DNA of 64,000 nucleotides, taken from Streptomyces sp. NBC_00223. Its GTDB lineage: Bacteria > Actinomycetota > Actinomycetes > Streptomycetales > Streptomycetaceae. Of this stretch, positions 1 through 64,000 are shown piece after piece. Location: NCBI RefSeq assembly GCF_036199905.1, contig NZ_CP108109.1, forward strand, positions 6,075,501 through 6,139,500, given 5' to 3'. The notes beneath the pieces were generated by a model. That model had not been told where the DNA came from, did not search any database, and worked only from the letters and a program-made list of their open reading frames with translations. Every line of letters starts with the position of its first letter. Position 1 is the first letter of the stretch. The position numbers were made by a program, and so were the translations under genes.

Positions 1-63
1 GTCATCCGGTGCTCGGCTTCGATATCGAGTCCGATCGGGTCGTCCTCCTGGCTGAGCCGCTGG

Positions 64-206
64 TCATGTGACCGCGGCCGTCGGCCGGTGTTCGTAGAAG
101 GTGCCGTCGAGGAGTATCGCGAAGAGGACGTCTGCCCGGCGTCAGGTGAGGCAGATCAAGGCATGGTTGTGGTGCTTTCCCTGGGCGATCTTCTTGTCGT
201 GAGCAA
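64..206 (-). pseudogene. IS110-type transposase C-terminal remnant
   Basis: Read on the minus strand, this stretch gives a peptide like the C-terminal end of IS110/IS116 transposases: a KIAQGKHHNHALICL segment, then an in-frame TGA, then RRADVLFAILLDGTFYE. The family normally ends with a basic 'R-x-x-V-L-x-A-L-L-x-D-G-x-x-Y' segment. The in-frame stop and absence of the catalytic N-terminal part show a dead fragment. It borders another gene fragment on its right, so this edge of the window is decayed DNA. The family assignment is by motif resemblance only. Confidence 0.5.
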
Positions 207-209
207 TTG

Positions 210-555
210 TCAAATCCCGTGTATCGATGAGTGTGGTCGGACTTCCCAGGTCGGCCGTTGGAGTTGAGCGTTGTACACGATGATGTCGGCGTGGTCGGTT
301 GGGCGGGTGGTGGCGAAGTAGAGCTGCTGGGCGGGGATGTAGCGGTCGCGCCAGGACCGTTCGATTTCGGCGGTGTCAGTGGTGGATCCGGCCAGCACTG
401 TGCTTCGGTCCCGGGCGCGATCCACCGTCTGCTCGAATGGGACGGACACGAAGATGCGCAGGTCCCACCGGTTGACGAGTTCTGGGCGCAGAAGGAAGAC
501 GCCGTCGAAGAGCAGTACGGCGTCTGAGGGGCGGTCGTGGCCGGCGGGGGAACGG
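210..555 (-). pseudogene. Uridine kinase C-terminal fragment
   Basis: The minus-strand frame reads SDAVLLFDGVFLLRPEL, then a DLRIFVSVPFEQTVDRA segment, then a YIPAQQLYFATTRPTDHAD segment, ending at the TGA at 210. This is the C-terminal half of the P-loop uridine kinase family common in Streptomyces, which phosphorylates uridine/cytidine. The N-terminal half with the P-loop is missing: reading upstream runs straight into the inverted repeat at 556-592, so the break point lies at or inside that hairpin. No start codon with a ribosome binding site precedes the homologous region. I treat it as a truncated gene. Confidence 0.7.
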
Positions 556-592
556 GAGACCCCACCACGCCAGAGTTGCGTGGTGGGGTCTC
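556..592 (-). terminator. Perfect 15-bp hairpin
   Basis: A perfect inverted repeat (arms 556-570 and 578-592, GAGACCCCACCACGC and its complement, 7-nt loop) lies just downstream of the DUF397 stop codon at 603. Position and stem strength suggest a terminator for the minus-strand regulatory pair. There is no T-tract, which is usual for Streptomyces. Confidence 0.75.
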
Positions 593-602
593 GGGTGGGG
601 CT

Positions 603-812
603 TCAGACGGTGCCGAACTCGCCTGCCTTGACGCCCGCTACGAAGGCGGTGAACGCGTCGGCGGGGAAGTTCAGAGCCGGGCCGCTCGGGTCCTTGGAGT
701 CACGGACGGGGACGATGCCGCGTGAAGCGGCGAGGTTGGCAGCGACCTCGACACAGGCGCCGCCATTCTCGCTGTACGAGGACTTGAACCAACGCGGGGT
801 TTCGGACGTCAC
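603..812 (-). CDS. DUF397 protein of an XRE/DUF397 (Scr1-type) pair
   Basis: This 69-aa protein is a single DUF397 domain: the WFKSSYSENGGACVEVA opening, the VRDSKDPSGPALNF core and the FTAFVAGVKAGEFG end are all present. DUF397 proteins sit next to XRE regulators with a DUF5753 domain throughout Streptomyces. The best-known pair, SCO4441/SCO4442 of S. coelicolor, has been described as toxin-antitoxin-like. The start at 812 overlaps the end of the upstream regulator by 4 nt (ATGA), so the two are translationally coupled. The biochemical role of this copy cannot be read from sequence. Confidence 0.9.
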   Translation of the reverse strand: MTSETPRWFKSSYSENGGACVEVAANLAASRGIVPVRDSKDPSGPALNFPADAFTAFVAGVKAGEFGTV

Positions 813-1636
813 GGGGTGCCCTTTCGCAACTGATTGATCATGGCCACGGAAGCTGCCTGGGAGAGTGCTTCGGCCTGTAGTTGATGGTAGGCCGTCAACA
901 GGGGCACTACGGAAGTGGTCTCCCGTTCCAACTGGCCCCGCTGCGCGGATTCCGCGTAGGAGAAGAGGGAGCGGTTCTCCATCGTCAGGACGTACAGCGG
1001 CAAGCTGAGCGGGCGACGGTCACCCAGGTCAAACGGGGCTACCTGAAGCACCGTGTTCGGCAGTGCGGCGAACTCGACCAGCCGCTGCAACTGACCGTCC
1101 ATGACGGTAGGACTGCCAACGGGCCTTCTGAGGCAGCTTTCGTCCACTACCACGAACACCAGCGGTGGCGGTGTCCGGTCGAGGGATGCCTGACGCTCCG
1201 CCACGAGCGCGATTCGTTCGTCTCCCTGCTCAGGAGTGATCGCGCCTCTCTCGACCGTGCGGGCGGTGAGCGCCGAAACGTACTCCGGTGTCTGGAGTAT
1301 TCCGGGGATGACACCGACCTCGTAGAGCCTGATCTCCGCCGCGCGTGCCTCATACGTGACGTACTCCGGAAACCCCTCAAGGAGTGCGGTGTGGCGTACG
1401 GCCCGGCTCTGGCGTTCGAGTCTGTCCCCGGTCCCGAACACCCGGTCAGCGTTGATCGCGAAGCGGCGAGTTGGAGGGCGGCGACCAGTTTCCACAGCGG
1501 AAACGTGCGTCCCGGTGCACCCCATACGTGCACCCAACTCGTCCTGGGTCCAGCCTCGTTCGTCCCGCAGCGTGCGCAGTCGTTGCCCAAAGGCTGCGCT
1601 CGGCGATTTCTCGGGGTCCAGCTCTTTCCGATTCAA
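809..1636 (-). CDS. XRE-family regulator with DUF5753 (Scr1-type)
   Basis: A 275-aa protein with an N-terminal helix-turn-helix (about residues 15-70, LRTLRDERGWTQDELGARMG and following) and a DUF5753 domain over the rest (YEVGVIPGILQTPEYVSAL, then LQRLVEFAALPNTVLQV). Length and layout are standard for the Scr1-type regulators of Streptomyces, which act on their own DUF397 partner and sometimes on antibiotic production. Stop overlaps the start of the DUF397 gene. It is transcribed away from the GHKL ATPase at 1745; the 108-bp gap between them should hold the promoters of both. Confidence 0.92.
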   Translation of the reverse strand: MNRKELDPEKSPSAAFGQRLRTLRDERGWTQDELGARMGCTGTHVSAVETGRRPPTRRFAINADRVFGTGDRLERQSRAVRHTALLEGFPEYVTYEARAAEIRLYEVGVIPGILQTPEYVSALTARTVERGAITPEQGDERIALVAERQASLDRTPPPLVFVVVDESCLRRPVGSPTVMDGQLQRLVEFAALPNTVLQVAPFDLGDRRPLSLPLYVLTMENRSLFSYAESAQRGQLERETTSVVPLLTAYHQLQAEALSQAASVAMINQLRKGTP

Positions 1637-1744
1637 CGGTCACCGTCCAACTAATCGAACAACTTCAGCAAGTTGATGACACCTCTGACTGTAGGCCACA
1701 TTGGGCCCTCCCGGTAGTCGAAGCACTACAGAGAGGAGTGGACG

Positions 1745-2197
1745 GTGCAACGACCCTTGCCAATCGCCCATCCTGAACCGCTCGTTGTCATGCGGTGGGC
1801 CAGCGAGCCCTTGTCGGTCGGTCAGGCGCGTTCTTCTCTGCGGAGGGTGTTGGAGCGCTGGGCCCTGAACGCCCTTGTTGCGCCTGCGGAGTTGGTGCTC
1901 TCGGAGCTGTTCACGAACGCGATTCAGCACTGCGAGGTCGAGGACCGTTACGTCGAGACGCGGTTCGCGCGGGAGGCGGGTGGTGTGCGGATTGAGGTGC
2001 ACGACGCCGGCGAGCGGATGCCCGTGCGGCACAGGGCGGGTGAGGACGAGGAGAGCGGGCGGGGGTTGTTCCTGGTTGCGGCGGTGGTCGGGCCGGACGG
2101 CTGGGGGGTCAGCGAGCGCGAGGGTGTGGGCAAGAGGGTCTGGGCCCGCGTGACCGTGGCCTGCTGCGGTGAGGACAGTCCTGGTGTCCAGGTCTGA
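1745..2197 (+). CDS. GHKL ATP-binding protein (SpoIIAB/RsbW-like)
   Basis: A 150-aa histidine-kinase-type ATPase domain without receiver or sensor parts. The N box (SELFTNAIQH, residues 53-62 with N58), the G1 box (EVHDAG, 84-89) and the G2 box (GRGLFLV, 105-111) are all visible. Such stand-alone domains in Streptomyces resemble anti-sigma-factor kinases, but most have no known partner. It is the first gene of a plus-strand operon whose next two members overlap it in sequence. It is divergent from the XRE/DUF397 pair, the same arrangement seen again at 13.7-15.6 kb and near 61 kb. GTG start. Confidence 0.88.
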   Translation: MQRPLPIAHPEPLVVMRWASEPLSVGQARSSLRRVLERWALNALVAPAELVLSELFTNAIQHCEVEDRYVETRFAREAGGVRIEVHDAGERMPVRHRAGEDEESGRGLFLVAAVVGPDGWGVSEREGVGKRVWARVTVACCGEDSPGVQV

Positions 2198-2318
2198 ACG
2201 CCGGGGCCGCTCCCTGGGCGGTGTCCGGGCGTGGCTCGGGCATCACCTGGAGACGATCTGGCTGCTGGGGCTGCTCACCAGCGCGGTGGCGCTGGGCGCG
2301 CTGGTGGTGAAGCTGTGA
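2184..2318 (+). CDS. 44-aa single-pass membrane peptide
   Basis: A small reading frame starts at GTG 2184, inside the end of the ATPase gene, and stops at 2318, sharing GTGA with the next start at 2315. It encodes a basic N-terminus (SRSERRGRSLGGVR), then one hydrophobic helix (IWLLGLLTSAVALGALVVKL). Overlaps at both ends argue for translational coupling and therefore a real gene. A peptide of the same kind sits in the equivalent place at 62362-62481. Function unknown; it might anchor the ATPase or its neighbour at the membrane, which is inference only. Confidence 0.6.
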   Translation: MSRSERRGRSLGGVRAWLGHHLETIWLLGLLTSAVALGALVVKL

Positions 2319-2698
2319 CCGGCCTGCACTGGCACACGTCGGTGGCGACGGGAACCGCCCTCCCCCTGGCGGTGCCCGCTGTCTCCCCGTTGGTGGTGCG
2401 GGAGTGGGTGTTCAGGCCGCGGGGTGTGTACGCGGCGACGTTCGACCGGCCCGAGGACGCGTTGTCCTGGCTCGGCGTGACGCTGGACGGCATCGCGCCC
2501 ATGCCCGGTGATCTGTCGCCGGACGACAGGATCGCGTACGCCCGCGAACACCTCGCCCTCCACCCGCCGCAGGCCGGTGAGCCGACGTACTCGGCCAGCG
2601 GCTATCTCGTACAAGACCTGGTCGCGTGCCGCGTCGACCACGACGTTTACCGGAGTTCCTTGCCGGTGCGGGAGAAGAGGTTCGCCCCGCACGGGTGA
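2315..2698 (+). CDS. Conserved hypothetical protein, paralogue of 15260-15637
   Basis: A 127-aa protein starting with GTG 2315, which overlaps the stop of the membrane peptide (GTGA). It opens LHWHTSVATGTALPLAV and includes VVREWVFRPRGVYAATFDRP and AYAREHLALHP. No known domain is recognisable. A near-identical paralogue lies at 15260-15637 downstream of a second GHKL ATPase, so this gene travels with the ATPase. The high nucleotide similarity of the two copies points to recent duplication. A longer reading frame starting at 2231 exists but overlaps the membrane peptide and lacks a good start site. Confidence 0.75.
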   Translation: MTGLHWHTSVATGTALPLAVPAVSPLVVREWVFRPRGVYAATFDRPEDALSWLGVTLDGIAPMPGDLSPDDRIAYAREHLALHPPQAGEPTYSASGYLVQDLVACRVDHDVYRSSLPVREKRFAPHG

Positions 2699-2763
2699 GG
2701 GGGTCTGAATCCGGCTTGACTCTGCGCTCACCGACTGCGAGCGCATTGCGGACAGACCCACCC

Positions 2764-2799
2764 GGTGGGGGCTGCACGTCCGGACGTGCAGCCCCCACC
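2764..2799 (+). terminator. Perfect 36-bp palindrome
   Basis: An 18+18 bp perfect palindrome (GGTGGGGGCTGCACGTCC and its complement) lies 65 bp downstream of the operon stop at 2698. The very stable GC-rich stem is a good terminator. The interval 2700-3085 otherwise holds no convincing gene. Confidence 0.75.
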
Positions 2800-3003
2800 A
2801 CCCCAGGCCACCCCAGACCCCTCGGTCCCGACCCCTTTCACGCGGGACCGAGGCCGGTGAAGGACTCCCCGACCGGATGCCGGCAGGCGCGCGGGGGGCC
2901 GCACGGCCGGGTCCACCCCGTGCCGGCCCCCACGGCTACGCGCGCCCGCGCCCGGTCCCCCGCCTGGCGCCACAGGCGGGGTGAACGGGACTCCTTCACC
3001 CCC

Positions 3004-3037
3004 GGGGGTCACGCCGGACACAGACGGCGTGACCCCC
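3004..3037 (+). promoter_or_regulatory. 12-bp inverted repeat ahead of small XRE gene
   Basis: Arms GGGGGTCACGCC (3004-3015) and its complement (3026-3037) flank a 10-nt loop, about 50 bp upstream of the XRE gene start at 3086. It could be a second terminator or an operator for the XRE protein; the sequence alone does not decide. Confidence 0.45.
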
Positions 3038-3085
3038 ACCCCAAGCTCCCACCCCCACGTCGTACGAAAGGACAGCAGCCCGCTC

Positions 3086-3337
3086 ATGACCCGCCCCCGC
3101 CCCCGTACCCGCCCTCGTCATCTGCACCAGGAACCCGAGGCCGTCACCTGGGCCCGCGAGAAAGCCGGACTGACCAAACGCGCCCTCGCCCGCCAGATAG
3201 GCATCTCCGAAGTGCTCATGGGCGAGATCGAATCCGGCTGGCGCAACGCCACCCCCACCAACCTCGCCAAGATCGCCCAAGCCCTCAACTGCCCCCTCGT
3301 CGCCCTCGAACGCAAACGCGCAACCGTCACGGCATAG
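3086..3337 (+). CDS. Small XRE-family DNA-binding protein
   Basis: An 83-aa protein consisting of an arginine-rich tail (TRPRPRTRPRHLHQEP) and one helix-turn-helix (AVTWAREKAGLTKRALARQI, then ALNCPLVAL). The start at ATG 3086 is chosen because AAAGGA precedes it at a normal distance; upstream in-frame codons lie in repeat sequence. It forms the end of the regulatory module. The second module at 15.6 kb keeps only the two ends of this gene (15634-15704), so it has been lost there. Confidence 0.85.
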   Translation: MTRPRPRTRPRHLHQEPEAVTWAREKAGLTKRALARQIGISEVLMGEIESGWRNATPTNLAKIAQALNCPLVALERKRATVTA

Positions 3338-3472
3338 CCCCGAGCACCCCGCCGTCGCCCGGCCTCACCTCGGGAAGCCGCGATGAGGCCCCACGTAGAT
3401 ATGCGTTGGCGGATCACTGCGACCGCTGCTACATTTCCGGAGGCCGTGCGAGAGAACGAGGAGGTGGTACCC

Positions 3473-3526
3473 GTGAACGCAGTATCGACATGGGTGCTCC
3501 CCTCTGGGGCCACGGTCGGGCGATAG
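3473..3526 (+). CDS. Putative 17-aa leader peptide
   Basis: A GTG codon at 3473, preceded by a strong GAGGAGG ribosome site, opens a 17-codon frame (MNAVSTWVLPSGATVGR) that stops at 3526. The strong ribosome site, short length and position 45 nt ahead of the hydrolase gene, with a hairpin between (3533-3559), resemble translational attenuators ahead of resistance genes. Not proven; no function is assumed for the peptide itself. Confidence 0.4.
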   Translation: MNAVSTWVLPSGATVGR

Positions 3527-3532
3527 GTCGTC

Positions 3533-3559
3533 CGGGAGCGCCGTTTCAGAGCACTCCCG
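3533..3559 (+). promoter_or_regulatory. Hairpin between leader peptide and hydrolase
   Basis: CGGGAG (3533-3538) pairs with CTCCCG (3554-3559). The stem ends directly before the AAAGG ribosome site of the hydrolase gene (start 3572), so it could control access to that site. Confidence 0.35.
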
Positions 3560-3571
3560 AAAGGCACGACC

Positions 3572-4306
3572 ATGCAGTTCACTTCTGAGCAGCGCCTCGA
3601 CGACGGCGTCCTCGAACGCGAATTCACCCTCGGCGAGATCCCCGGCATCCTGTGGACGCCCGGATCCGCACCGGCACCGGCGCCGCTGATTCTGGTCGGC
3701 CACCCCGGCGGACTCCGTAAGATGCACCCCCGGCTCTCGGCCCGGGCCCGGCACTACGCGGCGCAGTACGGCTTCGCCGCGGCCACCATCGAGCTCCCCG
3801 GGAGCGGTGACCGGCCCCGTTTGGCCGCCGTCGAGCAGGTCCGCGCCGACCTGCGGCGGGCGATGGCGGCCGGCGAGCCGGTAGGCGACGAGATCGTCGA
3901 CGCCCTCGTCCTCCCGCTGGTCGAAAAGGCCGTCCCGGAATGGCGGACCGCCCTGGACGCCCTCCTTTCGCTGCCGGAGATCGGCGGCCCGGTCGGGTAC
4001 GAGGGGGGAGTCATCTCCATCGGCATCCGGCTGGCGGTGGTCGAGCCGCGCATCGCGGCCGCCAATCTGTTCGCCGGGAGTTTCGTGCCCGCCACCATGT
4101 TCGAGGAGGCCCGCCAGGTCGCCGTTCCGTTGCAGGTTCTGCTGCAGTGGGACGACGAAGGGAACGACCGGCAGTCGTCCCTGGACCTGTTCGACGCCTT
4201 CGGCACGAAGGAGAAGACGCTGCACGCCAATCTCGGCGGGCACGCGGGCGTCCCGTCGTTCGAGGTCGACGCCGGGGCCCGGTTCTTCGCCCGGCACCTG
4301 AGCTAG
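3572..4306 (+). CDS. Alpha/beta hydrolase (dienelactone-hydrolase-like)
   Basis: A 244-aa cytoplasmic alpha/beta hydrolase: oxyanion-loop segment LVGHPGGLRKMHPRLSARA (about 41-59), a nucleophile region YEGGVISIGIRLAVVEPRI, and C-terminal acid/histidine segments (LLQWDDEGNDRQ, and HAGVP near the end). The nucleophile elbow is V-I-S-I-G rather than a strict G-x-S-x-G. Substrate unknown. Start ATG 3572 has AAAGG before it. The upstream leader-like frame and hairpin suggest translational control. The gene stands alone and ends before a terminator at 4414. Confidence 0.8.
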   Translation: MQFTSEQRLDDGVLEREFTLGEIPGILWTPGSAPAPAPLILVGHPGGLRKMHPRLSARARHYAAQYGFAAATIELPGSGDRPRLAAVEQVRADLRRAMAAGEPVGDEIVDALVLPLVEKAVPEWRTALDALLSLPEIGGPVGYEGGVISIGIRLAVVEPRIAAANLFAGSFVPATMFEEARQVAVPLQVLLQWDDEGNDRQSSLDLFDAFGTKEKTLHANLGGHAGVPSFEVDAGARFFARHLS

Positions 4307-4413
4307 CCGCCGGCCGGCCTCGCCGCCGTCACGCCAGCGGCAGACGGTAAGCGGCGTAGGCCAGGATGGTGTTGGCTGAGGACAGCTCCCTGCTCTCCTC
4401 AGCTCTGCACCAC

Positions 4414-4440
4414 GGGCCCCTGCCAACTCGGCAGGGGCCC
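4414..4440 (+). terminator. Hairpin after hydrolase
   Basis: GGGCCCCTGCC (4414-4424) pairs perfectly with GGCAGGGGCCC (4430-4440) around a 5-nt loop. It sits about 110 bp after the hydrolase stop and could also serve the convergent gene ending at 4764. No gene was found in 4307-4763. Confidence 0.75.
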
Positions 4441-4763
4441 GCGCTGCCCGAAGCCATGAACTGTTCAATTTCGGCAGAGCTTCGAGCGCTGCCGAATCTC
4501 GTGTACGGGTGCTGTCGGGGTTTTCGTGAACAGAGCCCGGCAGCGTTGACCGTGATCGTCAACCACTGAATGAGCAACGCCTAACGGGCAGGGGAGCACT
4601 TGTGGCTGACGTCCCCGACGTTATCCTCGGCTGCTGGCAATGCAGTGGTCTCCACGTGAGGTGTGGACGGTTCACAGTTCGGCTTCCTGCTCAGACTTCG
4701 TGACGTCGCTGCGGTGAATGACGGTCAGTAGGAGGTTGCCCGCCTTCTCACGACAGGGTCAGA

Positions 4764-7430
4764 TCAAGACCGTCCCGTACTGCCGTCGTCACGCTCGGCC
4801 CGAGCAGCAGCAAGGTTGCCGCGGAGCAGTCCCACGAGCGGATGACCCTCGCTCAGCACGCGCTCGCAGTCGGCGAGGGTTCGTTCGAAAAGTGGGATGG
4901 CTTGGTCCAGGTCTCCCGCCGACCGGTAGGTGTAGGCGAGGTTGTTGCGGGACAGCAGTGTGTCGGGGTGGTCCTTGCCCAGTAGGCGGACCCGGTTGGT
5001 GAGGGTCTGTTCGTACAGTGGGATGGCCTGGTCCAGGTCTCCCGCCGACTCGTAGGCGCTGGCGAGGTTGTTGCGGGAGGTCAGTGTGTCGGGGTGGTGC
5101 TTGCCCAGCACTCGCTCGCAGTCGGTGAGAGTCCGCTCCAGTAGTGGGATGGCCTGGTCCAGGTCTCCCGCCGACTCGTAGGCGCTGGCGAGGTTGTTGC
5201 GGGACATCAGTGTGTCGGGGTGGTCCTTGCCCAGTAGGCGGACCCGGTTGGTGAGGGTCTGTTCGTACAGCTGGATGGCCCGGCTCAGATCACCCGCCGC
5301 CTGGTAGGAGTAGGCGAGGTTGTTGCGGAAGGTCAGTGTGTCGGGGTGGTCCTCGCCCAGCACGCGCTCGGAGTCGGTGAGGGTCTGCTCGAAGAGCTGG
5401 ATGGCCCGGTCCAGATCTCCCGCCGCCTGGTAGGCGCCGGCGAGGTTGTTGCGGGAGGTCAGTGTGCCGGGGTGGTTCTCGCCCAGCACCCGAACCCGCT
5501 CGGTGAGAGTCCGCTTGAGCAGTGGGATGGCGCGGTCCAGGTCTCCCGCCGATTCGTAGGCGCTGGCGAGGTTGTTGCGGGAGGTCAGTGTGTCGGGGTG
5601 GTCCTTGCCCAGCACGCGCTCGCTGCCTGTAGCAGCGCGGTGGAGGTGGCGGAGGGCGGGGGTGATCAGGCCCTGGCCTTTGAGGAACAGTCCGGTCTCG
5701 TTGAGGATGCGGGCGGTGGTAGCGGTGTCGGTTTCCTGGGCCGCCTGGTCGGCGAGGGCGTCGACGTGGGGGGTGAGGGTGCGCCATGTGGGCCAGGAGG
5801 CCGGGTCGCTGATGGTTTTGGGCAGGGCCTTGCTCAGGTTTTCGGTGGCCTGTTCGCGGGCTGCGGCGATCAGGTCGGGGGTGCGGTGGGGGTCGTTGGG
5901 GTCGGGGGTGCGGGTGAGGGCCTGGACCAGGCGGTGCACGGACACCGTCGACGTGGCGGGATCTGGAGTGATCATGTTGTAGGCGGTCAGCAGGCCGATC
6001 GCCGCGCTGACGGCGGGCGGGCCGGCGGGGACGTGTGCCAAGGCGGCGGGGATTTCGTCGGGGGCGTACCAGGCCAGGGTGCGCAGCAGGTCTGCGGCGG
6101 CTGGCTGGAGGCGGGTGACCTGGTCCAGGGTGATGTTCCAGACCTGGGCAACGGTACGTTCGGCGGGCGTGGTGGCCGCGCCCTGCCCGTACATGTCCGC
6201 CGGGTACTCGGCGAGCAGCCCCAGATAGGCACGTGGGGTGACGAGGGGGTTCTGCGCGAGGTAGGCGGCGGCCTGCTCGACGGCCAGGGGCAGATGGCCG
6301 AGCTCTTCGCACAGTTCTGCGGCGCCGTCCAGGTCCCGGGAACCGTTGCCGGCGGTGGTGATGCGGGTGAGCAGGGCCAGGGACTCGGCCGGGGTCATGA
6401 TGTCGAGCCGAATCAAGGTGGAAACGTCGGTCCAAGCGGTCGCCAGGCGGCTCGTGATCAGGAAGCGGCCACCTGGGGCCCGGGTGATCAGGCCCGCGAT
6501 GTCGGCGGGGTCGTTGACGTTGTCCAGGACCAGCAGCCAGCCGGTGTGAGTGGCCAGCCACTGCACGGCGTACTCGGCCAGCGCCTCAGCGGTCAGGGCC
6601 TTGGCCAGCGCCGGCTGCAAGGCAGTGGCCAAGCGGGACAGCCCCTGCTGAACACCGGCCGGGCTGTCAGCGGTGATCCACCGCACGGGGGAGCGGCCGT
6701 GCGGGCGGGTGGCCACCCAGTGCGCGGCCAAAGCGCTCTTGCCGACCCCGCCCAGCCCGTGCACCGCCTGCACCAGCGCCACACCCGGCACACTCAACGC
6801 GGCATCAAGACGGTCCAGTTCTACGCCACGACCGGTGAAGTACCTTGCCTGATGCGCAAGTTCGTCCATCCCGGCGCGAGCCTCCACCTCAGCGGGCGGG
6901 CGCAATGCCGACGACGGCAGGCTCACCGTCGAATGATCGTTGTAGATACCGGTCACAGCGGTACCGCCATGAGAAGCAGTCGCACTCCCGCTGCCGAACA
7001 CGCCCTGCCACGAGTCCTCCGTGCCAGGCACGGTCGGCCCGGGACCACCCGGGCCTCGTGCCGCCGCAGCGACGAACACCAGCAACTCGCGCAGTTGCTC
7101 GACGGCCCGCCGCTGCCCGGGAGCGTCGAGATTTTCCAGCAGGTTCTCGAACCGCCCCTGCCACACCCCCTCTTGCCGCGCCCGCTCCCCAGCCAGATCG
7201 GCCGGAGTTCCCTCCGCAAGGGCCGCCGCGGTCCGGTCCAGCCGTACGAACTCGGCGCGCGCCCGCTCCGAGTCGCCTCGGCCGAAGAGGTCCCCCACCC
7301 GTTGCCGCAGCCCGTTCCACGCGTCCGTCCCCGCGGCCTGGACCACCGCGCCGCCACCCGCCGCCGCCAACGCGGACAGCCCCTCCACCAGCACGTCCCC
7401 ACCCCAACTCCCACCGCGCACCGGCCACAT
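4764..7430 (-). CDS. STAND-type NB-ARC NTPase with TPR repeats
   Basis: A large cytoplasmic signalling protein of about 888 aa. An N-terminal helical region (VEGLSALAAAGGGAVVQAAG) precedes an NB-ARC NTPase: Walker A HGLGGVGKSALA (K near 231), Walker B WLLVLDNVND, sensor FLITSRL. The last third is a ladder of kinesin-light-chain-type TPRs (HPDTLTSRNNLASAYESAGD repeated). Such proteins bind ATP, oligomerise and regulate or act in defence-like responses; the output here is unknown. Six TPR units are almost identical at DNA level. A GTG at 7457 is an alternative start; ATG 7430 was chosen because the residues after it begin the usual family N-terminus. No clear operon partner. Confidence 0.88.
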   Translation of the reverse strand: MWPVRGGSWGGDVLVEGLSALAAAGGGAVVQAAGTDAWNGLRQRVGDLFGRGDSERARAEFVRLDRTAAALAEGTPADLAGERARQEGVWQGRFENLLENLDAPGQRRAVEQLRELLVFVAAAARGPGGPGPTVPGTEDSWQGVFGSGSATASHGGTAVTGIYNDHSTVSLPSSALRPPAEVEARAGMDELAHQARYFTGRGVELDRLDAALSVPGVALVQAVHGLGGVGKSALAAHWVATRPHGRSPVRWITADSPAGVQQGLSRLATALQPALAKALTAEALAEYAVQWLATHTGWLLVLDNVNDPADIAGLITRAPGGRFLITSRLATAWTDVSTLIRLDIMTPAESLALLTRITTAGNGSRDLDGAAELCEELGHLPLAVEQAAAYLAQNPLVTPRAYLGLLAEYPADMYGQGAATTPAERTVAQVWNITLDQVTRLQPAAADLLRTLAWYAPDEIPAALAHVPAGPPAVSAAIGLLTAYNMITPDPATSTVSVHRLVQALTRTPDPNDPHRTPDLIAAAREQATENLSKALPKTISDPASWPTWRTLTPHVDALADQAAQETDTATTARILNETGLFLKGQGLITPALRHLHRAATGSERVLGKDHPDTLTSRNNLASAYESAGDLDRAIPLLKRTLTERVRVLGENHPGTLTSRNNLAGAYQAAGDLDRAIQLFEQTLTDSERVLGEDHPDTLTFRNNLAYSYQAAGDLSRAIQLYEQTLTNRVRLLGKDHPDTLMSRNNLASAYESAGDLDQAIPLLERTLTDCERVLGKHHPDTLTSRNNLASAYESAGDLDQAIPLYEQTLTNRVRLLGKDHPDTLLSRNNLAYTYRSAGDLDQAIPLFERTLADCERVLSEGHPLVGLLRGNLAAARAERDDGSTGRS
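4850..5620 (-). repeat. Six near-identical 126-bp tandem TPR units
   Basis: The 13-mer GAGGTTGTTGCGG recurs at 4937, 5063, 5189, 5315, 5441 and 5567, exactly 126 bp (42 codons) apart, within highly similar units. This is a coding tandem repeat able to gain or lose units by recombination. Confidence 0.9.
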
Positions 7431-7485
7431 GTGCGCGCGCCCGGCCCCGTCCCTCACACACCGTAAGGGCCCTGCCGCCCAGCGG

Positions 7486-8316
7486 TCAGGTGAACGGCGA
7501 AGCGTGGGACCCCCGCGCCAGCGTGCGCAAGGCCCGCGCGGCCGGTGACCCGGGGTCGGCCGTGATCAGGACGACTTCCTGGTCGTCCTCGGGCACGAGC
7601 AGGACATCGCAGTTCAACCGCAGCGGGCCGGCGTCCGGGTGGTCGAGGGTCTTGGTGCGGTGCCCGGGAGCGTGGACCGGACGCGTCTGCCAGATCTGCC
7701 GGAACTCCTCGCTGTCGGCGTGCAGTTCGGCCAGCAGAGCGGTCAGCCGCAGGTCGTGCGGGTAGCGGTCCGCGGCCCGGCGCAGCCGCGCCACCACGAT
7801 GTGCCCGAATTCCTCGGCGCTGGAGCTCTCGTACATCCGCCCCTGGCCCAGGAAGCGGCGCCGGGCCAGGTTCGTCGTCCCGCCTCGGGGGTCGCCGCCG
7901 AGCAGTGTCCGGGCCAGGGGGTTCCAGGCGACGACGTCGTACGCCGCGTCGGTGACCACGGCACCGGTCTCCGGCAGCCGCTCCAGCATCCGGGCCACGT
8001 GCGGCCGTACCCGCCGCACGGCGCTGACGCCGGGCGGTGCGCTCGATCCCGCCAGGCGGAACAGGTGGCTGCGTTCGGCCGGTGTGAGGCGCAGCGCCTG
8101 GGCCAGCGCGTCCAGGATCCGGGCCGACGGCCGCGGCCCCCGGGCTTGCTCCAGCCGTGTGTAGTAGTCGACCGACATGTGGGCCAGCCCGGCCACCTCT
8201 TCGCGGCGCAGGCCCGGTGTGCGGCGAGCGGTGCCCGTCTCCGTCAGGCCCACGTCGTACGGACGCAGGCCCGCCCGGCGGTCCCGCAGGTAGTGGGCCA
8301 GCTCCTGCCGCGCCAT
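7486..8316 (-). CDS. MmyB-like helix-turn-helix regulator
   Basis: A 276-aa regulator: an N-terminal helix-turn-helix containing the hallmark RRTPGLRREEVAGLAHMSVD and YYTRLEQARG segments, then an MmyB-type ligand-binding domain (DAAYDVVAWNPLARTLLGGD; LRLNCDVLLVPEDDQEVVL). This family typically controls an adjacent divergent oxidoreductase. Here the divergent gene is the SDR at 8388, only about 70 bp away, so control of that gene is likely. ATG 8316 (MARQELAHYL) was chosen over 8331 on family alignment. Confidence 0.9.
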   Translation of the reverse strand: MARQELAHYLRDRRAGLRPYDVGLTETGTARRTPGLRREEVAGLAHMSVDYYTRLEQARGPRPSARILDALAQALRLTPAERSHLFRLAGSSAPPGVSAVRRVRPHVARMLERLPETGAVVTDAAYDVVAWNPLARTLLGGDPRGGTTNLARRRFLGQGRMYESSSAEEFGHIVVARLRRAADRYPHDLRLTALLAELHADSEEFRQIWQTRPVHAPGHRTKTLDHPDAGPLRLNCDVLLVPEDDQEVVLITADPGSPAARALRTLARGSHASPFT

Positions 8317-8387
8317 GCCGCCTCCTCCCACTGCCTGGTACAGGCTGTCCCTGGCAGGGCGCCCGGGACCGGGGAACCATGGTTGTC

Positions 8388-9104
8388 ATGGACGAACGCA
8401 CAGCTCTGGTCACAGGTGCCAACAAGGGCATCGGCAAGGATATCGCCCGGCTGCTCGCCGCCGAGGGCCTCACCGTGTACGTGGGCGCCCGCGACCCCGG
8501 GCGCGGGCAGCGGGCCGTCGAGGAGATCGGGAACGGGGCCCGCCTGCTGGTCCTCGACGTCACGGACCCCGACGTCATCGCACAGGCCGCGGCTCAGGTG
8601 GACCGCCTGGACGTACTGGTCAACAACGCCGGCATCTCACCGTCACTCACCCCGCCGGCGGACACCGGTGTCGAGGAATACCGGCGCACGTACGAGACCA
8701 ACGTGTTCGGGGTGGCGGCGGTGACCAATGCCTTCCTGCCCGCCCTGCGCCGGTCCCCGCGCCCGCGCATCGTCAACGTCTCCAGTGGCACCGCGTCACT
8801 GACCCGGAGCAGCGACGCCAACGCCCAGTTCGCCCTGGGAAACGGTGGCGCCGCCGCGTACAGGTCGTCCAAGGCCGCCCTCAATGCCCTCACCCTCCTC
8901 TACGCCCAGACGCTGGCCGACGACGGCTTCAAGGTCAACGCGCTCGCCCCCGGCCTGCGGGCCACCGACCTGAACGCCCTGGCCGCCGCTACCGGCGGCG
9001 ACCCGGCCGAGGCCGCGCAAGGTGCCCTCCGCCTGGCCCTGCTGCCGGACGACGGCCCCACCGGCGGCTTCTTCTCCTGGGACGGAACGCCCGTGCCCTG
9101 GTGA
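8388..9104 (+). CDS. Short-chain dehydrogenase/reductase
   Basis: A 238-aa classical SDR: NAD(P) motif TGANKGIG near the N-terminus, NNAG motif (LVNNAGIS), catalytic serine in NVSSG, and a Y-x-x-x-K equivalent in AAYRSSKAALNAL. A C-terminal FFSWDGTPVPW replaces the usual substrate-loop end. It reduces or oxidises an unknown carbonyl/alcohol. Two starts are possible (8379, 8388); 8388 (MDERTALVTG) fits the family. It is divergent from its probable MmyB regulator and convergent with the NmrA-like gene. Confidence 0.9.
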   Translation: MDERTALVTGANKGIGKDIARLLAAEGLTVYVGARDPGRGQRAVEEIGNGARLLVLDVTDPDVIAQAAAQVDRLDVLVNNAGISPSLTPPADTGVEEYRRTYETNVFGVAAVTNAFLPALRRSPRPRIVNVSSGTASLTRSSDANAQFALGNGGAAAYRSSKAALNALTLLYAQTLADDGFKVNALAPGLRATDLNALAAATGGDPAEAAQGALRLALLPDDGPTGGFFSWDGTPVPW

Positions 9105-9195
9105 TCGGTGATCGGCCATGGGCGGCGTCGGGGTCGGGCGCCGGGTACGGCCACGGCCGGGACCGCGGCGACACGCTGCCGTCATGCCTCCCTGC

Positions 9196-10119
9196 TCAGG
9201 CGGCGGGCCGCAGACGCTCGTGCGCCCACTCCTCGAAGCTGGTCAGGTCGATGCCCAGCGCACGGGCGAACTGCGGCCGGGCCGGCTGGCCGACCACGTC
9301 CATGAACTCGTGCGTGGCACCCATGTCTCCCATGCCGGCGGCGCGGGCCTGTTCCTCGGTCATGTCCGGGGCGGTCAGCGGGACGCCCAGAGCGCGGGAG
9401 AGCGTCTCGGCGATTTCGGTCATGGTCAGGTAGTCACTGGCAAGTTCCAGTTCCACTCGGTGGAATTCGGCGGGGGCGGACAGGGCGGCTGCCGCGGCTC
9501 GGCCCACGTCCTTGGCCGCTACGAGTGCCAGGTGCGTGCTCGGCTTGAGGATCGCGACCAGACCGCCTTCGACGCCGCGCGGGAAGTAGAACCGCATGGA
9601 CGGCTCGAAGTTCTCCATGAAGAACGACGGCTTGAGCAACGTCCAGTAGGGGAAGTCGAGTTCGCGCAGCCGGTCCTGGATCGCGGCCTTTGTGCCGAGC
9701 GGGGTCTCCAGCACCGCCCACCGTCCTTCCGCCCAGCCCGGAGCCTCGACGTGCTGTCCCACGCCGCTGGTGGAGGACTGGACGAACTGCTCCACACCGG
9801 CAGCCCGCGCGGCCGTCATGAGGTTGTCCGCCTGGCTGACCTCGCCGGCGAAGTCGAACCCCTGCTCGGTGTACGCGGGCATCTGTACGGAGAAGACGGC
9901 CCGTACGCCGTCCACGGCCGCCTCAAGGGTCGCGGGTTCGGTGAGATCGCCCACGACGAGGTCGGCGCCGAGTGCTTCGACGGCCCGTGCGCGCGGCGTG
10001 CTCGGATCGCGTACCAGGGCGCGTACGGGTGTTCCCCGCGCGAGCAGGGCGCGGGCGGTGGCGCCGCCTTGGCGGCCCGTGGCACCGGTGACGAGAACCG
10101 GTGTTGTGGCAGTGGTCAT
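9196..10119 (-). CDS. NmrA-like NAD(P)-binding protein
   Basis: A 307-aa Rossmann-fold protein of the NmrA/HSCARG (atypical SDR) family: VTGATGRQGG at the N-terminus, ALGADLVVGDL, and FVQSSTSGVG. The catalytic tyrosine region of true SDRs is not clear. Members act as redox sensors or as quinone/isoflavone reductases, so no substrate is assigned. It is divergent from the TetR gene at 10237, and two matching palindromes lie between them, implying control by that TetR. Confidence 0.88.
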   Translation of the reverse strand: MTTATTPVLVTGATGRQGGATARALLARGTPVRALVRDPSTPRARAVEALGADLVVGDLTEPATLEAAVDGVRAVFSVQMPAYTEQGFDFAGEVSQADNLMTAARAAGVEQFVQSSTSGVGQHVEAPGWAEGRWAVLETPLGTKAAIQDRLRELDFPYWTLLKPSFFMENFEPSMRFYFPRGVEGGLVAILKPSTHLALVAAKDVGRAAAAALSAPAEFHRVELELASDYLTMTEIAETLSRALGVPLTAPDMTEEQARAAGMGDMGATHEFMDVVGQPARPQFARALGIDLTSFEEWAHERLRPAA

Positions 10120-10153
10120 GGGTGTACATCTCCTCAGCGGTCACGCACCCGGC

Positions 10154-10206
10154 AAACGGCGGGGCCCGCCGTTTCACGTTCGCTACAATACGGCGGGGCC
10201 CGCCAC
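10154..10206. promoter_or_regulatory. Two palindromic operators between nmrA-like and tetR genes
   Basis: A palindrome with 10-bp arms around one base (AAACGGCGGG-G-CCCGCCGTTT, 10154-10174) and a second copy of its core CGGCGGGGCCCGCC (10191-10204) flank a TACAAT hexamer (10184-10189). The layout is that expected of a TetR repressor controlling two divergent promoters. Confidence 0.75.
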
Positions 10207-10236
10207 TTATCAACAAGGGGAAGCAAGGGGAGATCG

Positions 10237-10845
10237 ATGACCGGCCAGCGTTCGGACGCCCGCCGCAACTACGCGCACATCCTCGCCGTGGCCGAAGCCG
10301 AGGTGGCGGCCCAAGGCGCCCAGGCGTCCCTGGAACGGATCGCCCGCGTCGCAGGCGTCGGATCAGCCACCGTGCGGCGCCACTTCCCCACCCGCAAAGC
10401 CCTGCTCGAAGCCGTCTTCCACCAGCGCGTCGATGCCCTGTGCGAGCGCGCTCATACGCTCTGCGGCGAGCACGACAGCCGCTCCGCACTGGTGGAATGG
10501 CTGCGCGAACTGCTCACGTACTCGCTCGCCGCACGTGGTCTGGCGGACGTCCTCTCCTACGAGCCCCTCCAGGACGAGGCCACCGAGGACTCCTGTGCGA
10601 CAGCCATCGGTGCGGCCGGCGCCTTGCTGCTGCGCAGGGCCATTGACGACCGAGCCGTCCGGGCGGACATCACCATCGACGATCTGCTCGTACTGATCGT
10701 CGGAATCGCCCTGGCCACCGAGAACTACACCGACCCGGCGACGCAGGCGGACCGCGCCTTCCGACTCGCCCTCGCGGGCTTCGACGACATCGCATCGGCC
10801 GACGGCCCACCGCTCTCGGTGACCTTGCCCAGCGACCCGCCGTAG
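10237..10845 (+). CDS. TetR-family repressor
   Basis: A 202-aa TetR regulator. The DNA-binding domain is at the N-terminus (RRNYAHILAVAEAEVAAQGA, then IARVAGVGSATVRRHFPTR); the rest is an all-helical ligand domain. Start ATG 10237 has GGGGAG six bases ahead. Two similar palindromes lie upstream in the space shared with the NmrA-like gene, so it probably represses both genes until an inducer binds. Confidence 0.92.
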   Translation: MTGQRSDARRNYAHILAVAEAEVAAQGAQASLERIARVAGVGSATVRRHFPTRKALLEAVFHQRVDALCERAHTLCGEHDSRSALVEWLRELLTYSLAARGLADVLSYEPLQDEATEDSCATAIGAAGALLLRRAIDDRAVRADITIDDLLVLIVGIALATENYTDPATQADRAFRLALAGFDDIASADGPPLSVTLPSDPP

Positions 10846-10909
10846 AAGCGAGCTAGCCTGCGCGCGCGCCTCGCGGCAGGGGCTACGGCGTAGCCCCTAC
10901 GCTCCGGTC

Positions 10910-11326
10910 ATGCCCGAGCCCTTCGCCGACGGCGACGCGCACCACCGCGCGTGCGGTATGTGTCCGTCCCGTTTCCACGCCGTTGGTGAGTTCGACGTGG
11001 TCGAGCGGCCGGGGCCGGAGTGCCCCTTCAACAAGGCTGACGGACACCGGTACTTGGCCGATGGGACACCCGTATGTGTCCACCCCGGGAAAGTTGGACT
11101 CCCGGCGGGACGCTACAAGAGTGAAGGCGTACCGCTGGTCGCCGAGTTGGTGTTGCCGGCCGACCCATCCGCGGTGGTGCCGTACCTCCACGACGTGCTG
11201 TACGGCGCCGCGCCCGTCCTGCTCGATGACCTGATCGCTCAGGCGCGGAAACAAATCCGTCAGCGCTTCCCGGAGTTGGACCCGCTCACCGTGATGCGAC
11301 GAGCACTCGGCCGGCACCAGCCGTAG
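10910..11326 (+). CDS. Hypothetical protein with N-terminal Cys/His motif
   Basis: A 138-aa protein, family not recognised. The first 60 residues carry HHRACGMCPSRFH and GPECPFN, which together could bind a metal; the C-terminal half is helical (LLDDLIAQARKQIRQRFPEL). High G/C third positions support coding. Its last 40 bp and following DNA recur in inverted orientation at 23472-23555 next to an acetyltransferase fragment, so its 3' flank lies at a rearrangement break point. Confidence 0.65.
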   Translation: MPEPFADGDAHHRACGMCPSRFHAVGEFDVVERPGPECPFNKADGHRYLADGTPVCVHPGKVGLPAGRYKSEGVPLVAELVLPADPSAVVPYLHDVLYGAAPVLLDDLIAQARKQIRQRFPELDPLTVMRRALGRHQP

Positions 11327-11438
11327 ATCAGGAACCGCCGAACCACCGACCCGACCAACCTGACCGACCGCGTTCGACCAGCTCGGTCCGCGCCCGCGCA
11401 GGCCAGACGTCGACGTCCCCAACCGCCGGAGGGCCGGC

Positions 11439-12623
11439 TCAGGGGCGCCGCCACGCCCGAAGTGCCAGGGCGGCCGCGCCGAGTAGCGCGGCCGCGGTCC
11501 ACAGTGGGGCTCGCAGGCCCGCTTCGCGGGCGATGATGCCACCGGTCAGTGCGCCGAGGCCGGCGGCGCCACCGCCGAAGAGGCGGAAGGCGGTGACAAC
11601 ACGGCCGAGCAGATCGTCCGGGGTGAGGGCCTGGCGCGCGGAACCCGCGGCGACGCTGGTGAGCGTGGAAGCCGCGCCCAGCAGGGCAAGGAACGCACCT
11701 GCCGCGAAGACGTCGGGAACCGCCGCGATACCGAACCAGGCCAAGCTTTGAAGCCCGATGGCGACAGCCGTCATCTGCCGGTACGTGAGCCGGCGCGTCA
11801 GTGGCGCTGCTCGCCAGCCGGCCGCGATGCCGCCGAGAGCCGCGACCGCGAGCAGGACGCCGTACACACCCTTGGCCACGTGCAGGGTCCCGGTGGCGTA
11901 CAGCACGAAGGGTGCCATGGCCATGTTGTAGGCGAAGTTGTACGCGCTCATGCTGAGTGCGAGCGTTCGCAGTTCGGGAGTGGCGAGCAGGTGGGCGAGC
12001 CCGGCGCGGATGGCGGCGGTGATCGAGGTGTGACCGCCCGGGGCAGGCATCTTCGGCAGGCGGCTGATGAAAACGGCGGAGGCCACGAAGGATGCGGCGT
12101 CGGCGGCGAAGGGCAGCGTCGTACTCAGGGCGTAGGCGCCCGATCCGAGGGGTGGCCCGGCCAAGGAGCGGCCGACGGTGTCGACGGCCCAGTAGCGGCC
12201 GTTCACCTTCGTCAGGGTTTCCTTGTCACGGCCCACGAGCAGGGGGATGACGGCTTGGGAGGAGGCGTCGAAGAAGCACCGGGCCATGCCGACGACCAGG
12301 ATCGTCGCCGTGAGCAGCGGCAGGGTGGCGTGGCCGGTCACCAGGAGGACGGACAGGGCGATCAGGACCACTGCCCGCACGAGGTCGGCGGTGATCATCA
12401 CAGCGCGGCGCGGCCAGCGGTCGGCGAGGGCTCCTGCGGGCAGGCCGATGATCAGCCAGGGAATGGAGAAGGCAGCGGTGACCGTGGCGACGGCGAGCGG
12501 GTTGCGGGTGAGCGAGGCAGCGAGCAGTGGAGCCGCGGCCAGGAAGGCGCCGTCGCCGGTGACGGAGATCCCGGTGGAAGCCAGCAGTGGACCGACCCGA
12601 CCCGTTGTGGTCACGGGAGGGTC
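11439..12623 (-). CDS. MFS transporter (drug-efflux type)
   Basis: About 394 aa with 12 predicted membrane helices and the MFS loop motif GALADRWPRRAVM between helices 2 and 3. Helices are rich in Gly/Ala/Leu (LLTATILVVGMARCFFDASS; VYGVLLAVAALGGIAAGW). It resembles the MFS_3/EntS-like exporters, which expel small molecules; substrate unknown. The start is uncertain: GTG 12623 was chosen because upstream codons overlap the DUF397 gene and are arginine-rich. It is probably co-transcribed with the DUF397 gene just upstream. Confidence 0.85.
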   Translation of the reverse strand, partial: DPPVTTTGRVGPLLASTGISVTGDGAFLAAAPLLAASLTRNPLAVATVTAAFSIPWLIIGLPAGALADRWPRRAVMITADLVRAVVLIALSVLLVTGHATLPLLTATILVVGMARCFFDASSQAVIPLLVGRDKETLTKVNGRYWAVDTVGRSLAGPPLGSGAYALSTTLPFAADAASFVASAVFISRLPKMPAPGGHTSITAAIRAGLAHLLATPELRTLALSMSAYNFAYNMAMAPFVLYATGTLHVAKGVYGVLLAVAALGGIAAGWRAAPLTRRLTYRQMTAVAIGLQSLAWFGIAAVPDVFAAGAFLALLGAASTLTSVAAGSARQALTPDDLLGRVVTAFRLFGGGAAGLGALTGGIIAREAGLRAPLWTAAALLGAAALALRAWRRP

Positions 12624-12655
12624 CACTGCCTGTACGTGGTTTTCCTGACTCGCGC

Positions 12656-12892
12656 TCAGGTGCGGATCTCCTCGTGCGTGCCGAAGTCGCCGACGCGTAC
12701 GCCGCTCACGAAGGACGCCCAGGCGTCTCGGCTGAAGGCGAGAACAGGGCCGGTGCCGTCGTCCTTGGTGTCGCGGACCCCTATCAGCTTCGTGTGCAGC
12801 GCTACTTCCACGCAGTCGGTGTCGCCGCTGTTGTTGCTCTTGCGCCAGAGTGCGGACGCGAAGTTCTCCTCGACCACAGATACCTCCATCAC
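12656..12892 (-). CDS. DUF397 protein without adjacent XRE partner
   Basis: A 78-aa DUF397 protein (ALWRKSNNSGDTDCVEVAL, VRDTKDDGTGPVLAF, DAWASFVSGVRVGDFG). Unlike the pairs at 0.6 and 13.7 kb it has no XRE/DUF5753 gene beside it: upstream lies a LacI fragment. The partner was probably lost in the rearrangements visible at 12.95-13.3 kb, or it acts with another regulator. Confidence 0.85.
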   Translation of the reverse strand: MMEVSVVEENFASALWRKSNNSGDTDCVEVALHTKLIGVRDTKDDGTGPVLAFSRDAWASFVSGVRVGDFGTHEEIRT

Positions 12893-12950
12893 AGGGCTGT
12901 GTGAGCATTGTCGGGCAACCCGATCGCGGGTGGTAGGGCGGTACTACCCG

Positions 12951-13024
12951 TCAGGAATCCACGTCCGTCGAGGCGCGGACGACGAGTTGGGGAGGGAAGC
13001 GTTCGTCCCGCGCGGTCGCGTCGG
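12951..13024 (-). pseudogene. LacI-family regulator C-terminal scrap
   Basis: The minus strand reads RDERFPPQLVVRASTDVDS then TGA, almost identical to the end of the LacI gene at 22481-23470 (ERFPPQLVVRASTEES). Only the last ~20 codons remain. It is a leftover from a second LacI gene or a duplication of the first. Confidence 0.75.
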
Positions 13025-13027
13025 CGT

Positions 13028-13190
13028 CGGACGGGTGTCGGCCATCCCCAACCGGCGGTCGGGCTTCGAGGGTTGACGCCGGGTGGGGAGGCTACGCCCT
13101 GATCTCGTGCATCAGCATGCGCAGGGTGAGGCTGTGCTTCTCGGGCGGCAGGGCGTCCATGGCCGAGCGCGCGTACGCCACGCCTCCCGT
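13028..13190. repeat. Inverted copy of 27596-27770
   Basis: About 160 bp are nearly identical, in reverse complement, to 27596-27770. Both copies hold the 3' end of a regulator gene (pseudogenes at 13092 and 27600) plus the ~70 bp after it. The copies face each other across 14.5 kb, a possible substrate for inversion of the segment between. Confidence 0.85.
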
Positions 13191-13325
13191 ACGGTCGCCC
13201 GCCCGGGCCAGCATCAGGCCGCGGTGCAGCTCCAGGTGGGTGGCGAAACGGGGCAACGTCCCCGGCAGCTCCCGACGCGCGGCCTCCTGCGCCTCGACCG
13301 CGCCCTTCTCGTCACCCAGGCGGGC
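13092..13325 (-). pseudogene. C-terminal fragment of a TPR-type regulator
   Basis: Reads RLGDEKGAVEAQEAARREL, then LPRFATHLELHRGLMLARAGD and ARSAMDALPPEKHSLTLRML to a stop at 13092. This is the helical C-terminal end of streptomycete XRE/TPR regulators. Upstream of residue 1 of this fragment the frame enters degenerate CRISPR repeats, so the rest of the gene is gone. A shorter copy of the same end is at 27600-27701. Confidence 0.65.
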
Positions 13326-13342
13326 AGGCCGCATGGAACGGG

Positions 13343-13603
13343 GGACGTTCGTCCGCGCGATGATGCGGGGAGCACCCGGTCCGGTCCCCTCTCGGAGGGG
13401 ACCGGGGCCGGACCATCCCCGCGAGCGCGGGGAGCACACCGCCATAGCCAAGTCCAGGACCACCCAGGTAGGACCATCCCCGCGTACGCGGGGAGCACGC
13501 ACTGTACGACCTGCCCAGGGTCCGGGGACGCGGGGGTGGTCCCCCGCGCTTGCGCTGCCACTTCGCGTACGACTGGTGCTCCCCGCGCGGCTGCGGGGGT
13601 GGT
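13343..13603. CRISPR. Decayed CRISPR array
   Basis: Two good repeats (13410-13437 and 13471-13498, core CATCCCCGCG-x-x-CGCGGGGAGCAC) are 33 nt apart. A degenerate third copy ends at 13375. Two further degenerate copies lie in opposite orientation (about 13517-13543 and 13576-13603, GTGCTCCCCGCGCGG then GCGGGGGTGGT). No leader like that of the other arrays is visible. The array abuts the regulator fragment at 13092-13325. Confidence 0.65.
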
Positions 13604-13659
13604 GCGCGCGTGACGGGAACGGCCCTGCTGTCTGCTGCGGGGCCATTCGGGATCGACGG

Positions 13660-13872
13660 TCAGGCGGAGAAGCGCCCGGCCTTCACGTCGGTGATGAACG
13701 CGGACCAGGCGGACGCCGGGAAGACCAGGGCGGGGCCCTCCGGGTTTTTGCTGTCGCGTACGGGCAGGAGGCCGGGGAAGCCGGGCGCCACCTCGACGCA
13801 TTCGCCGCCGTTGCCTTCGCTGTAGCTGCTCTTGACCCACGTCGTGCCGGAGAAGTCAGGGACGCTGCTCAT
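13660..13872 (-). CDS. DUF397 protein of second XRE/DUF397 pair
   Basis: A 70-aa DUF397 protein (WVKSSYSEGNGGECVEVA, VRDSKNPEGPALVF, WSAFITDVKAGRFSA). Its first base coincides with the last base of the upstream regulator gene (13872), so the two are coupled. It is the counterpart of the gene at 603-812 in the duplicated module. Confidence 0.9.
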   Translation of the reverse strand: MSSVPDFSGTTWVKSSYSEGNGGECVEVAPGFPGLLPVRDSKNPEGPALVFPASAWSAFITDVKAGRFSA

Positions 13873-14693
13873 CAGGTGTACTCCTTCATCACGTCACGGA
13901 TGAACGCCAGCGAGTCCTCCGGAGGCATCGCGGCGGCTCGCAACCGATCGTACTTGTCCTGCGCATCTGCGACGACAGCAGCGGAGTCGTCAACGTGCCC
14001 CAGCTGCACGGTCTCGGTGTAGAGCACCGTCGGACCTTCTTCCGGGGTCAGCAGGGTGAAGGGCAGACCGCCCGCTGGAGTGCCCTGCGCGAAGGGCAGG
14101 ACCTGGACAGTGACGTGCGGGCTCTCCGCTTCCGTGAGGAGACGGTCCAGTTGGCCGGCCATCACCTCACGGCTACCCGTGACCGTACGCAGAGCCGCCT
14201 CGTGCAGCACCACCCAGAGCGAGGGCTGGTGCACCCGCCGCCTCAGCGCCTCACGCCGTTCGAGCCGTGCCTCCACCCGAGCGGCGATCACCTCCATTTC
14301 CTCCCGAGGGTGGGCCTGCCGGAAGACGACCGTCGCGTAGTCCCGGGTCTGGAGCGTGCCCGAGATCGTCATGGGCGAGAAGTTGAGAATCTGCGTCGCG
14401 TCCCGCTCAAGGTTGACGTACGGGATGAACCAGCCCGGGTGTCCGCGCTCGCTCACCCGCTCCCGGAGCCGTACGAAGAACCCCGACGTCTCGAAGACCC
14501 GGTCGCACACCTCCGCGAACTGCTCGGAGCCGAGGAGCCGTCCGCTCTCGACACGGGTGACGTACGGCCGCTCGTACCGCGCCTCGTCCGCGAGTTGGTG
14601 TTGGGTCAAGCCCCGGTGCTCGCGGGCGAACCTGACCTCCTGCCCGAAGTAGGCCGCACCGTTTTTCCGGCCATTCACCGCATGCTCACTCAT
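13872..14693 (-). CDS. XRE-family regulator with DUF5753
   Basis: A 273-aa Scr1-type regulator: helix-turn-helix (VRFAREHRGLTQHQLADEAR, YERPYVTRVESGR) followed by DUF5753 (FSPMTISGTLQTRDYATVVF, LLTEAESPHVTVQVLPFA). Start ATG 14693 (MSEHAVNGRK) has GGGGGAAAA ahead and fits the family better than the upstream frame to 14759. It is divergent from the GHKL ATPase at 14832. Probable partner of the DUF397 gene that follows. Confidence 0.92.
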   Translation of the reverse strand: MSEHAVNGRKNGAAYFGQEVRFAREHRGLTQHQLADEARYERPYVTRVESGRLLGSEQFAEVCDRVFETSGFFVRLRERVSERGHPGWFIPYVNLERDATQILNFSPMTISGTLQTRDYATVVFRQAHPREEMEVIAARVEARLERREALRRRVHQPSLWVVLHEAALRTVTGSREVMAGQLDRLLTEAESPHVTVQVLPFAQGTPAGGLPFTLLTPEEGPTVLYTETVQLGHVDDSAAVVADAQDKYDRLRAAAMPPEDSLAFIRDVMKEYT

Positions 14694-14831
14694 TCGTTTT
14701 TCCCCCAACGCCCGGGCGTTCCGCTGTCCTTGGAACCCCGTTTTGTCTGGTGACGGCACTTGCCACCCGCCACTCTGGTGAACACAAGGTTATGGCGCGA
14801 ACACGGCGTGGCACCAGGGAAAGGCCCAGCT

Positions 14832-15263
14832 ATGGAAGTTCCGGCAGTAACAGCGTCCCCCGAACCGCTGGTGGCTTCGTACTGGGCGTGTACGCCTCGT
14901 TCGGTGAGCCGGTCGCGGCACTGCCTGCGGGCGGTGCTGTGGAAGTGGGGTCTGGGCGACCTCGCCGAGGTGGCCGAACTCGTGCTGACGGAGTTGGTGA
15001 CCAACAGCGTCCAGCACGCTCGGGTGCGTGGCCGGCTGATCGAGACCAGGTTCGTACGCGAGGGGGACGGCGTACGGCTTGAGGTGCACGACGCGAGTTC
15101 CCGGCGGCCGGAGGCGCACCGGACGGGCGCGGAGGACGAGCGGGGGCGGGGGCTGGCGTTGGTGGACGCGCTGGTCGGGCCGGGGTGCTGGGGCGTGAGC
15201 GAGCGGGACGGGGTGGGCAAGCTGGTCTGGGCGTTTGTGACCGCGAGCGGTGACAGTACGTGA
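14832..15263 (+). CDS. GHKL ATP-binding protein, second copy
   Basis: A 143-aa stand-alone histidine-kinase-type ATPase: N box TELVTNSVQH (N58), G1 box EVHDAS, G2 box GRGLALVDAL. ATG 14832 (MEVPAVTASPEPL) aligns with the paralogue start at 1745 and has AAAGG ahead; an in-frame ATG at 14760 is too far upstream. The stop overlaps the next start (GTGA), as in the first module, but the membrane peptide between them is absent here. Confidence 0.88.
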   Translation: MEVPAVTASPEPLVASYWACTPRSVSRSRHCLRAVLWKWGLGDLAEVAELVLTELVTNSVQHARVRGRLIETRFVREGDGVRLEVHDASSRRPEAHRTGAEDERGRGLALVDALVGPGCWGVSERDGVGKLVWAFVTASGDST

Positions 15264-15637
15264 GTCTCCCCGAAGTCCATTGGCACACGTCGGTGGCGAC
15301 GGGAACAGCCCTCCCCCTGGCGGTGTCCGCGGTTTCTCCGTTGGTGGTGCGGGAGTGGGTGTTCCGGCCGCGGGGTGTGTATGCGGCGACGTTTGACCGG
15401 CCGGAGGACGCGTTGTCGTGGCTGGGGGTGACGCTGGAGGGTGTTGCGCCGTTGCCGGGGGATCTGTCGCCGGACGACCGGGTCGCGTACGCCCGTGAAC
15501 ACCTCGCCCTCCACCCGGCACAGGCCGATCCCGTGTACTCGGCGAGCGGCTATCTCGTGCAGGACCTGGTGGCGTGCCGCGTCGACCACGACATCTACCG
15601 GAGTTCCTTGCCGGTAAGGACAGCAGCCCGCTCATGA
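15260..15637 (+). CDS. Conserved hypothetical protein, paralogue of 2315-2698
   Basis: A 125-aa protein (VHWHTSVATGTALPLAV, VVREWVFRPRGVYAATFDRP) close to its paralogue at 2315-2698 except at the C-terminus, which is altered by a deletion that joins it directly to the upstream region of the XRE remnant. GTG start overlapping the ATPase stop. Function unknown; the repeated pairing with a GHKL ATPase is the only clue. Confidence 0.75.
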   Translation: MSLPEVHWHTSVATGTALPLAVSAVSPLVVREWVFRPRGVYAATFDRPEDALSWLGVTLEGVAPLPGDLSPDDRVAYAREHLALHPAQADPVYSASGYLVQDLVACRVDHDIYRSSLPVRTAARS

Positions 15638-15704
15638 CCCGCCCCCGTACCCGCCCTCGTCACCTGCACCAGGAAAACGCAAACGCGCAACCGTCACGGC
15701 ATAG
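15634..15704 (+). pseudogene. Internally deleted XRE gene remnant
   Basis: The first ~40 nt (MTRPRTRPRHLHQE) and last ~30 nt of the gene at 3086-3337 are joined, with the whole helix-turn-helix deleted between. The surrounding bases match the 3.1-3.35 kb locus almost exactly, so the deletion followed duplication of the module. Confidence 0.8.
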
Positions 15705-15853
15705 CCCCGAGCGCCGGAAGCGCAGTTTCGACGCTGCGGGTACGGGCGACGGCAACTCCGTCGCCGTCGCCTTTGATGCAGCCGACGGTCCCGGCGCTGA
15801 GAGGATGCGCCCGGAGTGTCGGACGGACACGCCAAAAGCCGGAGGTAACGGAT

Positions 15854-16603
15854 ATGAACTCTGCCGCCGTGACGCAGGCATTGATCCTTGCGGGTGGACA
15901 GGCAACCCGTATGCGCCCCTACACCGACGACGCTCCCAAAGCCATGGTGCCCGTGGCTGGAGCCCCCATCGTCGGTTACCAACTTGCCTGGTTGGCGGAG
16001 CACGGCGTCAAGTCCGTGACGATCAGCGGTGGTTACAAGCACGAGTTGATCAGGGAATACGTGGGCGACGGCGGACGGTTCGGCGTGGACATCCGCTACG
16101 CGATCGAGGCTGAACCGCTGGGTCGTGGCGGCGGGCTCAAGTTCGGCGCGCGTCAACTCGCCGACCCGGGAGCGCCGTTCTACGTGCTGAACGGGGACGT
16201 CATCACGACGTTCTCCCTCACCGATCTCGCGCGGTACCACCATGAGAACGGTGGGGCTGTCACCGTCGCTCTGTCGCCCTACCGGTCGAACTGGGGCGTG
16301 GCCGAGTTGGACGACGGCAACCGTATCCGGGGGTTCGTCCAGTCGCCCGAACTCCCGTACTGGATCAACGCGGGGATCTACCTGTTCAGCCCGGACGTGG
16401 TGCCGATGCTCCCGGACAAGGGGGACCACGAGGACAGTACGTTTCCGCGGCTCGCGGCGGAGGGGCGTCTCATCGGCTACCGGCTGTCGGGCTATTGGCG
16501 GGGGATCGACACGGTGAAGGACGTGATCGCGGCGTCCGATGAGGTGCGTTCCTCCGGCAGGCTGCTGCCGCCGCGATTCCACACGACGGATCCGGACTTG
16601 TGA
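15854..16603 (+). CDS. Sugar-phosphate nucleotidyltransferase
   Basis: A 249-aa nucleotidyltransferase of the NTP_transferase family (mannose-1-phosphate guanylyltransferase / glucose-1-phosphate uridylyltransferase type). The nucleotide-binding start LILAGGQATRMRPYTDDAPK, the catalytic FYVLNGDVIT and the sugar-binding YWINAGIYLF segments are present. Length fits single-domain enzymes without a left-handed helix. Start ATG 15854 follows GGAGG. Substrate cannot be fixed from sequence. It is 48 bp ahead of the sulfatase-like gene and may form an operon with it. Confidence 0.9.
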   Translation: MNSAAVTQALILAGGQATRMRPYTDDAPKAMVPVAGAPIVGYQLAWLAEHGVKSVTISGGYKHELIREYVGDGGRFGVDIRYAIEAEPLGRGGGLKFGARQLADPGAPFYVLNGDVITTFSLTDLARYHHENGGAVTVALSPYRSNWGVAELDDGNRIRGFVQSPELPYWINAGIYLFSPDVVPMLPDKGDHEDSTFPRLAAEGRLIGYRLSGYWRGIDTVKDVIAASDEVRSSGRLLPPRFHTTDPDL

Positions 16604-16650
16604 ATGCCGGGCCGTGACCGGGCCCGGTGAGCCGAGAGGACAGGGCAGCT

Positions 16651-17451
16651 GTGATTGACGCCCATGAGGTAGTAGGCAAGCGCAACATCTTGTTCATTAC
16701 GTTCGATTCGCTGCGTTTCGACGTGGCGCGGGCGTCACTGTTCGCCGGTCTGACCCCGAACCTTGCGGGGGTGCTGCCGGGCGGTCGCTGGGAGGAACGC
16801 CGGACGCAGGGTTCGTTCACCTTGCCCGCGCACATGGCGTTCTTCTCCGGCTTTCTGCCGGTTCCCTCCGGACCGGACCGGCCGAAGCGGCTTCTTGCCT
16901 GCCGTGCTCAGCGCGGAACCACCATCGGTGAGCGCACGTTCGTGTTCAACGCGCCGGACATCGTGAGTGGCCTGGCCGGCCTCGGCTACCGGACGGTCTG
17001 CATCGGGGGCATCGGGCTCTTCTCGGGCGAGACCGAGTGAGGGCGCGTCTTACCCGCCCTGTTCCAGGAGAGCCACTGGAGTCCCCTCACCGGGACGGAC
17101 TGCCAGGACTCCACCCGCCATCAAGTGAACCTCGCACTTGAAGCGTTGAGGACACCCCGGGAGGAACGGCTTTCGTTCCTCTTCGTGAACGTATCCGCGA
17201 CGCACACCCCGCACTTCGGCTACCTGGCCGGGGCGAGCGAGGACTCATGGGAAAGCCAGAGCGCGGCACTCTCGTACGCGGACGGACAACTCGGGCGCCT
17301 CTTCGACGCGTTGCCCGAGCACGGCTCCTGGCTGGTGCTCATGTGCGGGGACCACGGCGAGGCGTTCGGAGAAGACGGTCACAACGGTCACGGGATCGCC
17401 CACCCGGCCGTATGGAGTGTGCCCTACGCGGAATCGCTGCTCCCGGGGTGA
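16651..17451 (+). pseudogene. STM4013/SEN3800-like sulfatase-fold hydrolase with in-frame TGA
   Basis: One frame from GTG 16651 to 17451 reads as an alkaline-phosphatase-superfamily protein: NILFITFDSLRFDVA (metal/nucleophile region), QGSFTLPAHMAFFSGFLP, FNAPDIVSGLAGLGYRTVCI, then, after a TGA at 17038-17040, GRVLPALFQESHWSP, VNVSATHTPHFGYL and LVLMCGDHGEAFGEDGHNGH. The single stop replaces one residue inside an otherwise intact conserved stretch, with no frameshift. As written the product is truncated at 129 aa and should be inactive. A sequencing error or readthrough cannot be excluded. It follows the nucleotidyltransferase. Confidence 0.75.
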
Positions 17452-17512
17452 CGGCCTGGAGACCCCACAGGGTGACTGTTGCCTGGGCCGTAGGGACAGG
17501 GCCCGATGCTCC

Positions 17513-17689
17513 GTGTTCGGGCCCACGACTGACGACCACTGGATCACCGGCCGCAGCCCTGCCCAACTGGGCGCCCTGGCCACCGCGTTACGTACCCACG
17601 CAGACCACCTCGACCACGATGTCGTTCCCGCCCTGACCGCAGCCCGCGACGACTGGGCCGCGCATCGCACGCCGCGAAGCAACGAGTAA
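17513..17689 (+). CDS. Possible 58-aa protein or gene fragment
   Basis: From GTG 17513 the frame reads FGPTTDDHWITGRSPAQLGA and LRTHADHLDHDVVPALTAAR, with strong G/C third positions, to a stop at 17689. No family recognised and no good ribosome site, so it may be the tail of a lost gene. Between it and the CRISPR array at 17858 there is only a weak 21-codon frame. Confidence 0.35.
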   Translation: MFGPTTDDHWITGRSPAQLGALATALRTHADHLDHDVVPALTAARDDWAAHRTPRSNE

Positions 17690-17857
17690 CGGCACGCCGA
17701 CCGCCCGGCGCGGCGGCAAGCCCTAGGCTGACGTGGACGGTTGGCTTGCGCGCGGGAGTGGAGGTCCAGGGGGATGGGCGATTCGTTCCGCACGTCGACA
17801 TCGGTGAAAGTGATGGAATCCGCCACCCACGCGAGGTAAACGCCCAGGTCACTTAGG

Positions 17858-18068
17858 GTGCTCCCCGCACGCGCGGGGTTGGTCCCTGCGGCTGGGCACC
17901 GGACAGGGTGGAGGCGGAGTGCTCCCCGCACGCGCGGGGTTGGTCCCTCACACCCCGATCACATGACCGACCACTGGTGGTGCTCCCCGCACGCGCGGGG
18001 TTGGTCCCTCCTTCGACCAGTGGATGTCCTCGATCCTGGTGTGCTCCCCGCACGTGCGGGGTTGTCCG
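17858..18068 (+). CRISPR. CRISPR array of four 29-nt repeats
   Basis: Repeats at 17858-17886, 17919-17947, 17980-18008 and a degenerate last copy at 18041-18068, with 32-nt spacers. The repeat begins GTGCTCCCCGCACGCG and ends GGGGTTGGTCCC, a variant of the streptomycete type I-E repeat. The sequence before it (GGTAAACGCCCAGGTCACTT) matches the leader ends of the 25-kb arrays, so transcription should run left to right. No cas gene is near. Confidence 0.92.
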
Positions 18069-18159
18069 CGCGGCAGCGTCGGCCTCCGGGACCTAATCCG
18101 GTCCTGGAGGCCGACGTCGCGCGGGGCCCGGAGCGAACCGGCGGCCTACGAGGCCGGCC

Positions 18160-18864
18160 TTACGAACCCGTCGCCGGGGACGCGTCGCTGCGGCTTTCCA
18201 GGACGGCGGCCGGCTCCAGCGGAGAGGCGATGTCCTGGTCCTTGCTGTGGGACGCCCAGTCGCGGATACCGATGAGGACCATGACGAAGAAGATCCCGTA
18301 GACGATCCCGGAGAAGTACAGCTTGGAGTGGATGGCCAGGGGCACCCCGACGAGGTCGACGGCCAGCCAGACGAACCAGAACTCCACGTAGCGCCGGGCC
18401 TGGGTGTACATCGCCAGGATCGAGCCGACGAAGATCCAGGCGTCCGCGAGGACCATCCACCAGGGAGCGCCCGGGTAGAACGACGCGTCGGTCGACTTGA
18501 GCAGCGCGCCGAACGCGACCGTTCCCAAGGCCATGACGGCGATCAGCACGGAGCGCTCCAGCCCCGATGCCCAGCGGACGTTGATCGTGCCTTCCTTCTC
18601 TCTGCTGCGCCGCCAAGTGGCCCAGCCCCATGACGCCGATGCTATGATCACAACCTGCCGGGCGGCGTTGCCTCCGAGATGGACGTTCAGGCTCGCGATG
18701 AGCAGCAGAATCGACCCGAGGATCTGCACCGGCCACGCCACGAGCAGTCGCCGCAACGCCAGCCACACGGTAGCGAGTGCCAGGATGTTGCCCAGGAAGT
18801 CCGACCAGTACACGGGAAGACCGAAGAAGCTGAACTGCTGATTCAGCCAGTGGAATGCGCTCAT
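18160..18864 (-). CDS. pnuC: PnuC/RibM-like vitamin transporter
   Basis: A 234-aa integral membrane protein of the PnuC family: about seven helices (FFGLPVYWSDFLGNILALAT; LVAWPVQILGSILLLIASL) and the family segments SASWGWATWRR and VEFWFVWLAVDLVGVPL. PnuC proteins import nicotinamide riboside; RibM members import riboflavin and PnuT thiamine. As the last gene of an operon encoding riboflavin kinase, flavin reductase, riboflavin-lyase-like enzyme and ribokinase, riboflavin uptake is the more likely role (inference). A gap of ~150 bp with short direct repeats separates it from the kinase gene. Confidence 0.88.
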   Translation of the reverse strand: MSAFHWLNQQFSFFGLPVYWSDFLGNILALATVWLALRRLLVAWPVQILGSILLLIASLNVHLGGNAARQVVIIASASWGWATWRRSREKEGTINVRWASGLERSVLIAVMALGTVAFGALLKSTDASFYPGAPWWMVLADAWIFVGSILAMYTQARRYVEFWFVWLAVDLVGVPLAIHSKLYFSGIVYGIFFVMVLIGIRDWASHSKDQDIASPLEPAAVLESRSDASPATGS

Positions 18865-19017
18865 TGCTAAACACCTTTGTTCGTTCGGAGCAAGGCTGGG
18901 TACGGCTGCTGGGTACGGCGATGGGTACGCCGATGGGCGATGGGGCCCGGACCGGGCCGGTGATGACGCACGGAGCTCGACAGTGGGTGTCGAGTCCGTG
19001 CGGAGCGGAGTGGAACT

Positions 19018-19476
19018 TCAGGCGGAGACGGCTCTCCCGTACGCGGCGAGCGCGTCGGTGAGGACGCGCCGCCCGAGGTCCGAGGCGAGAAGGGCCTCGG
19101 ACCGCAGGACGTCCTGCCGGGCGGCGCGTATCAGGTCCTCGGACGACGCGAACTTCACCGTGTCCCGGATCCGTGCCACGAACCACAGTCCGACGCGCTC
19201 TCCGTAGAGCTCCTCCGACAGGTCGTGGCAGTACACCTCGACGTGTACGTCCGCCGAGTCGCTGAAGGTGGGGTTCGATCCGATGCTGATCGTCCCCCGG
19301 TGGACGGCGCCGGTCGCGTGGCGTACGACCCAGCCGCTGTAGATCGCCGGCGGCGGGACCGGCGAGCCGGGTTCGGCCGCGACGTTCGCGGTGGGGAACC
19401 CGAGCCCACGGCCCCGGCCGGCACCGTGCACCACCGCACCCGTCAGGTGCGCGTGGACGGCCGGGCTGTCACCCAT
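19018..19476 (-). CDS. rcaA: Riboflavin kinase (RcaA-like, single domain)
   Basis: A 152-aa flavokinase domain: GRGRGLGFPTANV (the flavokinase G-x-P-T-A-N motif), YSGWVVRHATG, SIGSNPTF, and a VHVEVYCHDLSEELYG segment holding the likely catalytic Glu. It lacks the FAD synthetase domain found in the usual bifunctional RibF, so it makes FMN only. In the Microbacterium riboflavin-degradation set the single-domain kinase RcaA provides FMN for the lyase/reductase pair. ATG 19476 overlaps the end of the reductase gene by 8 nt. The longer frame to 19515 is less likely. Confidence 0.88.
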   Translation of the reverse strand: MGDSPAVHAHLTGAVVHGAGRGRGLGFPTANVAAEPGSPVPPPAIYSGWVVRHATGAVHRGTISIGSNPTFSDSADVHVEVYCHDLSEELYGERVGLWFVARIRDTVKFASSEDLIRAARQDVLRSEALLASDLGRRVLTDALAAYGRAVSA

Positions 19477-20005
19477 GGGGGATGAGCTCGCGGAACTGGC
19501 TGGTGTGGAAGACAAGCGGCTCCACGCCGGAGAACAGCTCGGTCGTCAGCAACTCCATGAGCACGATCTCGTGATCGCCGCCGTCGTAGGTCGCGCTCAC
19601 CCGGGCCGTCAGCCAGAGCGCGGCGTCCCCGATCACGACGGCACCCTCGGGCGTCGCCCGCCACGCGACGCCGTCGAAGCGGTTGCCCTCCCGGGACGCC
19701 AGACGCCGGCACAGCTCACCCTGACCGCGGCTGAGCACGCTCAGCCCCAGCACGGGTGCCCCCGCCAGGCGCGGCCAGGTGGTCGAGGTGCGGGCCACGC
19801 TGATCGCGACCATGGGCGGTTGGAGCGAGATCGATACGAACGAACTCGCCGCGAACCCGACCGGTTCGTTCCCGAGCAGCGCGCTGATCGCGACGACACC
19901 GGCCGGGTAGGCACCGAACGCCTCTCGCAGCGTCGCCGCGTTCAGCTCCGCCGGCGCGGACGCCCCGGGCTGGTTGTGGGCAGACGTGGCCATGGTCTTG
20001 GACAT
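19469..20005 (-). CDS. rcaB: Flavin reductase (RcaB-like)
   Basis: A 178-aa flavin reductase-domain protein: FGAYPAGVVAISALLGNEPV, SSFVSISLQPPMVAISV, and a LVFHTSQFRELIP C-terminus, as in HpaC/RutF-type NAD(P)H:FMN reductases. It supplies reduced flavin to a two-component monooxygenase; the adjacent LLM enzyme is the obvious partner. Overlap with the kinase gene shows tight coupling. An alternative start is ATG 19993, which has better ribosome-site spacing. Confidence 0.9.
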   Translation of the reverse strand: MSKTMATSAHNQPGASAPAELNAATLREAFGAYPAGVVAISALLGNEPVGFAASSFVSISLQPPMVAISVARTSTTWPRLAGAPVLGLSVLSRGQGELCRRLASREGNRFDGVAWRATPEGAVVIGDAALWLTARVSATYDGGDHEIVLMELLTTELFSGVEPLVFHTSQFRELIPHG

Positions 20006-20048
20006 CCTCTCGTCGCGAGTTTCTGTTTCTCAGTGCCGGTACGCGGTC

Positions 20049-21395
20049 TCAGTGCCGGTACCGCGCCGCGGGGTGGCTGGCGGGCAGCGCGCGGTCGGAC
20101 GCTCCGGTAAGCCGTTCGCGCAGGCTCTCGCCCTCCGTGTACTCCCCGCGGAAGGCTCCGCGCGCCCGCAGGATCGGCAGGACCGACTCGACGAAGTCCG
20201 TCGTCGAGGCCGGCTGGACCGTCGGGGACAGCAGGAATCCGTCGAGGTCGGCGCCTTCCGCGAGCGAACAGATCTCGTCGGCGATCTCCTCGGCCGTACC
20301 GACCACGGGCCGCGCTCCGACACCGTGGGTGTGCCAGTCGGCGAGGACGTCACCGACCGTCTTGCCGGCGAAGCGGGCCACCTGGGTCTGCGACATCTCG
20401 GTGGAGAGCTCGGTCATGGGTGTCTCGGGCGCGTAGGACGAGAGGTCGAGCCCGGTGAACATGGCGTAGCTGGCCACGGTCACCTCGGGCCGCTGGGCGT
20501 CGAGGATCCGCTGGTAGCGCCGCTCCGCGTCGGATGTCGTCGCGCCGATGACGCAGGAGAACGCGGACATCACCTTCACCTCGTCGGCTCGGCGGCCCGC
20601 CTTGACGGCCTCCTCGCGGATGGACGCGGTGTGCCCGGCGAGCTGCTCGACCGAGCCGCTTCCCACGAACATGCACTCGCCGTGCCGCCCGCCGACCCGG
20701 CGACCGGCGGGCGAGGCACCCGCCTGGAACAGCACGGGCGAGCCCTGCGGGGAACGCGCGGTGTTGCCGTACCCCTCGGAGCGGAAGAACGGGCCCTCGT
20801 GGGTGACGAGGTGCACCTTGGCGGGGTCGGCGAACCGTCCGTCCTTGTCCTTCTCCAGCGCGTCCGGCTCCCAGGCCCCCTCCCAGTACTTGTAGACGAG
20901 GTCGAGGAAGTCCTCGGCCATCCGGTAGCGGTTGTCGTGCGCCACCATCTCCATGCCGAACGCCTTGACCGCGGTGTCGGCCGTGCCGGTCGTCACGATG
21001 TTCCAGCCGATCCGGCCACCGGAGAGCTGGTCGAGCGTGGCGAGGCGGCGGGCGAAGGCGTACGGCGGTTCCACGAGGACGGAGCCCGTCACGACGAGAC
21101 CCAGGTCGGTCGTCGTGGACAGAAGCGCGGACGCCACGACCATCGGATCGAGCCGCGGGAGGTCGAGGGTCTCCTCCGTGGCGATGGGCGGGCGCGTGCC
21201 GTCGATCTCGGACCAGCCCCAGGCGTCGGCGAGGAACAGGAAGTCCAGCTTGGCGTCCTCGCAGATCGCGGCGAGATCGCGCCAGTATTCGAGAGTGTCG
21301 AAAAGGTGCCGCCGGCTGTCGGGGTGACGCCAGGTGGCCGTGCCACTCGCGTTGGTCTGCGCGTTCTCGAACACGCCGAGCTTGAGGTTCCTCAT
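20049..21395 (-). CDS. rcaE: Riboflavin-lyase-like LLM monooxygenase (RcaE-like)
   Basis: A 448-aa FMNH2-dependent luciferase-like enzyme of the NtaA/SnaA/DszA group: KLDFLFLADAWGW, LDQLSGGRIGWNIVTTGT, NRYRMAEDFLDLVYKYWEGA, and SPVLFQAGASPAGRRVGGRH. In Microbacterium maritypicum RcaE of this family cleaves riboflavin to lumichrome and ribose. The exact gene set here (reductase, kinase, ribokinase, transporter) makes this assignment much stronger than family membership alone, though substrate is still inferred. ATG 21395 has GGAG at normal spacing; residues upstream are not coding-like. Confidence 0.88.
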   Translation of the reverse strand: MRNLKLGVFENAQTNASGTATWRHPDSRRHLFDTLEYWRDLAAICEDAKLDFLFLADAWGWSEIDGTRPPIATEETLDLPRLDPMVVASALLSTTTDLGLVVTGSVLVEPPYAFARRLATLDQLSGGRIGWNIVTTGTADTAVKAFGMEMVAHDNRYRMAEDFLDLVYKYWEGAWEPDALEKDKDGRFADPAKVHLVTHEGPFFRSEGYGNTARSPQGSPVLFQAGASPAGRRVGGRHGECMFVGSGSVEQLAGHTASIREEAVKAGRRADEVKVMSAFSCVIGATTSDAERRYQRILDAQRPEVTVASYAMFTGLDLSSYAPETPMTELSTEMSQTQVARFAGKTVGDVLADWHTHGVGARPVVGTAEEIADEICSLAEGADLDGFLLSPTVQPASTTDFVESVLPILRARGAFRGEYTEGESLRERLTGASDRALPASHPAARYRH

Positions 21396-21432
21396 GGGTG
21401 GTTCTCCGTAGTGCTGTTGGGTGACCCGCGGG

Positions 21433-22353
21433 TCAGGAAGCAGAGGTGACCGCGGGTACGTCGAGCTGGGACGCGTAGGGCATGGACGCCTGTGCGCCGA
21501 GGCCGGTGACCGCGTACGACGCCGCGTGCACGGCGCGTTCCACCGCGGCCGGCAGGCCGGTGCCACGTCCGAGGGCGTCCGCGAGGGCGCCGCAGAAGGT
21601 GTCGCCGGCACCCACGGTGTCGACGACGTCCACGAACGGCGTGGGGATGTGTGTGATGTCGGTGCTGTGCGCCTCTTTCAGGAGGGCGCCGTCCGCGCCG
21701 AGCGTCACCACGACGGCCCGGCACGGGAGTTCGGCGCGCTCCAGCAGGCCGCGCGCCTCGTCGAGGGTGGCGGGCAGGTCGGCGCCGAGAAGTGAGGCGA
21801 GCTCGCCGAGGTTGGGGACGAGGACGTCGACGGCGGCCAGTACCCGCGTGTCGATCGGGCGGGCGGGGGCGGGATTGAGGACGACGACCCCGCCCTGTTC
21901 GCGGGCCCGCAGGACGGTCAGGTCGACCACGTCGGGCGCGATCTCGTGCTGGATGACGACGACCTCTCCCTTCGACCGGACGAGCCGGGACGGCACGTCC
22001 TGGGCGCCGAGGTCCGCGTTGGCCCCCGGATTCACGACGATGGTGTTCTCGCCGGCGTCGTCGACGACCACCGCGGCGATTCCGGTCGTGGTCCGCTCGT
22101 CCGACCGTACGGCCTCGACGTCCACGCCTTCGGACGCGAGCGCGTCGAGGATGAAGGCCGCGTCCGCGCCGACCCTGGCGACCAGACGCACCCGCGATCC
22201 GAGGCGGGCGGCGGCGACGGCCTGGTTGGCACCCTTGCCGCCCACCCCCTCCACGAAGTGCCGTGCGAGCACGGTCTCGCCGGGGTGCGGCAGGTCCTTG
22301 ACGGTCAGGACGAAGTCGCGGTTCACCGAACCGACGACCGTGATGGACGACAT
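21433..22353 (-). CDS. rcaD: Ribokinase, PfkB family (RcaD-like)
   Basis: A 306-aa ribokinase: N-terminal VGSVNRDFVLTV, the GGKGANQAVAAARLG signature, FVDVVDTVGAGDTFCGALAD with the catalytic Asp and anion hole, all in place. It would convert the ribose freed from riboflavin to ribose 5-phosphate. First gene of the minus-strand operon; ATG 22353 follows AAGGAG. A palindrome (22366-22379) overlaps its ribosome-site region and is likely bound by the divergent LacI protein. Confidence 0.92.
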   Translation of the reverse strand: MSSITVVGSVNRDFVLTVKDLPHPGETVLARHFVEGVGGKGANQAVAAARLGSRVRLVARVGADAAFILDALASEGVDVEAVRSDERTTTGIAAVVVDDAGENTIVVNPGANADLGAQDVPSRLVRSKGEVVVIQHEIAPDVVDLTVLRAREQGGVVVLNPAPARPIDTRVLAAVDVLVPNLGELASLLGADLPATLDEARGLLERAELPCRAVVVTLGADGALLKEAHSTDITHIPTPFVDVVDTVGAGDTFCGALADALGRGTGLPAAVERAVHAASYAVTGLGAQASMPYASQLDVPAVTSAS

Positions 22354-22365
22354 TGGCACTCCTTG

Positions 22366-22379
22366 GGAGATCGATCTCC
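22366..22379. promoter_or_regulatory. LacI-type operator palindrome
   Basis: GGAGATCGATCTCC is a perfect 14-bp palindrome placed 12 bp from the ribokinase start, between that gene and lacI. A centrally CG-containing even palindrome is typical of LacI/GalR operators. Confidence 0.65.
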
Positions 22380-22480
22380 GACATGCTGTACCAGGGTTCC
22401 CGCGCCGTCAAGTAGCCTCGTCGGGTACGCCCGCCCCGCCGTGACGGCGCAGCGCCCACCGACCGAGTAAGGACTCCTAC

Positions 22481-23470
22481 GTGACAGCGCCCCGACTCCT
22501 CGACGTGGCCAAGGCCGCCGGCGTCTCCCGCGCGACGGCGTCACGTGTTCTCGCCGGAACGCCGCGCAACGTCGATCCGGAGCTCGCGCGCCGCGTCGAG
22601 GAGGCCGCGCAACGGCTCGGTTACCAGACCAACCACTCGGCCAGGGCGCTGCGCACCGGCAGTACCGGCACGATCGGCATCGTCCTCCCTACGCTCGCCA
22701 ACCCGTATTTCGTCCAACTCGCCGATGCCATCGCACGGCACGTGCGTGCCGCGGGGGGCACGCACGTGGTCACCGACGCGGCGAACGACACCGCGATCGA
22801 GGCCGAGCAGATCGACACCCTGCTCGGCGGACGGGTGGACGGCCTGATCGTCGTCCCCGTATCCGCCGGAGCGTCCGGACCCGCCGTCCGCGAGGCCGCC
22901 AAGCGCCGTCCCGTCGTCCTCTTCGACCGATGGGCCAAAGGATCCGGCACGGTCGCCGTCACGCTCGACAACGCGTCCGCGGTCCGGCTTCTCATCGACC
23001 ATCTGGAGGGCATCGGGCGGCACCGGATCGCTCTCGTCGCCGCCGATCAGGCGTCCTCCTCGGGCGCCGAACGGCTCGCGGCCTTCACCGAGGCGCAAGG
23101 ACCCGACGCCAACACCATCCTCCTGCCCAGCTTCACCACCGACGCCGGACGGATGGCGGGGCGCCGCATCATCGAGCAGCGCGACCAGGTCGACGCGGTC
23201 GTCTGCGGGGCGGACGTCCTGGCCGTGGGGCTCGTGAGCACGCTGCACCGCTCGTCGGTCGCGGTACCCGGGCAGATCGCCGTCACCGGGTTCGACGACA
23301 CGGAGATACTCGAACTCATCGACCCGCCGATCACGTCCATCCGCCACCCGCTGTCGGCCATGGCGGAGCGCGCGCTGACGCTGCTTCAGGCGCCCAGCCG
23401 GGAACGGACGGAAGGGGTCGAGCGCTTCCCTCCCCAACTCGTCGTCCGGGCCTCGACGGAAGAGTCCTGA
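22481..23470 (+). CDS. LacI-family repressor of the riboflavin operon
   Basis: A 329-aa LacI/GalR regulator: helix-turn-helix LLDVAKAAGVSRATASRVLA, hinge YQTNHSARALRTGSTGTIGI, and a periplasmic-binding-like ligand domain ending FPPQLVVRASTEES. It is divergent from the rca-like operon, so the effector is probably ribose, ribose phosphate or riboflavin (inference). GTG start with AAGGA at good distance. Its last codons recur as a fragment at 12951-13024. Confidence 0.92.
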   Translation: MTAPRLLDVAKAAGVSRATASRVLAGTPRNVDPELARRVEEAAQRLGYQTNHSARALRTGSTGTIGIVLPTLANPYFVQLADAIARHVRAAGGTHVVTDAANDTAIEAEQIDTLLGGRVDGLIVVPVSAGASGPAVREAAKRRPVVLFDRWAKGSGTVAVTLDNASAVRLLIDHLEGIGRHRIALVAADQASSSGAERLAAFTEAQGPDANTILLPSFTTDAGRMAGRRIIEQRDQVDAVVCGADVLAVGLVSTLHRSSVAVPGQIAVTGFDDTEILELIDPPITSIRHPLSAMAERALTLLQAPSRERTEGVERFPPQLVVRASTEES

Positions 23471-23471
23471 C

Positions 23472-23555
23472 GGGTGGTCAGGTTGGTCGGGTCGGTGGTT
23501 CGGCGGTTCCCGGTCTACGGCTGGTGCTGGCCGAGTGCTCGTCGCATCACGGTGA
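23472..23555. repeat. Inverted copy of 11287-11370
   Basis: About 84 bp after lacI match, in reverse complement, the end of the hypothetical gene at 10910-11326 and its flank (TGGTTCGGCGGTTCC, CTACGGCTGGTGC). It links the lacI end to the acetyltransferase fragment and marks a recombination junction. Confidence 0.8.
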
Positions 23556-23808
23556 AGCGACGCGGCGTCGGCCTGGCGCTCGTCCACTCCGTACTGGGTG
23601 CGGCGGACGCGGTCGGCGAACCCCTCGTCGTACTCCTCGGCGACCCCACCTACTACAACCGGTTCGGGTTCCGCGCCGGCACACGACTCGGCATCACACC
23701 GCCGGACCCCGGCTGGGGCGCCTACTTCCAGGTCCGCACCCTGACCGCGTACGAGCCGACCCTCTGCGGGGAGCCTTCACGTACGCCGAGCCGTTCAACC
23801 GCCTCTGA
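23556..23808 (+). pseudogene. GNAT acetyltransferase C-terminal fragment with frameshift
   Basis: Reads RRGVGLALVHSVLGAADAVG, YYNRFGFRAGTRLGI, AYFQVRTLTAYEPTLCG, then continues in another frame as RGAFTYAEPFNRL to a stop at 23808. This is the acetyl-CoA-binding half of a GNAT N-acetyltransferase (motif R-x-x-G-V/I-G). The N-terminal half is replaced by the repeated DNA at 23472-23555, and there is a frameshift near 23778. Confidence 0.75.
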
Positions 23809-24021
23809 TCTTTTGCCTTCCCAGCCGAGTGAGGCCCCATTGAGGCTCCGCCATCGTGAAGTGGCTGGTCAGCAGGGGTGGCGTGGCCGCGTTTCGGGGT
23901 GCTTGTGCTGGTCGCGGGCGGCAGTCTGGGGTGCAGATCGTCCGGCGGGGTGGCTTTGCCGATGAGTTCACCCTCCTCGAACGGTCTACCCGGCGACACG
24001 ACCGTTCTCGACAGGAGTGCC

Positions 24022-24390
24022 ATGTCCACCATCCAGCCCGTGATCCTGACTGCCGACCAGGACGTCCTGCTCGGCTTCTATACGGAATTGTTCGGCGCCG
24101 AGGAGATCTTCCGGGTACCGGCGGAAGGCCCGGCCTTCTACCTCGGCCTGCGCATCGGCGACACCGACCTCGGGCTGGTGGCCAAGGCGGACCCGGGGAC
24201 CGGGGCGGCACCGCGGATCCTGCTCAGCATCGGTGTCGACGACGTCGACGCGACGCTCGCCCGGGTGGAGGCGCTGGGCGGCTCGGTCAGCGGAGGCCCC
24301 AACGACATGCCGTGGGGACAGCGCGTCGCCCACATCAAGGACCCCGACGGCAACCCGGTGAACCTCACCCAGCCGATTCCGGCCCGGTGA
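24022..24390 (+). CDS. VOC-family (glyoxalase/dioxygenase fold) protein
   Basis: A 122-aa single-repeat-pair vicinal-oxygen-chelate protein: TADQDVLLGFYTELFGAEEI, YLGLRIGDTDLGLVAK, and AHIKDPDGNPVNLTQP. The last segment is the usual end of resistance-type/glyoxalase-like members; a metal-binding Glu is replaced by Asn, so a binding or unusual catalytic role is possible. ATG 24022 follows AGGAG. It stands alone between fragments. Confidence 0.85.
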   Translation: MSTIQPVILTADQDVLLGFYTELFGAEEIFRVPAEGPAFYLGLRIGDTDLGLVAKADPGTGAAPRILLSIGVDDVDATLARVEALGGSVSGGPNDMPWGQRVAHIKDPDGNPVNLTQPIPAR

Positions 24391-24440
24391 CGCTGTTCCG
24401 GGTGCTTGTGCTGATCGTGGGCTATCTGCTGCGGTAGGGA

Positions 24441-24612
24441 TCAATTGCCGCTGCTGGCCCCGATGTTCGTCAGGACGAGCTTCGCGCGTAACAGGTGGGT
24501 GGCGCAGGCGGGGCCAGTACGGAGCCCGGTGAGGCCCCGCCGGTTCTCCAGGTGGGCAAAGCCGCGTTCAACGGGGGACACGTCCAGCAGCCAGGCCCCG
24601 GAGACAAAGGAC
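24441..24612 (-). pseudogene. Transposase C-terminal remnant (IS5/IS4 type)
   Basis: The minus strand reads VSPVERGFAHLENRRGLTGL then ATHLLRAKLVLTNIGASSGN and a stop. The E-R-x-F-A-x-L-K/E-x-W/R-R-x-L-x-x-L pattern with a final LLRALLVLTN-like segment is the C-terminal helix of IS5-group DDE transposases. The rest of the element is missing; the fragment abuts the last CRISPR repeat. Confidence 0.65.
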
Positions 24613-25142
24613 GTACCATCCCCGCGTGCGCGGGGAGCACTCGCGGTGAGCTGGGCGGCCCAGTCGGCACCGAGGGACCATCCCCGCGTGCGCGGGGAGC
24701 ACACACGTAACTTCTCCCTGTCGTGTGCGGAGTGGGGACCATCCCCGCGTGCGCGGGGAGCACTCCCCGGGAATACCCCAGCGGGCAGATGCCGTAGGAC
24801 CATCCCCGCGTGCGCGGGGAGCACCCGGCGCTTCCCGCCGGCGACCTGGTGGGCTGGGGACCATCCCCGCGTGCGCGGGGAGCACAGAAGTTGGCGGGCG
24901 GCCCGCACGCCGTTCCCGGGACCATCCCCGCGTGCGCGGGGAGCACGGTTGCGGGTAGGTCTGGCCCCGGCCAGTGACGGGACCATCCCCGCGTGCGCGG
25001 GGAGCACCGCTTCGTCGGTGGCGAGCAGCGCAGCGGCGGCTTCGGTGCCGGTGGGACCATCCCCGCGTGCGCGGGGAGCACGACGACCTCGCGAAGAACC
25101 TCGCCAGCGAGCAGGGACCATCCCCGCGTGCGCGGGGAGCAC
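24613..25142 (-). CRISPR. CRISPR array of nine repeats, minus orientation
   Basis: Repeats start at 24613, 24675, 24736, 24797, 24858, 24919, 24980, 25054 and 25115 (28-29 nt, CATCCCCGCGTGCGCGGGGA core, type I-E-like). Spacers are 32-34 nt except one of 46 nt (25008-25053). The distal copy (24613) is degenerate. The leader is on the right: the reverse complement of 25143-25170 (TAAAGCCCCAGGTCATCTAG) precedes the first repeat. No cas genes adjoin. Confidence 0.95.
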
Positions 25143-25651
25143 CCTAGATGACCTGGGGCTTTACTGGCCAAGGGCGCTAGTTTTCGTCACTTCCATTGGA
25201 ACCGACATATGGAGCCAATGAACCCTTTCGCCTCGCCGCGTAGCTCGGAAAAACGCAACCTGCTTGAGCCTACGCGGCGCGCCCGGCACGCAGGGCCGTA
25301 GCGTGTCGGACCAGGCCCGGGGGCCTCAGTTGGCGGCCTGCGGGTTCTCGTGCATGCGGCGGCCGATGCCATGCCGCCGGAGCCGCAGATACCCCGCACC
25401 CTGCGGTGCGAGCAACGATGTCACCGATCGGCTGCTGAACCCATCGCTGCATGAGTCCGAACTCTGAGGGACTGGGGGTCGGGCTGTAGACGTTGTGGGC
25501 CTACGTGATGGGTGGGTTCCGTAGGCTGAGGTCAATTGGACGTGTGAGCTACGAGTTGAGGTCGAGTATGGCCTGCTGGTCCCGTATGCCGGTTTCTGTG
25601 GAAGTGGTGAAAACAGACGTTCCTGGCCGGTAAAGCCCCAGGTCATCTAGG
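25143..25651. other. Shared leader region between two divergent CRISPR arrays
   Basis: Both ends carry the same leader end pointing outward: TAAAGCCCCAGGTCATCTAG at the right and its complement at the left, each touching a first repeat. A-T richer stretches (GTGAAAACAGACGTTCC) lie near the right end. A 106-codon minus-strand frame (25326-25646) is not convincing as a gene. Two promoters for divergent pre-crRNAs are expected here. Confidence 0.7.
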
Positions 25652-25985
25652 GTGCTCCCCGCGCATGCGGGGATGGTCCCGGTGAGGACGCTCGGCGGGG
25701 GTGAAGGGTGACGTGCTCCCCGCGCATGCGGGGATGGTCCTCAGCCAGACCTCTGCTGGAAGAAGCGCAGAGAGTGCTCCCCGCGCATGCGGGGATGGTC
25801 CCCACGGGAAGGCGCGCAGCGGCGGCGCCTTCGGGTGCTCCCCGCGCATGCGGGGATGGTCCCGGTGCCGTGGCGCGGAGGAAGAGACCCGGGTCGTGCT
25901 CCCCGCGCATGCGGGGATGGTCCCTACGCCGACTACCAACGCGCGCTCGGATACAGGTGCTCCCCGCGTCCGCGGGGATGGTCCC
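25652..25985 (+). CRISPR. CRISPR array of six repeats, plus orientation
   Basis: 29-nt repeats at 25652, 25713, 25774, 25835, 25896 and 25957, each with a 32-nt spacer. The repeat core is CCCCGCGCATGCGGGG; the last copy has GCGTCCGC at the centre, the usual distal decay. The leader end lies immediately before the first repeat. 25986-26376 after the array holds no clear gene. Confidence 0.95.
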
Positions 25986-26376
25986 ATGGCCACGTGGACG
26001 CCCGAGGAGGTTTGCCGGGGCTACAGTGGCGGCGTGGACGTGGGTTCGGTGGGAGGAGACAGGGCGTTGGATGCCTACGGACCCGCCCTGGGGTGTCTGA
26101 GGTGATCGTCTCAGGGTGAGTGCTCTGGACGCACAGGCCCGCAAAGCTTCGGGAAGCTTCGGGAAGGCGCGAGCAGCGCGCCGCGTGATCGGATTCGCCC
26201 TCTGACAGTCGGTACGCGCAGATCACATGAACGAACGGAAGGCCCGACCTCATGGTGTTGTTCCTCCATGCGTCGCCGGGGCGCCGGACCGAATCGGCGG
26301 ACTCTTCGGGGGCAGGGCACACGCCCTGAGCAGACCACATGCGCCGACGGCGGCCCCGACCTCGGACGGTCACGGA

Positions 26377-26766
26377 TCAACTGTCGGAGGCGGTGGTGGT
26401 GTTCTGTTGCGCCGTTTCCTGTTCCTGGAAGTCGGCGACAGCGGCGCCGTGGGTTTTCGCCCAGTCGGTCAGGGCGGCGATGGGTTCGGTGAGGGTTTGG
26501 CCGAGGTCGGTGAGGCTGTATTCGACCCGTGGGGGTGCCTCGGCGTAGGCGCGGCGCTCGATCAGGCCGTAGCTTTGCAGTCTGCGCAGTGTCTGGGTGA
26601 GTACCTTGCGGGAGATGCCACCGACGAGGTCGACGAGTTTACCGTGCCGGCAGGGCCCGTGACTGAGGGCGAACAGGACGACCACGGCCCATTTGTTGGT
26701 GATGATGTCGATGGCGAGCCGGGCGGGGCAGTCGGCAAGGAAGACGCTTCCGGCTGAGTCATGCAT
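26377..26766 (-). CDS. HxlR-family winged-helix regulator
   Basis: A 129-aa HxlR-type regulator: CPARLAIDIITNKWAVVVLF, LVGGISRKVLTQTLRRLQSY and RRAYAEAPPRVEYSLTDLG segments cover the winged helix. The conserved N-terminal Cys (residue 13) that senses thiol or aldehyde stress in some members is present. Divergent from the hydrolase at 26815 by only ~50 bp, which it likely controls. Confidence 0.92.
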   Translation of the reverse strand: MHDSAGSVFLADCPARLAIDIITNKWAVVVLFALSHGPCRHGKLVDLVGGISRKVLTQTLRRLQSYGLIERRAYAEAPPRVEYSLTDLGQTLTEPIAALTDWAKTHGAAVADFQEQETAQQNTTTASDS

Positions 26767-26814
26767 GGCCGAAGGTTACCCGGGGGTTCCTATCGGCTCA
26801 GTAGCGTCTCCTGC

Positions 26815-27555
26815 ATGAGTACATCGCACACGAAAGCCTATGTTCTTGTCCATGGCGCCTGGCACAGCGGGCGCGTCTGGGACCGGGTGGTTCCTTTGCT
26901 GACGCGGGCCGGGCATCAAGTGTTCGCGCCTTCACTGACCGGCCACGGCGAGAAGGAACACCTGCTCACCGCGGACGTCGGCCTGGACACCCACATCGGC
27001 GACGTCGTCGCTCTCCTCGGCGAACGGGACCTCACCGACGTGGTCCTGGTCGGGCACAGTTACGCCGGGATGGTCATCTCCGGCGTGGCCAACGAGGTCC
27101 CGGACCGGATCGCGCACCTGGTCTACGTCGACGCGATGGTCCCGAGCGACGGTGACAGCGCGCTGGACGTCATACCGCGGACCCGGCGAATGATTGACGC
27201 GGCCGCCGACTCCGACACCCCTTGGCGTATCCCGCCCCTGCCGGAAATGCCCGCGCCCGTGGGCCTGTTCGGGGTGACCGACCCGCAGGACACTGCGTGG
27301 CTGCGCACCATGCTGTCGGACGAGTCGGTGCGTTGCTTCCTGGAGCCGGTCCGGCTGGACAACCCGGCGGTGGACGCGATTTCCCGGACGTACATCCACT
27401 GTGTCGGCAGCGCACCGGTGGACGTCACGCGTCGCCCGGTGCCGGAGGTGCGGCCGGGCGGCGCCGCGTCGCAGGTGTGGGAGCTGCGAAGCGGCCACGA
27501 CTGCATGGTCACCGTGCCGGACGCACTCACCGACCTGCTGCTGAAGGCCGACTGA
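26815..27555 (+). CDS. Alpha/beta fold hydrolase (esterase/lactonase type)
   Basis: A 246-aa alpha/beta hydrolase: VLVHGAWHSGRVWDRV oxyanion region, nucleophile elbow VGHSYAGMVISG, and C-terminal histidine in SGHDCMVTVPDAL. It resembles the EstX/PnbA-unrelated small esterases often paired with HxlR regulators. Substrate unknown. ATG 26815 was chosen since the frame upstream overlaps the HxlR gene. Confidence 0.9.
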   Translation: MSTSHTKAYVLVHGAWHSGRVWDRVVPLLTRAGHQVFAPSLTGHGEKEHLLTADVGLDTHIGDVVALLGERDLTDVVLVGHSYAGMVISGVANEVPDRIAHLVYVDAMVPSDGDSALDVIPRTRRMIDAAADSDTPWRIPPLPEMPAPVGLFGVTDPQDTAWLRTMLSDESVRCFLEPVRLDNPAVDAISRTYIHCVGSAPVDVTRRPVPEVRPGGAASQVWELRSGHDCMVTVPDALTDLLLKAD

Positions 27556-27599
27556 CCGGTCGCCGGCTGTGTCCTCGCGCGTGACTTCCCGGCGGGCAA

Positions 27600-27701
27600 C
27601 GTACGGGAGGCGTGGCGTACGCGCGCTCGGCCATGGACGCCCTGCCGCCCGAGAAGCACAGCCTCACCCTGCGCATGCTGATGCACGAGATCAGGGCGTA
27701 G
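27600..27701 (+). pseudogene. C-terminal scrap of a TPR-type regulator
   Basis: Reads GGVAYARSAMDALPPEKHSL and RMLMHEIRA to a stop at 27701, nearly identical to the end of the fragment at 13092-13325 but in opposite orientation. It is part of the 13.0/27.6 kb inverted repeat. Confidence 0.75.
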
Positions 27702-27889
27702 CCTCCCCACCCGGCGTCAACCCTCGAAGCCCGACCGCCGGTTGGGGATGGCCGACACCCGTCCGGCGCGGGCGCGGACCGAGGGCGCCCGGTGTTCGGG
27801 GGCCGGGGGAGCAGGGCCGGTGCGCGTGTCCGACCCGGGCGCGCGCCCAGGCGTGCCCGGCGTTCAAGTAGTGCACGGTGACCCGCGTC

Positions 27890-27938
27890 TTGACACTCCT
27901 TTGACTCCACTGGCTTGATCTATGGGAGCGCTCCCATA
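27890..27938 (+). promoter_or_regulatory. Promoter with CebR operator
   Basis: TTGACA (27890-27895) is a consensus -35 box. The perfect palindrome TATGGGAGCGCTCCCATA (27921-27938) contains TGGGAGCGCTCCCA, the binding site of the cellulose-utilisation repressor CebR, which is released by cello-oligosaccharides. It covers the start-site region of the beta-glucosidase gene. 27702-27889 has no gene. Confidence 0.9.
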
Positions 27939-27962
27939 GAAATCCCCCCACACGGAGTTCCC

Positions 27963-30305
27963 ATGTCCAGACGTACACTTCGCCGAACCGGCATCGCCCT
28001 AGCCGCGGCTCTCGCGATGTTCTCCCTCACCAACGCCGCCGTGAACGCCGCGCCCGTGCCCGCCGCCGCGGCCGCCGGCGTGCTGCCCTATCAGGACCCC
28101 GGGCTGCCCGTGTCCCAACGGGTGGACGATCTGTTGTCCCGGATGAACCTGGACGACAAGGTCGGCCAGATGACCCAGGCCGAACGCGCCGCGCTGGTCC
28201 CGCAGTCGGACCTGGCCACGTACCGGATCGGCTCCGTGCTGTCCGGCGGCGGTTCGGCGCCGACCCCCAACACGGCCTCGTCCTGGGCCGACATGTACGA
28301 CAGCTTCCAGCGCACCGCCCTGACCAGCCCGTTGCAGATCCCGATGATCTACGGGGTCGACGCGGTGCACGGTGACAACAACGTGTACGGCGCCACGATG
28401 TTCCCCCACAACATCGGCCTCGGTGCCACCCGTGACCCCTCGCTCGTCCAGCAGATCGGGCGGGCCACCGCCGAGGAGATCTCCGGGACCGGCGTCGACT
28501 GGGACTTCGGGCCGTGCCTGTGCGTGGCCCGCAACGACCGCTGGGGCCGCACCTACGAGTCCTTCGGCGAGAAGCCCGAGCTGCCCACCGCGATGACCAC
28601 GGAGATCACCGGTCTCCAGGGTACGACGCTTGGCGGCGCGGCCTCCGTACTGGCCACCGCCAAGCACTACATCGCCGACGGCGGCACCGACGGCGGGGTC
28701 AACGAGGGCAACGCGACCCTCTCCGAGGCCGATCTGCGGGCCATCCACCTGCCGCCGTTCAAGGCCGCGGTCGACCGCGGGGTCGGCTCGGTCATGATCT
28801 CGTTCAGCAGCTGGAACGGGGTCAAGGACCACGCCAACAAGTACCTGATCACCGACCTGCTCAAGACCGAACTCGGTTTCTCGGGCTTCGTGGTGACCGA
28901 CTGGGCGGGCGTCGACCAGATCGACGGGAAGAAGGGCTTCACCGCCGCCGAGATCGCGACCGCGGTCAACGCCGGCGTCGACATGGTGATGGTGCCCAAC
29001 GACTACAAGACCTTCATCAACTACCTCAAGAGCGACGTCAACAGCGGCGCCGTTCCCATGTCGCGGATCGACGACGCCAACCGCCGCATCCTGACCAAGA
29101 AGTTCCAACTCGGTCTGTTCGAGCACCCGTTGACCGACCGGTCGTACACCTCCTCGGTCGGTTCGAGCGCCCACCGGTCGATCGCCCGGCAGGCCGTGCG
29201 CGAGTCGCAGGTGCTGCTCAAGAACGACGGCGGGGTGCTGCCGCTGGCCAAGAACGCCAAGGTCTTCGTGGCTGGCAAGTCCGCCGACGACATCGGCAAC
29301 CAGAGCGGCGGCTGGACGATCAGCTGGCAGGGCAGCAGCGGCAACATCACCCCGGGCACGACGATCCTCCAGGGCATCAAGTCCGCGGTGAACAACTCCT
29401 CCCAGGTGACGTACGACCGCAACGGCAACGGCATCAACAACAGCTACTCCGCGGCCATCGCGGTCATCGGCGAGACCCCGTACGCCGAGAGCGACGGCGA
29501 CCGCACCGGCTCACTGGGCCTGGACGCGGACGATCTCGCCGTGCTGGCGAAGCTCAAGGCCAGCGGCGTACCGGTGATCACGGTCCTGGTCTCCGGCCGC
29601 CCGCTGGACATCGCCGCCCAACTGCCCGACTGGAAGGCCCTGGTGGCCGCCTGGCTGCCGGGCACCGAGGGCGCCGGCGTCGCGGACGTGCTCTTCGGTG
29701 ACTACGCGCCCAGCGGCAAGCTCCCCATGTCGTGGATGCAGAGCGCCTCGCAGGAGCCGATCAACGACGGTGACGGCAAGACACCGCTGTTCCCGTTCGG
29801 CTACGGGCTGACGTACTCGACGACGAACCCGCCCACCACGCCGCCGACCACCCCGCCGACGACGCCTCCCACCACCCCGCCGACCACGCCCCCCACCACG
29901 CCTCCGACAACGCCGCCCACGACCCCGCCCACGAAGCCCCCGACCACTCCGCCGACCACGCCCCCCACCACGCCTCCGACGACCCCGCCGACCACGCCTC
30001 CGGGCAACGGCAGCGGATGCTCGGTCACGCTGACGATCACCAGCTCCTGGCCAGGCGGTTTCCAGGCCGACGGGACCGTCACCAACACCGGAAAGTCGAC
30101 GAGCAACGGCTGGACGGTCAAGTGGAGTGCGACGAACACGACCATCACCAGCCTGTGGAACGGTGTGGTCAGCCAGAGCGGCAACAACGTCACCGTCACC
30201 AACGCGCCCTACAACGGCGCCATCGCCGCCGGGGGCAACACGTCCTTCGGATTCACCGCCAACGGGACGGCCGGCACGTACACGCCGGTCTGCACCTTGT
30301 CGTAG
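27963..30305 (+). CDS. Secreted GH3 beta-glucosidase with C-terminal CBM2
   Basis: A 780-aa exported enzyme. Signal peptide 1-30 (RRTLRRTGIALAAALAMFSL, cleavage near NAA). GH3 N-terminal barrel about 40-370 with the nucleophile D313 in GFVVTDWAGVDQ; GH3 C-domain about 400-615; a Thr-Pro linker 619-680; CBM2 681-780 (GCSVTLTITSSWPGGFQADG, NGWTVKWSATN). It hydrolyses beta-glucosides or cello-oligosaccharides while the CBM2 binds cellulose. The CebR box at its promoter ties it to cellulose use. ATG 27963 is followed by the signal sequence. Ends with a good terminator. Confidence 0.93.
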   Translation: MSRRTLRRTGIALAAALAMFSLTNAAVNAAPVPAAAAAGVLPYQDPGLPVSQRVDDLLSRMNLDDKVGQMTQAERAALVPQSDLATYRIGSVLSGGGSAPTPNTASSWADMYDSFQRTALTSPLQIPMIYGVDAVHGDNNVYGATMFPHNIGLGATRDPSLVQQIGRATAEEISGTGVDWDFGPCLCVARNDRWGRTYESFGEKPELPTAMTTEITGLQGTTLGGAASVLATAKHYIADGGTDGGVNEGNATLSEADLRAIHLPPFKAAVDRGVGSVMISFSSWNGVKDHANKYLITDLLKTELGFSGFVVTDWAGVDQIDGKKGFTAAEIATAVNAGVDMVMVPNDYKTFINYLKSDVNSGAVPMSRIDDANRRILTKKFQLGLFEHPLTDRSYTSSVGSSAHRSIARQAVRESQVLLKNDGGVLPLAKNAKVFVAGKSADDIGNQSGGWTISWQGSSGNITPGTTILQGIKSAVNNSSQVTYDRNGNGINNSYSAAIAVIGETPYAESDGDRTGSLGLDADDLAVLAKLKASGVPVITVLVSGRPLDIAAQLPDWKALVAAWLPGTEGAGVADVLFGDYAPSGKLPMSWMQSASQEPINDGDGKTPLFPFGYGLTYSTTNPPTTPPTTPPTTPPTTPPTTPPTTPPTTPPTTPPTKPPTTPPTTPPTTPPTTPPTTPPGNGSGCSVTLTITSSWPGGFQADGTVTNTGKSTSNGWTVKWSATNTTITSLWNGVVSQSGNNVTVTNAPYNGAIAAGGNTSFGFTANGTAGTYTPVCTLS
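29824..30002 (+). repeat. Pro/Thr linker microsatellite
   Basis: About 14 copies of a 12-bp unit encoding P-P-T-T (ACSCCGCCSACS-like) connect the catalytic and cellulose-binding domains; one unit encodes Lys in place of Thr. Length is likely variable between strains. Confidence 0.85.
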
Positions 30306-30333
30306 AAACGTAAAGTAACTCAGCACGACGAAC

Positions 30334-30364
30334 GGCCCGGCGCGGATCACCGCGTCGGGCCTTT
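30334..30364 (+). terminator. Terminator after GH3 gene
   Basis: GGCCCGGCGCGG (30334-30345) pairs with CCGCGTCGGGCC (30350-30361) with one mismatch, loop ATCA, then TTT. It isolates the glucosidase from the next cluster. Confidence 0.88.
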
Positions 30365-30556
30365 CGTATGCCCAGAAAAGGCGCGGATTAGGCCATCAGA
30401 GTGAGCTGGCGTCCCACCAACGAGTGACCCCGCTGGACAGCCGTCCAAGATCGGCGACATTCTCGAACTCGCCCGCACAAGGGTAATGCCAAGGATTGGC
30501 AAAGAGATGCTTCACCGAACCAGCGGTTGCGTGATTAGTTCTCAGGGAGAACGCAT

Positions 30557-32194
30557 ATGACAGAGTCTCGGTCCGAGAATGCGCCGAGCCTCGAACAACG
30601 CAAGGGATTGGAATCGCTGGTCGCCCCGCGCGGCCGGGCCGCTCCTCCGCCCTTAGCGGACCGGAAACGTCAGAACGGATTATCCCTCGACGCGTTCGAT
30701 CCCCAGTTGTTCCGGTCGAATTCACAGACGATCGTCGGCAAGCTGGAATCCCATCTGGCCGACACCTCCATCAAGGGTCTTGATCTGACCGACCCCGCCC
30801 TGCTGGCGCAGGCGGCGAAAGCGTTGATGACGGCGGAGTCCGAGCGGATCGCCGAATTCGACGAGAAGAAGCTCTCGGCGATCATGGACCTGTACATCAG
30901 GACCGGGATCCAGGTCCACTCGCCCGGTTACATGGGACGGCAGTTCTCCGGCGTCGTCCCGCTCGCGGCCGTCGTGGACTTCGTAAGCTCCGTGGTCAAC
31001 CAGCCGTCGTCCTTCTACGAGGCGGCGCAGCTGCCCAGCGTCGTCGAGCGGATCATGGCCGACGAGCTGAACCAGTTCATCGGCTACGAGCCCGGCCGTT
31101 TCGCCATGGTGACCACCTCCGGCGGGTCCCTGGCCAATCTGACGGCGCTGCTCGCGGCGCGCAACGACAAGTTCCCCCGCTTCTGGCCGGACGGCGTCGC
31201 CGCGGTCGAGGGACAGCCCAGGCCCGCCATCGCGGTGGGCGAGGACGTGCACTACAGCGTGGCCCGCGCGGCCGGCGTGATGGGCATCGGCGATGCCCAT
31301 CTGGTGCGGCTGCCGCTCAACGACGACAAGCAGATCTGCGTGGAGCGCGCCCGGGCGGCCCTCGACGCGGCCGAGGCGCGCGGCCTCAAGGTCTTCTGCC
31401 TGGTGGCCTCGGCCGGCACCACCGCGGTCGGCGCCTTCGACCCGCTCGACGAACTGGCCGAGATCGCCCGCGAGCGGGACATGTGGCTGCACGTCGACGG
31501 CGCGCACGGCGCGAGCCTGCTGGTGTCGGACCGGTTCCGCCACAAGCTGCGCGGTATCGAGAAGGCCGACTCGCTGACGTGGGACGCGCACAAGATGATG
31601 TTCGTCCCCGCGCCCTGCACCCTGCTCTTCTACCGGGACCAGGAGAAAAGCTCGGGGGCCTTCCGCCAGAAGGCCAGCTATGTGTTCGACGAGAAGCCGG
31701 ACATCTACACCGCGCTGGACAGCGGCGACAAGAACTTCGAATGCACCAAACGCCCGATGATCATGGGTCTTTGGGTGCTGTGGGCGATGTACGGCAGGGC
31801 GCTCTTCGCCGAGAAGATCGACTATCTCTGCCAATTGACGGCCGATGTCCACGAAATCCTGCGGGCCGACTCCGACTTCGAGACCCCGCACCGCCCGGAG
31901 TCCAACATCCTGGCCTTCCGCTACCGCCCGCCCGGCGTCGCGGAAGAGGAGGTGCACCGCCTCCAGGAGGAGATCAGAAACCGGATCAAGAGCCAGGGCG
32001 AATTCTTCATCTCCAAGGTGAACATCGACGGTGTCGCCGCATTGCGCGTCGTCATGATGAACCACCGGATCACCGCCGAGCATGTCCATCTGCTGCTCGC
32101 CGAGATCCGCAAGGCAGGACAGGCCGCTCTCGACGAACTCCGGAATCCGGAGCGCGCCGGGCAGCACCGACCCGAGAGGGAGAACCACCGATGA
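30557..32194 (+). CDS. PLP-dependent group II amino-acid decarboxylase
   Basis: A 545-aa pyridoxal-phosphate decarboxylase of the glutamate/aromatic/diaminobutyrate group: MVTTSGGSLANLTALLAAR (PLP phosphate site), WLHVDGAHGASLL (PLP-ring Asp and His), and SLTWDAHKMMF with Schiff-base Lys346. A 70-residue N-terminal extension precedes the fold. The substrate amino acid is not evident. ATG 30557 follows AGGGAGA; its stop overlaps the next start (ATGA), so it works with the adenylating enzyme. First gene of a plus-strand cluster; 30365-30556 is its promoter region. Confidence 0.92.
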   Translation: MTESRSENAPSLEQRKGLESLVAPRGRAAPPPLADRKRQNGLSLDAFDPQLFRSNSQTIVGKLESHLADTSIKGLDLTDPALLAQAAKALMTAESERIAEFDEKKLSAIMDLYIRTGIQVHSPGYMGRQFSGVVPLAAVVDFVSSVVNQPSSFYEAAQLPSVVERIMADELNQFIGYEPGRFAMVTTSGGSLANLTALLAARNDKFPRFWPDGVAAVEGQPRPAIAVGEDVHYSVARAAGVMGIGDAHLVRLPLNDDKQICVERARAALDAAEARGLKVFCLVASAGTTAVGAFDPLDELAEIARERDMWLHVDGAHGASLLVSDRFRHKLRGIEKADSLTWDAHKMMFVPAPCTLLFYRDQEKSSGAFRQKASYVFDEKPDIYTALDSGDKNFECTKRPMIMGLWVLWAMYGRALFAEKIDYLCQLTADVHEILRADSDFETPHRPESNILAFRYRPPGVAEEEVHRLQEEIRNRIKSQGEFFISKVNIDGVAALRVVMMNHRITAEHVHLLLAEIRKAGQAALDELRNPERAGQHRPERENHR

Positions 32195-33747
32195 GCCCTG
32201 TGAAACCTGCCCCCCTGCGGCTCTCGCCCGGTGAGATCGACACGCTGGTCGACCGGCTGATCCCGGACGCGGAACTGGAGCCGACCTCCGTCGACCAGGT
32301 CGCCGAACTCCCCTCGTTCCTCGGCAAGATGCGCGAGAGCGCGAAGCTCTGCAAGCGCCCGTACAGCGAGATCGACCACGAGATCCAGGACGCCCTGGTG
32401 CTGCGCCGTCTCCAGCAGATGGTCAACACCGTGCTGCTCAACCCGCTGTGGCAGGACCGGCTGGACAGCGCCGGCGTCAAGCGCGTCCCCGCGTCGTACG
32501 AGGAGTGGCAGGAGATCCCGCTCGCCGACAAGGAGGTCCAGCGCGACTTCTTCATGGGGACGCGGCCGGGACTGGTGGTGCCGCTCGACCGCGGCGGCTT
32601 CCAGATCGTGGCCAGCGGCGGCACCAGCGGCGGACTGCCCGTGGAGAGCGTCTACTCGCTGCGCGAACTCCAGGACACCTACCGGGTGGCGGGCGACTTC
32701 ATGGGCGCCTACATGCTCGACGCGTATCTGACCGGCAGCGACCCCAAGTGGCTGTTCACCACGCTGGCCGACTACCAGATGTGGAGCAGCGGCACCATGG
32801 TCGGCGGCGTGCTCCAGAGCGTCCCCGGCATCAACTACATCGGCGCCGGCCCCGTCGGCACCGCGGTGATCGAGCACATGTTCTCCTACCCGGGCCCCAA
32901 GGCCCTGATGGGGATCACCGCCGGCATCGCGATCCTCACCGAACTCGGCGCGGGCATGAGCCAGGCGGCCAAGGAGAGCTTCCGCGTCGCGATGTACGGC
33001 AGCGGTGTGCTGCCGCACCGCAAGCGGGTCGAACTCCAGGCGATGTACCCGAACCTGGAGATCCTCAGCTACTTCGCCGCCACCCAGGCCGAGACCATCG
33101 GGCTCCAGCTCCGGCACGACTCCCCGTATCTGTCCGCGGTCCCCGGACTGCACCTGGTGGAGATCGTGGACGAGAACGGGCGCTGGGTCGCCGAGGGCGA
33201 GGAGGGCGAGCTCGTCGTCACCCGGCTGCACGCCCACGAGGCGCCGCTGCTGCGCCTCAAGCTCGGCGACCGGATGGCCCGCCGGCCGAGGACGGAGGGG
33301 CCTGGGCTTAAGGCCCAGCGGTTCGAGTTCGCGGGCCGCAGCGGCGATGTGCTGCACCTCAACGACAGCCAGTACTCCGCCACCCGCGCCTACGACGTCG
33401 TGCGCGACGCGCTGAAGGCGGCCGGGGCGTGCGACCTGGACGAGGCGGCGCACGAGATCCAGTTCGTCAACTACCGGGAGGGCAAGGTGCTCACCCTGCT
33501 CGCCGCGGTCGACGACGTGCCCGCGCTGGCGTACCGGCTGGACACGGCGCTGGGTGTGCACGGGGTGCAGCGGCTGTTCACCGAGTCCCTGCCCCGCTCG
33601 CTGTCGCTCTACAACGAGTGGGAGGCCGTGCCCGCCTCGATCGAGAAGACCGGCTACCGCTTCGATCTGCGCTTCGTGCCGAGGCATTCGGCGGAGATCG
33701 AGCGCACGGACGTCGGAAAGGTGCCCCTGGTGCGGGACCGGGGATAG
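32191..33747 (+). CDS. Phenylacetate-CoA-ligase-like adenylating enzyme
   Basis: A 518-aa ANL-superfamily enzyme closest to PaaK-type ligases: P-loop FQIVASGGTSGGLPVES, LEILSYFAATQAETIGLQL, and GEEGELVVTRLHAHEAPLLR followed by RLKLGDRM. Such enzymes activate a carboxylic acid as acyl-AMP and transfer it to CoA, a carrier protein or an amine. No carrier protein gene is adjacent, so CoA or a free amine (for instance the product of the coupled decarboxylase) is the likely acceptor; this is inference. Start ATG 32191 lies within the decarboxylase stop. Confidence 0.88.
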   Translation: MSPVKPAPLRLSPGEIDTLVDRLIPDAELEPTSVDQVAELPSFLGKMRESAKLCKRPYSEIDHEIQDALVLRRLQQMVNTVLLNPLWQDRLDSAGVKRVPASYEEWQEIPLADKEVQRDFFMGTRPGLVVPLDRGGFQIVASGGTSGGLPVESVYSLRELQDTYRVAGDFMGAYMLDAYLTGSDPKWLFTTLADYQMWSSGTMVGGVLQSVPGINYIGAGPVGTAVIEHMFSYPGPKALMGITAGIAILTELGAGMSQAAKESFRVAMYGSGVLPHRKRVELQAMYPNLEILSYFAATQAETIGLQLRHDSPYLSAVPGLHLVEIVDENGRWVAEGEEGELVVTRLHAHEAPLLRLKLGDRMARRPRTEGPGLKAQRFEFAGRSGDVLHLNDSQYSATRAYDVVRDALKAAGACDLDEAAHEIQFVNYREGKVLTLLAAVDDVPALAYRLDTALGVHGVQRLFTESLPRSLSLYNEWEAVPASIEKTGYRFDLRFVPRHSAEIERTDVGKVPLVRDRG

Positions 33748-33806
33748 GGCGTGTTTCCACACGCCCTGGCAGACCAGAACACCGGAGAAGTGGGGACGGA
33801 CCGCAA

Positions 33807-34229
33807 ATGAAACCGCAAGTGAACATCGCCGCCGTGGTGGACGTGATCGGGGCGCTGTCGGAGAGCACCTTGCTCAACGGCAATCTCTGTCTGATCGACG
33901 ACAGCGCCTACGACAGCACGGGCCAGGGAACTCCCGAGCTGTGCACGGTCGTCCGCCCGGGCCAGGTCGTCCAGTGGTCCGCGATCGCGCTGGACGTGCA
34001 GACGCCGGTCGAGATCAAGAGCATCACCTTCCTCGGCGCCGACGGCTCCCCGGCCGGCGAGATCACCCCGTCGTCGGAGAGCGCGGAACTGGGCCGGGAC
34101 GTCTGGTCCGGCGTCGTGCCCGCCTACATGCCGCGCGGAGTTCCGCAGCGGTACCGGGTGGAGTTCCAGATGTACGAGGGAGCGGCCAGCGTCGCGCACA
34201 TCGACTCGGCCTCCCTCACGTGCCTGTAG
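33807..34229 (+). CDS. AidA/PixA-type (inclusion body family) protein 1
   Basis: A 140-aa beta-rich protein of the AidA/PixA family: VNIAAVVDVIGALSESTLL, NLCLIDDSAYDSTGQGTPEL, VRPGQVVQWSAIALDVQTPV and EIKSITFLGADG match the family plan. PixA forms crystalline inclusions in Xenorhabdus, and AidA is quorum-controlled in Burkholderia/Ralstonia; a molecular function is not known. It is first of four tandem paralogues. No signal peptide. Ribosome site is weak (GGACGG). Confidence 0.78.
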   Translation: MKPQVNIAAVVDVIGALSESTLLNGNLCLIDDSAYDSTGQGTPELCTVVRPGQVVQWSAIALDVQTPVEIKSITFLGADGSPAGEITPSSESAELGRDVWSGVVPAYMPRGVPQRYRVEFQMYEGAASVAHIDSASLTCL

Positions 34230-34259
34230 AGATCGCTACCCCATGAGAAAGGCAGGTCC

Positions 34260-35102
34260 ATGAGCCAACAGCTGGCGATCATCGTCATGGTGGACGTGGC
34301 CGCGGCCCTGGAGTCCAGGACGCTGGAAGGCAACACCTATCTGTTCGACAACATGAAGCTCCAGGGCTCGACCGGCGAGGGCACGGGCGAACTCGTCTCG
34401 GCCATCAACGGCACGTACTGGAACGACGGTTCGCAGGCGAACGAGCAGGTGCTCAACTGGCTGCTGTACAGCCTCGGTTCGATCCCCCCGACGGTCCCGC
34501 GCGGCTATCTCGCCGACCGGGCCAGGGAGAGCGACCAGAAGGCGCTGGCCGCGCTGGACGACCTCGCGAGCCGGGCGCAGTCCGACGGCACCGACGTGGC
34601 GGCCGAACTCAGCGCGATCCAGCGCAAGGTCGGCACCCGTACGAGGGTCGAGAGCGCCAACCGTCCGGGCAGCCGCGGCGGTCACAAGGTCGTGGACCTC
34701 ACCGGCAAGGTCGTCACCCACGACCCCGGCGAGCCCCCGTCCGCGGCCGTTCACCCGGCGCCGGTGCTCACCGATGTGACCGGCGAGGCCGTCGACAACA
34801 AGATCATCTACCCGGCGGCCTACGGTTCCCCCGACCTGGTCACCGACGGGTGGTACTGGTCCGCGTCGGTCGACACGTCCCGGCCCGGCACCTACTCCTA
34901 CACGATGGAGATCGAACTCCACGAGCTGAAGGAGCAGGACGGCGAGTGGATCTGGCTGCCGGTACGGATGACGTACGACGCCAAGCTCAGGATCGCCACC
35001 GACCCGAAGCGCAACGGCTTCACCAAGGGGGGCCTGGGCCTGCTGCCCATCGCCCCGCCGCAGCCGTACGACATCCACGAGCCGTACGACAGCCACGCGT
35101 GA
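34260..35102 (+). CDS. AidA/PixA-type protein 2, with inserted domain
   Basis: A 280-aa member of the same family: LAIIVMVDVAAALESRTLEG, NTYLFDNMKLQGSTGEGTGE, LNWLLYSLGS at the front, and WYWSASVDTSRPGTYSYTME at the back. About 110 residues (75-185) are inserted in the middle; they start with a hydrophilic helical part (YLADRARESDQKALAALDDL) and are absent from the other three paralogues. ATG 34260 follows GAAAGGCAGG. Thirty bp after paralogue 1, same operon. Confidence 0.75.
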   Translation: MSQQLAIIVMVDVAAALESRTLEGNTYLFDNMKLQGSTGEGTGELVSAINGTYWNDGSQANEQVLNWLLYSLGSIPPTVPRGYLADRARESDQKALAALDDLASRAQSDGTDVAAELSAIQRKVGTRTRVESANRPGSRGGHKVVDLTGKVVTHDPGEPPSAAVHPAPVLTDVTGEAVDNKIIYPAAYGSPDLVTDGWYWSASVDTSRPGTYSYTMEIELHELKEQDGEWIWLPVRMTYDAKLRIATDPKRNGFTKGGLGLLPIAPPQPYDIHEPYDSHA

Positions 35103-35166
35103 TCCGCGGCGAGTCGACGAGCACACGAGCGTACGACCTTATGGGCGTACGAGTGAGGAGGGGCCG

Positions 35167-35700
35167 ATGAGCGCGGCGAAGAGCGTGGCGAAAAGCGCGA
35201 CGGCGAGCGGGACGACGAGTCCGGCGGCGAAGAGCCAGAAGCACCAGCCGAAGGGTGCCCAGGGGTCGGCGGACAGTACACGGCGGCCGGTGTCGATCGC
35301 CGCCGTGGTGGACGTCGTCGGCGCCCTGGCGACGTTGGGCATGCACGGCAATCTGTATCTGTACGACACCAACAAGCCGCTCGGCTCCACCGGTCTGGGC
35401 ACCGAGGAGCTGCGGACCAAGGTGAAGGCCGGCGACCAACTGCTGTGGTCGACCTTCGCGTTGGAGTGCGAGGCGTATGTCGCCATCGAGGACATCGCGA
35501 TCGACCCCTCGGTGTGCGAGCCGGTCCGCAAGGTCTACCCCGGCACCGATGTCTCGTACTGGATCGGCACGGTGAAGAAGGACGACGTGGCGGCGACCCC
35601 GTACCGGATCACCTTCCGGCTGGGCACGCGGACCGAGCCGTTGACCACGGACCTGTCGCCGGTCCTGGTCGGTGCGAACGCCGTCAACGGACGGGGCTGA
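35167..35700 (+). CDS. AidA/PixA-type protein 3, with basic N-terminal tail
   Basis: A 177-aa family member: an N-terminal 40-residue Ser/Ala/Lys/Gly-rich tail (AAKSVAKSATASGTTSPAAK), then VSIAAVVDVVGALATLGMHG, NLYLYDTNKPLGSTGLGTEE, VKAGDQLLWSTFALECEAYV. The tail is likely disordered and could bind nucleic acid or acidic partners (inference). ATG 35167 follows GGAGGGG. Confidence 0.75.
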   Translation: MSAAKSVAKSATASGTTSPAAKSQKHQPKGAQGSADSTRRPVSIAAVVDVVGALATLGMHGNLYLYDTNKPLGSTGLGTEELRTKVKAGDQLLWSTFALECEAYVAIEDIAIDPSVCEPVRKVYPGTDVSYWIGTVKKDDVAATPYRITFRLGTRTEPLTTDLSPVLVGANAVNGRG

Positions 35701-35710
35701 GAGGGAGACC

Positions 35711-36256
35711 ATGACCACCAGCGTCGAGGACAAGAAGCAGAACCCCGGGCAGCTGAACTCGGTCCAGCTCAACATCGTCACCTTCGTCGACATGGAGAAG
35801 GCGGCAGCCAACGGCTCGCTCAAGGACGCCGTCTACATGATGGACAACAGCGTCGGCGGCCAGGGCCAGGGCACCCCCCACCTGGAGACGTACTGCAAGC
35901 AGGGCCAGGTGCTGAACTGGATCATCCGCCCGATCGACATGGAGAAGCGGCCCGACGGCACCTGGCCGCCCATGCCGAAGATCAACAACATCGTCTTCCT
36001 CGACAGTGAGGAGGGGGACGAGGAGGACGTCGCCGAGATCAAGGTCTGCACCGAGCTGAAGATCTACGGCATGCCCGACCGTATCCGCGACAAGTACACC
36101 CCGGTCTACTACTACTGGGCCGGTACGGTGCTGAGCACGCTGCGGCCGGGGCTGTACAAGTACCGGCTCGTCCTGGAGCTGGAACAGGACGGCAAGAAGG
36201 AACGGCTGTACCTCAACTCGGTCGACCACCCGTCGATCAGGGTGCTCGCCGTCTAG
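35711..36256 (+). CDS. AidA/PixA-type protein 4
   Basis: A 181-aa family member: VQLNIVTFVDMEKAAANGSL, VYMMDNSVGGQGQGTPHLET, QGQVLNWIIRPIDMEKRPDG, and YYYWAGTVLSTLRPGLYKYR. It is the most acidic of the four (EEGDEEDVAE). Ten bp after paralogue 3, start ATG 35711 with GGGAG. It closes the run; 13-bp repeats and a terminator follow. Confidence 0.78.
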   Translation: MTTSVEDKKQNPGQLNSVQLNIVTFVDMEKAAANGSLKDAVYMMDNSVGGQGQGTPHLETYCKQGQVLNWIIRPIDMEKRPDGTWPPMPKINNIVFLDSEEGDEEDVAEIKVCTELKIYGMPDRIRDKYTPVYYYWAGTVLSTLRPGLYKYRLVLELEQDGKKERLYLNSVDHPSIRVLAV

Positions 36257-36307
36257 CGACACCGGTTGGCGACACCGGTTGGCGACACCGTTTGGCGTCG
36301 CCGGTTG
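36256..36307 (+). repeat. Four 13-bp tandem repeats
   Basis: GCGACACCGGTTG occurs twice exactly and twice with changes, in direct tandem directly at the stop codon of AidA/PixA protein 4. Confidence 0.85.
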
Positions 36308-36324
36308 GCGGCACCCGCTCCCAG

Positions 36325-36365
36325 GGGCCCGGCCCGCGAGACCCCCCTCGCGGCGCCGGGCCCTT
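36325..36365 (+). terminator. Terminator closing the AidA/PixA run
   Basis: GGGCCCGGCCCGCGAG (36325-36340) pairs with CTCGCGG (36347-36353) and CCGGGCCC (36356-36363), giving a long stem followed by TT. Confidence 0.82.
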
Positions 36366-36551
36366 GGCGGTACGTTGACGAACGGCACGACGAATTCCGG
36401 TGGCACTTGCGGCACTTCGGAACTTCCGTTTCGCGGTCAAGGTATTCGCAGGGAAGTTGCAAGGTTTTCGTCCAGACGCCTCCCGCATACTCGGGCGGAC
36501 GGGCCCATGGCCCGATCTGTCTCGAATCGCGTGGGGGAGGCAAGAGCGAAT

Positions 36552-37478
36552 ATGTCGCGGTTTGCAGTGGTGGGAATGACCCGGCTGGCGATGACCGTGC
36601 CGGTCGACCGTTTTCCGCTCGAGTACAGCGCTTTGCGTCATGCGTCATGGATGGGCTGCGCGGTGGTCGGGGGAGCGTACAACATCGCCAGCGCGCTGGC
36701 GGCCCTCGGTGACAGTCCTCAACTGTGCACGCAGGTGGGGAAGGACGACGCCGGCCACGCCATCAGGACGGCCCTGAAGCGTCGTGGACTCGACGGGCGA
36801 GGAGTGGTGACGACCCAGGAGTCCCCGAAGACGGTGATCTTCGTCGACTCGGAAGGCCGGGTGGCACGGAACGCCTGGAATTCCGAGACGTGGGTCGAGT
36901 ATCCGATGGAGCGGTACATCGAGCGGGCGGTCGAGGCCGATCTGGCCATCGTGACCAGCCATCCGTTCGGAAAGCCGTTCCTGGGCGTGTCGAAGGAACT
37001 GCTGAAGATGCCGGTGGCGGTGGACATGCACCTGGCGGCGGATCTCGACAACGAGCGGCAGCGGCCGTGGTTCGAATCGGCCGACGTGCTCTTCTGCAGC
37101 CACGAACGGCTGCCGGGCCGGCCCGAGGAGTGGATCGCCGAAGTGCTCCGGCGCTACCCCGGCTGCCGGATCGTCGCGGTCGGGCGGGGAGCGGCGGGCT
37201 GTGTCATGGGGCTGTGGGACGGCCGCCTGGTCGAGATCGAGGCCGTCACCCCTCGTCCGATCCGGAGCACGGACGGGGCGGGCGACGCGCTGTTCGCGTC
37301 CTTCCTGCACGGGTGGCTCGCGTCGGGGGAGCCGGTCGAGGCGCTGGAGTCCGCGGTGCTGTTCGCGGGCTGGAAGATCGGCGCGGAGTCGGCGGCCGAG
37401 GGGTTCGTCACCCGCGCGGAACTCGCCGCCCTGCGGCGGGCGTACCCGATGCGGACGCGAGTGGGCAGCTGGCGGTGA
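36552..37478 (+). CDS. PfkB-family carbohydrate/nucleoside kinase
   Basis: A 308-aa PfkB kinase: FAVVGMTRLAMTVPVDRFPL, GGAYNIASALAALGDSPQLC, and the ATP-site/catalytic signature IRSTDGAGDALFASFLHG. Substrate unknown; members phosphorylate ribose, fructose, adenosine and others. ATG 36552 was chosen at the family start (MSRFAVVGM); GGGGGAGG lies a little far upstream, and ATG 36507 is an alternative. It follows the AidA/PixA run after a terminator, so it probably has its own promoter. Confidence 0.88.
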   Translation: MSRFAVVGMTRLAMTVPVDRFPLEYSALRHASWMGCAVVGGAYNIASALAALGDSPQLCTQVGKDDAGHAIRTALKRRGLDGRGVVTTQESPKTVIFVDSEGRVARNAWNSETWVEYPMERYIERAVEADLAIVTSHPFGKPFLGVSKELLKMPVAVDMHLAADLDNERQRPWFESADVLFCSHERLPGRPEEWIAEVLRRYPGCRIVAVGRGAAGCVMGLWDGRLVEIEAVTPRPIRSTDGAGDALFASFLHGWLASGEPVEALESAVLFAGWKIGAESAAEGFVTRAELAALRRAYPMRTRVGSWR

Positions 37479-37513
37479 GCCGGCCCCCGGCGACAGGCTT
37501 TCGGCGTGATCCG

Positions 37514-39625
37514 TCAGCCTGATCCGGCGGTGGTGTCGTCCAGACGGGCCAGACGAGCGGCGGCGCGCCGCGCGTCCTGGACGGCGCCGAGTCCCGTGTA
37601 GACGGCTTCGGCCCGGGCGTAACAGCTCCGGGCCGAAGCCCGGTCGCCCTCCCGCTCGTCGAGGTCGCCGAGCGCTTCGTACACGGTCCCTTCCTCGAAC
37701 ACCGTGCCCTTCCCGTCCAGCAGGTCCAGTACGACGGCGAAGTGCGCGCGTGCGGCGGGCTCGTCCCCGGACCGCACGTGGGCCTGGCCGAGGAGGCGTT
37801 CGACGAGGATTTCGTGGTGGTCGCCGGTTCCGGTGAGCATGTCGCGGGCCCGGGTGAGTTGGGCGAGGGCTTCGGTGTGGCGGCCCGACAGGCTCTCCGT
37901 CTCGCCGATGGCGGCGTGTTCGCGGGCCTGGCCGCGGGTGTCGCCCACCTCCGTCCGGAGGTCCAGCGCCGTGCGCAGCAGTTCGCCGGTCCGCGGCAGG
38001 TCGCCGAGGGCCCGGTGGGTGAGCGCGGCGTGGTGCAGGACGAGGGCTTCGCCGCGGCGGTCGCCGATGTCACGGCGTACGGAGACCGCCCGGTCGAAGG
38101 CCCGTAACGCCTCGGCGTCGCGGCCCGCGTCGCGCAACGCGACCCCCAGCCCGGTGAGCAGGCGCGCCTCGCCGAGTCGGTGCCCGCAGGCTCGCGCGGA
38201 GGCAACGCCGAGTTCATACGCGGCCGTCCAGTCCTCGTGAAGGTGAAGGGAGGAGAACAGCGGCCACATCGCGTCCGCGATCTGCCAGGCGGCGGAGTGC
38301 AAGTCGTTGTCGGCCGCCAGCCGTTGGGCCGAGACCAGATTGCCGCGCTCGGTGGCGAACCACTCCAGCGCGGCGGCGGAGTCCGTGAAGGTGATCGCGT
38401 CGGGCGAGGGTGAGGAATAGTGCGGCGGCGGCCGGTGGCGCTGGGGATTGAGGACCCGGTCGGCGCTGTTGGCCGTCGCGAGGTAGTGGTCGAGGACCCG
38501 CCGTACGATCCCGCCGCGCAATTCGCCGGGGTCGTCGGCCTCGGTACGGCCGAGGGCGTGCTGGTGTATCAGGTCGTGGAAGCGGTAGCGGTCGGGGCCG
38601 GGGGCGCTCAGCAGACTCGCGTCGACCAGCGCGGCCGCCCGTTCCCTTGGGCCGCCGATCGCCGGTTCGGCCGAGGCCACGGCCGTGACGACGCCCGCGC
38701 CGAATTCCGGCCCGGGGTGCAGGCCCAGCCGCCGGTACAGCCGGGCGGCGTCGGACGGGAGGGCGGCGTATGCCTGGTCCAGGCACGCGATCATCGAGAA
38801 CTCCTCATCGGCTGCGGTGGAACGAATCCCCGTGTCGAGGTCGGCGGCGGCCTCGGCGATGCTCCACCCGGGCCGGACCGTCAGCAGCGCCGCGCCGACG
38901 CACACCGCGAGGGGAAAGCGCCCGCAGGAGTCCACGAGGTCCCGTGCGGCGGCGTAGTCGGCGGCGACCCGCTCCTGGCCCGCGATAAGGGCGAGGAGTT
39001 CTACGGCATCCTCGGTGTCGAGCGGTTCGAGCGGCACCATCCGGGCGCCGTCCAGGAGCAGCGAGGTGAGCCGCCACCGGCTGGTGACCACGCAGACGCT
39101 GCCGGGCGCGACCGGCGCGAGTACGCGCACCTGGGCCGCCGAGAAGGCGTTGTCGCACAGCAGGGCGAGGCGCCGGCCGGCGGTGAGCGTACGGAACAGC
39201 GAGGTCTGCTCGGCCAGGTCGCCCGGTACATGGCCGGGGCCCACGCCCAGCGCGTGCAGAAACCGCGGCAGTACGGAACTGGGCGCCACCGGCTGCTCGG
39301 TGAGGTGTCCCTGGAGGTCGACGTACAGCTGGCCGTCGGGGAAGCGGTCGCCGCGCCGGTGCAGCCAGGACAGCGCGAGCGAGGTCTTGCCGACGCCCGG
39401 CGGTCCGCTGATCACCGCCAGGGCCGGCCCCTCCCCGGTCAGTGCGGCGTCGAGTGCGGCGTCCAGAGCGTCGAGGCTTTCGGTGCGGCCGGTGAAGTGC
39501 CGTGGCCCGGGAGGCAGTTGGCGGGGCACGCGAGGAGCCTGCTCCTGGGCGGCGGCGATCCCCAGATAGACGTCACCGTGGATGGTGGCCGCCTGGACGC
39601 TGGGGCCGTGGACCGTGCCGGACAT
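37514..39625 (-). CDS. AfsR-like NTPase/TPR protein lacking the SARP domain
   Basis: A 703-aa protein: short N-terminal GTVHGPSVQAATIHGDVYLG segment, NB-ARC NTPase with Walker A SGPPGVGKTSLALSW (K near 80) and sensor VCVVTSRWRLTSLL, then TPR repeats to the C-terminus. It corresponds to AfsR without the winged helix and BTAD domains, so it cannot bind DNA by that route. It may act as a partner or antagonist of the full-length regulator at 40112 (inference). Convergent with the PfkB gene. An upstream frame to 39718 is possible. Confidence 0.85.
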   Translation of the reverse strand: MSGTVHGPSVQAATIHGDVYLGIAAAQEQAPRVPRQLPPGPRHFTGRTESLDALDAALDAALTGEGPALAVISGPPGVGKTSLALSWLHRRGDRFPDGQLYVDLQGHLTEQPVAPSSVLPRFLHALGVGPGHVPGDLAEQTSLFRTLTAGRRLALLCDNAFSAAQVRVLAPVAPGSVCVVTSRWRLTSLLLDGARMVPLEPLDTEDAVELLALIAGQERVAADYAAARDLVDSCGRFPLAVCVGAALLTVRPGWSIAEAAADLDTGIRSTAADEEFSMIACLDQAYAALPSDAARLYRRLGLHPGPEFGAGVVTAVASAEPAIGGPRERAAALVDASLLSAPGPDRYRFHDLIHQHALGRTEADDPGELRGGIVRRVLDHYLATANSADRVLNPQRHRPPPHYSSPSPDAITFTDSAAALEWFATERGNLVSAQRLAADNDLHSAAWQIADAMWPLFSSLHLHEDWTAAYELGVASARACGHRLGEARLLTGLGVALRDAGRDAEALRAFDRAVSVRRDIGDRRGEALVLHHAALTHRALGDLPRTGELLRTALDLRTEVGDTRGQAREHAAIGETESLSGRHTEALAQLTRARDMLTGTGDHHEILVERLLGQAHVRSGDEPAARAHFAVVLDLLDGKGTVFEEGTVYEALGDLDEREGDRASARSCYARAEAVYTGLGAVQDARRAAARLARLDDTTAGSG

Positions 39626-40111
39626 CGCGTTGCGTGTGTCGTTGATCGCGGGCGTGGCATGACGGTCGGAACTCTCCACACAGGCCCCCGAGTGCCGCCA
39701 CGGCCGATTCACCGGCACAGGTACATCCGCTGCCTCGGTCGATCTGCCCTTTTCCTGGCCTCAGCAAACGGCAAGGCTATTATTCGGCGTACGAACAATT
39801 GGCCGGATTCCCGCTGCCGGCGTTCACCGACCCGGCGGACCCGTCACCACTCCGCACAGGCGACCGCAGCCCGAGCCCGGCCTGACCAGGGTGGCCCCGG
39901 GGGCAGCAGACGAGGCGGCCGCAGGAATGGGTGATTCCCCGAAAATTCCGGTCCGCGGGATTTTGGCGAATTCTCCCCGGGCGCGCCCGTGTCCCAATTC
40001 CGCGGCCCCTGCCACATGACCGTGGCCCGTGTCACACTGCCGTTCTGAGCGACACGTGCATGCCACTCAGTTGCATAGACGACGGAGAAGATCGGCACGG
40101 GGAGATCGCTG

Positions 40112-43100
40112 GTGGAACTGCGCATCCTTGGCCCCCTTGAGCTGTGGGCGAATGGCCGGAGACACCGACTCGGAACCCAGCAAGAAGGACGCGTACTGGC
40201 GATACTTCTGATGGCCGAGGGCAGAGCGGTTCCGGTGGACCGGCTCATCGATCAAGCCTGGGACGGAGATCCACCACCGAGCGCTTCGGAGACCCTGCAC
40301 AGCTACATCTCCCGCCTGCGGTCCCGGCTTCGCGCCGCGATCGGCGACCAGGTCAGTCTGGATTTCTCCTCACGCACCTACTCGCTGCGAATTCTGTCGG
40401 GGTCGGTCGACCTCATGAGTTTTCGGCATTTGTGCCGACAGAGCCGACAGGCCGCCGAACGCGGGGACGTCGAGTACGCCGTCACCCTGCTGCGGGAGGC
40501 CGAGGCATTGCGGCGGGCCGAGCCTCTCGCGGGACTCACGGGATACTGGGCCGAGTCCGTGCGGGAGCGGCTCCGGGAGGAACTGCGGGAGGCCACGGAA
40601 TCCCGTATCCGGCTGGAGTTGTCCCTGGGCAGGCACGCCCAGTTGGTCAGCGAACTGAGGGAACTGGCCGGTCTCAGCCCGGTGGTCGAACCCGTGGTGG
40701 CCGACCTGATGATCGCGCTCTACCGATGCGGCCGCCCGGCCGAGTCGTTGACCGCGTACCGCTCGGCCCGCCGGCGGCTCCAGGACGAACTGGGCCTGGA
40801 GCCGGGACGGGAACTCCAGGAGCTTCATCAGCGTGTGCTCAGGCGCGATCCCGAACTGCTCCTTCCCGTCGAGCCCGAACACCCCCAATTACCGGCGGTG
40901 GACAACCTGCCGCGCGACATACCCGATTTCACCGGACGCAGGGAGGAAATCGGCCTGCTGCTCGCCCAGTTGGGAGAACCGGGCGGCCGTACGGCCCTGC
41001 CGCTCGCGGTGGTGCACGGAATGCCAGGCGTGGGCAAGACCCGCTTGGCCATTCGCGTCGCGCATCTTCTCCATGAGCGGTATCCGGACGGGCGTCTTTA
41101 CATCAATTTACGCGCTTTCGGCAGTCAGCCCCCGCTCGATCCCGGCGGCGCGCTCGCCCAGTTGCTCATCACGCTCGGGGTGCCGGTGGAACGCCTGCCG
41201 GCCGGACTGGACGAGCGGGCGGCCCTCTGGCGGGAGTTGACCGCCCGGCGCAGAGCGATCGTCGTTCTCGACGACGCCTACGACGCCGCTCAAGTACGTC
41301 CGCTGCTGCCCGGCACCCACAGCTGCTCGGTACTGGTGACCAGCCGGCACCGGCTCACCGACCTCGAAGGCTCCTGGTCGCTCTCCCTCGAAGTGCCCTC
41401 CCCGTCGGAGGCGTCGGCGCTCTTCACCCGGGTGGCCGGCCGGGCCCGCACCACGAATTCCGCCGCCCTCCGCCGTACGGTGGAACTGTGCGGATACCAT
41501 CCCCTCGCACTCCATCTGGCCGCCGCCCGCCTCCGGCACCGGATCGGCTGGGACATCGAGGATCTGGCGGACCGGCTGACCCGGGCGGCCTCACTGCTCG
41601 ATGAGATCGACACGTCCTTGGGCATCGCCACCGCATTCGAACTCTGCTACGCGGAACTGGACATCGGGGACCGGCGCCTTTTCCGCCGTCTCGCTCTCCA
41701 CCCGGGACCCGATTTCACCGTCGGAGTCGCCGCCGCGCTGGCGGGCGAGGAAGAAGGCCGGACACGCCGCGGTCTTGACACGCTCCTCGACGGCCACCTC
41801 ATCGAGGAAAGCGGACGTGACCGGTTTCGGACCCACGACCTCATTCGTGAATTCGGACTGAAGACGGGAGATCGCGAGGATTCCCCGGTCGTACGGCAGG
41901 CCGCCGTACGGAGAATGCTGGACCACTATCTCCTCCACGCGGACCGGGCCGACCGGCTGGCCCGTCCGCACCGCCGCCGTATCGGCGTGCCGCCTTCCGT
42001 GCCCGGCCCGACAGCGGCCGATCCACGGCTGCGCACCGCCGAGGAGGGCGAGGCGTGGCTCGACCTCGAACGCGCGAATCTGCTGGCCGCCGCCCGTACG
42101 GCGGTCGCGCGGTCGCCCGACCACGCGCTGTTCTTCCCCCATGTCCTGGGCCCGTCCTTCCTGGCATGGGGAATCTGGGACACGGCGACGGATCTCTACA
42201 CCGCGTCGGTGGACCTGGCACGGGAAGGCGCCGACGACGCGGTGACCGGCCGACTGCTCGCGGAAATGGCCGCGTTGCTGTGGAATCAGGGGGCACACGA
42301 CGAAGCCCTGTCCGTAGCCGAGGAGGCATGGGCCATGGGCCGGGACCGGGACGACCAGGAGACACAGGCCCAGGCCCTCATCCAGATCGGCCGGAGCCGT
42401 CTCATCGACGGCCGCCGTATCGACGCCTTCGACTGCCTGGGCCGGGCATTGGCCTTGCACCGGGCCACCGGAAACCGCGGTGGTGAGGCATACGTTCAGA
42501 ATCTGCTGGGCGTCGCCCTGTCCCACGCCGGCCAATACGCGGAATCCGTCGAACAGTTCCGGGCCATGCTCGCCACCAACACGGACATCGGTGATCGCCT
42601 GGGCCAGGTGAAGGCGCTGAACAACATCGGCGAGGTCTTCTCCATTCTGGGCCGGTACGAGGAAGCCCGCGGCCATTACGTCCGCTCGCTCGCCCTGGTC
42701 CGTGTCATCGGCGGCCGCCAGGAGATGTCCAATCTGTTCACCAACATCGGCAACATCCGCCGGGCGACCGGGGACTTCGAAGGGGCGCTCTCCCAGTACC
42801 GCCGTGCCCTGAACGCCTACCGCGACACCAGTGACCCGAGGGGGGAGGCGGACGTGCTCATCTGCATCGGCCAGACCTACCTGGAGATGTCCCGGCACAA
42901 TGAAGCCCGGCTCCACTTCAAGATGGCCGAGCACGTCGCGGACCGGATCGGCGACCGCTACGCGCGTCAACAGGCACTGGTCGGTACGGCCCACGCGCAA
43001 CGGGCCTCGCGGCAGTTCGGTCCGTCGATGGCGACGTTCCAGGAAGCGCTGCGCCTGGCCGAGGAGATCGACATCCCGCTCGCCGTCGGACGCGCGCTGG

Positions 43101-43252
43101 ACGGGATGGGCCAGACCCTGGAGGCCATGGAGGGGGCAGCGGCGGCGCGGAATTGCTTCGAACGCGCTCTCGCCGTGTACGAGCAACTCGGCGTCCAGGA
43201 CGCCGAGGCGGTGCGGAGAAGGCTGGGTGCCTCGGGAGCCACCGGATCCTAG
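40112..43252 (+). CDS. SARP/AfsR-family transcriptional activator
   Basis: A 1046-aa regulator. Residues 1-95 form an OmpR-like winged helix (LRILGPLELWANGRRHRLGT), about 100-245 the BTAD domain (EDVEYAVTLLREAEALRRAE), about 270-560 an NB-ARC NTPase (VHGMPGVGKTRLAIRVAH, SCSVLVTSRHRLTDL), and the rest TPRs. SARPs switch on antibiotic-type clusters by binding direct heptamer repeats near -35. It is next to the decarboxylase/AidA-PixA cluster, which it may control. GTG 40112 follows GGGGAGA. The 39626-40111 space holds promoters only. Confidence 0.92.
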   Translation: MELRILGPLELWANGRRHRLGTQQEGRVLAILLMAEGRAVPVDRLIDQAWDGDPPPSASETLHSYISRLRSRLRAAIGDQVSLDFSSRTYSLRILSGSVDLMSFRHLCRQSRQAAERGDVEYAVTLLREAEALRRAEPLAGLTGYWAESVRERLREELREATESRIRLELSLGRHAQLVSELRELAGLSPVVEPVVADLMIALYRCGRPAESLTAYRSARRRLQDELGLEPGRELQELHQRVLRRDPELLLPVEPEHPQLPAVDNLPRDIPDFTGRREEIGLLLAQLGEPGGRTALPLAVVHGMPGVGKTRLAIRVAHLLHERYPDGRLYINLRAFGSQPPLDPGGALAQLLITLGVPVERLPAGLDERAALWRELTARRRAIVVLDDAYDAAQVRPLLPGTHSCSVLVTSRHRLTDLEGSWSLSLEVPSPSEASALFTRVAGRARTTNSAALRRTVELCGYHPLALHLAAARLRHRIGWDIEDLADRLTRAASLLDEIDTSLGIATAFELCYAELDIGDRRLFRRLALHPGPDFTVGVAAALAGEEEGRTRRGLDTLLDGHLIEESGRDRFRTHDLIREFGLKTGDREDSPVVRQAAVRRMLDHYLLHADRADRLARPHRRRIGVPPSVPGPTAADPRLRTAEEGEAWLDLERANLLAAARTAVARSPDHALFFPHVLGPSFLAWGIWDTATDLYTASVDLAREGADDAVTGRLLAEMAALLWNQGAHDEALSVAEEAWAMGRDRDDQETQAQALIQIGRSRLIDGRRIDAFDCLGRALALHRATGNRGGEAYVQNLLGVALSHAGQYAESVEQFRAMLATNTDIGDRLGQVKALNNIGEVFSILGRYEEARGHYVRSLALVRVIGGRQEMSNLFTNIGNIRRATGDFEGALSQYRRALNAYRDTSDPRGEADVLICIGQTYLEMSRHNEARLHFKMAEHVADRIGDRYARQQALVGTAHAQRASRQFGPSMATFQEALRLAEEIDIPLAVGRALDGMGQTLEAMEGAAAARNCFERALAVYEQLGVQDAEAVRRRLGASGATGS

Positions 43253-43898
43253 CGGCTCCCGACGTTCGCTGTCAGAGCCAGCCGAACCACATGAAGATCT
43301 CAAGCTTCTCATCGGCCGTCGTGGGCACGCCACAGCGCATTGCGGATTGCATATGCAAATCGCTCCTTAGAAGTTACGCGCTACTACGCACGGGCAGGGA
43401 TGTGCTGGTCCGTATGTGCGAGAGCACTCGCCGTGATCATACCCTGGCCGGAGGGCGCCGGCGCACACCGTTCCGGTGGGCCCTCAGGGTGGGTGACGAA
43501 TCGTCACTCCGTGCACGTTGCAGCCGTTGGCACAGGGGTTGGCCAGCGGATACGCTGACTCATGAGTGAGCGGCCGCCGATGCCGCACGGCTTCGGCGCG
43601 GGTCCGTCCGCTGCCGCGCGCCCGGCCCGTGGTGCGCCCGCGCGAACCCCGGCCATATCGCCCGCAAAAGTGGGCTGCGCGTATTTGCTGGCGCAATGGC
43701 GTGCTGCCCCCGACGGCCCTCGGAACGGGCTCGGAACAGGTTCGGAAGGGGGCGGGCGAGCATTCCTCCGCCCCCGGAGACAGCCCCCGCCGCAGCCGTC
43801 CGGCGGGGTTGGGGCGCGGTGGGGCGGGGCGGGCGGCGTCTAGACTGGGCGCTCGCGCGGTCGGGTGTGCGGTGCGGGAGGGGCGAGGGGTGGCGGCG
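43253..43898. other. 650-bp gene-poor interval with an ArsR promoter element
   Basis: No convincing gene: short frames here have mixed third-position bias. TAGACT at 43841-43846 is a plausible -10 box for the ArsR/P-type ATPase operon, about 53 bp before its start. Confidence 0.5.
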
Positions 43899-44252
43899 AT
43901 GGGCATGGGCGACTTCGAGGAGCTGCCCGCCGAAGTGCTGACCCAGGCCGCCGTCGCCTTCGGCCTGCTGGCCTCGCCCGCCCGACTGCACCTGGTGTGG
44001 GCCCTGATGCACGGCGAGAGCGATGTGAGCGCGCTCGCCGAGCGGGTCGGCGGCGCCCTGCCCGCCGTCAGCCAGCATCTGACGAAGCTGAAGCTGGCGG
44101 GTCTGGTGCGCTCCCGCCGAGAGGGCCGGCACGTGGTGTATCTCGTGGACGACCCGGACGTGGAGACCATGGTGCGCTGGCTGTTGGGACAGCTCGCCGA
44201 CCGCGGCGGGCACACGACGGCGCCTGGGCGCATCCGTGATCTGGGCGCCTGA
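43899..44252 (+). CDS. ArsR/SmtB-family metal-type repressor
   Basis: A 117-aa winged-helix regulator: VAFGLLASPARLHLVWALMH, VSALAERVGGALPAVSQHLT and RSRREGRHVVYLVDDPDVET. The typical ELCVCDL metal motif is replaced by ESDVSAL, so a classic alpha-3 cysteine site is absent; a site elsewhere (HGGHTT tail) is possible. It overlaps the P-type ATPase gene by 17 nt and should control it. ATG 43899 with GAGGGG; a GTG nine bases earlier is an alternative. Confidence 0.88.
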   Translation: MGMGDFEELPAEVLTQAAVAFGLLASPARLHLVWALMHGESDVSALAERVGGALPAVSQHLTKLKLAGLVRSRREGRHVVYLVDDPDVETMVRWLLGQLADRGGHTTAPGRIRDLGA

Positions 44253-46971
44253 CGGAGGTCCACGTCCCCTGGCCCGGGTCGCCACCGAACCGCGCGGCAC
44301 CGCGGACACGGACACGCGCCTCCCGGGCGCCGCCGCCGAGCGCGATCCGACCGGCCTGCCCACCTTGGAGTTCCTGCGCGTTCTGGGCACCGAGCCCCGT
44401 GGTCTCCCGGAGTCGCGGGCCGAGGAGCGCCTCGTCCGGTACGGCGAGAACGTCCTGCCCGCGCTGCGGTCCGTCTCCTGGCCCCGGCGCTTCGCGCGCA
44501 GCCTGCGCGATCCGTTCACCACGGTGCTGTTCTGCCTCGCCCTGGTGTCGGCCGCCGTCGCCGCCTGGACCACCGCCTGCGTGATCATGGCGCTGGTGAC
44601 GGTCAGCTGCGTGCTGCGGTCCAGCGGCGAGTACCGCGCCGACCGGTCGGCGACAGGGCTGCGCGAACTGGTCGCCGCCACCGCGACCGTACGGCGCCGG
44701 ACGGACGTGAACAGCCCGCCGGAGACCCGTGAGGTCCCCGTCGACCAGCTCGTGCCCGGCGATGTCATCCTGCTCGGCCCCGGCGACCTGGTCCCGGCCG
44801 ATCTGCGGCTGCTGCGCGCCAACGGCCTCACGTTGCACCAGGCCGCCCTCACCGGCGAGTCCGCCCCCGTCGCCAAGTACCCGGTGGAGGTCCCCGGCCC
44901 GACACCGCCCTTTCCGGCCGGCCGTCCGCATCTGTGCTTCCAGGGCAGCAGCGTGGCCTCGGGAAGCGGCACCGCGGTCGTCGTCGCGACCGGGGAGCGC
45001 ACCCGGTTCGCCGCCACCCACGGCGGACCGGCGCCGCGGCGGCGCGAGACGGCGTTCGACCGTTCCGTGCACGGCATCTCCTGGTCCCTCATCCGTTTCA
45101 TGCTGCTGACACCGCCGCTGGTGCTGATGTCCAACGCCGGGCTGCGCGGACGCGGCCTGGAGACCATGCCGTTCGCGGTCGCGGTGGCGGTCGGACTGAC
45201 CCCCGAGATGCTGCCGGTCGTCGTCACCACGGCCCTGGCCCGGGGAGCGTCACTGCTGGCCCGCCGCAGCGGTGTCATCGTCAAGAGACTGCCCGCGCTC
45301 CACGACCTCGGCGCCGTCGACGTCCTGTGCACGGACAAGACCGGCACCCTCACCCAGGACCGGCCGGTCCTGGAGTCCGCGCTCGGCCCGGACGGGCGGG
45401 ACGACCCCGGGGTACTGCACTGGGCGGCCGTCAACAGCTACTGGACCCTCCAGCTCGCCGAACTCCCCGCCCCCGACGCCCTCGACGAGGCGCTGCTGAC
45501 CGCCGCCGGGGAGCGCGACGAAGACCTCGGCCACGACGCCCTGGCCGCACTGCCCTTCGACCCGGTGCGCCGGCTGGCCACCGCCGTCGTACGGCGGCCC
45601 GGCCGGCCCGGTGCGCACACCCTGGTGGTCAAGGGGTCCGTCGAGGCGGTCATCGGCCGCTGCACCCGGGTACGGGCCGGCGGACAGGACACCGACCTGG
45701 ACGACGACACCCGGGCCCGGCTGCTGCGCGACTGCGCGGAGCGGGCCGAGAGCGGGCTGCGCGTGCTGGCCGTGGCCCTGGCCGAACGCCCGGCCCGGCT
45801 GGGCCCGTACGCCCTCACCCCGGCCGACGAGTACGGGCTGACCTTCCTCGGCACCGTCGGGCTGCGCGACGCCGCTGCGGACACCGCGGCCGACGCGCTC
45901 GCCGCGCTCACCGGGCACGGCGTCGCCGTGAAGGTGCTCACCGGCGACCATCCCGGCACCGCCGCCCGCGCCTGCCGCGCCATCGGTCTGGACCCCGGCG
46001 AGGTGGTCACCGGTGACCGGATCGACTTCCTCGGCCAGGACGAACTGGCCGAACTCGCCGAGCGCACCACGGTCTTCGCCCGCTGCTCGCCCCGGCACAA
46101 GGCCCGCGTGGTACGGGCGCTGCGCGCGGGCGGCCGGGTCACCGGCTTCCTCGGCGACGGCATCAACGACCTGCCCGCGCTGTACGCCTGCGACGTCGGG
46201 ATCACCCCCCGCGAGGCCACCGACATCGCCCGGGAGGCGGCCGACGTCGTCCTCGCCTCGAAGGACCTCACCGCGATCGACCACGCGATCGTCGCCGGCC
46301 GCCGCAGCAGCGGCAACATCGCCACCTACCTGCGGATCGCGCTGTCCTCCAACCTCGGCAATGTGATCGCGATGCTCACCGCCGGACTGCTGCTGCCCTT
46401 CCTGCCGATGCTCCCGGCCCAGGTTCTCGTGCAGAATCTGTGCTTCGACGCCGCGCAACTCGCCTTCGCCTACGACCGGCCGTCGGCCGCCGAACTGCTG
46501 CGGCCCTCGGTGCTCGAACCCCGCGCGATCCTCCGCTTCGTCACCGCCTTCGGCGTCCTCAACGCCGCGGCCGACATCGCCACCTTCGGCGTACTCGCCC
46601 TGTCCGTACGGGGGTTCGGCGGCCCCGGCGGCCAAGCGGCCTTCCAGTCGGGCTGGTTCACCGAGAACCTGCTCACCCAGGCGCTGGTGATGCTGCTGCT
46701 GCGTACCGGCCGCCACGCCGCGGAAGGCCGGGTCCCCGGCCCGATCCGGCTCAGCACCTGCGCACTGGCCGCCATCGGTCTGCTGCTCCCGCTCTCCCCG
46801 CTGGCCCCCGCGCTCGGCCTCACCGCCCTGCCGCTCTTCTACTACACGCTGCTGGCCGGGGTACTGACGGCGTACGGAACCGCGCTGGTGGTGGCCAAGT
46901 CCCGGTACGAGGCCCGCGCCGCCCGTGGCACGGCCCGGGAAGGGGCCCTGCCGGCGGCCGGCGCCGGGTGA
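44236..46971 (+). CDS. mgtA: P-type ATPase, MgtA-like (Mg2+ transporting)
   Basis: A 911-aa P3B-type ATPase: TGES actuator loop (LHQAALTGESAPVAK), phosphorylation site VLCTDKTGTLTQD (D367), LPFDPVRRLATAVV, hinge FLGDGINDLPALYACDVGI, and a final set of membrane helices (LRIALSSNLGNVIAMLTAGL). The C-terminal part matches MgtA-type magnesium importers. It is translationally linked to an ArsR repressor, which is unusual for Mg2+ uptake, so another divalent metal is possible. The start (GTG 44236) is uncertain because it overlaps the ArsR gene. Confidence 0.9.
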   Translation: MIWAPDGGPRPLARVATEPRGTADTDTRLPGAAAERDPTGLPTLEFLRVLGTEPRGLPESRAEERLVRYGENVLPALRSVSWPRRFARSLRDPFTTVLFCLALVSAAVAAWTTACVIMALVTVSCVLRSSGEYRADRSATGLRELVAATATVRRRTDVNSPPETREVPVDQLVPGDVILLGPGDLVPADLRLLRANGLTLHQAALTGESAPVAKYPVEVPGPTPPFPAGRPHLCFQGSSVASGSGTAVVVATGERTRFAATHGGPAPRRRETAFDRSVHGISWSLIRFMLLTPPLVLMSNAGLRGRGLETMPFAVAVAVGLTPEMLPVVVTTALARGASLLARRSGVIVKRLPALHDLGAVDVLCTDKTGTLTQDRPVLESALGPDGRDDPGVLHWAAVNSYWTLQLAELPAPDALDEALLTAAGERDEDLGHDALAALPFDPVRRLATAVVRRPGRPGAHTLVVKGSVEAVIGRCTRVRAGGQDTDLDDDTRARLLRDCAERAESGLRVLAVALAERPARLGPYALTPADEYGLTFLGTVGLRDAAADTAADALAALTGHGVAVKVLTGDHPGTAARACRAIGLDPGEVVTGDRIDFLGQDELAELAERTTVFARCSPRHKARVVRALRAGGRVTGFLGDGINDLPALYACDVGITPREATDIAREAADVVLASKDLTAIDHAIVAGRRSSGNIATYLRIALSSNLGNVIAMLTAGLLLPFLPMLPAQVLVQNLCFDAAQLAFAYDRPSAAELLRPSVLEPRAILRFVTAFGVLNAAADIATFGVLALSVRGFGGPGGQAAFQSGWFTENLLTQALVMLLLRTGRHAAEGRVPGPIRLSTCALAAIGLLLPLSPLAPALGLTALPLFYYTLLAGVLTAYGTALVVAKSRYEARAARGTAREGALPAAGAG

Positions 46972-47080
46972 GGCAACGGGCCGCCGACCGCGACAGGAGG
47001 CCGTAAAAGGGCGGAAGAAATGCTCAGTTGCGCAAGAATGGAACCATCAGACCGCCGTCCGGGAGGGAATGGGGATCGTG

Positions 47081-47344
47081 ATGGGTGCGAGCGAGGCCGA
47101 GGGGGTACTGGACGAGTTCGTGCGGGAGTCCCCTCCCTCCCAGCAGGACCAGGTCCGCTCCGTGTACCAGCCGGTGGAGGTGTACGACCGGGCGGGCCGC
47201 CCCTGGCCGGGGACGATCCTGGCCTGGCGCGTGGGTCCTGACGGCGTGAGGAGCTGCCATCTGCGGCTGACGGGCGCGGGGGCGCCCCGGTGGACGGCCT
47301 TCGACCCCGAGCGCATGGTCCCACTGGTCCAGGGGGGTACGTGA
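47081..47344 (+). CDS. Hypothetical 87-aa protein
   Basis: Reads EAEGVLDEFVRESPPSQQDQ, YQPVEVYDRAGRPWPGTILA and LRLTGAGAPRWTAFDPERMV. The pattern looks like a small beta-strand protein; no family recognised. ATG 47081 follows GGGG at good spacing; ATG 47069 is also in frame. Convergent with the LCP gene 30 bp later. Confidence 0.65.
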   Translation: MGASEAEGVLDEFVRESPPSQQDQVRSVYQPVEVYDRAGRPWPGTILAWRVGPDGVRSCHLRLTGAGAPRWTAFDPERMVPLVQGGT

Positions 47345-47375
47345 CGCCCGCGCAGGTGGCTGGCCGGGTCCGGCG

Positions 47376-49049
47376 TCAGGGGGCGGAGTCCGGCTTCTTC
47401 GTGGAGACCGCGTAGGCCTGCGTGGGCGTCATCGGGACGCCGTTGACCCGTACCGTCCTGTAGTGGCTGGTCGGGGCGCAGTCGGAACCCTGGTCCGCGG
47501 TCTGGGCATGGGCCTGCGCGACGGCCGCCCGGGTGTCGACGGGAGCGGCGGACGGGGTCCCGCCGGGGTAGACGGTGCCCGTACCCCAGTCGGCTCCGAT
47601 CACCAGGGTCAGGCCCGGGGCGCTGCCCTGCTGGAGATGGCTCCCGGGTATCCCGAGGACGCGGGCCACGGTCCTGGCCTGGTCCTGCTTCCCGGCGCCG
47701 TAGGTCAGCGCGGTGGTGGCGGCGGGCGCGGGGGCGTTGCCGTGGGAGGTGCCGGGGGCGAAGCCCTTGGCGGTCAGTTCGCCGGCGACGGCGGCGGCCC
47801 GGCCCCCGATGCCGGTGCCGTTCTCGACCCGGACGGTGATCCGGGCGGCGGGCACGGTCGCCGTGGGCCGGGCCGTCGCGGAGGCGGCCGGGGACTTGGA
47901 GCCGTCGGGGGAGGTGAGCGGCTGGTCGTCGGCGATGCTGGCGAACAGCGCGTCGGCGCCCGCGCCGACCACGACCCGGTTGGGGTCGGCCGGGTCCGGG
48001 CCGGTCTGCATGGTGGTGAAGATCATCCGCCGGGACGGCACCTTGTCCAGGTCGCCGGCCAGTCCGATCAGCTTGGCGACGCTGCCCAGGCCGGTGTCGA
48101 CGGTGAGCGCCTTGGTGGCGGCGTCGGCGAGCCGGTAGACGGCCGCGGGGTTGGTGAGGGTGCCCGCGCTCTTGAACTTGCGGATCATCGAGCCGAGAAA
48201 GATGTGCTGGGCGTAGGTGCGGCCGAGGTCGCTGCCGTCGCCGAAGCCGTGCCGGGAGCGGACGAACTCCAGGGCGGCGTCGCCTTTCAGGGTGTGGGAG
48301 CCCTTGGAGAGCTTCAGATGCGAATAGGTGTCGTAGACGTCGTCGCTGACGCACACCGAGACCCCGCCGACCGCGTCGGACATCGTGACCACGCCGGAGA
48401 AGTCGAGCATCACGAAATGGTCGATGGGGATACCGGTGAGCTGGTGCACCGTGGCCACCTGGCAGGCGGGGCCGTACAGCAGCGCGCTGTTGATCATCCC
48501 CTGGTAGCCGGGCGTCGAGGCACCGGTGTCGGCGTTCCGGCAGGCGGGGACGCGGGTGATGGTGTCGCGGGGGATGCTCATCACGGTGGCGTTGGAGCGG
48601 TCGGCGGAGACATGGACCACCATCTCCACGTCCGCGTTCCGGCCCGCCTCCGACGAGGCCCGGCCGCAGCCACCGCCCAGCTCGCAATTGGCCTTGTTGC
48701 TCCGGCCGTCGGAGCCGATGACCAGGATGTTGATCGGTGTGCGGCCGAAGGCGTCCGCCTTCTCCGTGCCGCCGACATCGCCGTTCGCGCCGTCGCTCAG
48801 CGAGACGCTGTGGAGGTTGCCGTTGAGGTGGTGGTAGAACCAGGCCCCGGCGCCGGCGGTCGCCAGGATCAGCACGGCCAGGGATATCGCGGCCACGCGC
48901 AGCCCGCGCCGCCCCCGCGACACCTGCTTGCGGCGCCCGCGCCCGCCCCCGCCCCCGCGTGCCGCGGCCCGTGCCGCCGCGCGACCGGCGGCGGCCGGGG
49001 GAGCGGAGTCGGTGCGGCTGCCGTCAGGGCTGTCCCAGGGGCCGGACAT
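47376..49049 (-). CDS. LytR-CpsA-Psr (LCP) cell-wall glycopolymer ligase
   Basis: A 557-aa membrane-anchored protein: cytoplasmic Arg/Gly-rich tail, one membrane helix at about 50-71 (RVAAISLAVLILATAGAGAW), LCP domain about 105-265 (INILVIGSDGRSNK; FVRSRHGFGDGSDLGRTYAQ with the conserved Arg pair), and a C-terminal LytR_C domain about 395-485 (ITVRVENGTGIGGRAAAVAG). LCP enzymes join teichoic or other glycopolymers to peptidoglycan outside the cell. ATG 49049 follows GAGGAG. 49050-49398 has no gene. Confidence 0.92.
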   Translation of the reverse strand: MSGPWDSPDGSRTDSAPPAAAGRAAARAAARGGGGGRGRRKQVSRGRRGLRVAAISLAVLILATAGAGAWFYHHLNGNLHSVSLSDGANGDVGGTEKADAFGRTPINILVIGSDGRSNKANCELGGGCGRASSEAGRNADVEMVVHVSADRSNATVMSIPRDTITRVPACRNADTGASTPGYQGMINSALLYGPACQVATVHQLTGIPIDHFVMLDFSGVVTMSDAVGGVSVCVSDDVYDTYSHLKLSKGSHTLKGDAALEFVRSRHGFGDGSDLGRTYAQHIFLGSMIRKFKSAGTLTNPAAVYRLADAATKALTVDTGLGSVAKLIGLAGDLDKVPSRRMIFTTMQTGPDPADPNRVVVGAGADALFASIADDQPLTSPDGSKSPAASATARPTATVPAARITVRVENGTGIGGRAAAVAGELTAKGFAPGTSHGNAPAPAATTALTYGAGKQDQARTVARVLGIPGSHLQQGSAPGLTLVIGADWGTGTVYPGGTPSAAPVDTRAAVAQAHAQTADQGSDCAPTSHYRTVRVNGVPMTPTQAYAVSTKKPDSAP

Positions 49050-49398
49050 CTCTACTCCTCGTACGGACAGGCCCACGGGCCGACGGCGTGATCACGGTCC
49101 GGGCCGTCGGCGGGAGCCCGCCGCGGCCGCGGGGCGGCGGCGAGCGGGACGCCATCGCATCCACTACGACGAATCAGGACGGGATTTGGTTGCACAGTTG
49201 CGCAAAGTGGCAACAGTCGAACGGACTGCCACCACGCCGTGGTCAGACCGTGGGTCAGGCCGTGGGTCAGGACCGGCAGCGCGGGTGCGGCAGGACTGGG
49301 CGGGTGCGGCAGGACAGGGAACCGACGAGGCCCCTGTGCCGGTGGGTCGAGACGCCGAACCTCTCACCCGACCGCACGGGAGCCTCGTGCGTCCCTCT

Positions 49399-49830
49399 TC
49401 AGAGCTTCGCGCCTTGGATTTCCTGCGAGCCGGCACTGATCCCCTGAGCGTCCTGCGGGCTGTCGGCAGACTCCTGGGTCTTCTGCGGCCTGTCGGCGAG
49501 CTTGAGCCAGATCACTCCGACGATGATCACGCCCAGCCACAGCGCCTGGACGGCGGTCAGAGTCTCGTTGAAGAAGACGGGACCCAGCAGCGCCGCACCG
49601 GCCGACCCGATTCCCGCCCAGACGGCATAGCCGATGCTGACCTCGATGGTGCGTAAGGCGACGCTCAGCGCCCAGAGCGTCAGAAGGAAGAACACGACGG
49701 CGACCAGCGACCACGTCAGGCGGGTGAAGCCATGGCTTCCACCGACGGAGAGCGCGTAGCCGATTTCGAAACCTCCGGCAAGGAGGAGCGTGAGCCAGGG
49801 GCTGGCTGAGGAGCGGCCGGTGTTGGGCAT
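49399..49830 (-). CDS. SMR-family multidrug efflux subunit (longer)
   Basis: A 143-aa four-helix SMR protein: LLLAGGFEIGYALSVGGSHG with the essential membrane Glu, WSLVAVVFFLLTLWALSVAL, VSIGYAVWAGIGSAGAALLG, and a hydrophilic Ser/Gln-rich C-terminal tail (SADSPQDAQGISAGSQEIQG) not normal for the family. It forms a pair with the next SMR gene, as in EbrAB or YkkCD, which need both subunits. ATG 49830. Confidence 0.9.
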   Translation of the reverse strand: MPNTGRSSASPWLTLLLAGGFEIGYALSVGGSHGFTRLTWSLVAVVFFLLTLWALSVALRTIEVSIGYAVWAGIGSAGAALLGPVFFNETLTAVQALWLGVIIVGVIWLKLADRPQKTQESADSPQDAQGISAGSQEIQGAKL

Positions 49831-49876
49831 GTGCCCGGGTCCTTTCGTAGAGATGGGTCGGGCGACGGCGGGATTC

Positions 49877-50197
49877 CTAGGCGGCACCGCTGAGCTGGAG
49901 GCCGACCACCCCGGTGATGATGACGACGATGCCGAGTGCCTTGCGCCAGTCCAGGCGCTGGCCGAAGAGCAGCGCTCCGAGAAGGGTGATGCCGATACCG
50001 GCGATGGAGGTCCAGATGGCGTAGCCGACGCCGACATCGAAGGTCAGCAGCGCCTTGCTGAGGAAGTAGGTGCCAATGGCACCGCTGACCAGGGTCGCGA
50101 TGGTCCACGGGCGGTTCTTGAAGCCTTCGGCCTTGCCGGCCGAGATGGCGACGGTGATCTCGAAGATGTCCGCGATGGCGAGGTAGAGCCACTGCAT
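49877..50197 (-). CDS. SMR-family multidrug efflux subunit (shorter)
   Basis: A 106-aa classical SMR protein: WLYLAIADIFEITVAISAGK (membrane Glu14 region), VGVGYAIWTSIAGIGITLLG, and LRKALGIVVIITGVVGLQLS-like C-terminus. Proton-coupled export of cationic compounds. Upstream partner of the longer SMR subunit; same operon as the DsbA-like and deaminase genes. Confidence 0.92.
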   Translation of the reverse strand: MQWLYLAIADIFEITVAISAGKAEGFKNRPWTIATLVSGAIGTYFLSKALLTFDVGVGYAIWTSIAGIGITLLGALLFGQRLDWRKALGIVVIITGVVGLQLSGAA

Positions 50198-50266
50198 GGC
50201 GCAGTCCTTTCGTTCGGTGAGGGTCGGCGTCGCGGGAGCGGCCCGCCGCGGAACCGTCGTGTCATG

Positions 50267-50923
50267 TCAGCACCCGTCAGTTCCGCAGGCGGCACCTCGG
50301 GCGACGGCCTGTTCGATCTGGATGTCGAGCACGGCCTTGCGGATCTGGCCCACGGCGGGGACACCCTCTATGCGGTGGCGTTCACCGATGATGATCGTGG
50401 GAGCGACGGAGACGCCGTACGCCTCGGCGGTCCGCAGCGCCTTCTGATGGGTCCCGGTATAGGTTCCGGCCGTCAACGCCTCGGTGAAACCGGCCTTGTC
50501 CAGGCCCAGTTCGGAGGCGATGTCGGCGAGGACGTCCAGTCGGCCGATGTCCCGGTTCTCCTGGAAGAAGGCCCGCAGCATACGCGGGGTGTATTCCGCG
50601 GCCCTGCCGTGCTCGGCCGCGTACTGGTAGCCCTCGAAGGCCAGCCCGGTCCAGGGCTGCGGTGAGACGGTGGGCAGGGTGATGTCCACGCCCATCCGGC
50701 GGGCCATCGGGTAGACCGAACGGGCCCAGATCGCCGGCAGGTACTCGTCCTCCGGGCGCAGTGTCGGGGTCGGATGGGGCCGCAGTTCGAACGGCATCCA
50801 CTCGATCTCGACGTCGAGGTCGTGGGTGGCCTCGTGAAGGGGGCCCTCGGCGAGCATGCAGAACGGGCAGACATAGTCCGACCAGACCTTGATGCCGACC
50901 TTGCCGGTTTCCGTCCCGGTCAT
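50267..50923 (-). CDS. DsbA/FrnE-like thioredoxin-fold oxidoreductase
   Basis: A 218-aa cytoplasmic DsbA-family protein (FrnE type): VWSDYVCPFCMLAEG with the C19-P-F-C22 active site, a helical insertion, and cis-Pro loop VAPTIIIGERHRIEGV. Members isomerise disulfides or transfer glutathione in stress or polyketide pathways. It ends in two more cysteines (ACGTDGC). ATG 50923 overlaps the deaminase stop. Confidence 0.9.
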   Translation of the reverse strand: MTGTETGKVGIKVWSDYVCPFCMLAEGPLHEATHDLDVEIEWMPFELRPHPTPTLRPEDEYLPAIWARSVYPMARRMGVDITLPTVSPQPWTGLAFEGYQYAAEHGRAAEYTPRMLRAFFQENRDIGRLDVLADIASELGLDKAGFTEALTAGTYTGTHQKALRTAEAYGVSVAPTIIIGERHRIEGVPAVGQIRKAVLDIQIEQAVARGAACGTDGC

Positions 50924-51444
50924 GTCCGCCTCCGACTCATGGCGAGGAAATCCGCGAACGGCTCTGTCGCGTCCGGTGTCTTCAGCGAGGTGACCTTGAC
51001 GCGCCAGTCGACCGGGTCGTCGGCGAAGATCGCGTACGAGCCCGAATAGTCGAAGCCGTACCGTGCGGCCGTCGCGCGGTCGGCCGCGTAGACGATGTGG
51101 CTGACGTTGAAGTACAGCGAAGCCATGTAGCACAGGGCACAGGGCTCACCGGAGGCGATCAGCGTGGCCCCGTCGGTGGCGTGCAGTCCGTATGCGGCGG
51201 TGGCCGCGCGCAGGGCGACCACCTCGGCGTGCGCGGTGGGATCGTTGTCCTCGCGTACCCGGTTGAAGCCGGTGCCGAGGACACGACCGCCGTTGACCAC
51301 CACACCGGAGAACGGGATGCCGCCCTTGGCGACGTGCTCGCGGCTGATCCGTACCGCCTCACGGACGTACTCGGTCAGCTCGCTCTCCGAAATCTCGGAT
51401 GTCTCGGAAACTTCGGAAATCTCGGAAATCTCGAAATTGGGCAA
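50920..51444 (-). CDS. Nucleoside deaminase (CMP/dCMP-type zinc deaminase)
   Basis: A 174-aa zinc-dependent deaminase: ligand motif TAHAEVVAL (H72, catalytic E74) and PCALC (C102, C105). The FDYSGSYAIFADDPVDW C-terminus resembles guanine/purine-type deaminases. The N-terminus begins with a Glu/Ile/Ser repeat (EISEISEVSETSEISESE) encoded by 9-12-bp tandem repeats, not part of the fold. First gene of an SMR/DsbA operon and divergent from the MarR gene. Confidence 0.88.
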   Translation of the reverse strand: MPNFEISEISEVSETSEISESELTEYVREAVRISREHVAKGGIPFSGVVVNGGRVLGTGFNRVREDNDPTAHAEVVALRAATAAYGLHATDGATLIASGEPCALCYMASLYFNVSHIVYAADRATAARYGFDYSGSYAIFADDPVDWRVKVTSLKTPDATEPFADFLAMSRRRT

Positions 51445-51474
51445 CTTCGCTCCCCGGCTCAGGTAGCGGTCCGG

Positions 51475-51498
51475 TATGTATTTGCTTGTACGTACATA
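51475..51498. promoter_or_regulatory. MarR-type operator candidate
   Basis: TATGTA (51475-51480) and TACATA (51493-51498) form an A/T-rich inverted repeat in a GC-rich background between the divergent deaminase and MarR genes, as expected for a MarR dimer site. Confidence 0.6.
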
Positions 51499-51598
51499 TT
51501 TCCACGACCCTTAGTGTCCGCCGGTAAGAGCGCAGCGGGCAGACAGATCTTGCATGAACATGTATCTTGCTGTCAATGCCCATGGGAGGAGCTCCGCC

Positions 51599-52045
51599 AT
51601 GACCGTCATCTCTTATATGACCGCCGCATCCTCTGACCAGGGCATGTGGCGCAAGGTCCTCGCCCTGTACTCGCACGTGGAGGGTCAGCTCGCCCAGGCG
51701 CTCCAGCGCAAGCACGGGATAGGACTGTCCGAGTTCCGGGCCCTGGAGTGCCTCTCCCAGGCCGCCGACGGCGAGTTGCGCATGCAGGAGCTGGCCGGCG
51801 AGGTGGGGCTCGGCCAGAGTTCCGTGACACGCCTGGTCGGGCGGCTGGGCGCGGCCGGCTTCGCCTTCCGCGATCTGTGCCCCAACGACAAGCGCGGGGT
51901 GTACGCGGTCATCACCGAAGAGGGCAGGCGCCGTTATGCCGACGCCCGCAGCACATATGTCGAGGTGCTCAGCTCGGCGCTGAACACCGCGGGGGCCACC
52001 CCCGAGCTCGCCGGCGCCGTCCAGATGCTGCGCAGCGGCGCCTGA
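51599..52045 (+). CDS. MarR-family regulator
   Basis: A 148-aa MarR regulator: winged helix (LSEFRALECLSQAADGELRM, QSSVTRLVGRLGAAGF, KRGVYAVITEEGRRRY) with helical dimer arms. ATG 51599 with GGAGGAG fits best; an in-frame ATG at 51554 is weaker. It probably represses the divergent deaminase-DsbA-SMR operon, a typical inducible efflux arrangement. Confidence 0.9.
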   Translation: MTVISYMTAASSDQGMWRKVLALYSHVEGQLAQALQRKHGIGLSEFRALECLSQAADGELRMQELAGEVGLGQSSVTRLVGRLGAAGFAFRDLCPNDKRGVYAVITEEGRRRYADARSTYVEVLSSALNTAGATPELAGAVQMLRSGA

Positions 52046-52101
52046 CCGGCGCGGGGACGCATCGCTGCGTCCCCGCCCCTTCAGCACGCGGATGTCAGTG
52101 G

Positions 52102-52929
52102 CTAGGCACCGCTGTCACCGTTGGCCGTGCCACCCCCGGGTACCGTGTCGAACAGACGCCCGTAGCCGGTGATCCGTCGTGCCGCCTCACCGGCGCCGGC
52201 CAGGTGCAGGGCGTGCCAGAACAGCACCTGGTTGGCGGTCAGAACAGCGAAGTCCAGCTCCTTCTCCAAGGCGTTGATGACGCCGACCGCGCGGATGCCG
52301 TTGCCGGCGACCAGGACGGCGTCGGGCCGGTGTCCGGCGACGGTGGTACGGATCCAGTCGGACAGGGCCTCGGGCGTGATCAGCTTCTGGTTGCTGGGCA
52401 GGCCGCAGGGGCCGTGGTGGACGACCTTGAAGCCCTGTTCCGTGAAGTAGTCGGCGCCGAGGCCCGAGAGCCGGTCGTCGAACCACGGGGGGTTGACGAT
52501 CGCCACGCTGCGGGCGCCGAGCGCGGCGAAGCCGGTGACGGCGGCCGCGGTGGTGCCGGTGAGCGGGATGCCCCGGGTGCGGCGCGCCAGCCGGTCGAAC
52601 AGCTTCTGCTCGCCGCTCGCGCCGAGCACGTAGGCGGAGCTGGTGAAGCCGAGCGCGATCACGTCGAGCGGGGAGGCCGCGAGCAGTTCCACGGCCTCGT
52701 CGATGAGCGGCGGCTCCACGAAGGCGCGCACCGGGTCGTGCGGGATCTTCGGGTCCATCTCGCCGCCGGGCCGCATCGCACCGAAGTACACGCGGGAGCC
52801 GTGGATGAAGACGTCGTCGGGGGCGATCGCCTGGAACTCGGACTCCGGGCCGACATCCGCGTGCGGTACGACCACGCCGACCCGGGCCCGGGCCTCCCAG
52901 CCGTCCTTCTCCGCCTGGACATTGCTCAT
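52102..52929 (-). CDS. Asp/Glu-racemase-fold protein, maleate-isomerase/AMDase-like, without catalytic Cys
   Basis: A 275-aa member of the Asp/Glu racemase superfamily near maleate cis-trans isomerase and arylmalonate decarboxylase: VGVVVPHADVGPESEFQAIA, LDVIALGFTSSAYVLGASGE, GIPLTGTTAAAVTGFAALGA, AVLVAGNGIRAVGVINALEK. In the two places where the family has catalytic Cys (C-T-S and S-C-T-N-L-R) this protein has Phe and Gly; its only Cys is elsewhere (GPCGLP). Its chemistry should therefore differ. Last gene of the adenylation/ACP operon. ATG 52929. Confidence 0.82.
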   Translation of the reverse strand: MSNVQAEKDGWEARARVGVVVPHADVGPESEFQAIAPDDVFIHGSRVYFGAMRPGGEMDPKIPHDPVRAFVEPPLIDEAVELLAASPLDVIALGFTSSAYVLGASGEQKLFDRLARRTRGIPLTGTTAAAVTGFAALGARSVAIVNPPWFDDRLSGLGADYFTEQGFKVVHHGPCGLPSNQKLITPEALSDWIRTTVAGHRPDAVLVAGNGIRAVGVINALEKELDFAVLTANQVLFWHALHLAGAGEAARRITGYGRLFDTVPGGGTANGDSGA

Positions 52930-52949
52930 GACGGTCACTCCTCTCGGGC

Positions 52950-53636
52950 TCAGCTCGTCGCCTCGGCGGCCAGCGAGCCGCCGAGGACGGTGCCGGTGCC
53001 GCTGCTGTCCAGGAAACCGGGGTGCTTGCGGCGCATGTTGGACATGACGAACTCGTAGGGCACGTCGTCGAAGTCGCCGTAGTCGGCGACGAACTCCATG
53101 CTCTTGTTGCCCTTGTCGTCGAAGGGCTGGTGCACGCTGTCGGCGGTGCCGTCGAACTCCAGCGGCGTCATCCCGTACAGGCGGCACAGGATCTTGTTGA
53201 AGACCGGGGTGGCCTTCACCCACCGGCCGTCCAGGTGAACGCTGTTGAGACCGTGGAAGAAGACGTCCCCGCCGATGTGGGCGCGCAGCCGGTCGGAGGC
53301 GAGGTGGTTGCGCACGTCGCTGTAGTGCACACGGGCGGGGATGCCCACGGCCCGGCAGGCCGCCGCGTACAGGGCGGACTTGTGCAGGCAGAAGCCCTTC
53401 TTCGTGGTCGCGGTGTGGCTGGCCCGCAGCCCCCGGGGGGACAGGTCGGCCCCGTACACCTCGTAGAAGACGTCGTCGCGGACCGCGTAGTACAGCTCGA
53501 CGGCGAGCTGCCTCTTGTCGGCGGCCCGGTCGGCGACCGCGTCGTCGACGAAGGTCTGGACGGCGTCCGTCTCGTAGTCCAGGAAATCGGTGGGTGCGGT
53601 GAGCCGGGCGTGCTCGGCGCTCGTGATGGCGTTCAT
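52950..53636 (-). CDS. Transglutaminase-like (papain-fold) protein
   Basis: A 228-aa protein with a transglutaminase core: KKGFCLHKSALYAAACRAVG (C83), NSVHLDGRWVKATP (H134). The usual Asp after the His strand is replaced by Thr (KATP). Bacterial relatives hydrolyse or transfer amides, and in some pathways (AdmF of andrimid) form amide bonds between carrier-bound acyl groups; its place beside an ACP and adenylating enzyme makes that role possible (inference). ATG 53636 with GAGAGG. Confidence 0.85.
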   Translation of the reverse strand: MNAITSAEHARLTAPTDFLDYETDAVQTFVDDAVADRAADKRQLAVELYYAVRDDVFYEVYGADLSPRGLRASHTATTKKGFCLHKSALYAAACRAVGIPARVHYSDVRNHLASDRLRAHIGGDVFFHGLNSVHLDGRWVKATPVFNKILCRLYGMTPLEFDGTADSVHQPFDDKGNKSMEFVADYGDFDDVPYEFVMSNMRRKHPGFLDSSGTGTVLGGSLAAEATS

Positions 53637-53663
53637 GGTCACCCTCTCGTCAGCGTTCCGCGC

Positions 53664-54824
53664 TCACAGGCCCAGCAGGGCGGCGATGCGGTTGCGATGG
53701 ATCTCACTGGTGCCGGAGTAGATGGTTCCGCCGACGGCGTTGCGTACCTCGCGCTCGATGCCGGTGCCGGTCAGATAGCCCTGGCCGCCGAAGATCTGCA
53801 CCGCGTCCAGGGCGCTGCTCTTGTTGGCCTCGCTGACCACGGTCTTGGTCGCGGCGATGTCGATGGCCACGTCCTGTCCGGCCTGGACCTTGGCGCCGGT
53901 GTCGGTGAGCCACTTGCGGGAGGTCTCCAGCGCGATCTTCATGTCGGCGATCCGGTGCGAGACGCCCTGGAAGGCGCCGATCGGCCGGCCGAACTGGCGG
54001 CGGGTCTTGGCGTAGCGGATCACCCGCTCCAGGCGGTGGCTCATTTCGCCGAGCGTGAGGGAGAAGGAGAACAGGATCTCCCGCTTCATCACGTGGTCGA
54101 GGATCAGGAAGCCGGCGCCCTCACTGCCGATGCGGCGGGCGGCGGGCACCCGAAGCCCCTCGAAGGTCACCTCGCTCAGCGGAGAGGTACGCAGTCCCAT
54201 CTTGGCCAGCGGTTCACCGATCCTGAGGCCGGGGGAGTCCCGCTCGACGAGGAAGACGCTCAGGCCGAAGGGACCGGGGTCGCCGGTGCGCACGTACAGC
54301 AGGAACAGATCGGCGATCGGCGCGTTGGTGATGAACATCTTGCTGCCGTCGATGACGTAGTCGTCGCCGTCGCGGCGCGCGGTGGTGGTGATGTTCATGG
54401 CGTCCGAGCCGTGGTCCGGCTCGGTGACGGCGTGCGCGGTGATCAGCTCACCGGAGACGATCCCCGGCAGGAACCGGGACTTGAGCTGATCGCCGGCGAA
54501 CGCCTGGAGGGGTACGCCGACGCTGACGATCTGTGTGGAGGCGGAGAAGCTGAGGCCCGCGTCCCGGCAGGTGTGGCCGAGTCCTTCCAGGGCGCGCATC
54601 GTCTCGGTCAGGGTGCCGCCGAGGCCGCCCCAGCGCTTCTCGAAGGGAACCGCCAGAATCCCCGAGCGCTGAATGGTCTTCCATTTCTCCCAGGGGAATT
54701 CGGCGCGGGCGTCGAACTCGTCGAGGTCGCGATTGAGCGCCTCGGCCCACGGGGTGGCGAGTTCGTAGGGGTCGGAGGCGGAGTCGGGGGTTCCCGGAGC
54801 GGGCTGTGCGGGTGCGGATGTCAT
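53664..54824 (-). CDS. Acyl-CoA dehydrogenase-family flavoenzyme
   Basis: A 386-aa FAD-dependent dehydrogenase: VPFEKRWGGLGG, AHAVTEPDHGSDAMNITTTA, FITNAPIADLFLLYV, RRQFGRPIGAFQGVSHRIAD, VQIFGGQGYLTG, and TIYSGTSEIHRNRIAALLG, the region carrying the catalytic Glu. Together with an ACP and adenylating enzyme it likely oxidises an amino-acyl or acyl thioester on the carrier, as in prolyl-to-pyrrolyl carrier-protein pathways (inference). ATG 54824. Confidence 0.92.
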   Translation of the reverse strand: MTSAPAQPAPGTPDSASDPYELATPWAEALNRDLDEFDARAEFPWEKWKTIQRSGILAVPFEKRWGGLGGTLTETMRALEGLGHTCRDAGLSFSASTQIVSVGVPLQAFAGDQLKSRFLPGIVSGELITAHAVTEPDHGSDAMNITTTARRDGDDYVIDGSKMFITNAPIADLFLLYVRTGDPGPFGLSVFLVERDSPGLRIGEPLAKMGLRTSPLSEVTFEGLRVPAARRIGSEGAGFLILDHVMKREILFSFSLTLGEMSHRLERVIRYAKTRRQFGRPIGAFQGVSHRIADMKIALETSRKWLTDTGAKVQAGQDVAIDIAATKTVVSEANKSSALDAVQIFGGQGYLTGTGIEREVRNAVGGTIYSGTSEIHRNRIAALLGL

Positions 54825-54901
54825 GGCTGTGGCCGGCCTTCCGGTACGTGGTGAGCGGAAGAGCCGGGGCCCACCGGCGGGTGGGCCCCGGAACACGGAA
54901 C

Positions 54902-55276
54902 TCAGTACTGGGAGAAGCCGTCGGAGGACAGCGTGTGCTTCTCGTCTCCGCGCAGGGCCGGGCTGAAGACGGATATCAGTCTCAGATCCTCGTCGTCCGA
55001 CGCCACGAGGTGATGCGCGTCGTTCTCGTTGAGGGCGTAGATGGTTCCGTCCGTTAACTTGAAGCGCGTTCCGTCCTTGGTGATGACCTCGCCGGACCCA
55101 CCGACGCAGTAGCACGCCTCCAGGTGCTGCCGGTACTGCAACGCGCTCGAGGTGCCCCTGCGGACCAGGGTCTCGCACACGGTGAAGCCCATGTTGTCGG
55201 CCTCGGTCAGTAGACGGTGGCTGGTGCCGTTGCCCCACTCCACGGGGGTGACATCACTGGTGCTTCGCACGATCAC
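54902..55276 (-). CDS. Ectoine-synthase-like cupin (EctC paralogue)
   Basis: A 124-aa cupin of the EctC family: IVRSTSDVTPVEWGNGTSHR start, QYRQHLEACYCVGGSGEV and GTIYALNENDAHHL. The residues matching the iron ligands of characterised EctC (Glu, Tyr, His) are kept as E53, Y80 and H88. EctC closes the ring of N-acetyl-diaminobutyrate by losing water. No ectA or ectB is near, so another substrate, probably carrier-bound or released in this operon, is likely. GTG 55276 follows AAGGAG. Confidence 0.88.
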   Translation of the reverse strand: MIVRSTSDVTPVEWGNGTSHRLLTEADNMGFTVCETLVRRGTSSALQYRQHLEACYCVGGSGEVITKDGTRFKLTDGTIYALNENDAHHLVASDDEDLRLISVFSPALRGDEKHTLSSDGFSQY

Positions 55277-55331
55277 GGCAAGTCTCCTTCGAGGTAGGGA
55301 GGGCTGGGCTTTCCGGGGTTCGCCCGGAAGA

Positions 55332-55589
55332 TCAGAGAGTGGCCCGGGTCGCGTCTTCGATGAAGGCGACAATGGCCCCGATGCTGCGGAAGTTCTCCGG
55401 CTTCAGCGGGATGTCGTCGACGGGGATGGCGTAGGCACGGGAGAGGTGCGAGACGATCCTGACCAGTCCGAGGCTGTCGACGATTCCGCTGTCGATCAGG
55501 TCGAATTCGGTGGTCAGGTCGGCGGTTTCCTCTCCGTCGAGGAATTCGGCGACGACATAGCCGCGGATCTCGTCCTGCAGAATGCTCAT
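55332..55589 (-). CDS. Acyl carrier protein
   Basis: An 85-aa carrier protein: LTTEFDLIDSGIVDSLGLVR with the phosphopantetheine-attachment Ser39 in D-S-L, and IPLKPENFRSIGAIVAFIED. A discrete single domain, coupled to the adenylating enzyme by a 4-nt ATGA overlap, so it is that enzyme's likely acceptor. Confidence 0.92.
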   Translation of the reverse strand: MSILQDEIRGYVVAEFLDGEETADLTTEFDLIDSGIVDSLGLVRIVSHLSRAYAIPVDDIPLKPENFRSIGAIVAFIEDATRATL

Positions 55590-57064
55590 GGGCGATGTCC
55601 CTTCTGGCGTAGCGCCTTGATGAGGTCGCGGTCGGGCTTTCCGGTCGCGGTGCGCGGCAGGGGTGCGTCGCTCACCTGGACCGAAGAGGGAATGGCGTGC
55701 CGGGGCAGATGCGCGGCACTGTGGGTGCGCAGCCGCAGGGAGGTGAGCGCGGTGCCGGGCCGCCGGGTCACCTGCGCGTGCAGCCGGTAACCGGCCTCCG
55801 GGTCGGGGAGGGCCACCACGGCTGCCTCGGAGACGTCCGGATGGGCGGCCAGGACGTTCTCGATCTCCTGGACGTTGGTGCGCACGCCGCGGACCTTGAC
55901 CTGGAAGTCGGTCCGGCCGTCGAGCCGGTGCAGGCCCTCGGCGTCCCGGGAGACGATGTCGCCGGTGCGGTAGAAGACCTCGGGCCCGCCGTCGGGCGCG
56001 GGGACGAACACGCCCTCGTTGCGCCCGCGTTGCAGGTATCCGGAGGTCTGGAACGGGGTCGTCACGAGAAGTTCACCGGTGCCGGGCCCGTCGAGGATCT
56101 TCCCCTCGTCGTCGAGGAGCAGGGCCCGTACGCCGGGCAGCGGGCGGCCGATCGGAGTCTTCCCCTCCGCCGCCCCGGGGTCGACGTCCTGGATGAAGCT
56201 GTCGTTGGTCTCGGTGCAGCCGAAGACGTTGTGGAAGCGGGCACCGGGGAAGGCCGCGCCGAGCCGGGCCAGCAGCGGGGGCGGCATCGCGTCACCGGTG
56301 AAGATCACCGTGCGGACGCGCGGGTACGGGATGTCGTCCTGGGTGAGCAGCCGGAACAGCATGGGTACGCCCTGCACGAAGGTGACTTCGTGCTCCGCGA
56401 CCAGGCCGCGCAGGTAGCCGGCGTCGGCGCCGGCGTCCTGCTCGACGAGCACGACGCCGGCGCCGAGCCGCAGCCCGGTCCAGACGTCGAGCAGGGAGAG
56501 GTCGAAGTTGAGCGGGGCGTAACTGAGCAGCGTGTCCTGCCCGGTGAGACCGAAGTGTCCGGTGGCCCAGTCGGCGAACCGGTCGAAGGCGTCGGCCATG
56601 ATGGGCACGATCTTCGGCGTTCCGGTGGATCCGGAGGTGGTGAGCAGCAGAGGCGAGGCGGCGGGGTCGACGGCGTCGAATCCGCGAGCCGCCTCCTCGT
56701 CCCGTGCGATGTCGTCGTGGTGCAGCGCGCCCGTGCCGTCGACGGTGAGGACGGCGGAGCAACGGGCCTGCGCGGTGAGCGTTCCCAGAGCCGCGCTGCC
56801 CAGCCCGGGAGAAGGGACAAGGACGGCGTAGCCCGCCCGGAAGGCCCCGATGAGCAGGGCGATCGTCTCCGGTGTCTTGTGCGCGGGTACGCACAGCGGG
56901 CGGCCGCGGTCGAGGTCCAGGCGGTCCAGCGCGGCGGACAGCTCCCCGGCGAGGTCGACGAGCCGGCGGTACGTCGTCCGCTGCCCGCCCAGTACCAGGG
57001 CCACGGAGTGGGGCCGATCCCGCGCATGCGCGGCCAACGCGTCATAGAGACGTGGTGATGGCAC
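55586..57064 (-). CDS. Amino-acid/acyl adenylating enzyme
   Basis: A 492-aa stand-alone adenylation domain: P-loop LLLTTSGSTGTPKIVP, NFDLSLLDVW, NVFGCTETNDS, GEVFYRTGDIV-type core (EVFYRTGDIVSRDA), GRTDFQVKVRGVRTN, and the catalytic Lys in RTATGKPDRDLI. It resembles NRPS-like free-standing enzymes that load an amino acid on a discrete carrier. NFDLSLLDVW and the binding-pocket region favour an amino-acid substrate, but which one cannot be said. First gene of the operon, with a promoter at 57223-57250. Confidence 0.92.
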   Translation of the reverse strand: MPSPRLYDALAAHARDRPHSVALVLGGQRTTYRRLVDLAGELSAALDRLDLDRGRPLCVPAHKTPETIALLIGAFRAGYAVLVPSPGLGSAALGTLTAQARCSAVLTVDGTGALHHDDIARDEEAARGFDAVDPAASPLLLTTSGSTGTPKIVPIMADAFDRFADWATGHFGLTGQDTLLSYAPLNFDLSLLDVWTGLRLGAGVVLVEQDAGADAGYLRGLVAEHEVTFVQGVPMLFRLLTQDDIPYPRVRTVIFTGDAMPPPLLARLGAAFPGARFHNVFGCTETNDSFIQDVDPGAAEGKTPIGRPLPGVRALLLDDEGKILDGPGTGELLVTTPFQTSGYLQRGRNEGVFVPAPDGGPEVFYRTGDIVSRDAEGLHRLDGRTDFQVKVRGVRTNVQEIENVLAAHPDVSEAAVVALPDPEAGYRLHAQVTRRPGTALTSLRLRTHSAAHLPRHAIPSSVQVSDAPLPRTATGKPDRDLIKALRQKGHRP

Positions 57065-57222
57065 GATTCCCCCTTGTTCATCCGGACATCAACAGAGAAT
57101 TGATCTTCGGTGCAAGGGGGGTGGCGGCGCTCAGAACGCGCCAGAAAACTGCGTCCGCAGCACCTGGTGCGCCCATCAAGCCGGGCCGACTCCGCTCACT
57201 CCCCCGCGATCGACCTGCAATT

Positions 57223-57250
57223 ACGATAGCGAAGGTACATGCAGAGTCAA
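57223..57250 (-). promoter_or_regulatory. Promoter of the adenylation/ACP operon
   Basis: On the minus strand TTGACT (57245-57250) and TATCGT (57223-57228) are spaced 16 bp, about 160 bp ahead of the operon start, in an A/T-richer patch with GCATGC palindromes. Confidence 0.55.
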
Positions 57251-57544
57251 GCATGCATCAGACGATATCTGTTGTGACAGAAGTCACTCCTGTGGCCAAC
57301 GCTTCTTGCTTGATCAATGGTTTCGAAGGCGAGGAGGGGAGGCCGCCGAGGTGCCAAGGCCGTTACGGGACGCTTCGTCTCCGCGGCCGGGCGTTCACGG
57401 GCGACTGCTGGGCCGGCCCGGAACGGTGAGGGCCGCTCAGGGGGCCGGGCGGCTCTCTTGGCCCATTCACCCGGACGGGGTCGGCGGGGAAGGGCAGAAG
57501 TGCCGCTCGGACGTCGCTCGGCGGCGTACGTCCCGGGCTTGCCG

Positions 57545-57706
57545 TCAGGACCGGCCGCCGAAAGCCCAGCCCGCCGTGTCGAGGCGGCTGACCAGGCACG
57601 TCACCCAATTCCGGGCGGGGTGCACCCGGTCGGCAGGGTCCCGTGTGAGCGGCTCGCCGTCGGTGATTCGGGCGGGGCGCTCCGGGTGCGGAATTTCGTA
57701 CGGCAT
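57545..57706 (-). CDS. Possible 53-aa small protein
   Basis: From ATG 57706 the frame reads PYEIPHPERPARITDGEPLT and DRVHPARNWVTCLVSRLDTA to a stop at 57545 with strong G/C third positions, unlike the frames around it. No family recognised. It could be a small gene or the tail of one; other small frames here (e.g. ATG 57872, TTYALANVASGGIPTM) are weaker. 57251-57544 holds no gene I can support. Confidence 0.4.
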   Translation of the reverse strand: MPYEIPHPERPARITDGEPLTRDPADRVHPARNWVTCLVSRLDTAGWAFGGRS

Positions 57707-58070
57707 ATGCCATGCCTGCGCCGCGGCGCTTGGGCTGCGCAACGCCCGACAAACGCGTCCGAGGTGAGGGCCTTGCTCCACCTGGCCCGCCGAGGACGCG
57801 GTGGGTGCGCGGGGGTGGCGGACATCGTTGGAATTCCGCCCGAAGCGACATTGGCCAACGCATAGGTGGTCATGCAAATTTCTCCGACTTCCCCCGATTT
57901 CTCGGGGTGCATAGGGGGAGTATGTTTGCACGCGCAAGCAACTAATTGAATGTAATCCGGGCGCCGACAAAACAGCGAACCCCGAAGACGGCGCGCGCGA
58001 GCGTGCGCGCTCTGCGATCTCGGTAGCCCTGAGCACAGGTATTGAGGCTGTTTCCTGGGACGAGGCCACA

Positions 58071-58151
58071 ATGTCCAGAGAGCTCGAAGGAGACATCACC
58101 CGCAGTGCGCTGGACGCTGCACTGGCCACTGAGGTTTTCTCAGCGAAATGA
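58071..58151 (+). pseudogene. Small frame interrupted by the IS element
   Basis: ATG 58071 opens SRELEGDITRSALDAALA, after which the frame enters the left end of the IS at 58128 and stops at 58151. The natural gene end has been displaced by the insertion. Confidence 0.4.
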
Positions 58152-59113
58152 TCTTCGCGAAACGTTGTGAACCGCTCGTCCGTGGGCGGTTCGGGCGAAC
58201 TCATCCTGGTTGTGGGCAGACGTAAAGCCCCTGGTAGGACAGGTCTCACCACAAGATCTTGTCCGAACCACCAGAGGCTTCACGTTGGTCACCTATGTTG
58301 CCACGCTCGACGTCCCGCGCCATGTCGTGGATCACCTTTCCCGACTGCTGGCCGCCCACCGGCGGCGATTGCGCACTCCGCGGGGGTCGCGGGCGCTGGG
58401 TCCGTTCCGTCAGGCCGTGCTGGTGCTGCGCTGGTTCCGTCAGCGGGGCTGCGTGCACTGCCTGGCGCGGGACGCCGGGGTCTCCCAGGCCACCGGTTAC
58501 CGGTACCTCCACGAAGGCATCGACGTCCTCGCAGAGCAGGCCCCCGACCTGCACGACGTCCTGAACCGCTGCCGACAGGAAGACATGACGCACATCTTGG
58601 ACGGCACACTTATCGAGTCCGACCGCCTCACGGGCGTCCGCGACAACGGCAACGACCTCTGGTTCAGCCAGAAACACAAGGCATTCGGCGGCAACGTGCA
58701 GTTCCTGTCCTCCCCGGACGGCACCCCACTGTGGGTCTCCGACGTCGAACCCGGCTCCACCCCCGACATCACCGCAGCCCGCATCCACGCCCTGCCCGCC
58801 CTGTACAAAGCCGCCGCCGACGGTCTGCCGACACTCGCCGACAAGGGCTACACCGGCGCCGGCATCGGCATCCACATCCCGGTCCGCCGCCCCAAAGGCA
58901 AATCCGAACAAGCCCTCCACGCCGACACCCGCACCACGAACACCCTGATCAGAGACCTGCGCGCCCTCGGCGAACGCGCCGCCGCCGAACTCAAGGAGCG
59001 CTGGCGCGCGCTCAAGTACGTCTCACTCAGTCCCAGCCGGATCGGCGACATAGCCCGCGCCGCACTCGTCCTCAACGGAATCTGGAAATGATCTTCGTTG
59101 AGAAAACCTCAGT
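58128..59113 (+). mobile_element. IS5-family insertion sequence, 986 bp
   Basis: Perfect 15-bp terminal inverted repeats ACTGAGGTTTTCTCA (58128-58142; complement at 59099-59113), extending to 20 bp with one mismatch. GCC flanks both ends and could be the 3-bp target duplication typical of some IS5 subgroups. One transposase gene fills the element. It appears intact. Confidence 0.9.
58285..59091 (+). CDS. IS5-family DDE transposase
   Basis: A 268-aa single-frame transposase: helix-turn-helix (LARDAGVSQATGYRYLHEGI), first Asp in MTHILDGTLIESDR, NDLWFSQKHKAFGGNVQF, second Asp region LPTLADKGYTGAG, and the Glu helix in ERAAAELKERWRALKYVSLS. All three catalytic positions seem kept. TTG 58285 has GAGG at good spacing; an upstream start at 58210 is possible. 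Confidence 0.9.
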   Translation: MVTYVATLDVPRHVVDHLSRLLAAHRRRLRTPRGSRALGPFRQAVLVLRWFRQRGCVHCLARDAGVSQATGYRYLHEGIDVLAEQAPDLHDVLNRCRQEDMTHILDGTLIESDRLTGVRDNGNDLWFSQKHKAFGGNVQFLSSPDGTPLWVSDVEPGSTPDITAARIHALPALYKAAADGLPTLADKGYTGAGIGIHIPVRRPKGKSEQALHADTRTTNTLIRDLRALGERAAAELKERWRALKYVSLSPSRIGDIARAALVLNGIWK

Positions 59114-59337
59114 GCCCGGCATGCGGTTACGGCGGCAACGTGTACGGGGACCTCAGCCCCGTACCTTGCCGCTGCAATGAGTGGGAAGTGTCGTGCATCC
59201 ACCCCGGCGGGGTTGTCGACGTTGGAACGGTCGAGTCCTTCTCCTGCCCCTTCTGCGGCCTCTCCCTGAGCAGCTGCGAGGAAGTCGCCATGGCGGGCAT
59301 CGAATCACGTACTGAAGCCCCGGAAGAAGACCGGTGA
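59098..59337 (+). CDS. Zinc-ribbon protein, truncated by the IS
   Basis: Frame with two Cys pairs, QCPACGYGG ... PCRCNEWEVSCIHPGG and SFSCPFCGLSLSSCEE, likely binding one or two zinc ions. Its first codons lie in the right end of the IS, so the native start is lost; the present 79-aa frame begins at a TTG supplied by the element. Family not recognised. Confidence 0.5.
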   Translation: MRKPQCPACGYGGNVYGDLSPVPCRCNEWEVSCIHPGGVVDVGTVESFSCPFCGLSLSSCEEVAMAGIESRTEAPEEDR

Positions 59338-59522
59338 GCAAGCGGGCCCGCTCCACCACGAAGGCATCCAGCAGGTCAGTTCGTTGACCCAAAGTAGGGA
59401 CGAGCGCGCACGACGGGGCTCGACAGACGTTGGACCAGAACCGCTCATGGGCGAAGCCAACCCGCCTACCAGCGTCGAACCTCTGGGTAGGGTCGCGGTA
59501 CCCGAGGTGGAGAGGTAGCCGC

Positions 59523-59849
59523 ATGGACCCCGAGATCGTGATCGCGCAGACGACGAGTGACGACGAGGAGCAGGCGAAGACCCTCGCCAGAGACGCTGTT
59601 GAGAGCAAACTGGCGGCGGGCGTTCACATCGATGCGCCCATCACCGCCTTCTACTGGTGGCAGGGGAAGGTCGAAGCGGCGCAGGAGTGGCGGATCTCCT
59701 ACATGACGTCGTCGGATCGCCTCCCCGCGCTGGAGGCATGGCTTCACGAGAGGCACCCGTACGACGTCCCCCAGTGGGTCACGCTGCCTGTGACCGGAGG
59801 GTCGGAGGCGTACTTGTCCTGGGTCGTCGACGAGACGCGCCCGCGGTAG
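59523..59849 (+). CDS. cutA: CutA1-family divalent-ion tolerance protein
   Basis: A 108-aa CutA1 protein: VIAQTTSDDEEQAKTLARDA, LAAGVHIDAPITAFYWWQGK, EWRISYMTSSDRLPALEAWL, and HPYDVPQWVTLPVTGGSEAYLSW, the family hallmark P-Y-x-x-P. It forms trimers and is linked to copper tolerance, mechanism unclear. Initial Cys replaced. ATG 59523. Confidence 0.92.
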   Translation: MDPEIVIAQTTSDDEEQAKTLARDAVESKLAAGVHIDAPITAFYWWQGKVEAAQEWRISYMTSSDRLPALEAWLHERHPYDVPQWVTLPVTGGSEAYLSWVVDETRPR

Positions 59850-59900
59850 AGGTCTCCACTACAGCGCCTCGCTCTCACCGAGCCTGTGTGCTTCGACGCT

Positions 59901-61148
59901 TCACAGCGTCGCGAACGTCAGCAGGTGGCTGGCCAGGTCATGCTCAGTGTCGGGGAGCCCGGCAGCGATGGCCTGGGCCCGCTGCCGGCCCATGGTGTTG
60001 GGCTTCGACTCCGCCGCTGCGGCGAACTGGTGCGCGACGTAGGCCCCGCGATCTACGTCGCCGCCGCGCAGAAGGGCGGACGCCAGGTCACCCAGGACGA
60101 CCACACCGGACTCGGGTAGTTCACCGCCGAGGCGCTCGACTGCGGAGTCGGCGGTGGCCGTCAGCTCCTGACGCTTGAGTTCGCCGTAGACCGAGAGGGT
60201 CAAGGAGTCCATCCGGTACGGCGTCACGAAGCGGACCCACGCCTGCTCGCTCGTATGGTCGGCGAAGTCATAGGCGAACTTGGCCTGGTCGAGAGCACGA
60301 AGGGCGCCGGCGTCATCGCCTGACTGAGCGGCCTCCTCCGCGTACCGGCCCAGGGCCCACGCTGCGGCGGTTGCATTGCCACGTCCGCGTACGTCTTGAG
60401 CTGCCTGCGAAAGCATCTCCAGCGCCTTCGCAGGGCTGGGGGCACCGTAGCTCGCGTAGCCCAGAGCGAGGGCGCGCAGCGGGGGGTGTCCAGCCTTCTT
60501 CGCGCACTCCGAGGTCACTTCGTAATAGGAAGTGGCCTTGTCGTGCTCGCCGAGGTCCCAGGCAACCCATCCAGCAAGGGCAGCGGTCTCTCCCGCCGCG
60601 ATGGTCAGGGCCCGCTCGTGGGCTCCGGCGCGGGGAAGGGCTGCGGTGATCGCGTCCAAGTGCGCCTCGACCCGAGACTGCAGGCTGAGCGCGCTCTCGT
60701 TCAGCTCGTCCACGTGCAACCGGGCCGCATGATCGACAAGCACCCCCGCGGACTCAGGGTCGATCTTGGAACCCTTGCTGAGTGCGTAGGCCAGCCGGCC
60801 CCACGGCTCGGCCGCCGCAGCCGCACCGATGACTGCGCCTCCCAACAGCGTTCGGCGTTTCACGTCGTCCAGGTCCTCCGCCTCGGCCTTGTTCTTCTCT
60901 CGCCGCCTGGCGCGGGCGGCTTTCGCCTCGCGCAGCAGCGGCTCCAGCGGGACGCCACAGGCCAAAGCGATGTTCCCCAGGGTGTGGTCCGTCGGAACGT
61001 TGGCACCGTTCTCGTACCGGTTCACCTCTCGGCGGGTCATCGTTGCCCGGCCGGAAGCGGCGTTGATCGCACCGGCCTGCTCGTCCTGCGTCCGATTCGC
61101 GTTACGCCGCAGGTGACGGAGCAGCTCGGCAAATGGATCCACTGCCAT
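59901..61148 (-). CDS. XRE-family regulator with TPR-like C-terminus
   Basis: A 415-aa protein: helix-turn-helix at 1-75 (AELLRHLRRNANRTQDEQAG, TRREVNRYENGANVPTDHTL), a linker (RRREKNKAEAEDLDD), then helical repeats (ETAALAGWVAWDLGEHDKAT, AKALEMLSQAAQDVRGRGNA). ATG 61148 was chosen at the family start. Of the type that accompanies GHKL ATPase/HAD gene groups in Streptomyces; divergent from that group here, which it may control. Confidence 0.9.
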   Translation of the reverse strand: MAVDPFAELLRHLRRNANRTQDEQAGAINAASGRATMTRREVNRYENGANVPTDHTLGNIALACGVPLEPLLREAKAARARRREKNKAEAEDLDDVKRRTLLGGAVIGAAAAAEPWGRLAYALSKGSKIDPESAGVLVDHAARLHVDELNESALSLQSRVEAHLDAITAALPRAGAHERALTIAAGETAALAGWVAWDLGEHDKATSYYEVTSECAKKAGHPPLRALALGYASYGAPSPAKALEMLSQAAQDVRGRGNATAAAWALGRYAEEAAQSGDDAGALRALDQAKFAYDFADHTSEQAWVRFVTPYRMDSLTLSVYGELKRQELTATADSAVERLGGELPESGVVVLGDLASALLRGGDVDRGAYVAHQFAAAAESKPNTMGRQRAQAIAAGLPDTEHDLASHLLTFATL

Positions 61149-61279
61149 GAGTCTGACCCCTATCCGCGGGAGAAAGCCAATACTCCCCTCAACTCCCCCC
61201 TGATTTTCCCCCCTTGACAAAGATTTTCCCCCTCCGGTTTCCCCTGTTCCGGATCGCGCAGCCACGGTGCGATGTGGGC

Positions 61280-61799
61280 ATGACCACGCACCGGACAGCA
61301 ACGCCACCCCGACCTGGGGGCGACGACGGTGGCGCCCACGTCGTCGGCGCCGCGACCGCTCGGTGTCCGCTGGCCTCTCACGTCTTCGAGATGGTCATGG
61401 AGCCGGTGGATGTGCACGTCGCTCAAGCACGGCGAACCACGGCCACCGTGCTTGAAGCAGTGGTCGTTGCCGGAGACGCCGGCAGAGGACGCCCGGCTCG
61501 TCGTCTCGGAGTTGGTGTCCAACGCGATCGTCCACGGTTCCGGGGATGTCCGATTGCGACTGCGACACGACGACCACGAGCTTCGAATCCGAGTCACCGA
61601 CGACAGCACCGCACCGGCGAGGCGACGACGTGCAAGTACCGCCGGACTCAGTGGTCGAGGGCTGCACCTCGTCGCCTGCCTGTCGCTTCGGTGGGGCGTC
61701 GCGGACGGCGGCCGAACGACATACGCGGTCATTCCCACTCTCACGGAGGCACCCCCATGTCGCCGCACAACGCAGTCAAGCACGGAGCCGACGTGTTGA
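61280..61799 (+). pseudogene. GHKL ATP-binding protein with a frameshift
   Basis: The N-terminal part (MVMEPVDVHVAQARRTTATV-L-E) lies in one frame from ATG 61280, the rest (QWSLPETPAEDARLVVSELV, N box SELVSNAIVH, G2 box GRGLHLVACL) in another; the switch is near 61454-61460, where one extra base seems to be present. A shorter product could start at 61404 in the second frame but would lack the first helix. Third member of the ATPase family in this window. Confidence 0.65.
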
Positions 61800-62365
61800 G
61801 CCTCGTTGCCTTTGATCGGGGGCGAGAGAAGCACACGGGCGGTGGGGCGCCGACTGCTGGCCATGACCACCCGAGATGGGCTCGCACCTCTCCCCGAGTG
61901 AAGCGCCAGTCCCGAGCTGGCCAACTCCGAGGCTTACGTGAGCACTTCTACCGACAGATCGTCGACGCGCAGGCCGATCAGCCGCTGCGCGTGCTGGCGT
62001 ACAGCTTGGTACCGAGTCCGAGGGCCCGACCTGACGAGGACTGGGGGACGCTGCAGGCTGAGGCCGACCAGCTCGGTTACGCGATCGCCGCCCGGCTCCA
62101 CGATGTGGCGGTCCCGGTGACCACGACGTACTTCCCGGCATCCAGCGCGAGCCAGGGCGTCTACACGCCGCCTTGGGATCGACCTGGTTGGCGGGAAGCC
62201 GAGCGGCAGCTCCGAGCGGGCTTGGCCGACGGCGTGCTCGTCCTCGACCGGCACAACATCAGCTCCGATGACGACGAGTACCACGCCGTGATCAAACATC
62301 TGGGCGAGCACTGCCGGGCGTTTCTCCACCTCGTGATCTCCGAGGAGCCCGTCGCGCCGACTTGA
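61757..62365 (+). CDS. Conserved hypothetical protein of the ATPase module
   Basis: A 202-aa protein: VKRQSRAGQLRGLREHFYRQ, LRVLAYSLVPSPRARPDEDW, TLQAEADQLGYAIAARLHDV, GWREAERQLRAGLADGVLVL, HCRAFLHLVISE. The middle suggests a Rossmann-like or recombinase-resolvase-like alternating fold; no catalytic motif recognised. ATG 61757 follows GGAGG and overlaps the end of the ATPase frame. Confidence 0.75.
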   Translation: MSPHNAVKHGADVLSLVAFDRGREKHTGGGAPTAGHDHPRWARTSPRVKRQSRAGQLRGLREHFYRQIVDAQADQPLRVLAYSLVPSPRARPDEDWGTLQAEADQLGYAIAARLHDVAVPVTTTYFPASSASQGVYTPPWDRPGWREAERQLRAGLADGVLVLDRHNISSDDDEYHAVIKHLGEHCRAFLHLVISEEPVAPT

Positions 62366-62481
62366 AGGCGTCCACTGCGCTGGATGGACAGGAAGGGCTG
62401 GGCTGGCGGCAGATCAGCGCCCAGATCGCCCTGATCGCCACCGTGAGCGTCGTGCTCGCCTTCACCTTCAAATACACCTGA
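62362..62481 (+). CDS. 39-aa single-pass membrane peptide
   Basis: TTG 62362 overlaps the previous stop (TTGA); the frame reads QEGLGWRQISAQIALIATVS then VVLAFTFKYT. One hydrophobic helix at the C-terminal end, like the peptide at 2184-2318 in the first module. Confidence 0.5.
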   Translation: MKASTALDGQEGLGWRQISAQIALIATVSVVLAFTFKYT

Positions 62482-62494
62482 CCGAGGGCTGACC

Positions 62495-62776
62495 ATGACT
62501 TTCGAGGGACACACCGATCGTGCACCGCGCCTCCTGCCGCACCGCGAGCAGGGCGAAGCGCTCCTCGCCATCCGGGAGGCCGCCCCGACGGCGCTTAGCG
62601 AAGAGAGCATCGACCTCTTTGCCGTACCCGCCGGTGAGGTGCAGGGGCATGGCTTCGACCTCTCGCGCTTTCACCGGCTCTCGCGCCTGCCGGCCGCGCC
62701 GAACGGATCGGTCTCGCCTTCGACTGACGGCCCGCCGGACGCGGCCCGATTGGCCCGGCCCAGCACCCCGAGTTGA
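62495..62776 (+). CDS. Hypothetical 93-aa protein
   Basis: Reads PHREQGEALLAIREAAPTAL, SIDLFAVPAGEVQGHGFDLS and a Pro/Ser/Arg-rich tail. No family recognised. GAGGG lies ahead of ATG 62495; 13 bp after the membrane peptide, same operon. Confidence 0.55.
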   Translation: MTFEGHTDRAPRLLPHREQGEALLAIREAAPTALSEESIDLFAVPAGEVQGHGFDLSRFHRLSRLPAAPNGSVSPSTDGPPDAARLARPSTPS

Positions 62777-62834
62777 ACTCGAACCGGCCTCCGCCCTCTG
62801 AGGCGCAACGGCCACCCCTGACGAGAGGATGATC

Positions 62835-63530
62835 ATGACCGCTCCCACTCACGAATCGCCGCCGGCTCCGGTCGCGCCGAGCGACCACAGGTCGCGCGCT
62901 CTTCTCCTCGACCTCGACGGCGTCCTGCTCGACACGCGTCCGGTGATGCGGAAGGCGTGGCAGAGGGTCAAGGAGATCCATGGCGTCGCGCTCCCCTTCC
63001 GCGACTACGAGCGCCACCTGGGTCGCGAGTTCGGGGACATCATGCAGCGATTGGGCCTGACCGACACCGAAGCTGTCCGCCAGACGTACGAGGCGGAGTC
63101 CGTGGCCACCGCGCACCTCGCGGAGGAGTTCGCCGGCATCGTCGAGACGCTCCACGCCTTCGTGGCCGCCGACTGGCGGCTGGGCGTCGTGACGTCCAAG
63201 CACGTCGACCGGGCGGCCCCGCTCCTCGCGCGCCTCGGATGTCCCTTCTCGACCATCCGCACGCCCGCCGGAGCGGGCCGGACGAAGCCGGCCCCGGACC
63301 CGCTCCTCCTGGCGCTGGTCGACCTGGGAGTCGACCCCGCCTCCGCCGTCTACGTGGGTGACATGGCGGTCGACCAGGAGTCGGCCGCACGCGCCGGCGT
63401 CCCCTATGTACACGCTGCATGGGGCTACGGGCAGCCGGCGGCTCCCGGCCCCGAGACGGCCGCGTCGCCCAAGGAACTGCTGAGCCTCCTCCTCCCCGCC
63501 AAGCAGCTCGTCGAGGGGAGCACGGTGTGA
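62835..63530 (+). CDS. HAD-superfamily phosphatase (Gph/PGP-like)
   Basis: A 231-aa HAD hydrolase: motif I LLLDLDGVLLDT, a helical cap, motif II VVTSKHVDR, motif III Lys in RTKPAPDPLLLAL, motif IV VYVGDMAVDQESAARAG. Small phosphomonoesters such as phosphoglycolate are typical substrates. ATG 62835 has GAGAGG six bases before. Confidence 0.92.
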   Translation: MTAPTHESPPAPVAPSDHRSRALLLDLDGVLLDTRPVMRKAWQRVKEIHGVALPFRDYERHLGREFGDIMQRLGLTDTEAVRQTYEAESVATAHLAEEFAGIVETLHAFVAADWRLGVVTSKHVDRAAPLLARLGCPFSTIRTPAGAGRTKPAPDPLLLALVDLGVDPASAVYVGDMAVDQESAARAGVPYVHAAWGYGQPAAPGPETAASPKELLSLLLPAKQLVEGSTV

Positions 63531-64000
63531 GCCCCCGCACGACTGGTGCCCTCGGCCTGGTCCGCTCCTCCAACGCCGGGAAGCCGACGTGGGCTCTCGT
63601 CGGAACCGGTGCCCTGGCGCACGCGCGAACCGACCACGTCCACACCACGGACCTGGAAGCGACGGCCGTCGACAAGCAGTTACTGCGCTCCGGCGTCGAA
63701 GACGTCATGGCCGCCCTCGACCACTACAGCGCCACACTGGCCTCCACCCCGGGCGGAGCCGGCTGGCTCCACGTCCAGCACGTCCCCGTGCGACGCTTCG
63801 TCACCGAGATCGTGCGCAAGCTCCTGGCCCTGAACTCCTGGGCACCGTTCGCCTTGGCCCCAGGGCCCCTGACCCTGGCCCCGTACGAAGGGCTCGTGGG
63901 ACTGCGTTCGAGCAGCTCGCGTGAGTACCTGGCCTACACCGTGACGTGGTCCGGCGTCGCGTACGTGCTCGGTGCTGCGGCACCGCACAACCCGACCCGC
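63527..64000 (+). CDS. Hypothetical protein, continues past window end
   Basis: From GTG 63527, overlapping the HAD stop (GTGA), one frame stays open to the last base: ALGLVRSSNAGKPTWALVGT, VEDVMAALDHYSATLASTPG, WLHVQHVPVRRFVTEIVRKL, REYLAYTVTWSGVAYVLGAA. No family recognised. Strong G/C third-position bias. Confidence 0.7.
   Translation, partial: MSPRTTGALGLVRSSNAGKPTWALVGTGALAHARTDHVHTTDLEATAVDKQLLRSGVEDVMAALDHYSATLASTPGGAGWLHVQHVPVRRFVTEIVRKLLALNSWAPFALAPGPLTLAPYEGLVGLRSSSSREYLAYTVTWSGVAYVLGAAAPHNPTR

Follow-up and report, generated by a model that had tools for sequence, protein, structure and literature searches.

The window, a stretch of 64,000 nucleotides from Streptomyces sp. NBC_00223 (contig NZ_CP108109.1, positions 6,075,501 to 6,139,500 of the forward strand), contains six genes on the minus strand between 52102 and 57064. 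Reading the sequence confirmed their order and coordinates as given in a preliminary description, and also the close packing claimed there, with every intergenic gap below 100 bp. A and ACP overlap by 4 bp, and the other genes are separated by 55 bp (ACP-EctC), 77 bp (EctC-ACAD), 27 bp (ACAD-TG), and 20 bp (TG-AMD). All Pfam matches of the six proteins are above gathering cut-offs, and a Pfam profile search of the six found no condensation, ketosynthase, or thioesterase domain, as had been noted. The operon boundary proposed earlier holds for these six genes but stops short: they are part of a cassette of 11 genes, 49399 to 57064, which continues with five more conserved genes encoding a MarR regulator, a TadA-like deaminase, a DsbA-like protein, and a paired SMR efflux pump. 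The features are as follows.

57239 to 57253, minus strand: operator-like site TGCTTGNNNNTRCAT, upstream of A
55586 to 57064, minus strand: A, free-standing adenylation enzyme, 492 aa, GTG start (AMP-binding, 184.8 bits)
55332 to 55589, minus strand: ACP/PCP, 85 aa, attachment serine in DSLGL (PF00550, 22.4 bits, cut-off 20.8)
54902 to 55276, minus strand: EctC-like cupin cyclase, 124 aa, GTG start (Ectoine_synth, 108.4 bits)
53664 to 54824, minus strand: ACAD, flavin dehydrogenase of the acyl-carrier type, 386 aa (acyl-CoA-dehydrogenase domains)
52950 to 53636, minus strand: TG, transglutaminase-fold cysteine enzyme, 228 aa (Transglut_core, 54.8 bits)
52102 to 52929, minus strand: AMD1, arylmalonate-decarboxylase/maleate-isomerase/EutA-like, 275 aa (Amdase, 51.5 bits)
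51554 to 52045, plus strand: MarR-family regulator, ORF of 163 aa (profile match and locus comparison)
51483 to 51497, plus strand: operator-like site TGCTTGNNNNTRCAT, between deaminase and MarR
50920 to 51444, minus strand: TadA/guanine-deaminase-like zinc deaminase, ORF of 174 aa, TTG start uncertain (profile match)
50267 to 50923, minus strand: DsbA-like thioredoxin-fold protein with CPxC, start picked by eye, overlapping the deaminase stop
49877 to 50197, minus strand: SMRa, small multidrug resistance subunit 1, 106 aa (PF00893, 69.1 bits)
49399 to 49830, minus strand: SMRb, SMR subunit 2, start picked by eye (PF00893, 69.3 bits on 49399 to 49881)

A scan of species genomes gave 24 loci of the window type, from Streptomyces, Kribbella, Lentzea, Kitasatospora, Alteromonas, and Grimontia. 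All eleven genes were found within the 21-kb stretch fetched in 23 of these; the remaining locus is cut by its contig end. The preliminary description had suggested looking for unlinked genes in related strains. Each of the 31 close TG relatives confirmed by the scan adjoins A, ACP, EctC, and ACAD, so the linkage is not due to chance, and the proposal survives this check. Remoter TG relatives (L014, L015, and L092 to L095) do not have these neighbors. In S. albogriseolus (L052), TG and the EctC-like gene share a plasmid but are separated by ∼87 kb; linkage is thus not universal outside the window type. In a census of Streptomycetaceae the TG marker was present in 37 of 394 genomes and adjoined by AMD1 in 19 of the 37 (scored by AMD1 adjacency only), and the window form seems to be the commonest form of this enzyme set in the family. 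Census and scan loci overlap (G045 is L035, and G349 is L036), and the two sets were not summed. Among the matches listed by literature searches, no title or abstract opening describes a window-type cassette. Since the same gene set occurs in distant bacteria, the cassette probably makes an undescribed small molecule.

Sister clusters, 7 of the 31 scan loci, combine the same five genes with a PF04227 pseudouridine-glycosidase-like protein, a HAD phosphatase, an MFS protein, and an AMD paralogue; Burkholderia locus L047 is also a sister cluster with C-glycosynthase gene content. The PF04227 match scores 336 bits in L034, and the other copies were found by tblastn with the L034 protein. We call these clusters showdomycin-type by their gene content and by the sections of a review consulted here (PMC8724604); the collections searched yielded no record named as sdm. 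In those sections, the Streptomyces showdoensis pathway (Palmu 2017 and Ren 2021 are cited) comprises the cyclase SdmE acting on L-glutamine, SdmC, SdmD, oxidation, hydrolysis, the YeiN-like SdmA, and the phosphatase SdmB; glutamine is cyclized, loaded, oxidized, and released, and ribose is then attached, with cyclization drawn on free glutamine.

The cassette resembles the sdm pathway in having A, PCP, an EctC-like cyclase, and oxidation and release enzymes. The clusters of showdomycin content also share its A pocket code and have an AMD homologue, and two of them (L035 and L047) have a deaminase as well. Unlike these clusters, the cassette has no YeiN/PsuG-like C-glycosynthase and no adjoining HAD phosphatase, and it carries the SMR pair in place of an MFS pump, plus DsbA and MarR. 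PF04227 has no match in the whole genome of the window strain, while 3 of 14 control genomes give matches; no SdmB-like HAD phosphatase lies in the cassette, the only match (35%) being about 6 kb upstream of A. The product should not, then, be a C-nucleoside. The aminoacyl-carrier logic of the preliminary description is retained in this comparison, but that description had missed the correspondence with the opening half of a pathway of the showdomycin type.

Most likely, the 11-gene cassette converts glutamine to a small reactive aminopyrrole. The gene content of the sister clusters, the shared A pocket code, and the further evidence below lead us to favor, with a probability of about 0.66, the view that it encodes a showdomycin-like pathway lacking the ribose step, whose aminopyrrole is exported unribosylated; the core chemistry is predicted by comparison. 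Gene content, linkage, residue conservation, and the lack of a C-glycosynthase are established here, and we infer the reactions, the order of cyclization and loading, and everything after release as follows. The EctC-like cupin would cyclize L-glutamine to a 2-amino-1-pyrroline-5-carboxyl unit, either free before loading or on the carrier; A would activate the unit and ACP would hold it. The ACAD-like flavoprotein would oxidize it to 2-amino-1H-pyrrole-5-carboxyl-ACP, which we take to be the exact pyrrole of the pathway, and TG, acting as a thioesterase, would free 2-amino-1H-pyrrole-5-carboxylate. With no C-glycosynthase in the genome, AMD1 would process the free acid, most likely by decarboxylation to 2-aminopyrrole, and the SMR pair would pump the product out as a cation. 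Aminopyrroles oxidize in air toward maleimide-type electrophiles, a fate that the exported compound may share. The deaminase, the DsbA-like protein, and the SMR pair would serve handling and self-protection, the deaminase by hydrolysis of the amidine or aminopyrrole, and MarR would be the switch for both cassette promoters. The small cyclic amino-acid product proposed earlier, with ring closure by the cupin, ACAD oxidation, and release by TG, would thus hold in outline; release by the cupin, offered as an alternative, is unlikely because the protein retains its iron ligands and, with a single exception, the substrate-contacting residues of a cyclase.

TG belongs to the transglutaminase-like superfamily by a PF01841 score above cut-off and the Cys-His of the triad; C83, H128, N147, and D162 are each present in 39 of 39 sequences, N147 and D162 being candidates for the Asp/Asn position. 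The best structural match of the TG model is 3isr (Z 14.1), with transglutaminases at Z of about 11, arylamine N-acetyltransferases at up to 10.1, and the geldanamycin amide synthase 8ot2 at 9.8 (rmsd 3.2, 161 aligned). Known transglutaminase-fold enzymes form amides, and the modeled likeness to the latter two groups would suit a GdmF-type amide synthase that joins the acyl group of the same aminopyrrole core to an amine, giving a pyrrole-amide. We think this unlikely: the 11-gene cassette has no obvious amine-partner gene, showdomycin-type clusters, in which a free acid is C-glycosylated, retain TG, and an annotated alpha/beta hydrolase takes the place of TG in sister cluster L051. The hydrolase of L051 and the presence of a TG relative within a CoA-thioester degradation cluster (L014) support the ribose-free, showdomycin-like pathway. 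A point against this pathway is that, in the stretch mapped, the Trp-type cluster L050 lacks both TG and any match to the L051 hydrolase.

The ten specificity positions of the A pocket, which we assigned by motif and presumably in correct GrsA numbering, read D-L-L-M-I-T-V-D-S-K. This code is common to 27 window-type enzymes, 8 showdomycin-type enzymes, and 1 TrpB2-type enzyme, bar four varying positions (hydrophobic swaps at 239, 278, 299, and 322, with H at 278 in L047 only). Pocket and EctC counts omit L002 (a fragment), L014, and L015, as well as L049, L053, L054, and L055 as other EctC proteins; L052 has no A within its stretch. The ACP attachment serine, S39, is kept in 41 of 41.

Free-standing A, PCP, and ACAD also make up the logic of the prolyl-carrier pathways to pyrrole, whose genes are named RedM/RedO/RedW and PigI/PigG/PigA. 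In a route of this kind A would load proline, ACAD would give pyrrole-2-carboxyl-ACP, and the EctC-like protein would have some other role. The prolyl-carrier ligases 6o6e and 7thn are among the PDB matches of A, the "DLL" of its pocket presumably resembles that of prolyl ligases, and ACAD scores best among NCBIfam models against PigA of prodigiosin biosynthesis (337.7 bits) and against RedW (325.5 bits). These ACAD scores are, however, far under the curated cut-offs (500 and 650, respectively), the A code is the same as in the C-glycosynthase clusters, and the cassette always includes a cyclase, useless in a proline route, with iron ligands kept in 41 of 41. A proline origin is accordingly quite improbable. 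The pocket alignments given for A are all with linear gramicidin synthase.

The "racemase-fold" label given to AMD1 was apt for the fold, which the predicted model (mean pLDDT, 83.7) shares with arylmalonate decarboxylase (Foldseek E, 3e-13) and maleate isomerase (1e-12), at a target TM of about 0.8 to 0.87, but it missed the absence of the fold's catalytic cysteines. The positions of G74 and C188 are F and G, and a catalytic cysteine is found at neither in 35 of 35 sequences (AMD counts omit L040, which is cut by its contig end). The dioxyanion pair is represented by its serine in 35 of 35 and its threonine in 29 of 35. Residues D25, E29, E31, H43, and R46 (35/35) and H23 (34/35) are newly conserved, and C175 occurs only in the window type (28/28). 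We propose that AMD1 decarboxylates or otherwise processes the cyclic amidine acid; decarboxylation as such is a weak proposal, because AMD1 does not have the cysteine used by arylmalonate decarboxylase. AMD1-like genes lie outside a cassette in 7 Streptomycetaceae genomes, 4 of them next to one gene type that we take to be DoxX-like; the neighbors of these seven genes gave no pointer to the AMD1 reaction.

The accessory proteins keep their signature residues: H72, C102, and C105 (29/29) and E74 (28/29) in the deaminase, the CPxC motif in the DsbA-like protein (26/26), and the membrane glutamate in SMRa (26/26) and SMRb (25/25), both of which score above the PF00893 cut-off. The operator-like site occurs twice in the 7.96-Mb genome, once at each cassette promoter, a placement that supports the ribose-free, showdomycin-like pathway; against this, the pattern was derived from those very sites and has an exact match in only 9 of 26 other window-type loci. 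A promoter-like match lies upstream of A (57250 to 57223, minus strand; 1 found against a mean of 0.5 in shuffles), a candidate for the single promoter assumed in the preliminary description. MarR and SMR are common resistance genes, and divergence of SMRa tracks that of TG poorly (Spearman 0.42, against 0.74 to 0.85 for eight others tested), a point against the favored pathway and one that might be expected if the aminopyrrole were used inside the cell and the SMR pair and deaminase were a neighboring, unrelated resistance function. Such an arrangement is very unlikely, given that 23 of the 24 window-type scan loci have all five accessory genes alongside the core, in several arrangements and across two phyla, and that each cassette promoter in the window has the operator-like site.

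L090, in Vibrionaceae genome G894, is a single decayed locus. The beginning of A and the end of TG are fused there in one frame, and AMD1 is cut short, while the frames of the deaminase, SMRa, SMRb, DsbA, and MarR are open; against Alteromonas proteins, the remnants match at 80% over 114 to 210 (TG), 67% over 1 to 206 (A), and 86% over 1 to 161 (AMD1). Decay of A, TG, and AMD1 beside open accessory frames further supports the ribose-free, showdomycin-like pathway.

The EctC-like protein scores above cut-off for PF06339 and NF009806. It is the only PF06339 match in the genome and therefore probably does not serve ectoine synthesis. It keeps the iron ligands E57, Y84, and H92 together with W21, R25, T40, and Y52, and has C at position 38. 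Among the cassette proteins, the iron ligands and W21, S23, R25, T40, and Y52 are kept in 41 of 41, position 38 is C, A, or T (N or H in none of the 41), and C104 is kept in 9 of 41. According to the parts of PMC6344544 consulted, which treat ectoine synthase EctC (PDB 5onn/5onm), position 38 is N in Paenibacillus lautus EctC and touches the substrate carboxylate. The cassette proteins belong to the same cupin family as that enzyme and share its iron ligands and most of its substrate residues; they differ at position 38, in having Q or E at 51, and in a three-residue insertion after W21, and the window's genome has no other ectoine synthase. Seven high-scoring PF06339 proteins of the genus, classed by score, have H, W, and C at positions 38, 51, and 104, where the window protein has C, Q, and S. 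With His at position 38 in all seven, Asn38 is not universal.

An ectoine-modifying or dehydro-ectoine route, with A loading N-acetyl-diaminobutyrate or ectoine and AMD1 acting like EutA of ectoine catabolism, is the hardest to credit: EctC family membership and EutA as the best NCBIfam model of AMD1 (81.8 bits, cut-off 318) speak for it, but the absence of another PF06339 protein, the differences at residues 38, 51, and 104, and sister clusters that match the glutamine-based showdomycin route speak against it, and led us to reject ectoine biosynthesis as well.

In a side reaction reported in the same parts of PMC6344544, Halomonas elongata EctC converts glutamine to this cyclic amidine (ADPC). 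Because EctC makes ADPC, noformicin- or anthelvencin-type amidines were considered as the main reading and dropped, since ACAD accompanies the core and showdomycin fits the gene set better. Compounds of this type contain an unoxidized cyclic amidine. For the showdomycin-like pathway, the changed position 38 argues for cyclization on the carrier, whereas the sections of PMC8724604 consulted draw it on free glutamine, and either order may hold.

Two wider proposals are, taken together, tentative and more doubtful than the pathway itself. The first is that a diffusible 2-aminopyrrole without a sugar is produced in two bacterial phyla. It would do no harm when exported by the SMR pair, air would convert it into a thiol-reactive, maleimide-type poison, and immunity would come from the deaminase, the DsbA-like protein, and the pump, which one Vibrionaceae genome retains without the genes for synthesis. 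The second is that the aminopyrrole is a general building block, to which sister clusters might add ribose (showdomycin type), which they might couple to serine via TrpB2-like enzymes, or which they might run through TrpD/TrpF/TrpC/TrpA paralogues, like anthranilate, to fused pyrrolo-pyrrole tryptophan look-alikes. In the sections of PMC8724604 consulted, this enzyme set is described as leading to one C-nucleoside antibiotic. With its five defined enzymes, the cassette allows a test of whether a general supply line for aminopyrroles exists, as we suspect, and AMD1 is a candidate for a new role of a cysteine-less member of the aspartate-racemase fold. With no ribose step and with its own export and protection genes where examined, the cassette points to a widespread small molecule that has probably been overlooked.

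The preliminary description placed six same-strand genes at 52102-57064, several of them overlapping or spaced by <100 bp, in a compact operon. The genome of Streptomyces sp. NBC_00223 (G000) is one contig of 7.96 Mb, in which the window is G000:C1:6075501-6139500; all six genes are present there on the minus strand, with intergenic gaps of no more than 77 bp:

55586-57064, minus strand, adenylation enzyme (A)
55332-55589, minus strand, carrier protein (ACP)
54902-55276, minus strand, EctC-like cupin cyclase
53664-54824, minus strand, acyl-CoA-dehydrogenase-like oxidase (ACAD)
52950-53636, minus strand, transglutaminase-fold protein (TG)
52102-52929, minus strand, arylmalonate-decarboxylase/maleate-isomerase/EutA-like protein (AMD1)

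The operon as described was too small, however, since the cassette to which these genes belong has eleven. Its extent emerged from a pattern scan of genome contigs with TG, which recovers close relatives only and gave 31 confirmed loci; proteins of the window and of a sister cluster were placed on these by tblastn, and the loci fell into two groups. Type 1 (24 loci: L016-L028, L031-L033, L038, L039, L041-L046) combines the six genes with those for a MarR regulator, a deaminase, a DsbA-like protein and two SMR efflux subunits (SMRa, SMRb), in a stretch of up to 21 kb. All eleven are found in 23 of the 24, the last (L044) being interrupted by a contig end. The window cassette is of this type, with MarR between its two arms. 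Type 2 (seven loci: L029, L030, L034-L037, L040) shares the first five genes, followed by a PF04227-like protein as in L034 (336 bits), a HAD phosphatase and an MFS pump; its AMD is distant (26-30%), and L035 also carries MarR and the deaminase. Carriers of type 1 include Streptomyces globosus (L010), Vibrio (L048), Alteromonas (L045) and Grimontia (L046), and Burkholderia stagnalis (L047) has type 2 with a deaminase. Streptomyces griseus NRRL WC-3645 contains both (L017, type 1; L030, type 2). A complete type 1 set in Streptomyces triticisoli is directly adjoined by genes for PsuG, HAD and MFS proteins and by pieces of TG and ACAD (L028:1-4100), which make up either a hybrid locus or the decayed remains of a second cluster. 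The core is absent around more distant TG relatives, which come from Polaromonas (L014), from Rhodococcus (L015) and, in a survey of the phylum, from four genomes (L092-L095). A small DUF6253 gene follows AMD1 at L010:13475-13735 and in most Streptomyces type 1 loci; none was detected in the window. By eye, an ORF on the plus strand at 58210-59091, ~1.1 kb upstream of A, resembles the DDE transposase of an insertion element.

An operator-like pattern, derived beforehand from the two sites below and related promoters and then searched, has two exact matches in the window, against 0.01 expected:

51483-51497, putative operator site, TGCTTGNNNNTRCAT
57239-57253, putative operator site, TGCTTGNNNNTRCAT

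These are also its only two matches in the whole genome, where a reversed-pattern control gave one. Outside the window the pattern is matched exactly at nine of the 26 type 1 loci compared, namely the scan loci of highest TG identity (75-88%).

Among 394 Streptomycetaceae genomes, 37 match the TG profile at E <= 1e-30. AMD1 scores >470 bits in 19 genomes of the family, always within 250 bp of TG; this count covers TG and AMD1, and extends to the accessory genes where these loci recur among the scan loci. The remaining 18 TG-positive genomes were fetched, mapped and sorted by cluster type: four have the PF04227-like type, three TrpD/TrpA/TrpF/TrpC paralogues, three the same set with TrpB2, and six TrpB2 alone, while one (L068) has the core and SMR pair without AMD and one (L078) a truncated TG with SMR genes. 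AMD1-like proteins without TG occur in seven more Streptomycetaceae genomes. Across the phylum TG matches 6 of 396 genomes, the window's included, and no cassette was found in the four fetched of the other five. AMD1 matches three of 197 genomes of Grimontia's family: Grimontia, L091 with a full cassette, and L090 with a decayed one.

The core chemistry is already known from showdomycin, whose described gene content is that of type 2. In work from 2021, Ren reportedly identified the pyrrole intermediate as 2-amino-1H-pyrrole-5-carboxylic acid, oxidised in air. A pyrrole intermediate is named in the title of a reference in a review, which has cyclase SdmE convert L-glutamine to 2-amino-1-pyrroline-5-carboxylate, followed by A enzyme SdmC, PCP SdmD, oxidation and hydrolysis, and finally the YeiN-like C-glycosynthase SdmA and phosphatase SdmB, later steps being non-enzymatic (PMC8724604). 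A C-glycosynthase was searched for in the window's genome and is absent, so we do not class the cassette as a showdomycin cluster; by comparison of the core, it would be a ribose-free relative leading from glutamine to an aminopyrrole. None of the titles and abstract openings brought up by our searches of open-access papers describes the ribose-free cassette, its occurrence in two phyla or its accessory genes.

The A pocket reads D-L-L-M-I/V-T-V-D-S-K, with swaps among hydrophobic residues, across type 1 (27), type 2 (8) and the TrpB2 type (1), at what we take to be the specificity positions, placed by motif in GrsA numbering. One of the eight type 2 enzymes has H at position 278. The code matches in three of four Trp-type enzymes, Aliiroseovarius L013 being the exception. 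Asp at position 330 could be the amidine partner.

In the EctC-like protein, compared with P. lautus EctC, W21, S23, R25, T40, Y52, E57, Y84 and H92 are conserved in 41/41 type 1-4 proteins, and position 38 is C, A or T in all 41. That position contacts the substrate carboxylate in P. lautus EctC (PMC6344544). Seven high-scoring PF06339 proteins from the window's genus (181.8-188.6 bits; presumed ectoine synthases from score) served as controls; they have W51, C104 and His at position 38, so Asn, as in P. lautus, is not universal there, but the residue is polar in both reference groups. G000 and genome G002 have no PF06339 protein beyond the cassette's own (about 106 bits). The missing contact to the carboxylate would be consistent with a thioester-bound substrate. 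The review draws cyclisation on free glutamine (PMC8724604), and H. elongata EctC is described as converting glutamine in a side reaction to the same cyclic amidine (PMC6344544). Rhizobial plasmids (L053, L049) encode orphan EctC-like proteins that likewise have Cys at position 38; the neighbourhood of the L053 gene includes annotated saccharopine dehydrogenase and D-alanine-D-alanine ligase genes.

TG conserves C83, H128 and N147 in 39/39 proteins, and its model (pLDDT 91.8) adopts a transglutaminase/arylamine N-acetyltransferase fold, with 3isr as best match (Z 14.1, rmsd 3.9, 158 aligned), transglutaminases at Z about 11 and GdmF (8ot2) at Z 9.8. We prefer release by hydrolysis, rather than amide formation, as the probable role of TG, because a gene for an alpha/beta hydrolase is present in the Trp-type locus L051, where TG is missing, and because the Polaromonas relative sits among CoA-ligase and thioesterase genes. 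Against this, L050 has neither TG nor a match to the L051 hydrolase in the stretch mapped.

The AMD1 model (pLDDT 83.7) matches arylmalonate decarboxylase and maleate isomerase. The two catalytic positions of the fold, G74 and C188, are occupied by F and G in 35/35 proteins; the serine of the dioxyanion pair is kept in 35/35 and the threonine in 29/35. D25, E29, E31, H43 and R46 are present in 35/35 and H23 in 34/35. C175 is found in 28/28 window-type proteins and 0/7 others, and may therefore be a catalytic-type cysteine at a new place. By profile, AMD1 comes nearest to EutA (81.8 bits, under cut-off), a protein from ectoine utilisation that deals with cyclic-amidine acids, consistent with the substrate proposed for AMD1; that the reaction is a decarboxylation is a guess. 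Seven AMD1-like proteins lie outside the cassette (L056-L060, L079, L080; 49-61% identity over aligned parts), four adjoined by a gene for what is presumably a DoxX-like protein.

The A/ACP/EctC/ACAD core is also interleaved with TrpD, TrpA, TrpF and TrpC paralogues in Streptomyces (L012, L050, L051, L063, L065, L067), including S. clavuligerus pSCL4, as if the aminopyrrole were taken through the anthranilate-to-indole route to a fused pyrrolo-pyrrole. Three Streptomycetaceae loci (L071, L072, L073) add a TrpB2-like enzyme and a nearby extra adenylation-like match, possibly a complete tryptophan-analogue pathway. Elsewhere a TrpB2-like PLP enzyme alone follows the core (L011, 637 bits to NF009057; L064, L066, L069, L076, L077) or lies near it (L075), making aminopyrrolyl-alanine synthesis possible. 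TG and EctC match in eight Aliiroseovarius records; in the layout taken from L013, an A. crassostreae plasmid, the core, whose A pocket code differs from that of the other clusters, accompanies two ketosynthase-like genes and TrpD and TrpC paralogues.

Among the accessory proteins, the nearest match of the deaminase is guanine deaminase 1wkq, CPxC is present in 26/26 DsbA-like proteins, and the membrane glutamate is found in SMRa and SMRb alike. Pairwise identities of nine cassette proteins in actinobacterial type 1 loci were compared with those of TG; Spearman coefficients, which host ancestry alone would also make positive, were 0.81-0.85 for A, ACP, EctC, ACAD and AMD, 0.80 for MarR, 0.76 for the deaminase, 0.74 for DsbA and 0.42 for SMRa. 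In the decayed type 1 cassette of Vibrionaceae genome G894 (L090:7227-11472), a single frame fuses A 1-206 to TG 114-210 and AMD1 ends after about 161 aligned residues; the frames of the deaminase, SMRa, SMRb, DsbA and MarR are all open. At this one locus, the maker half of the cassette is lost and the handling half retained.
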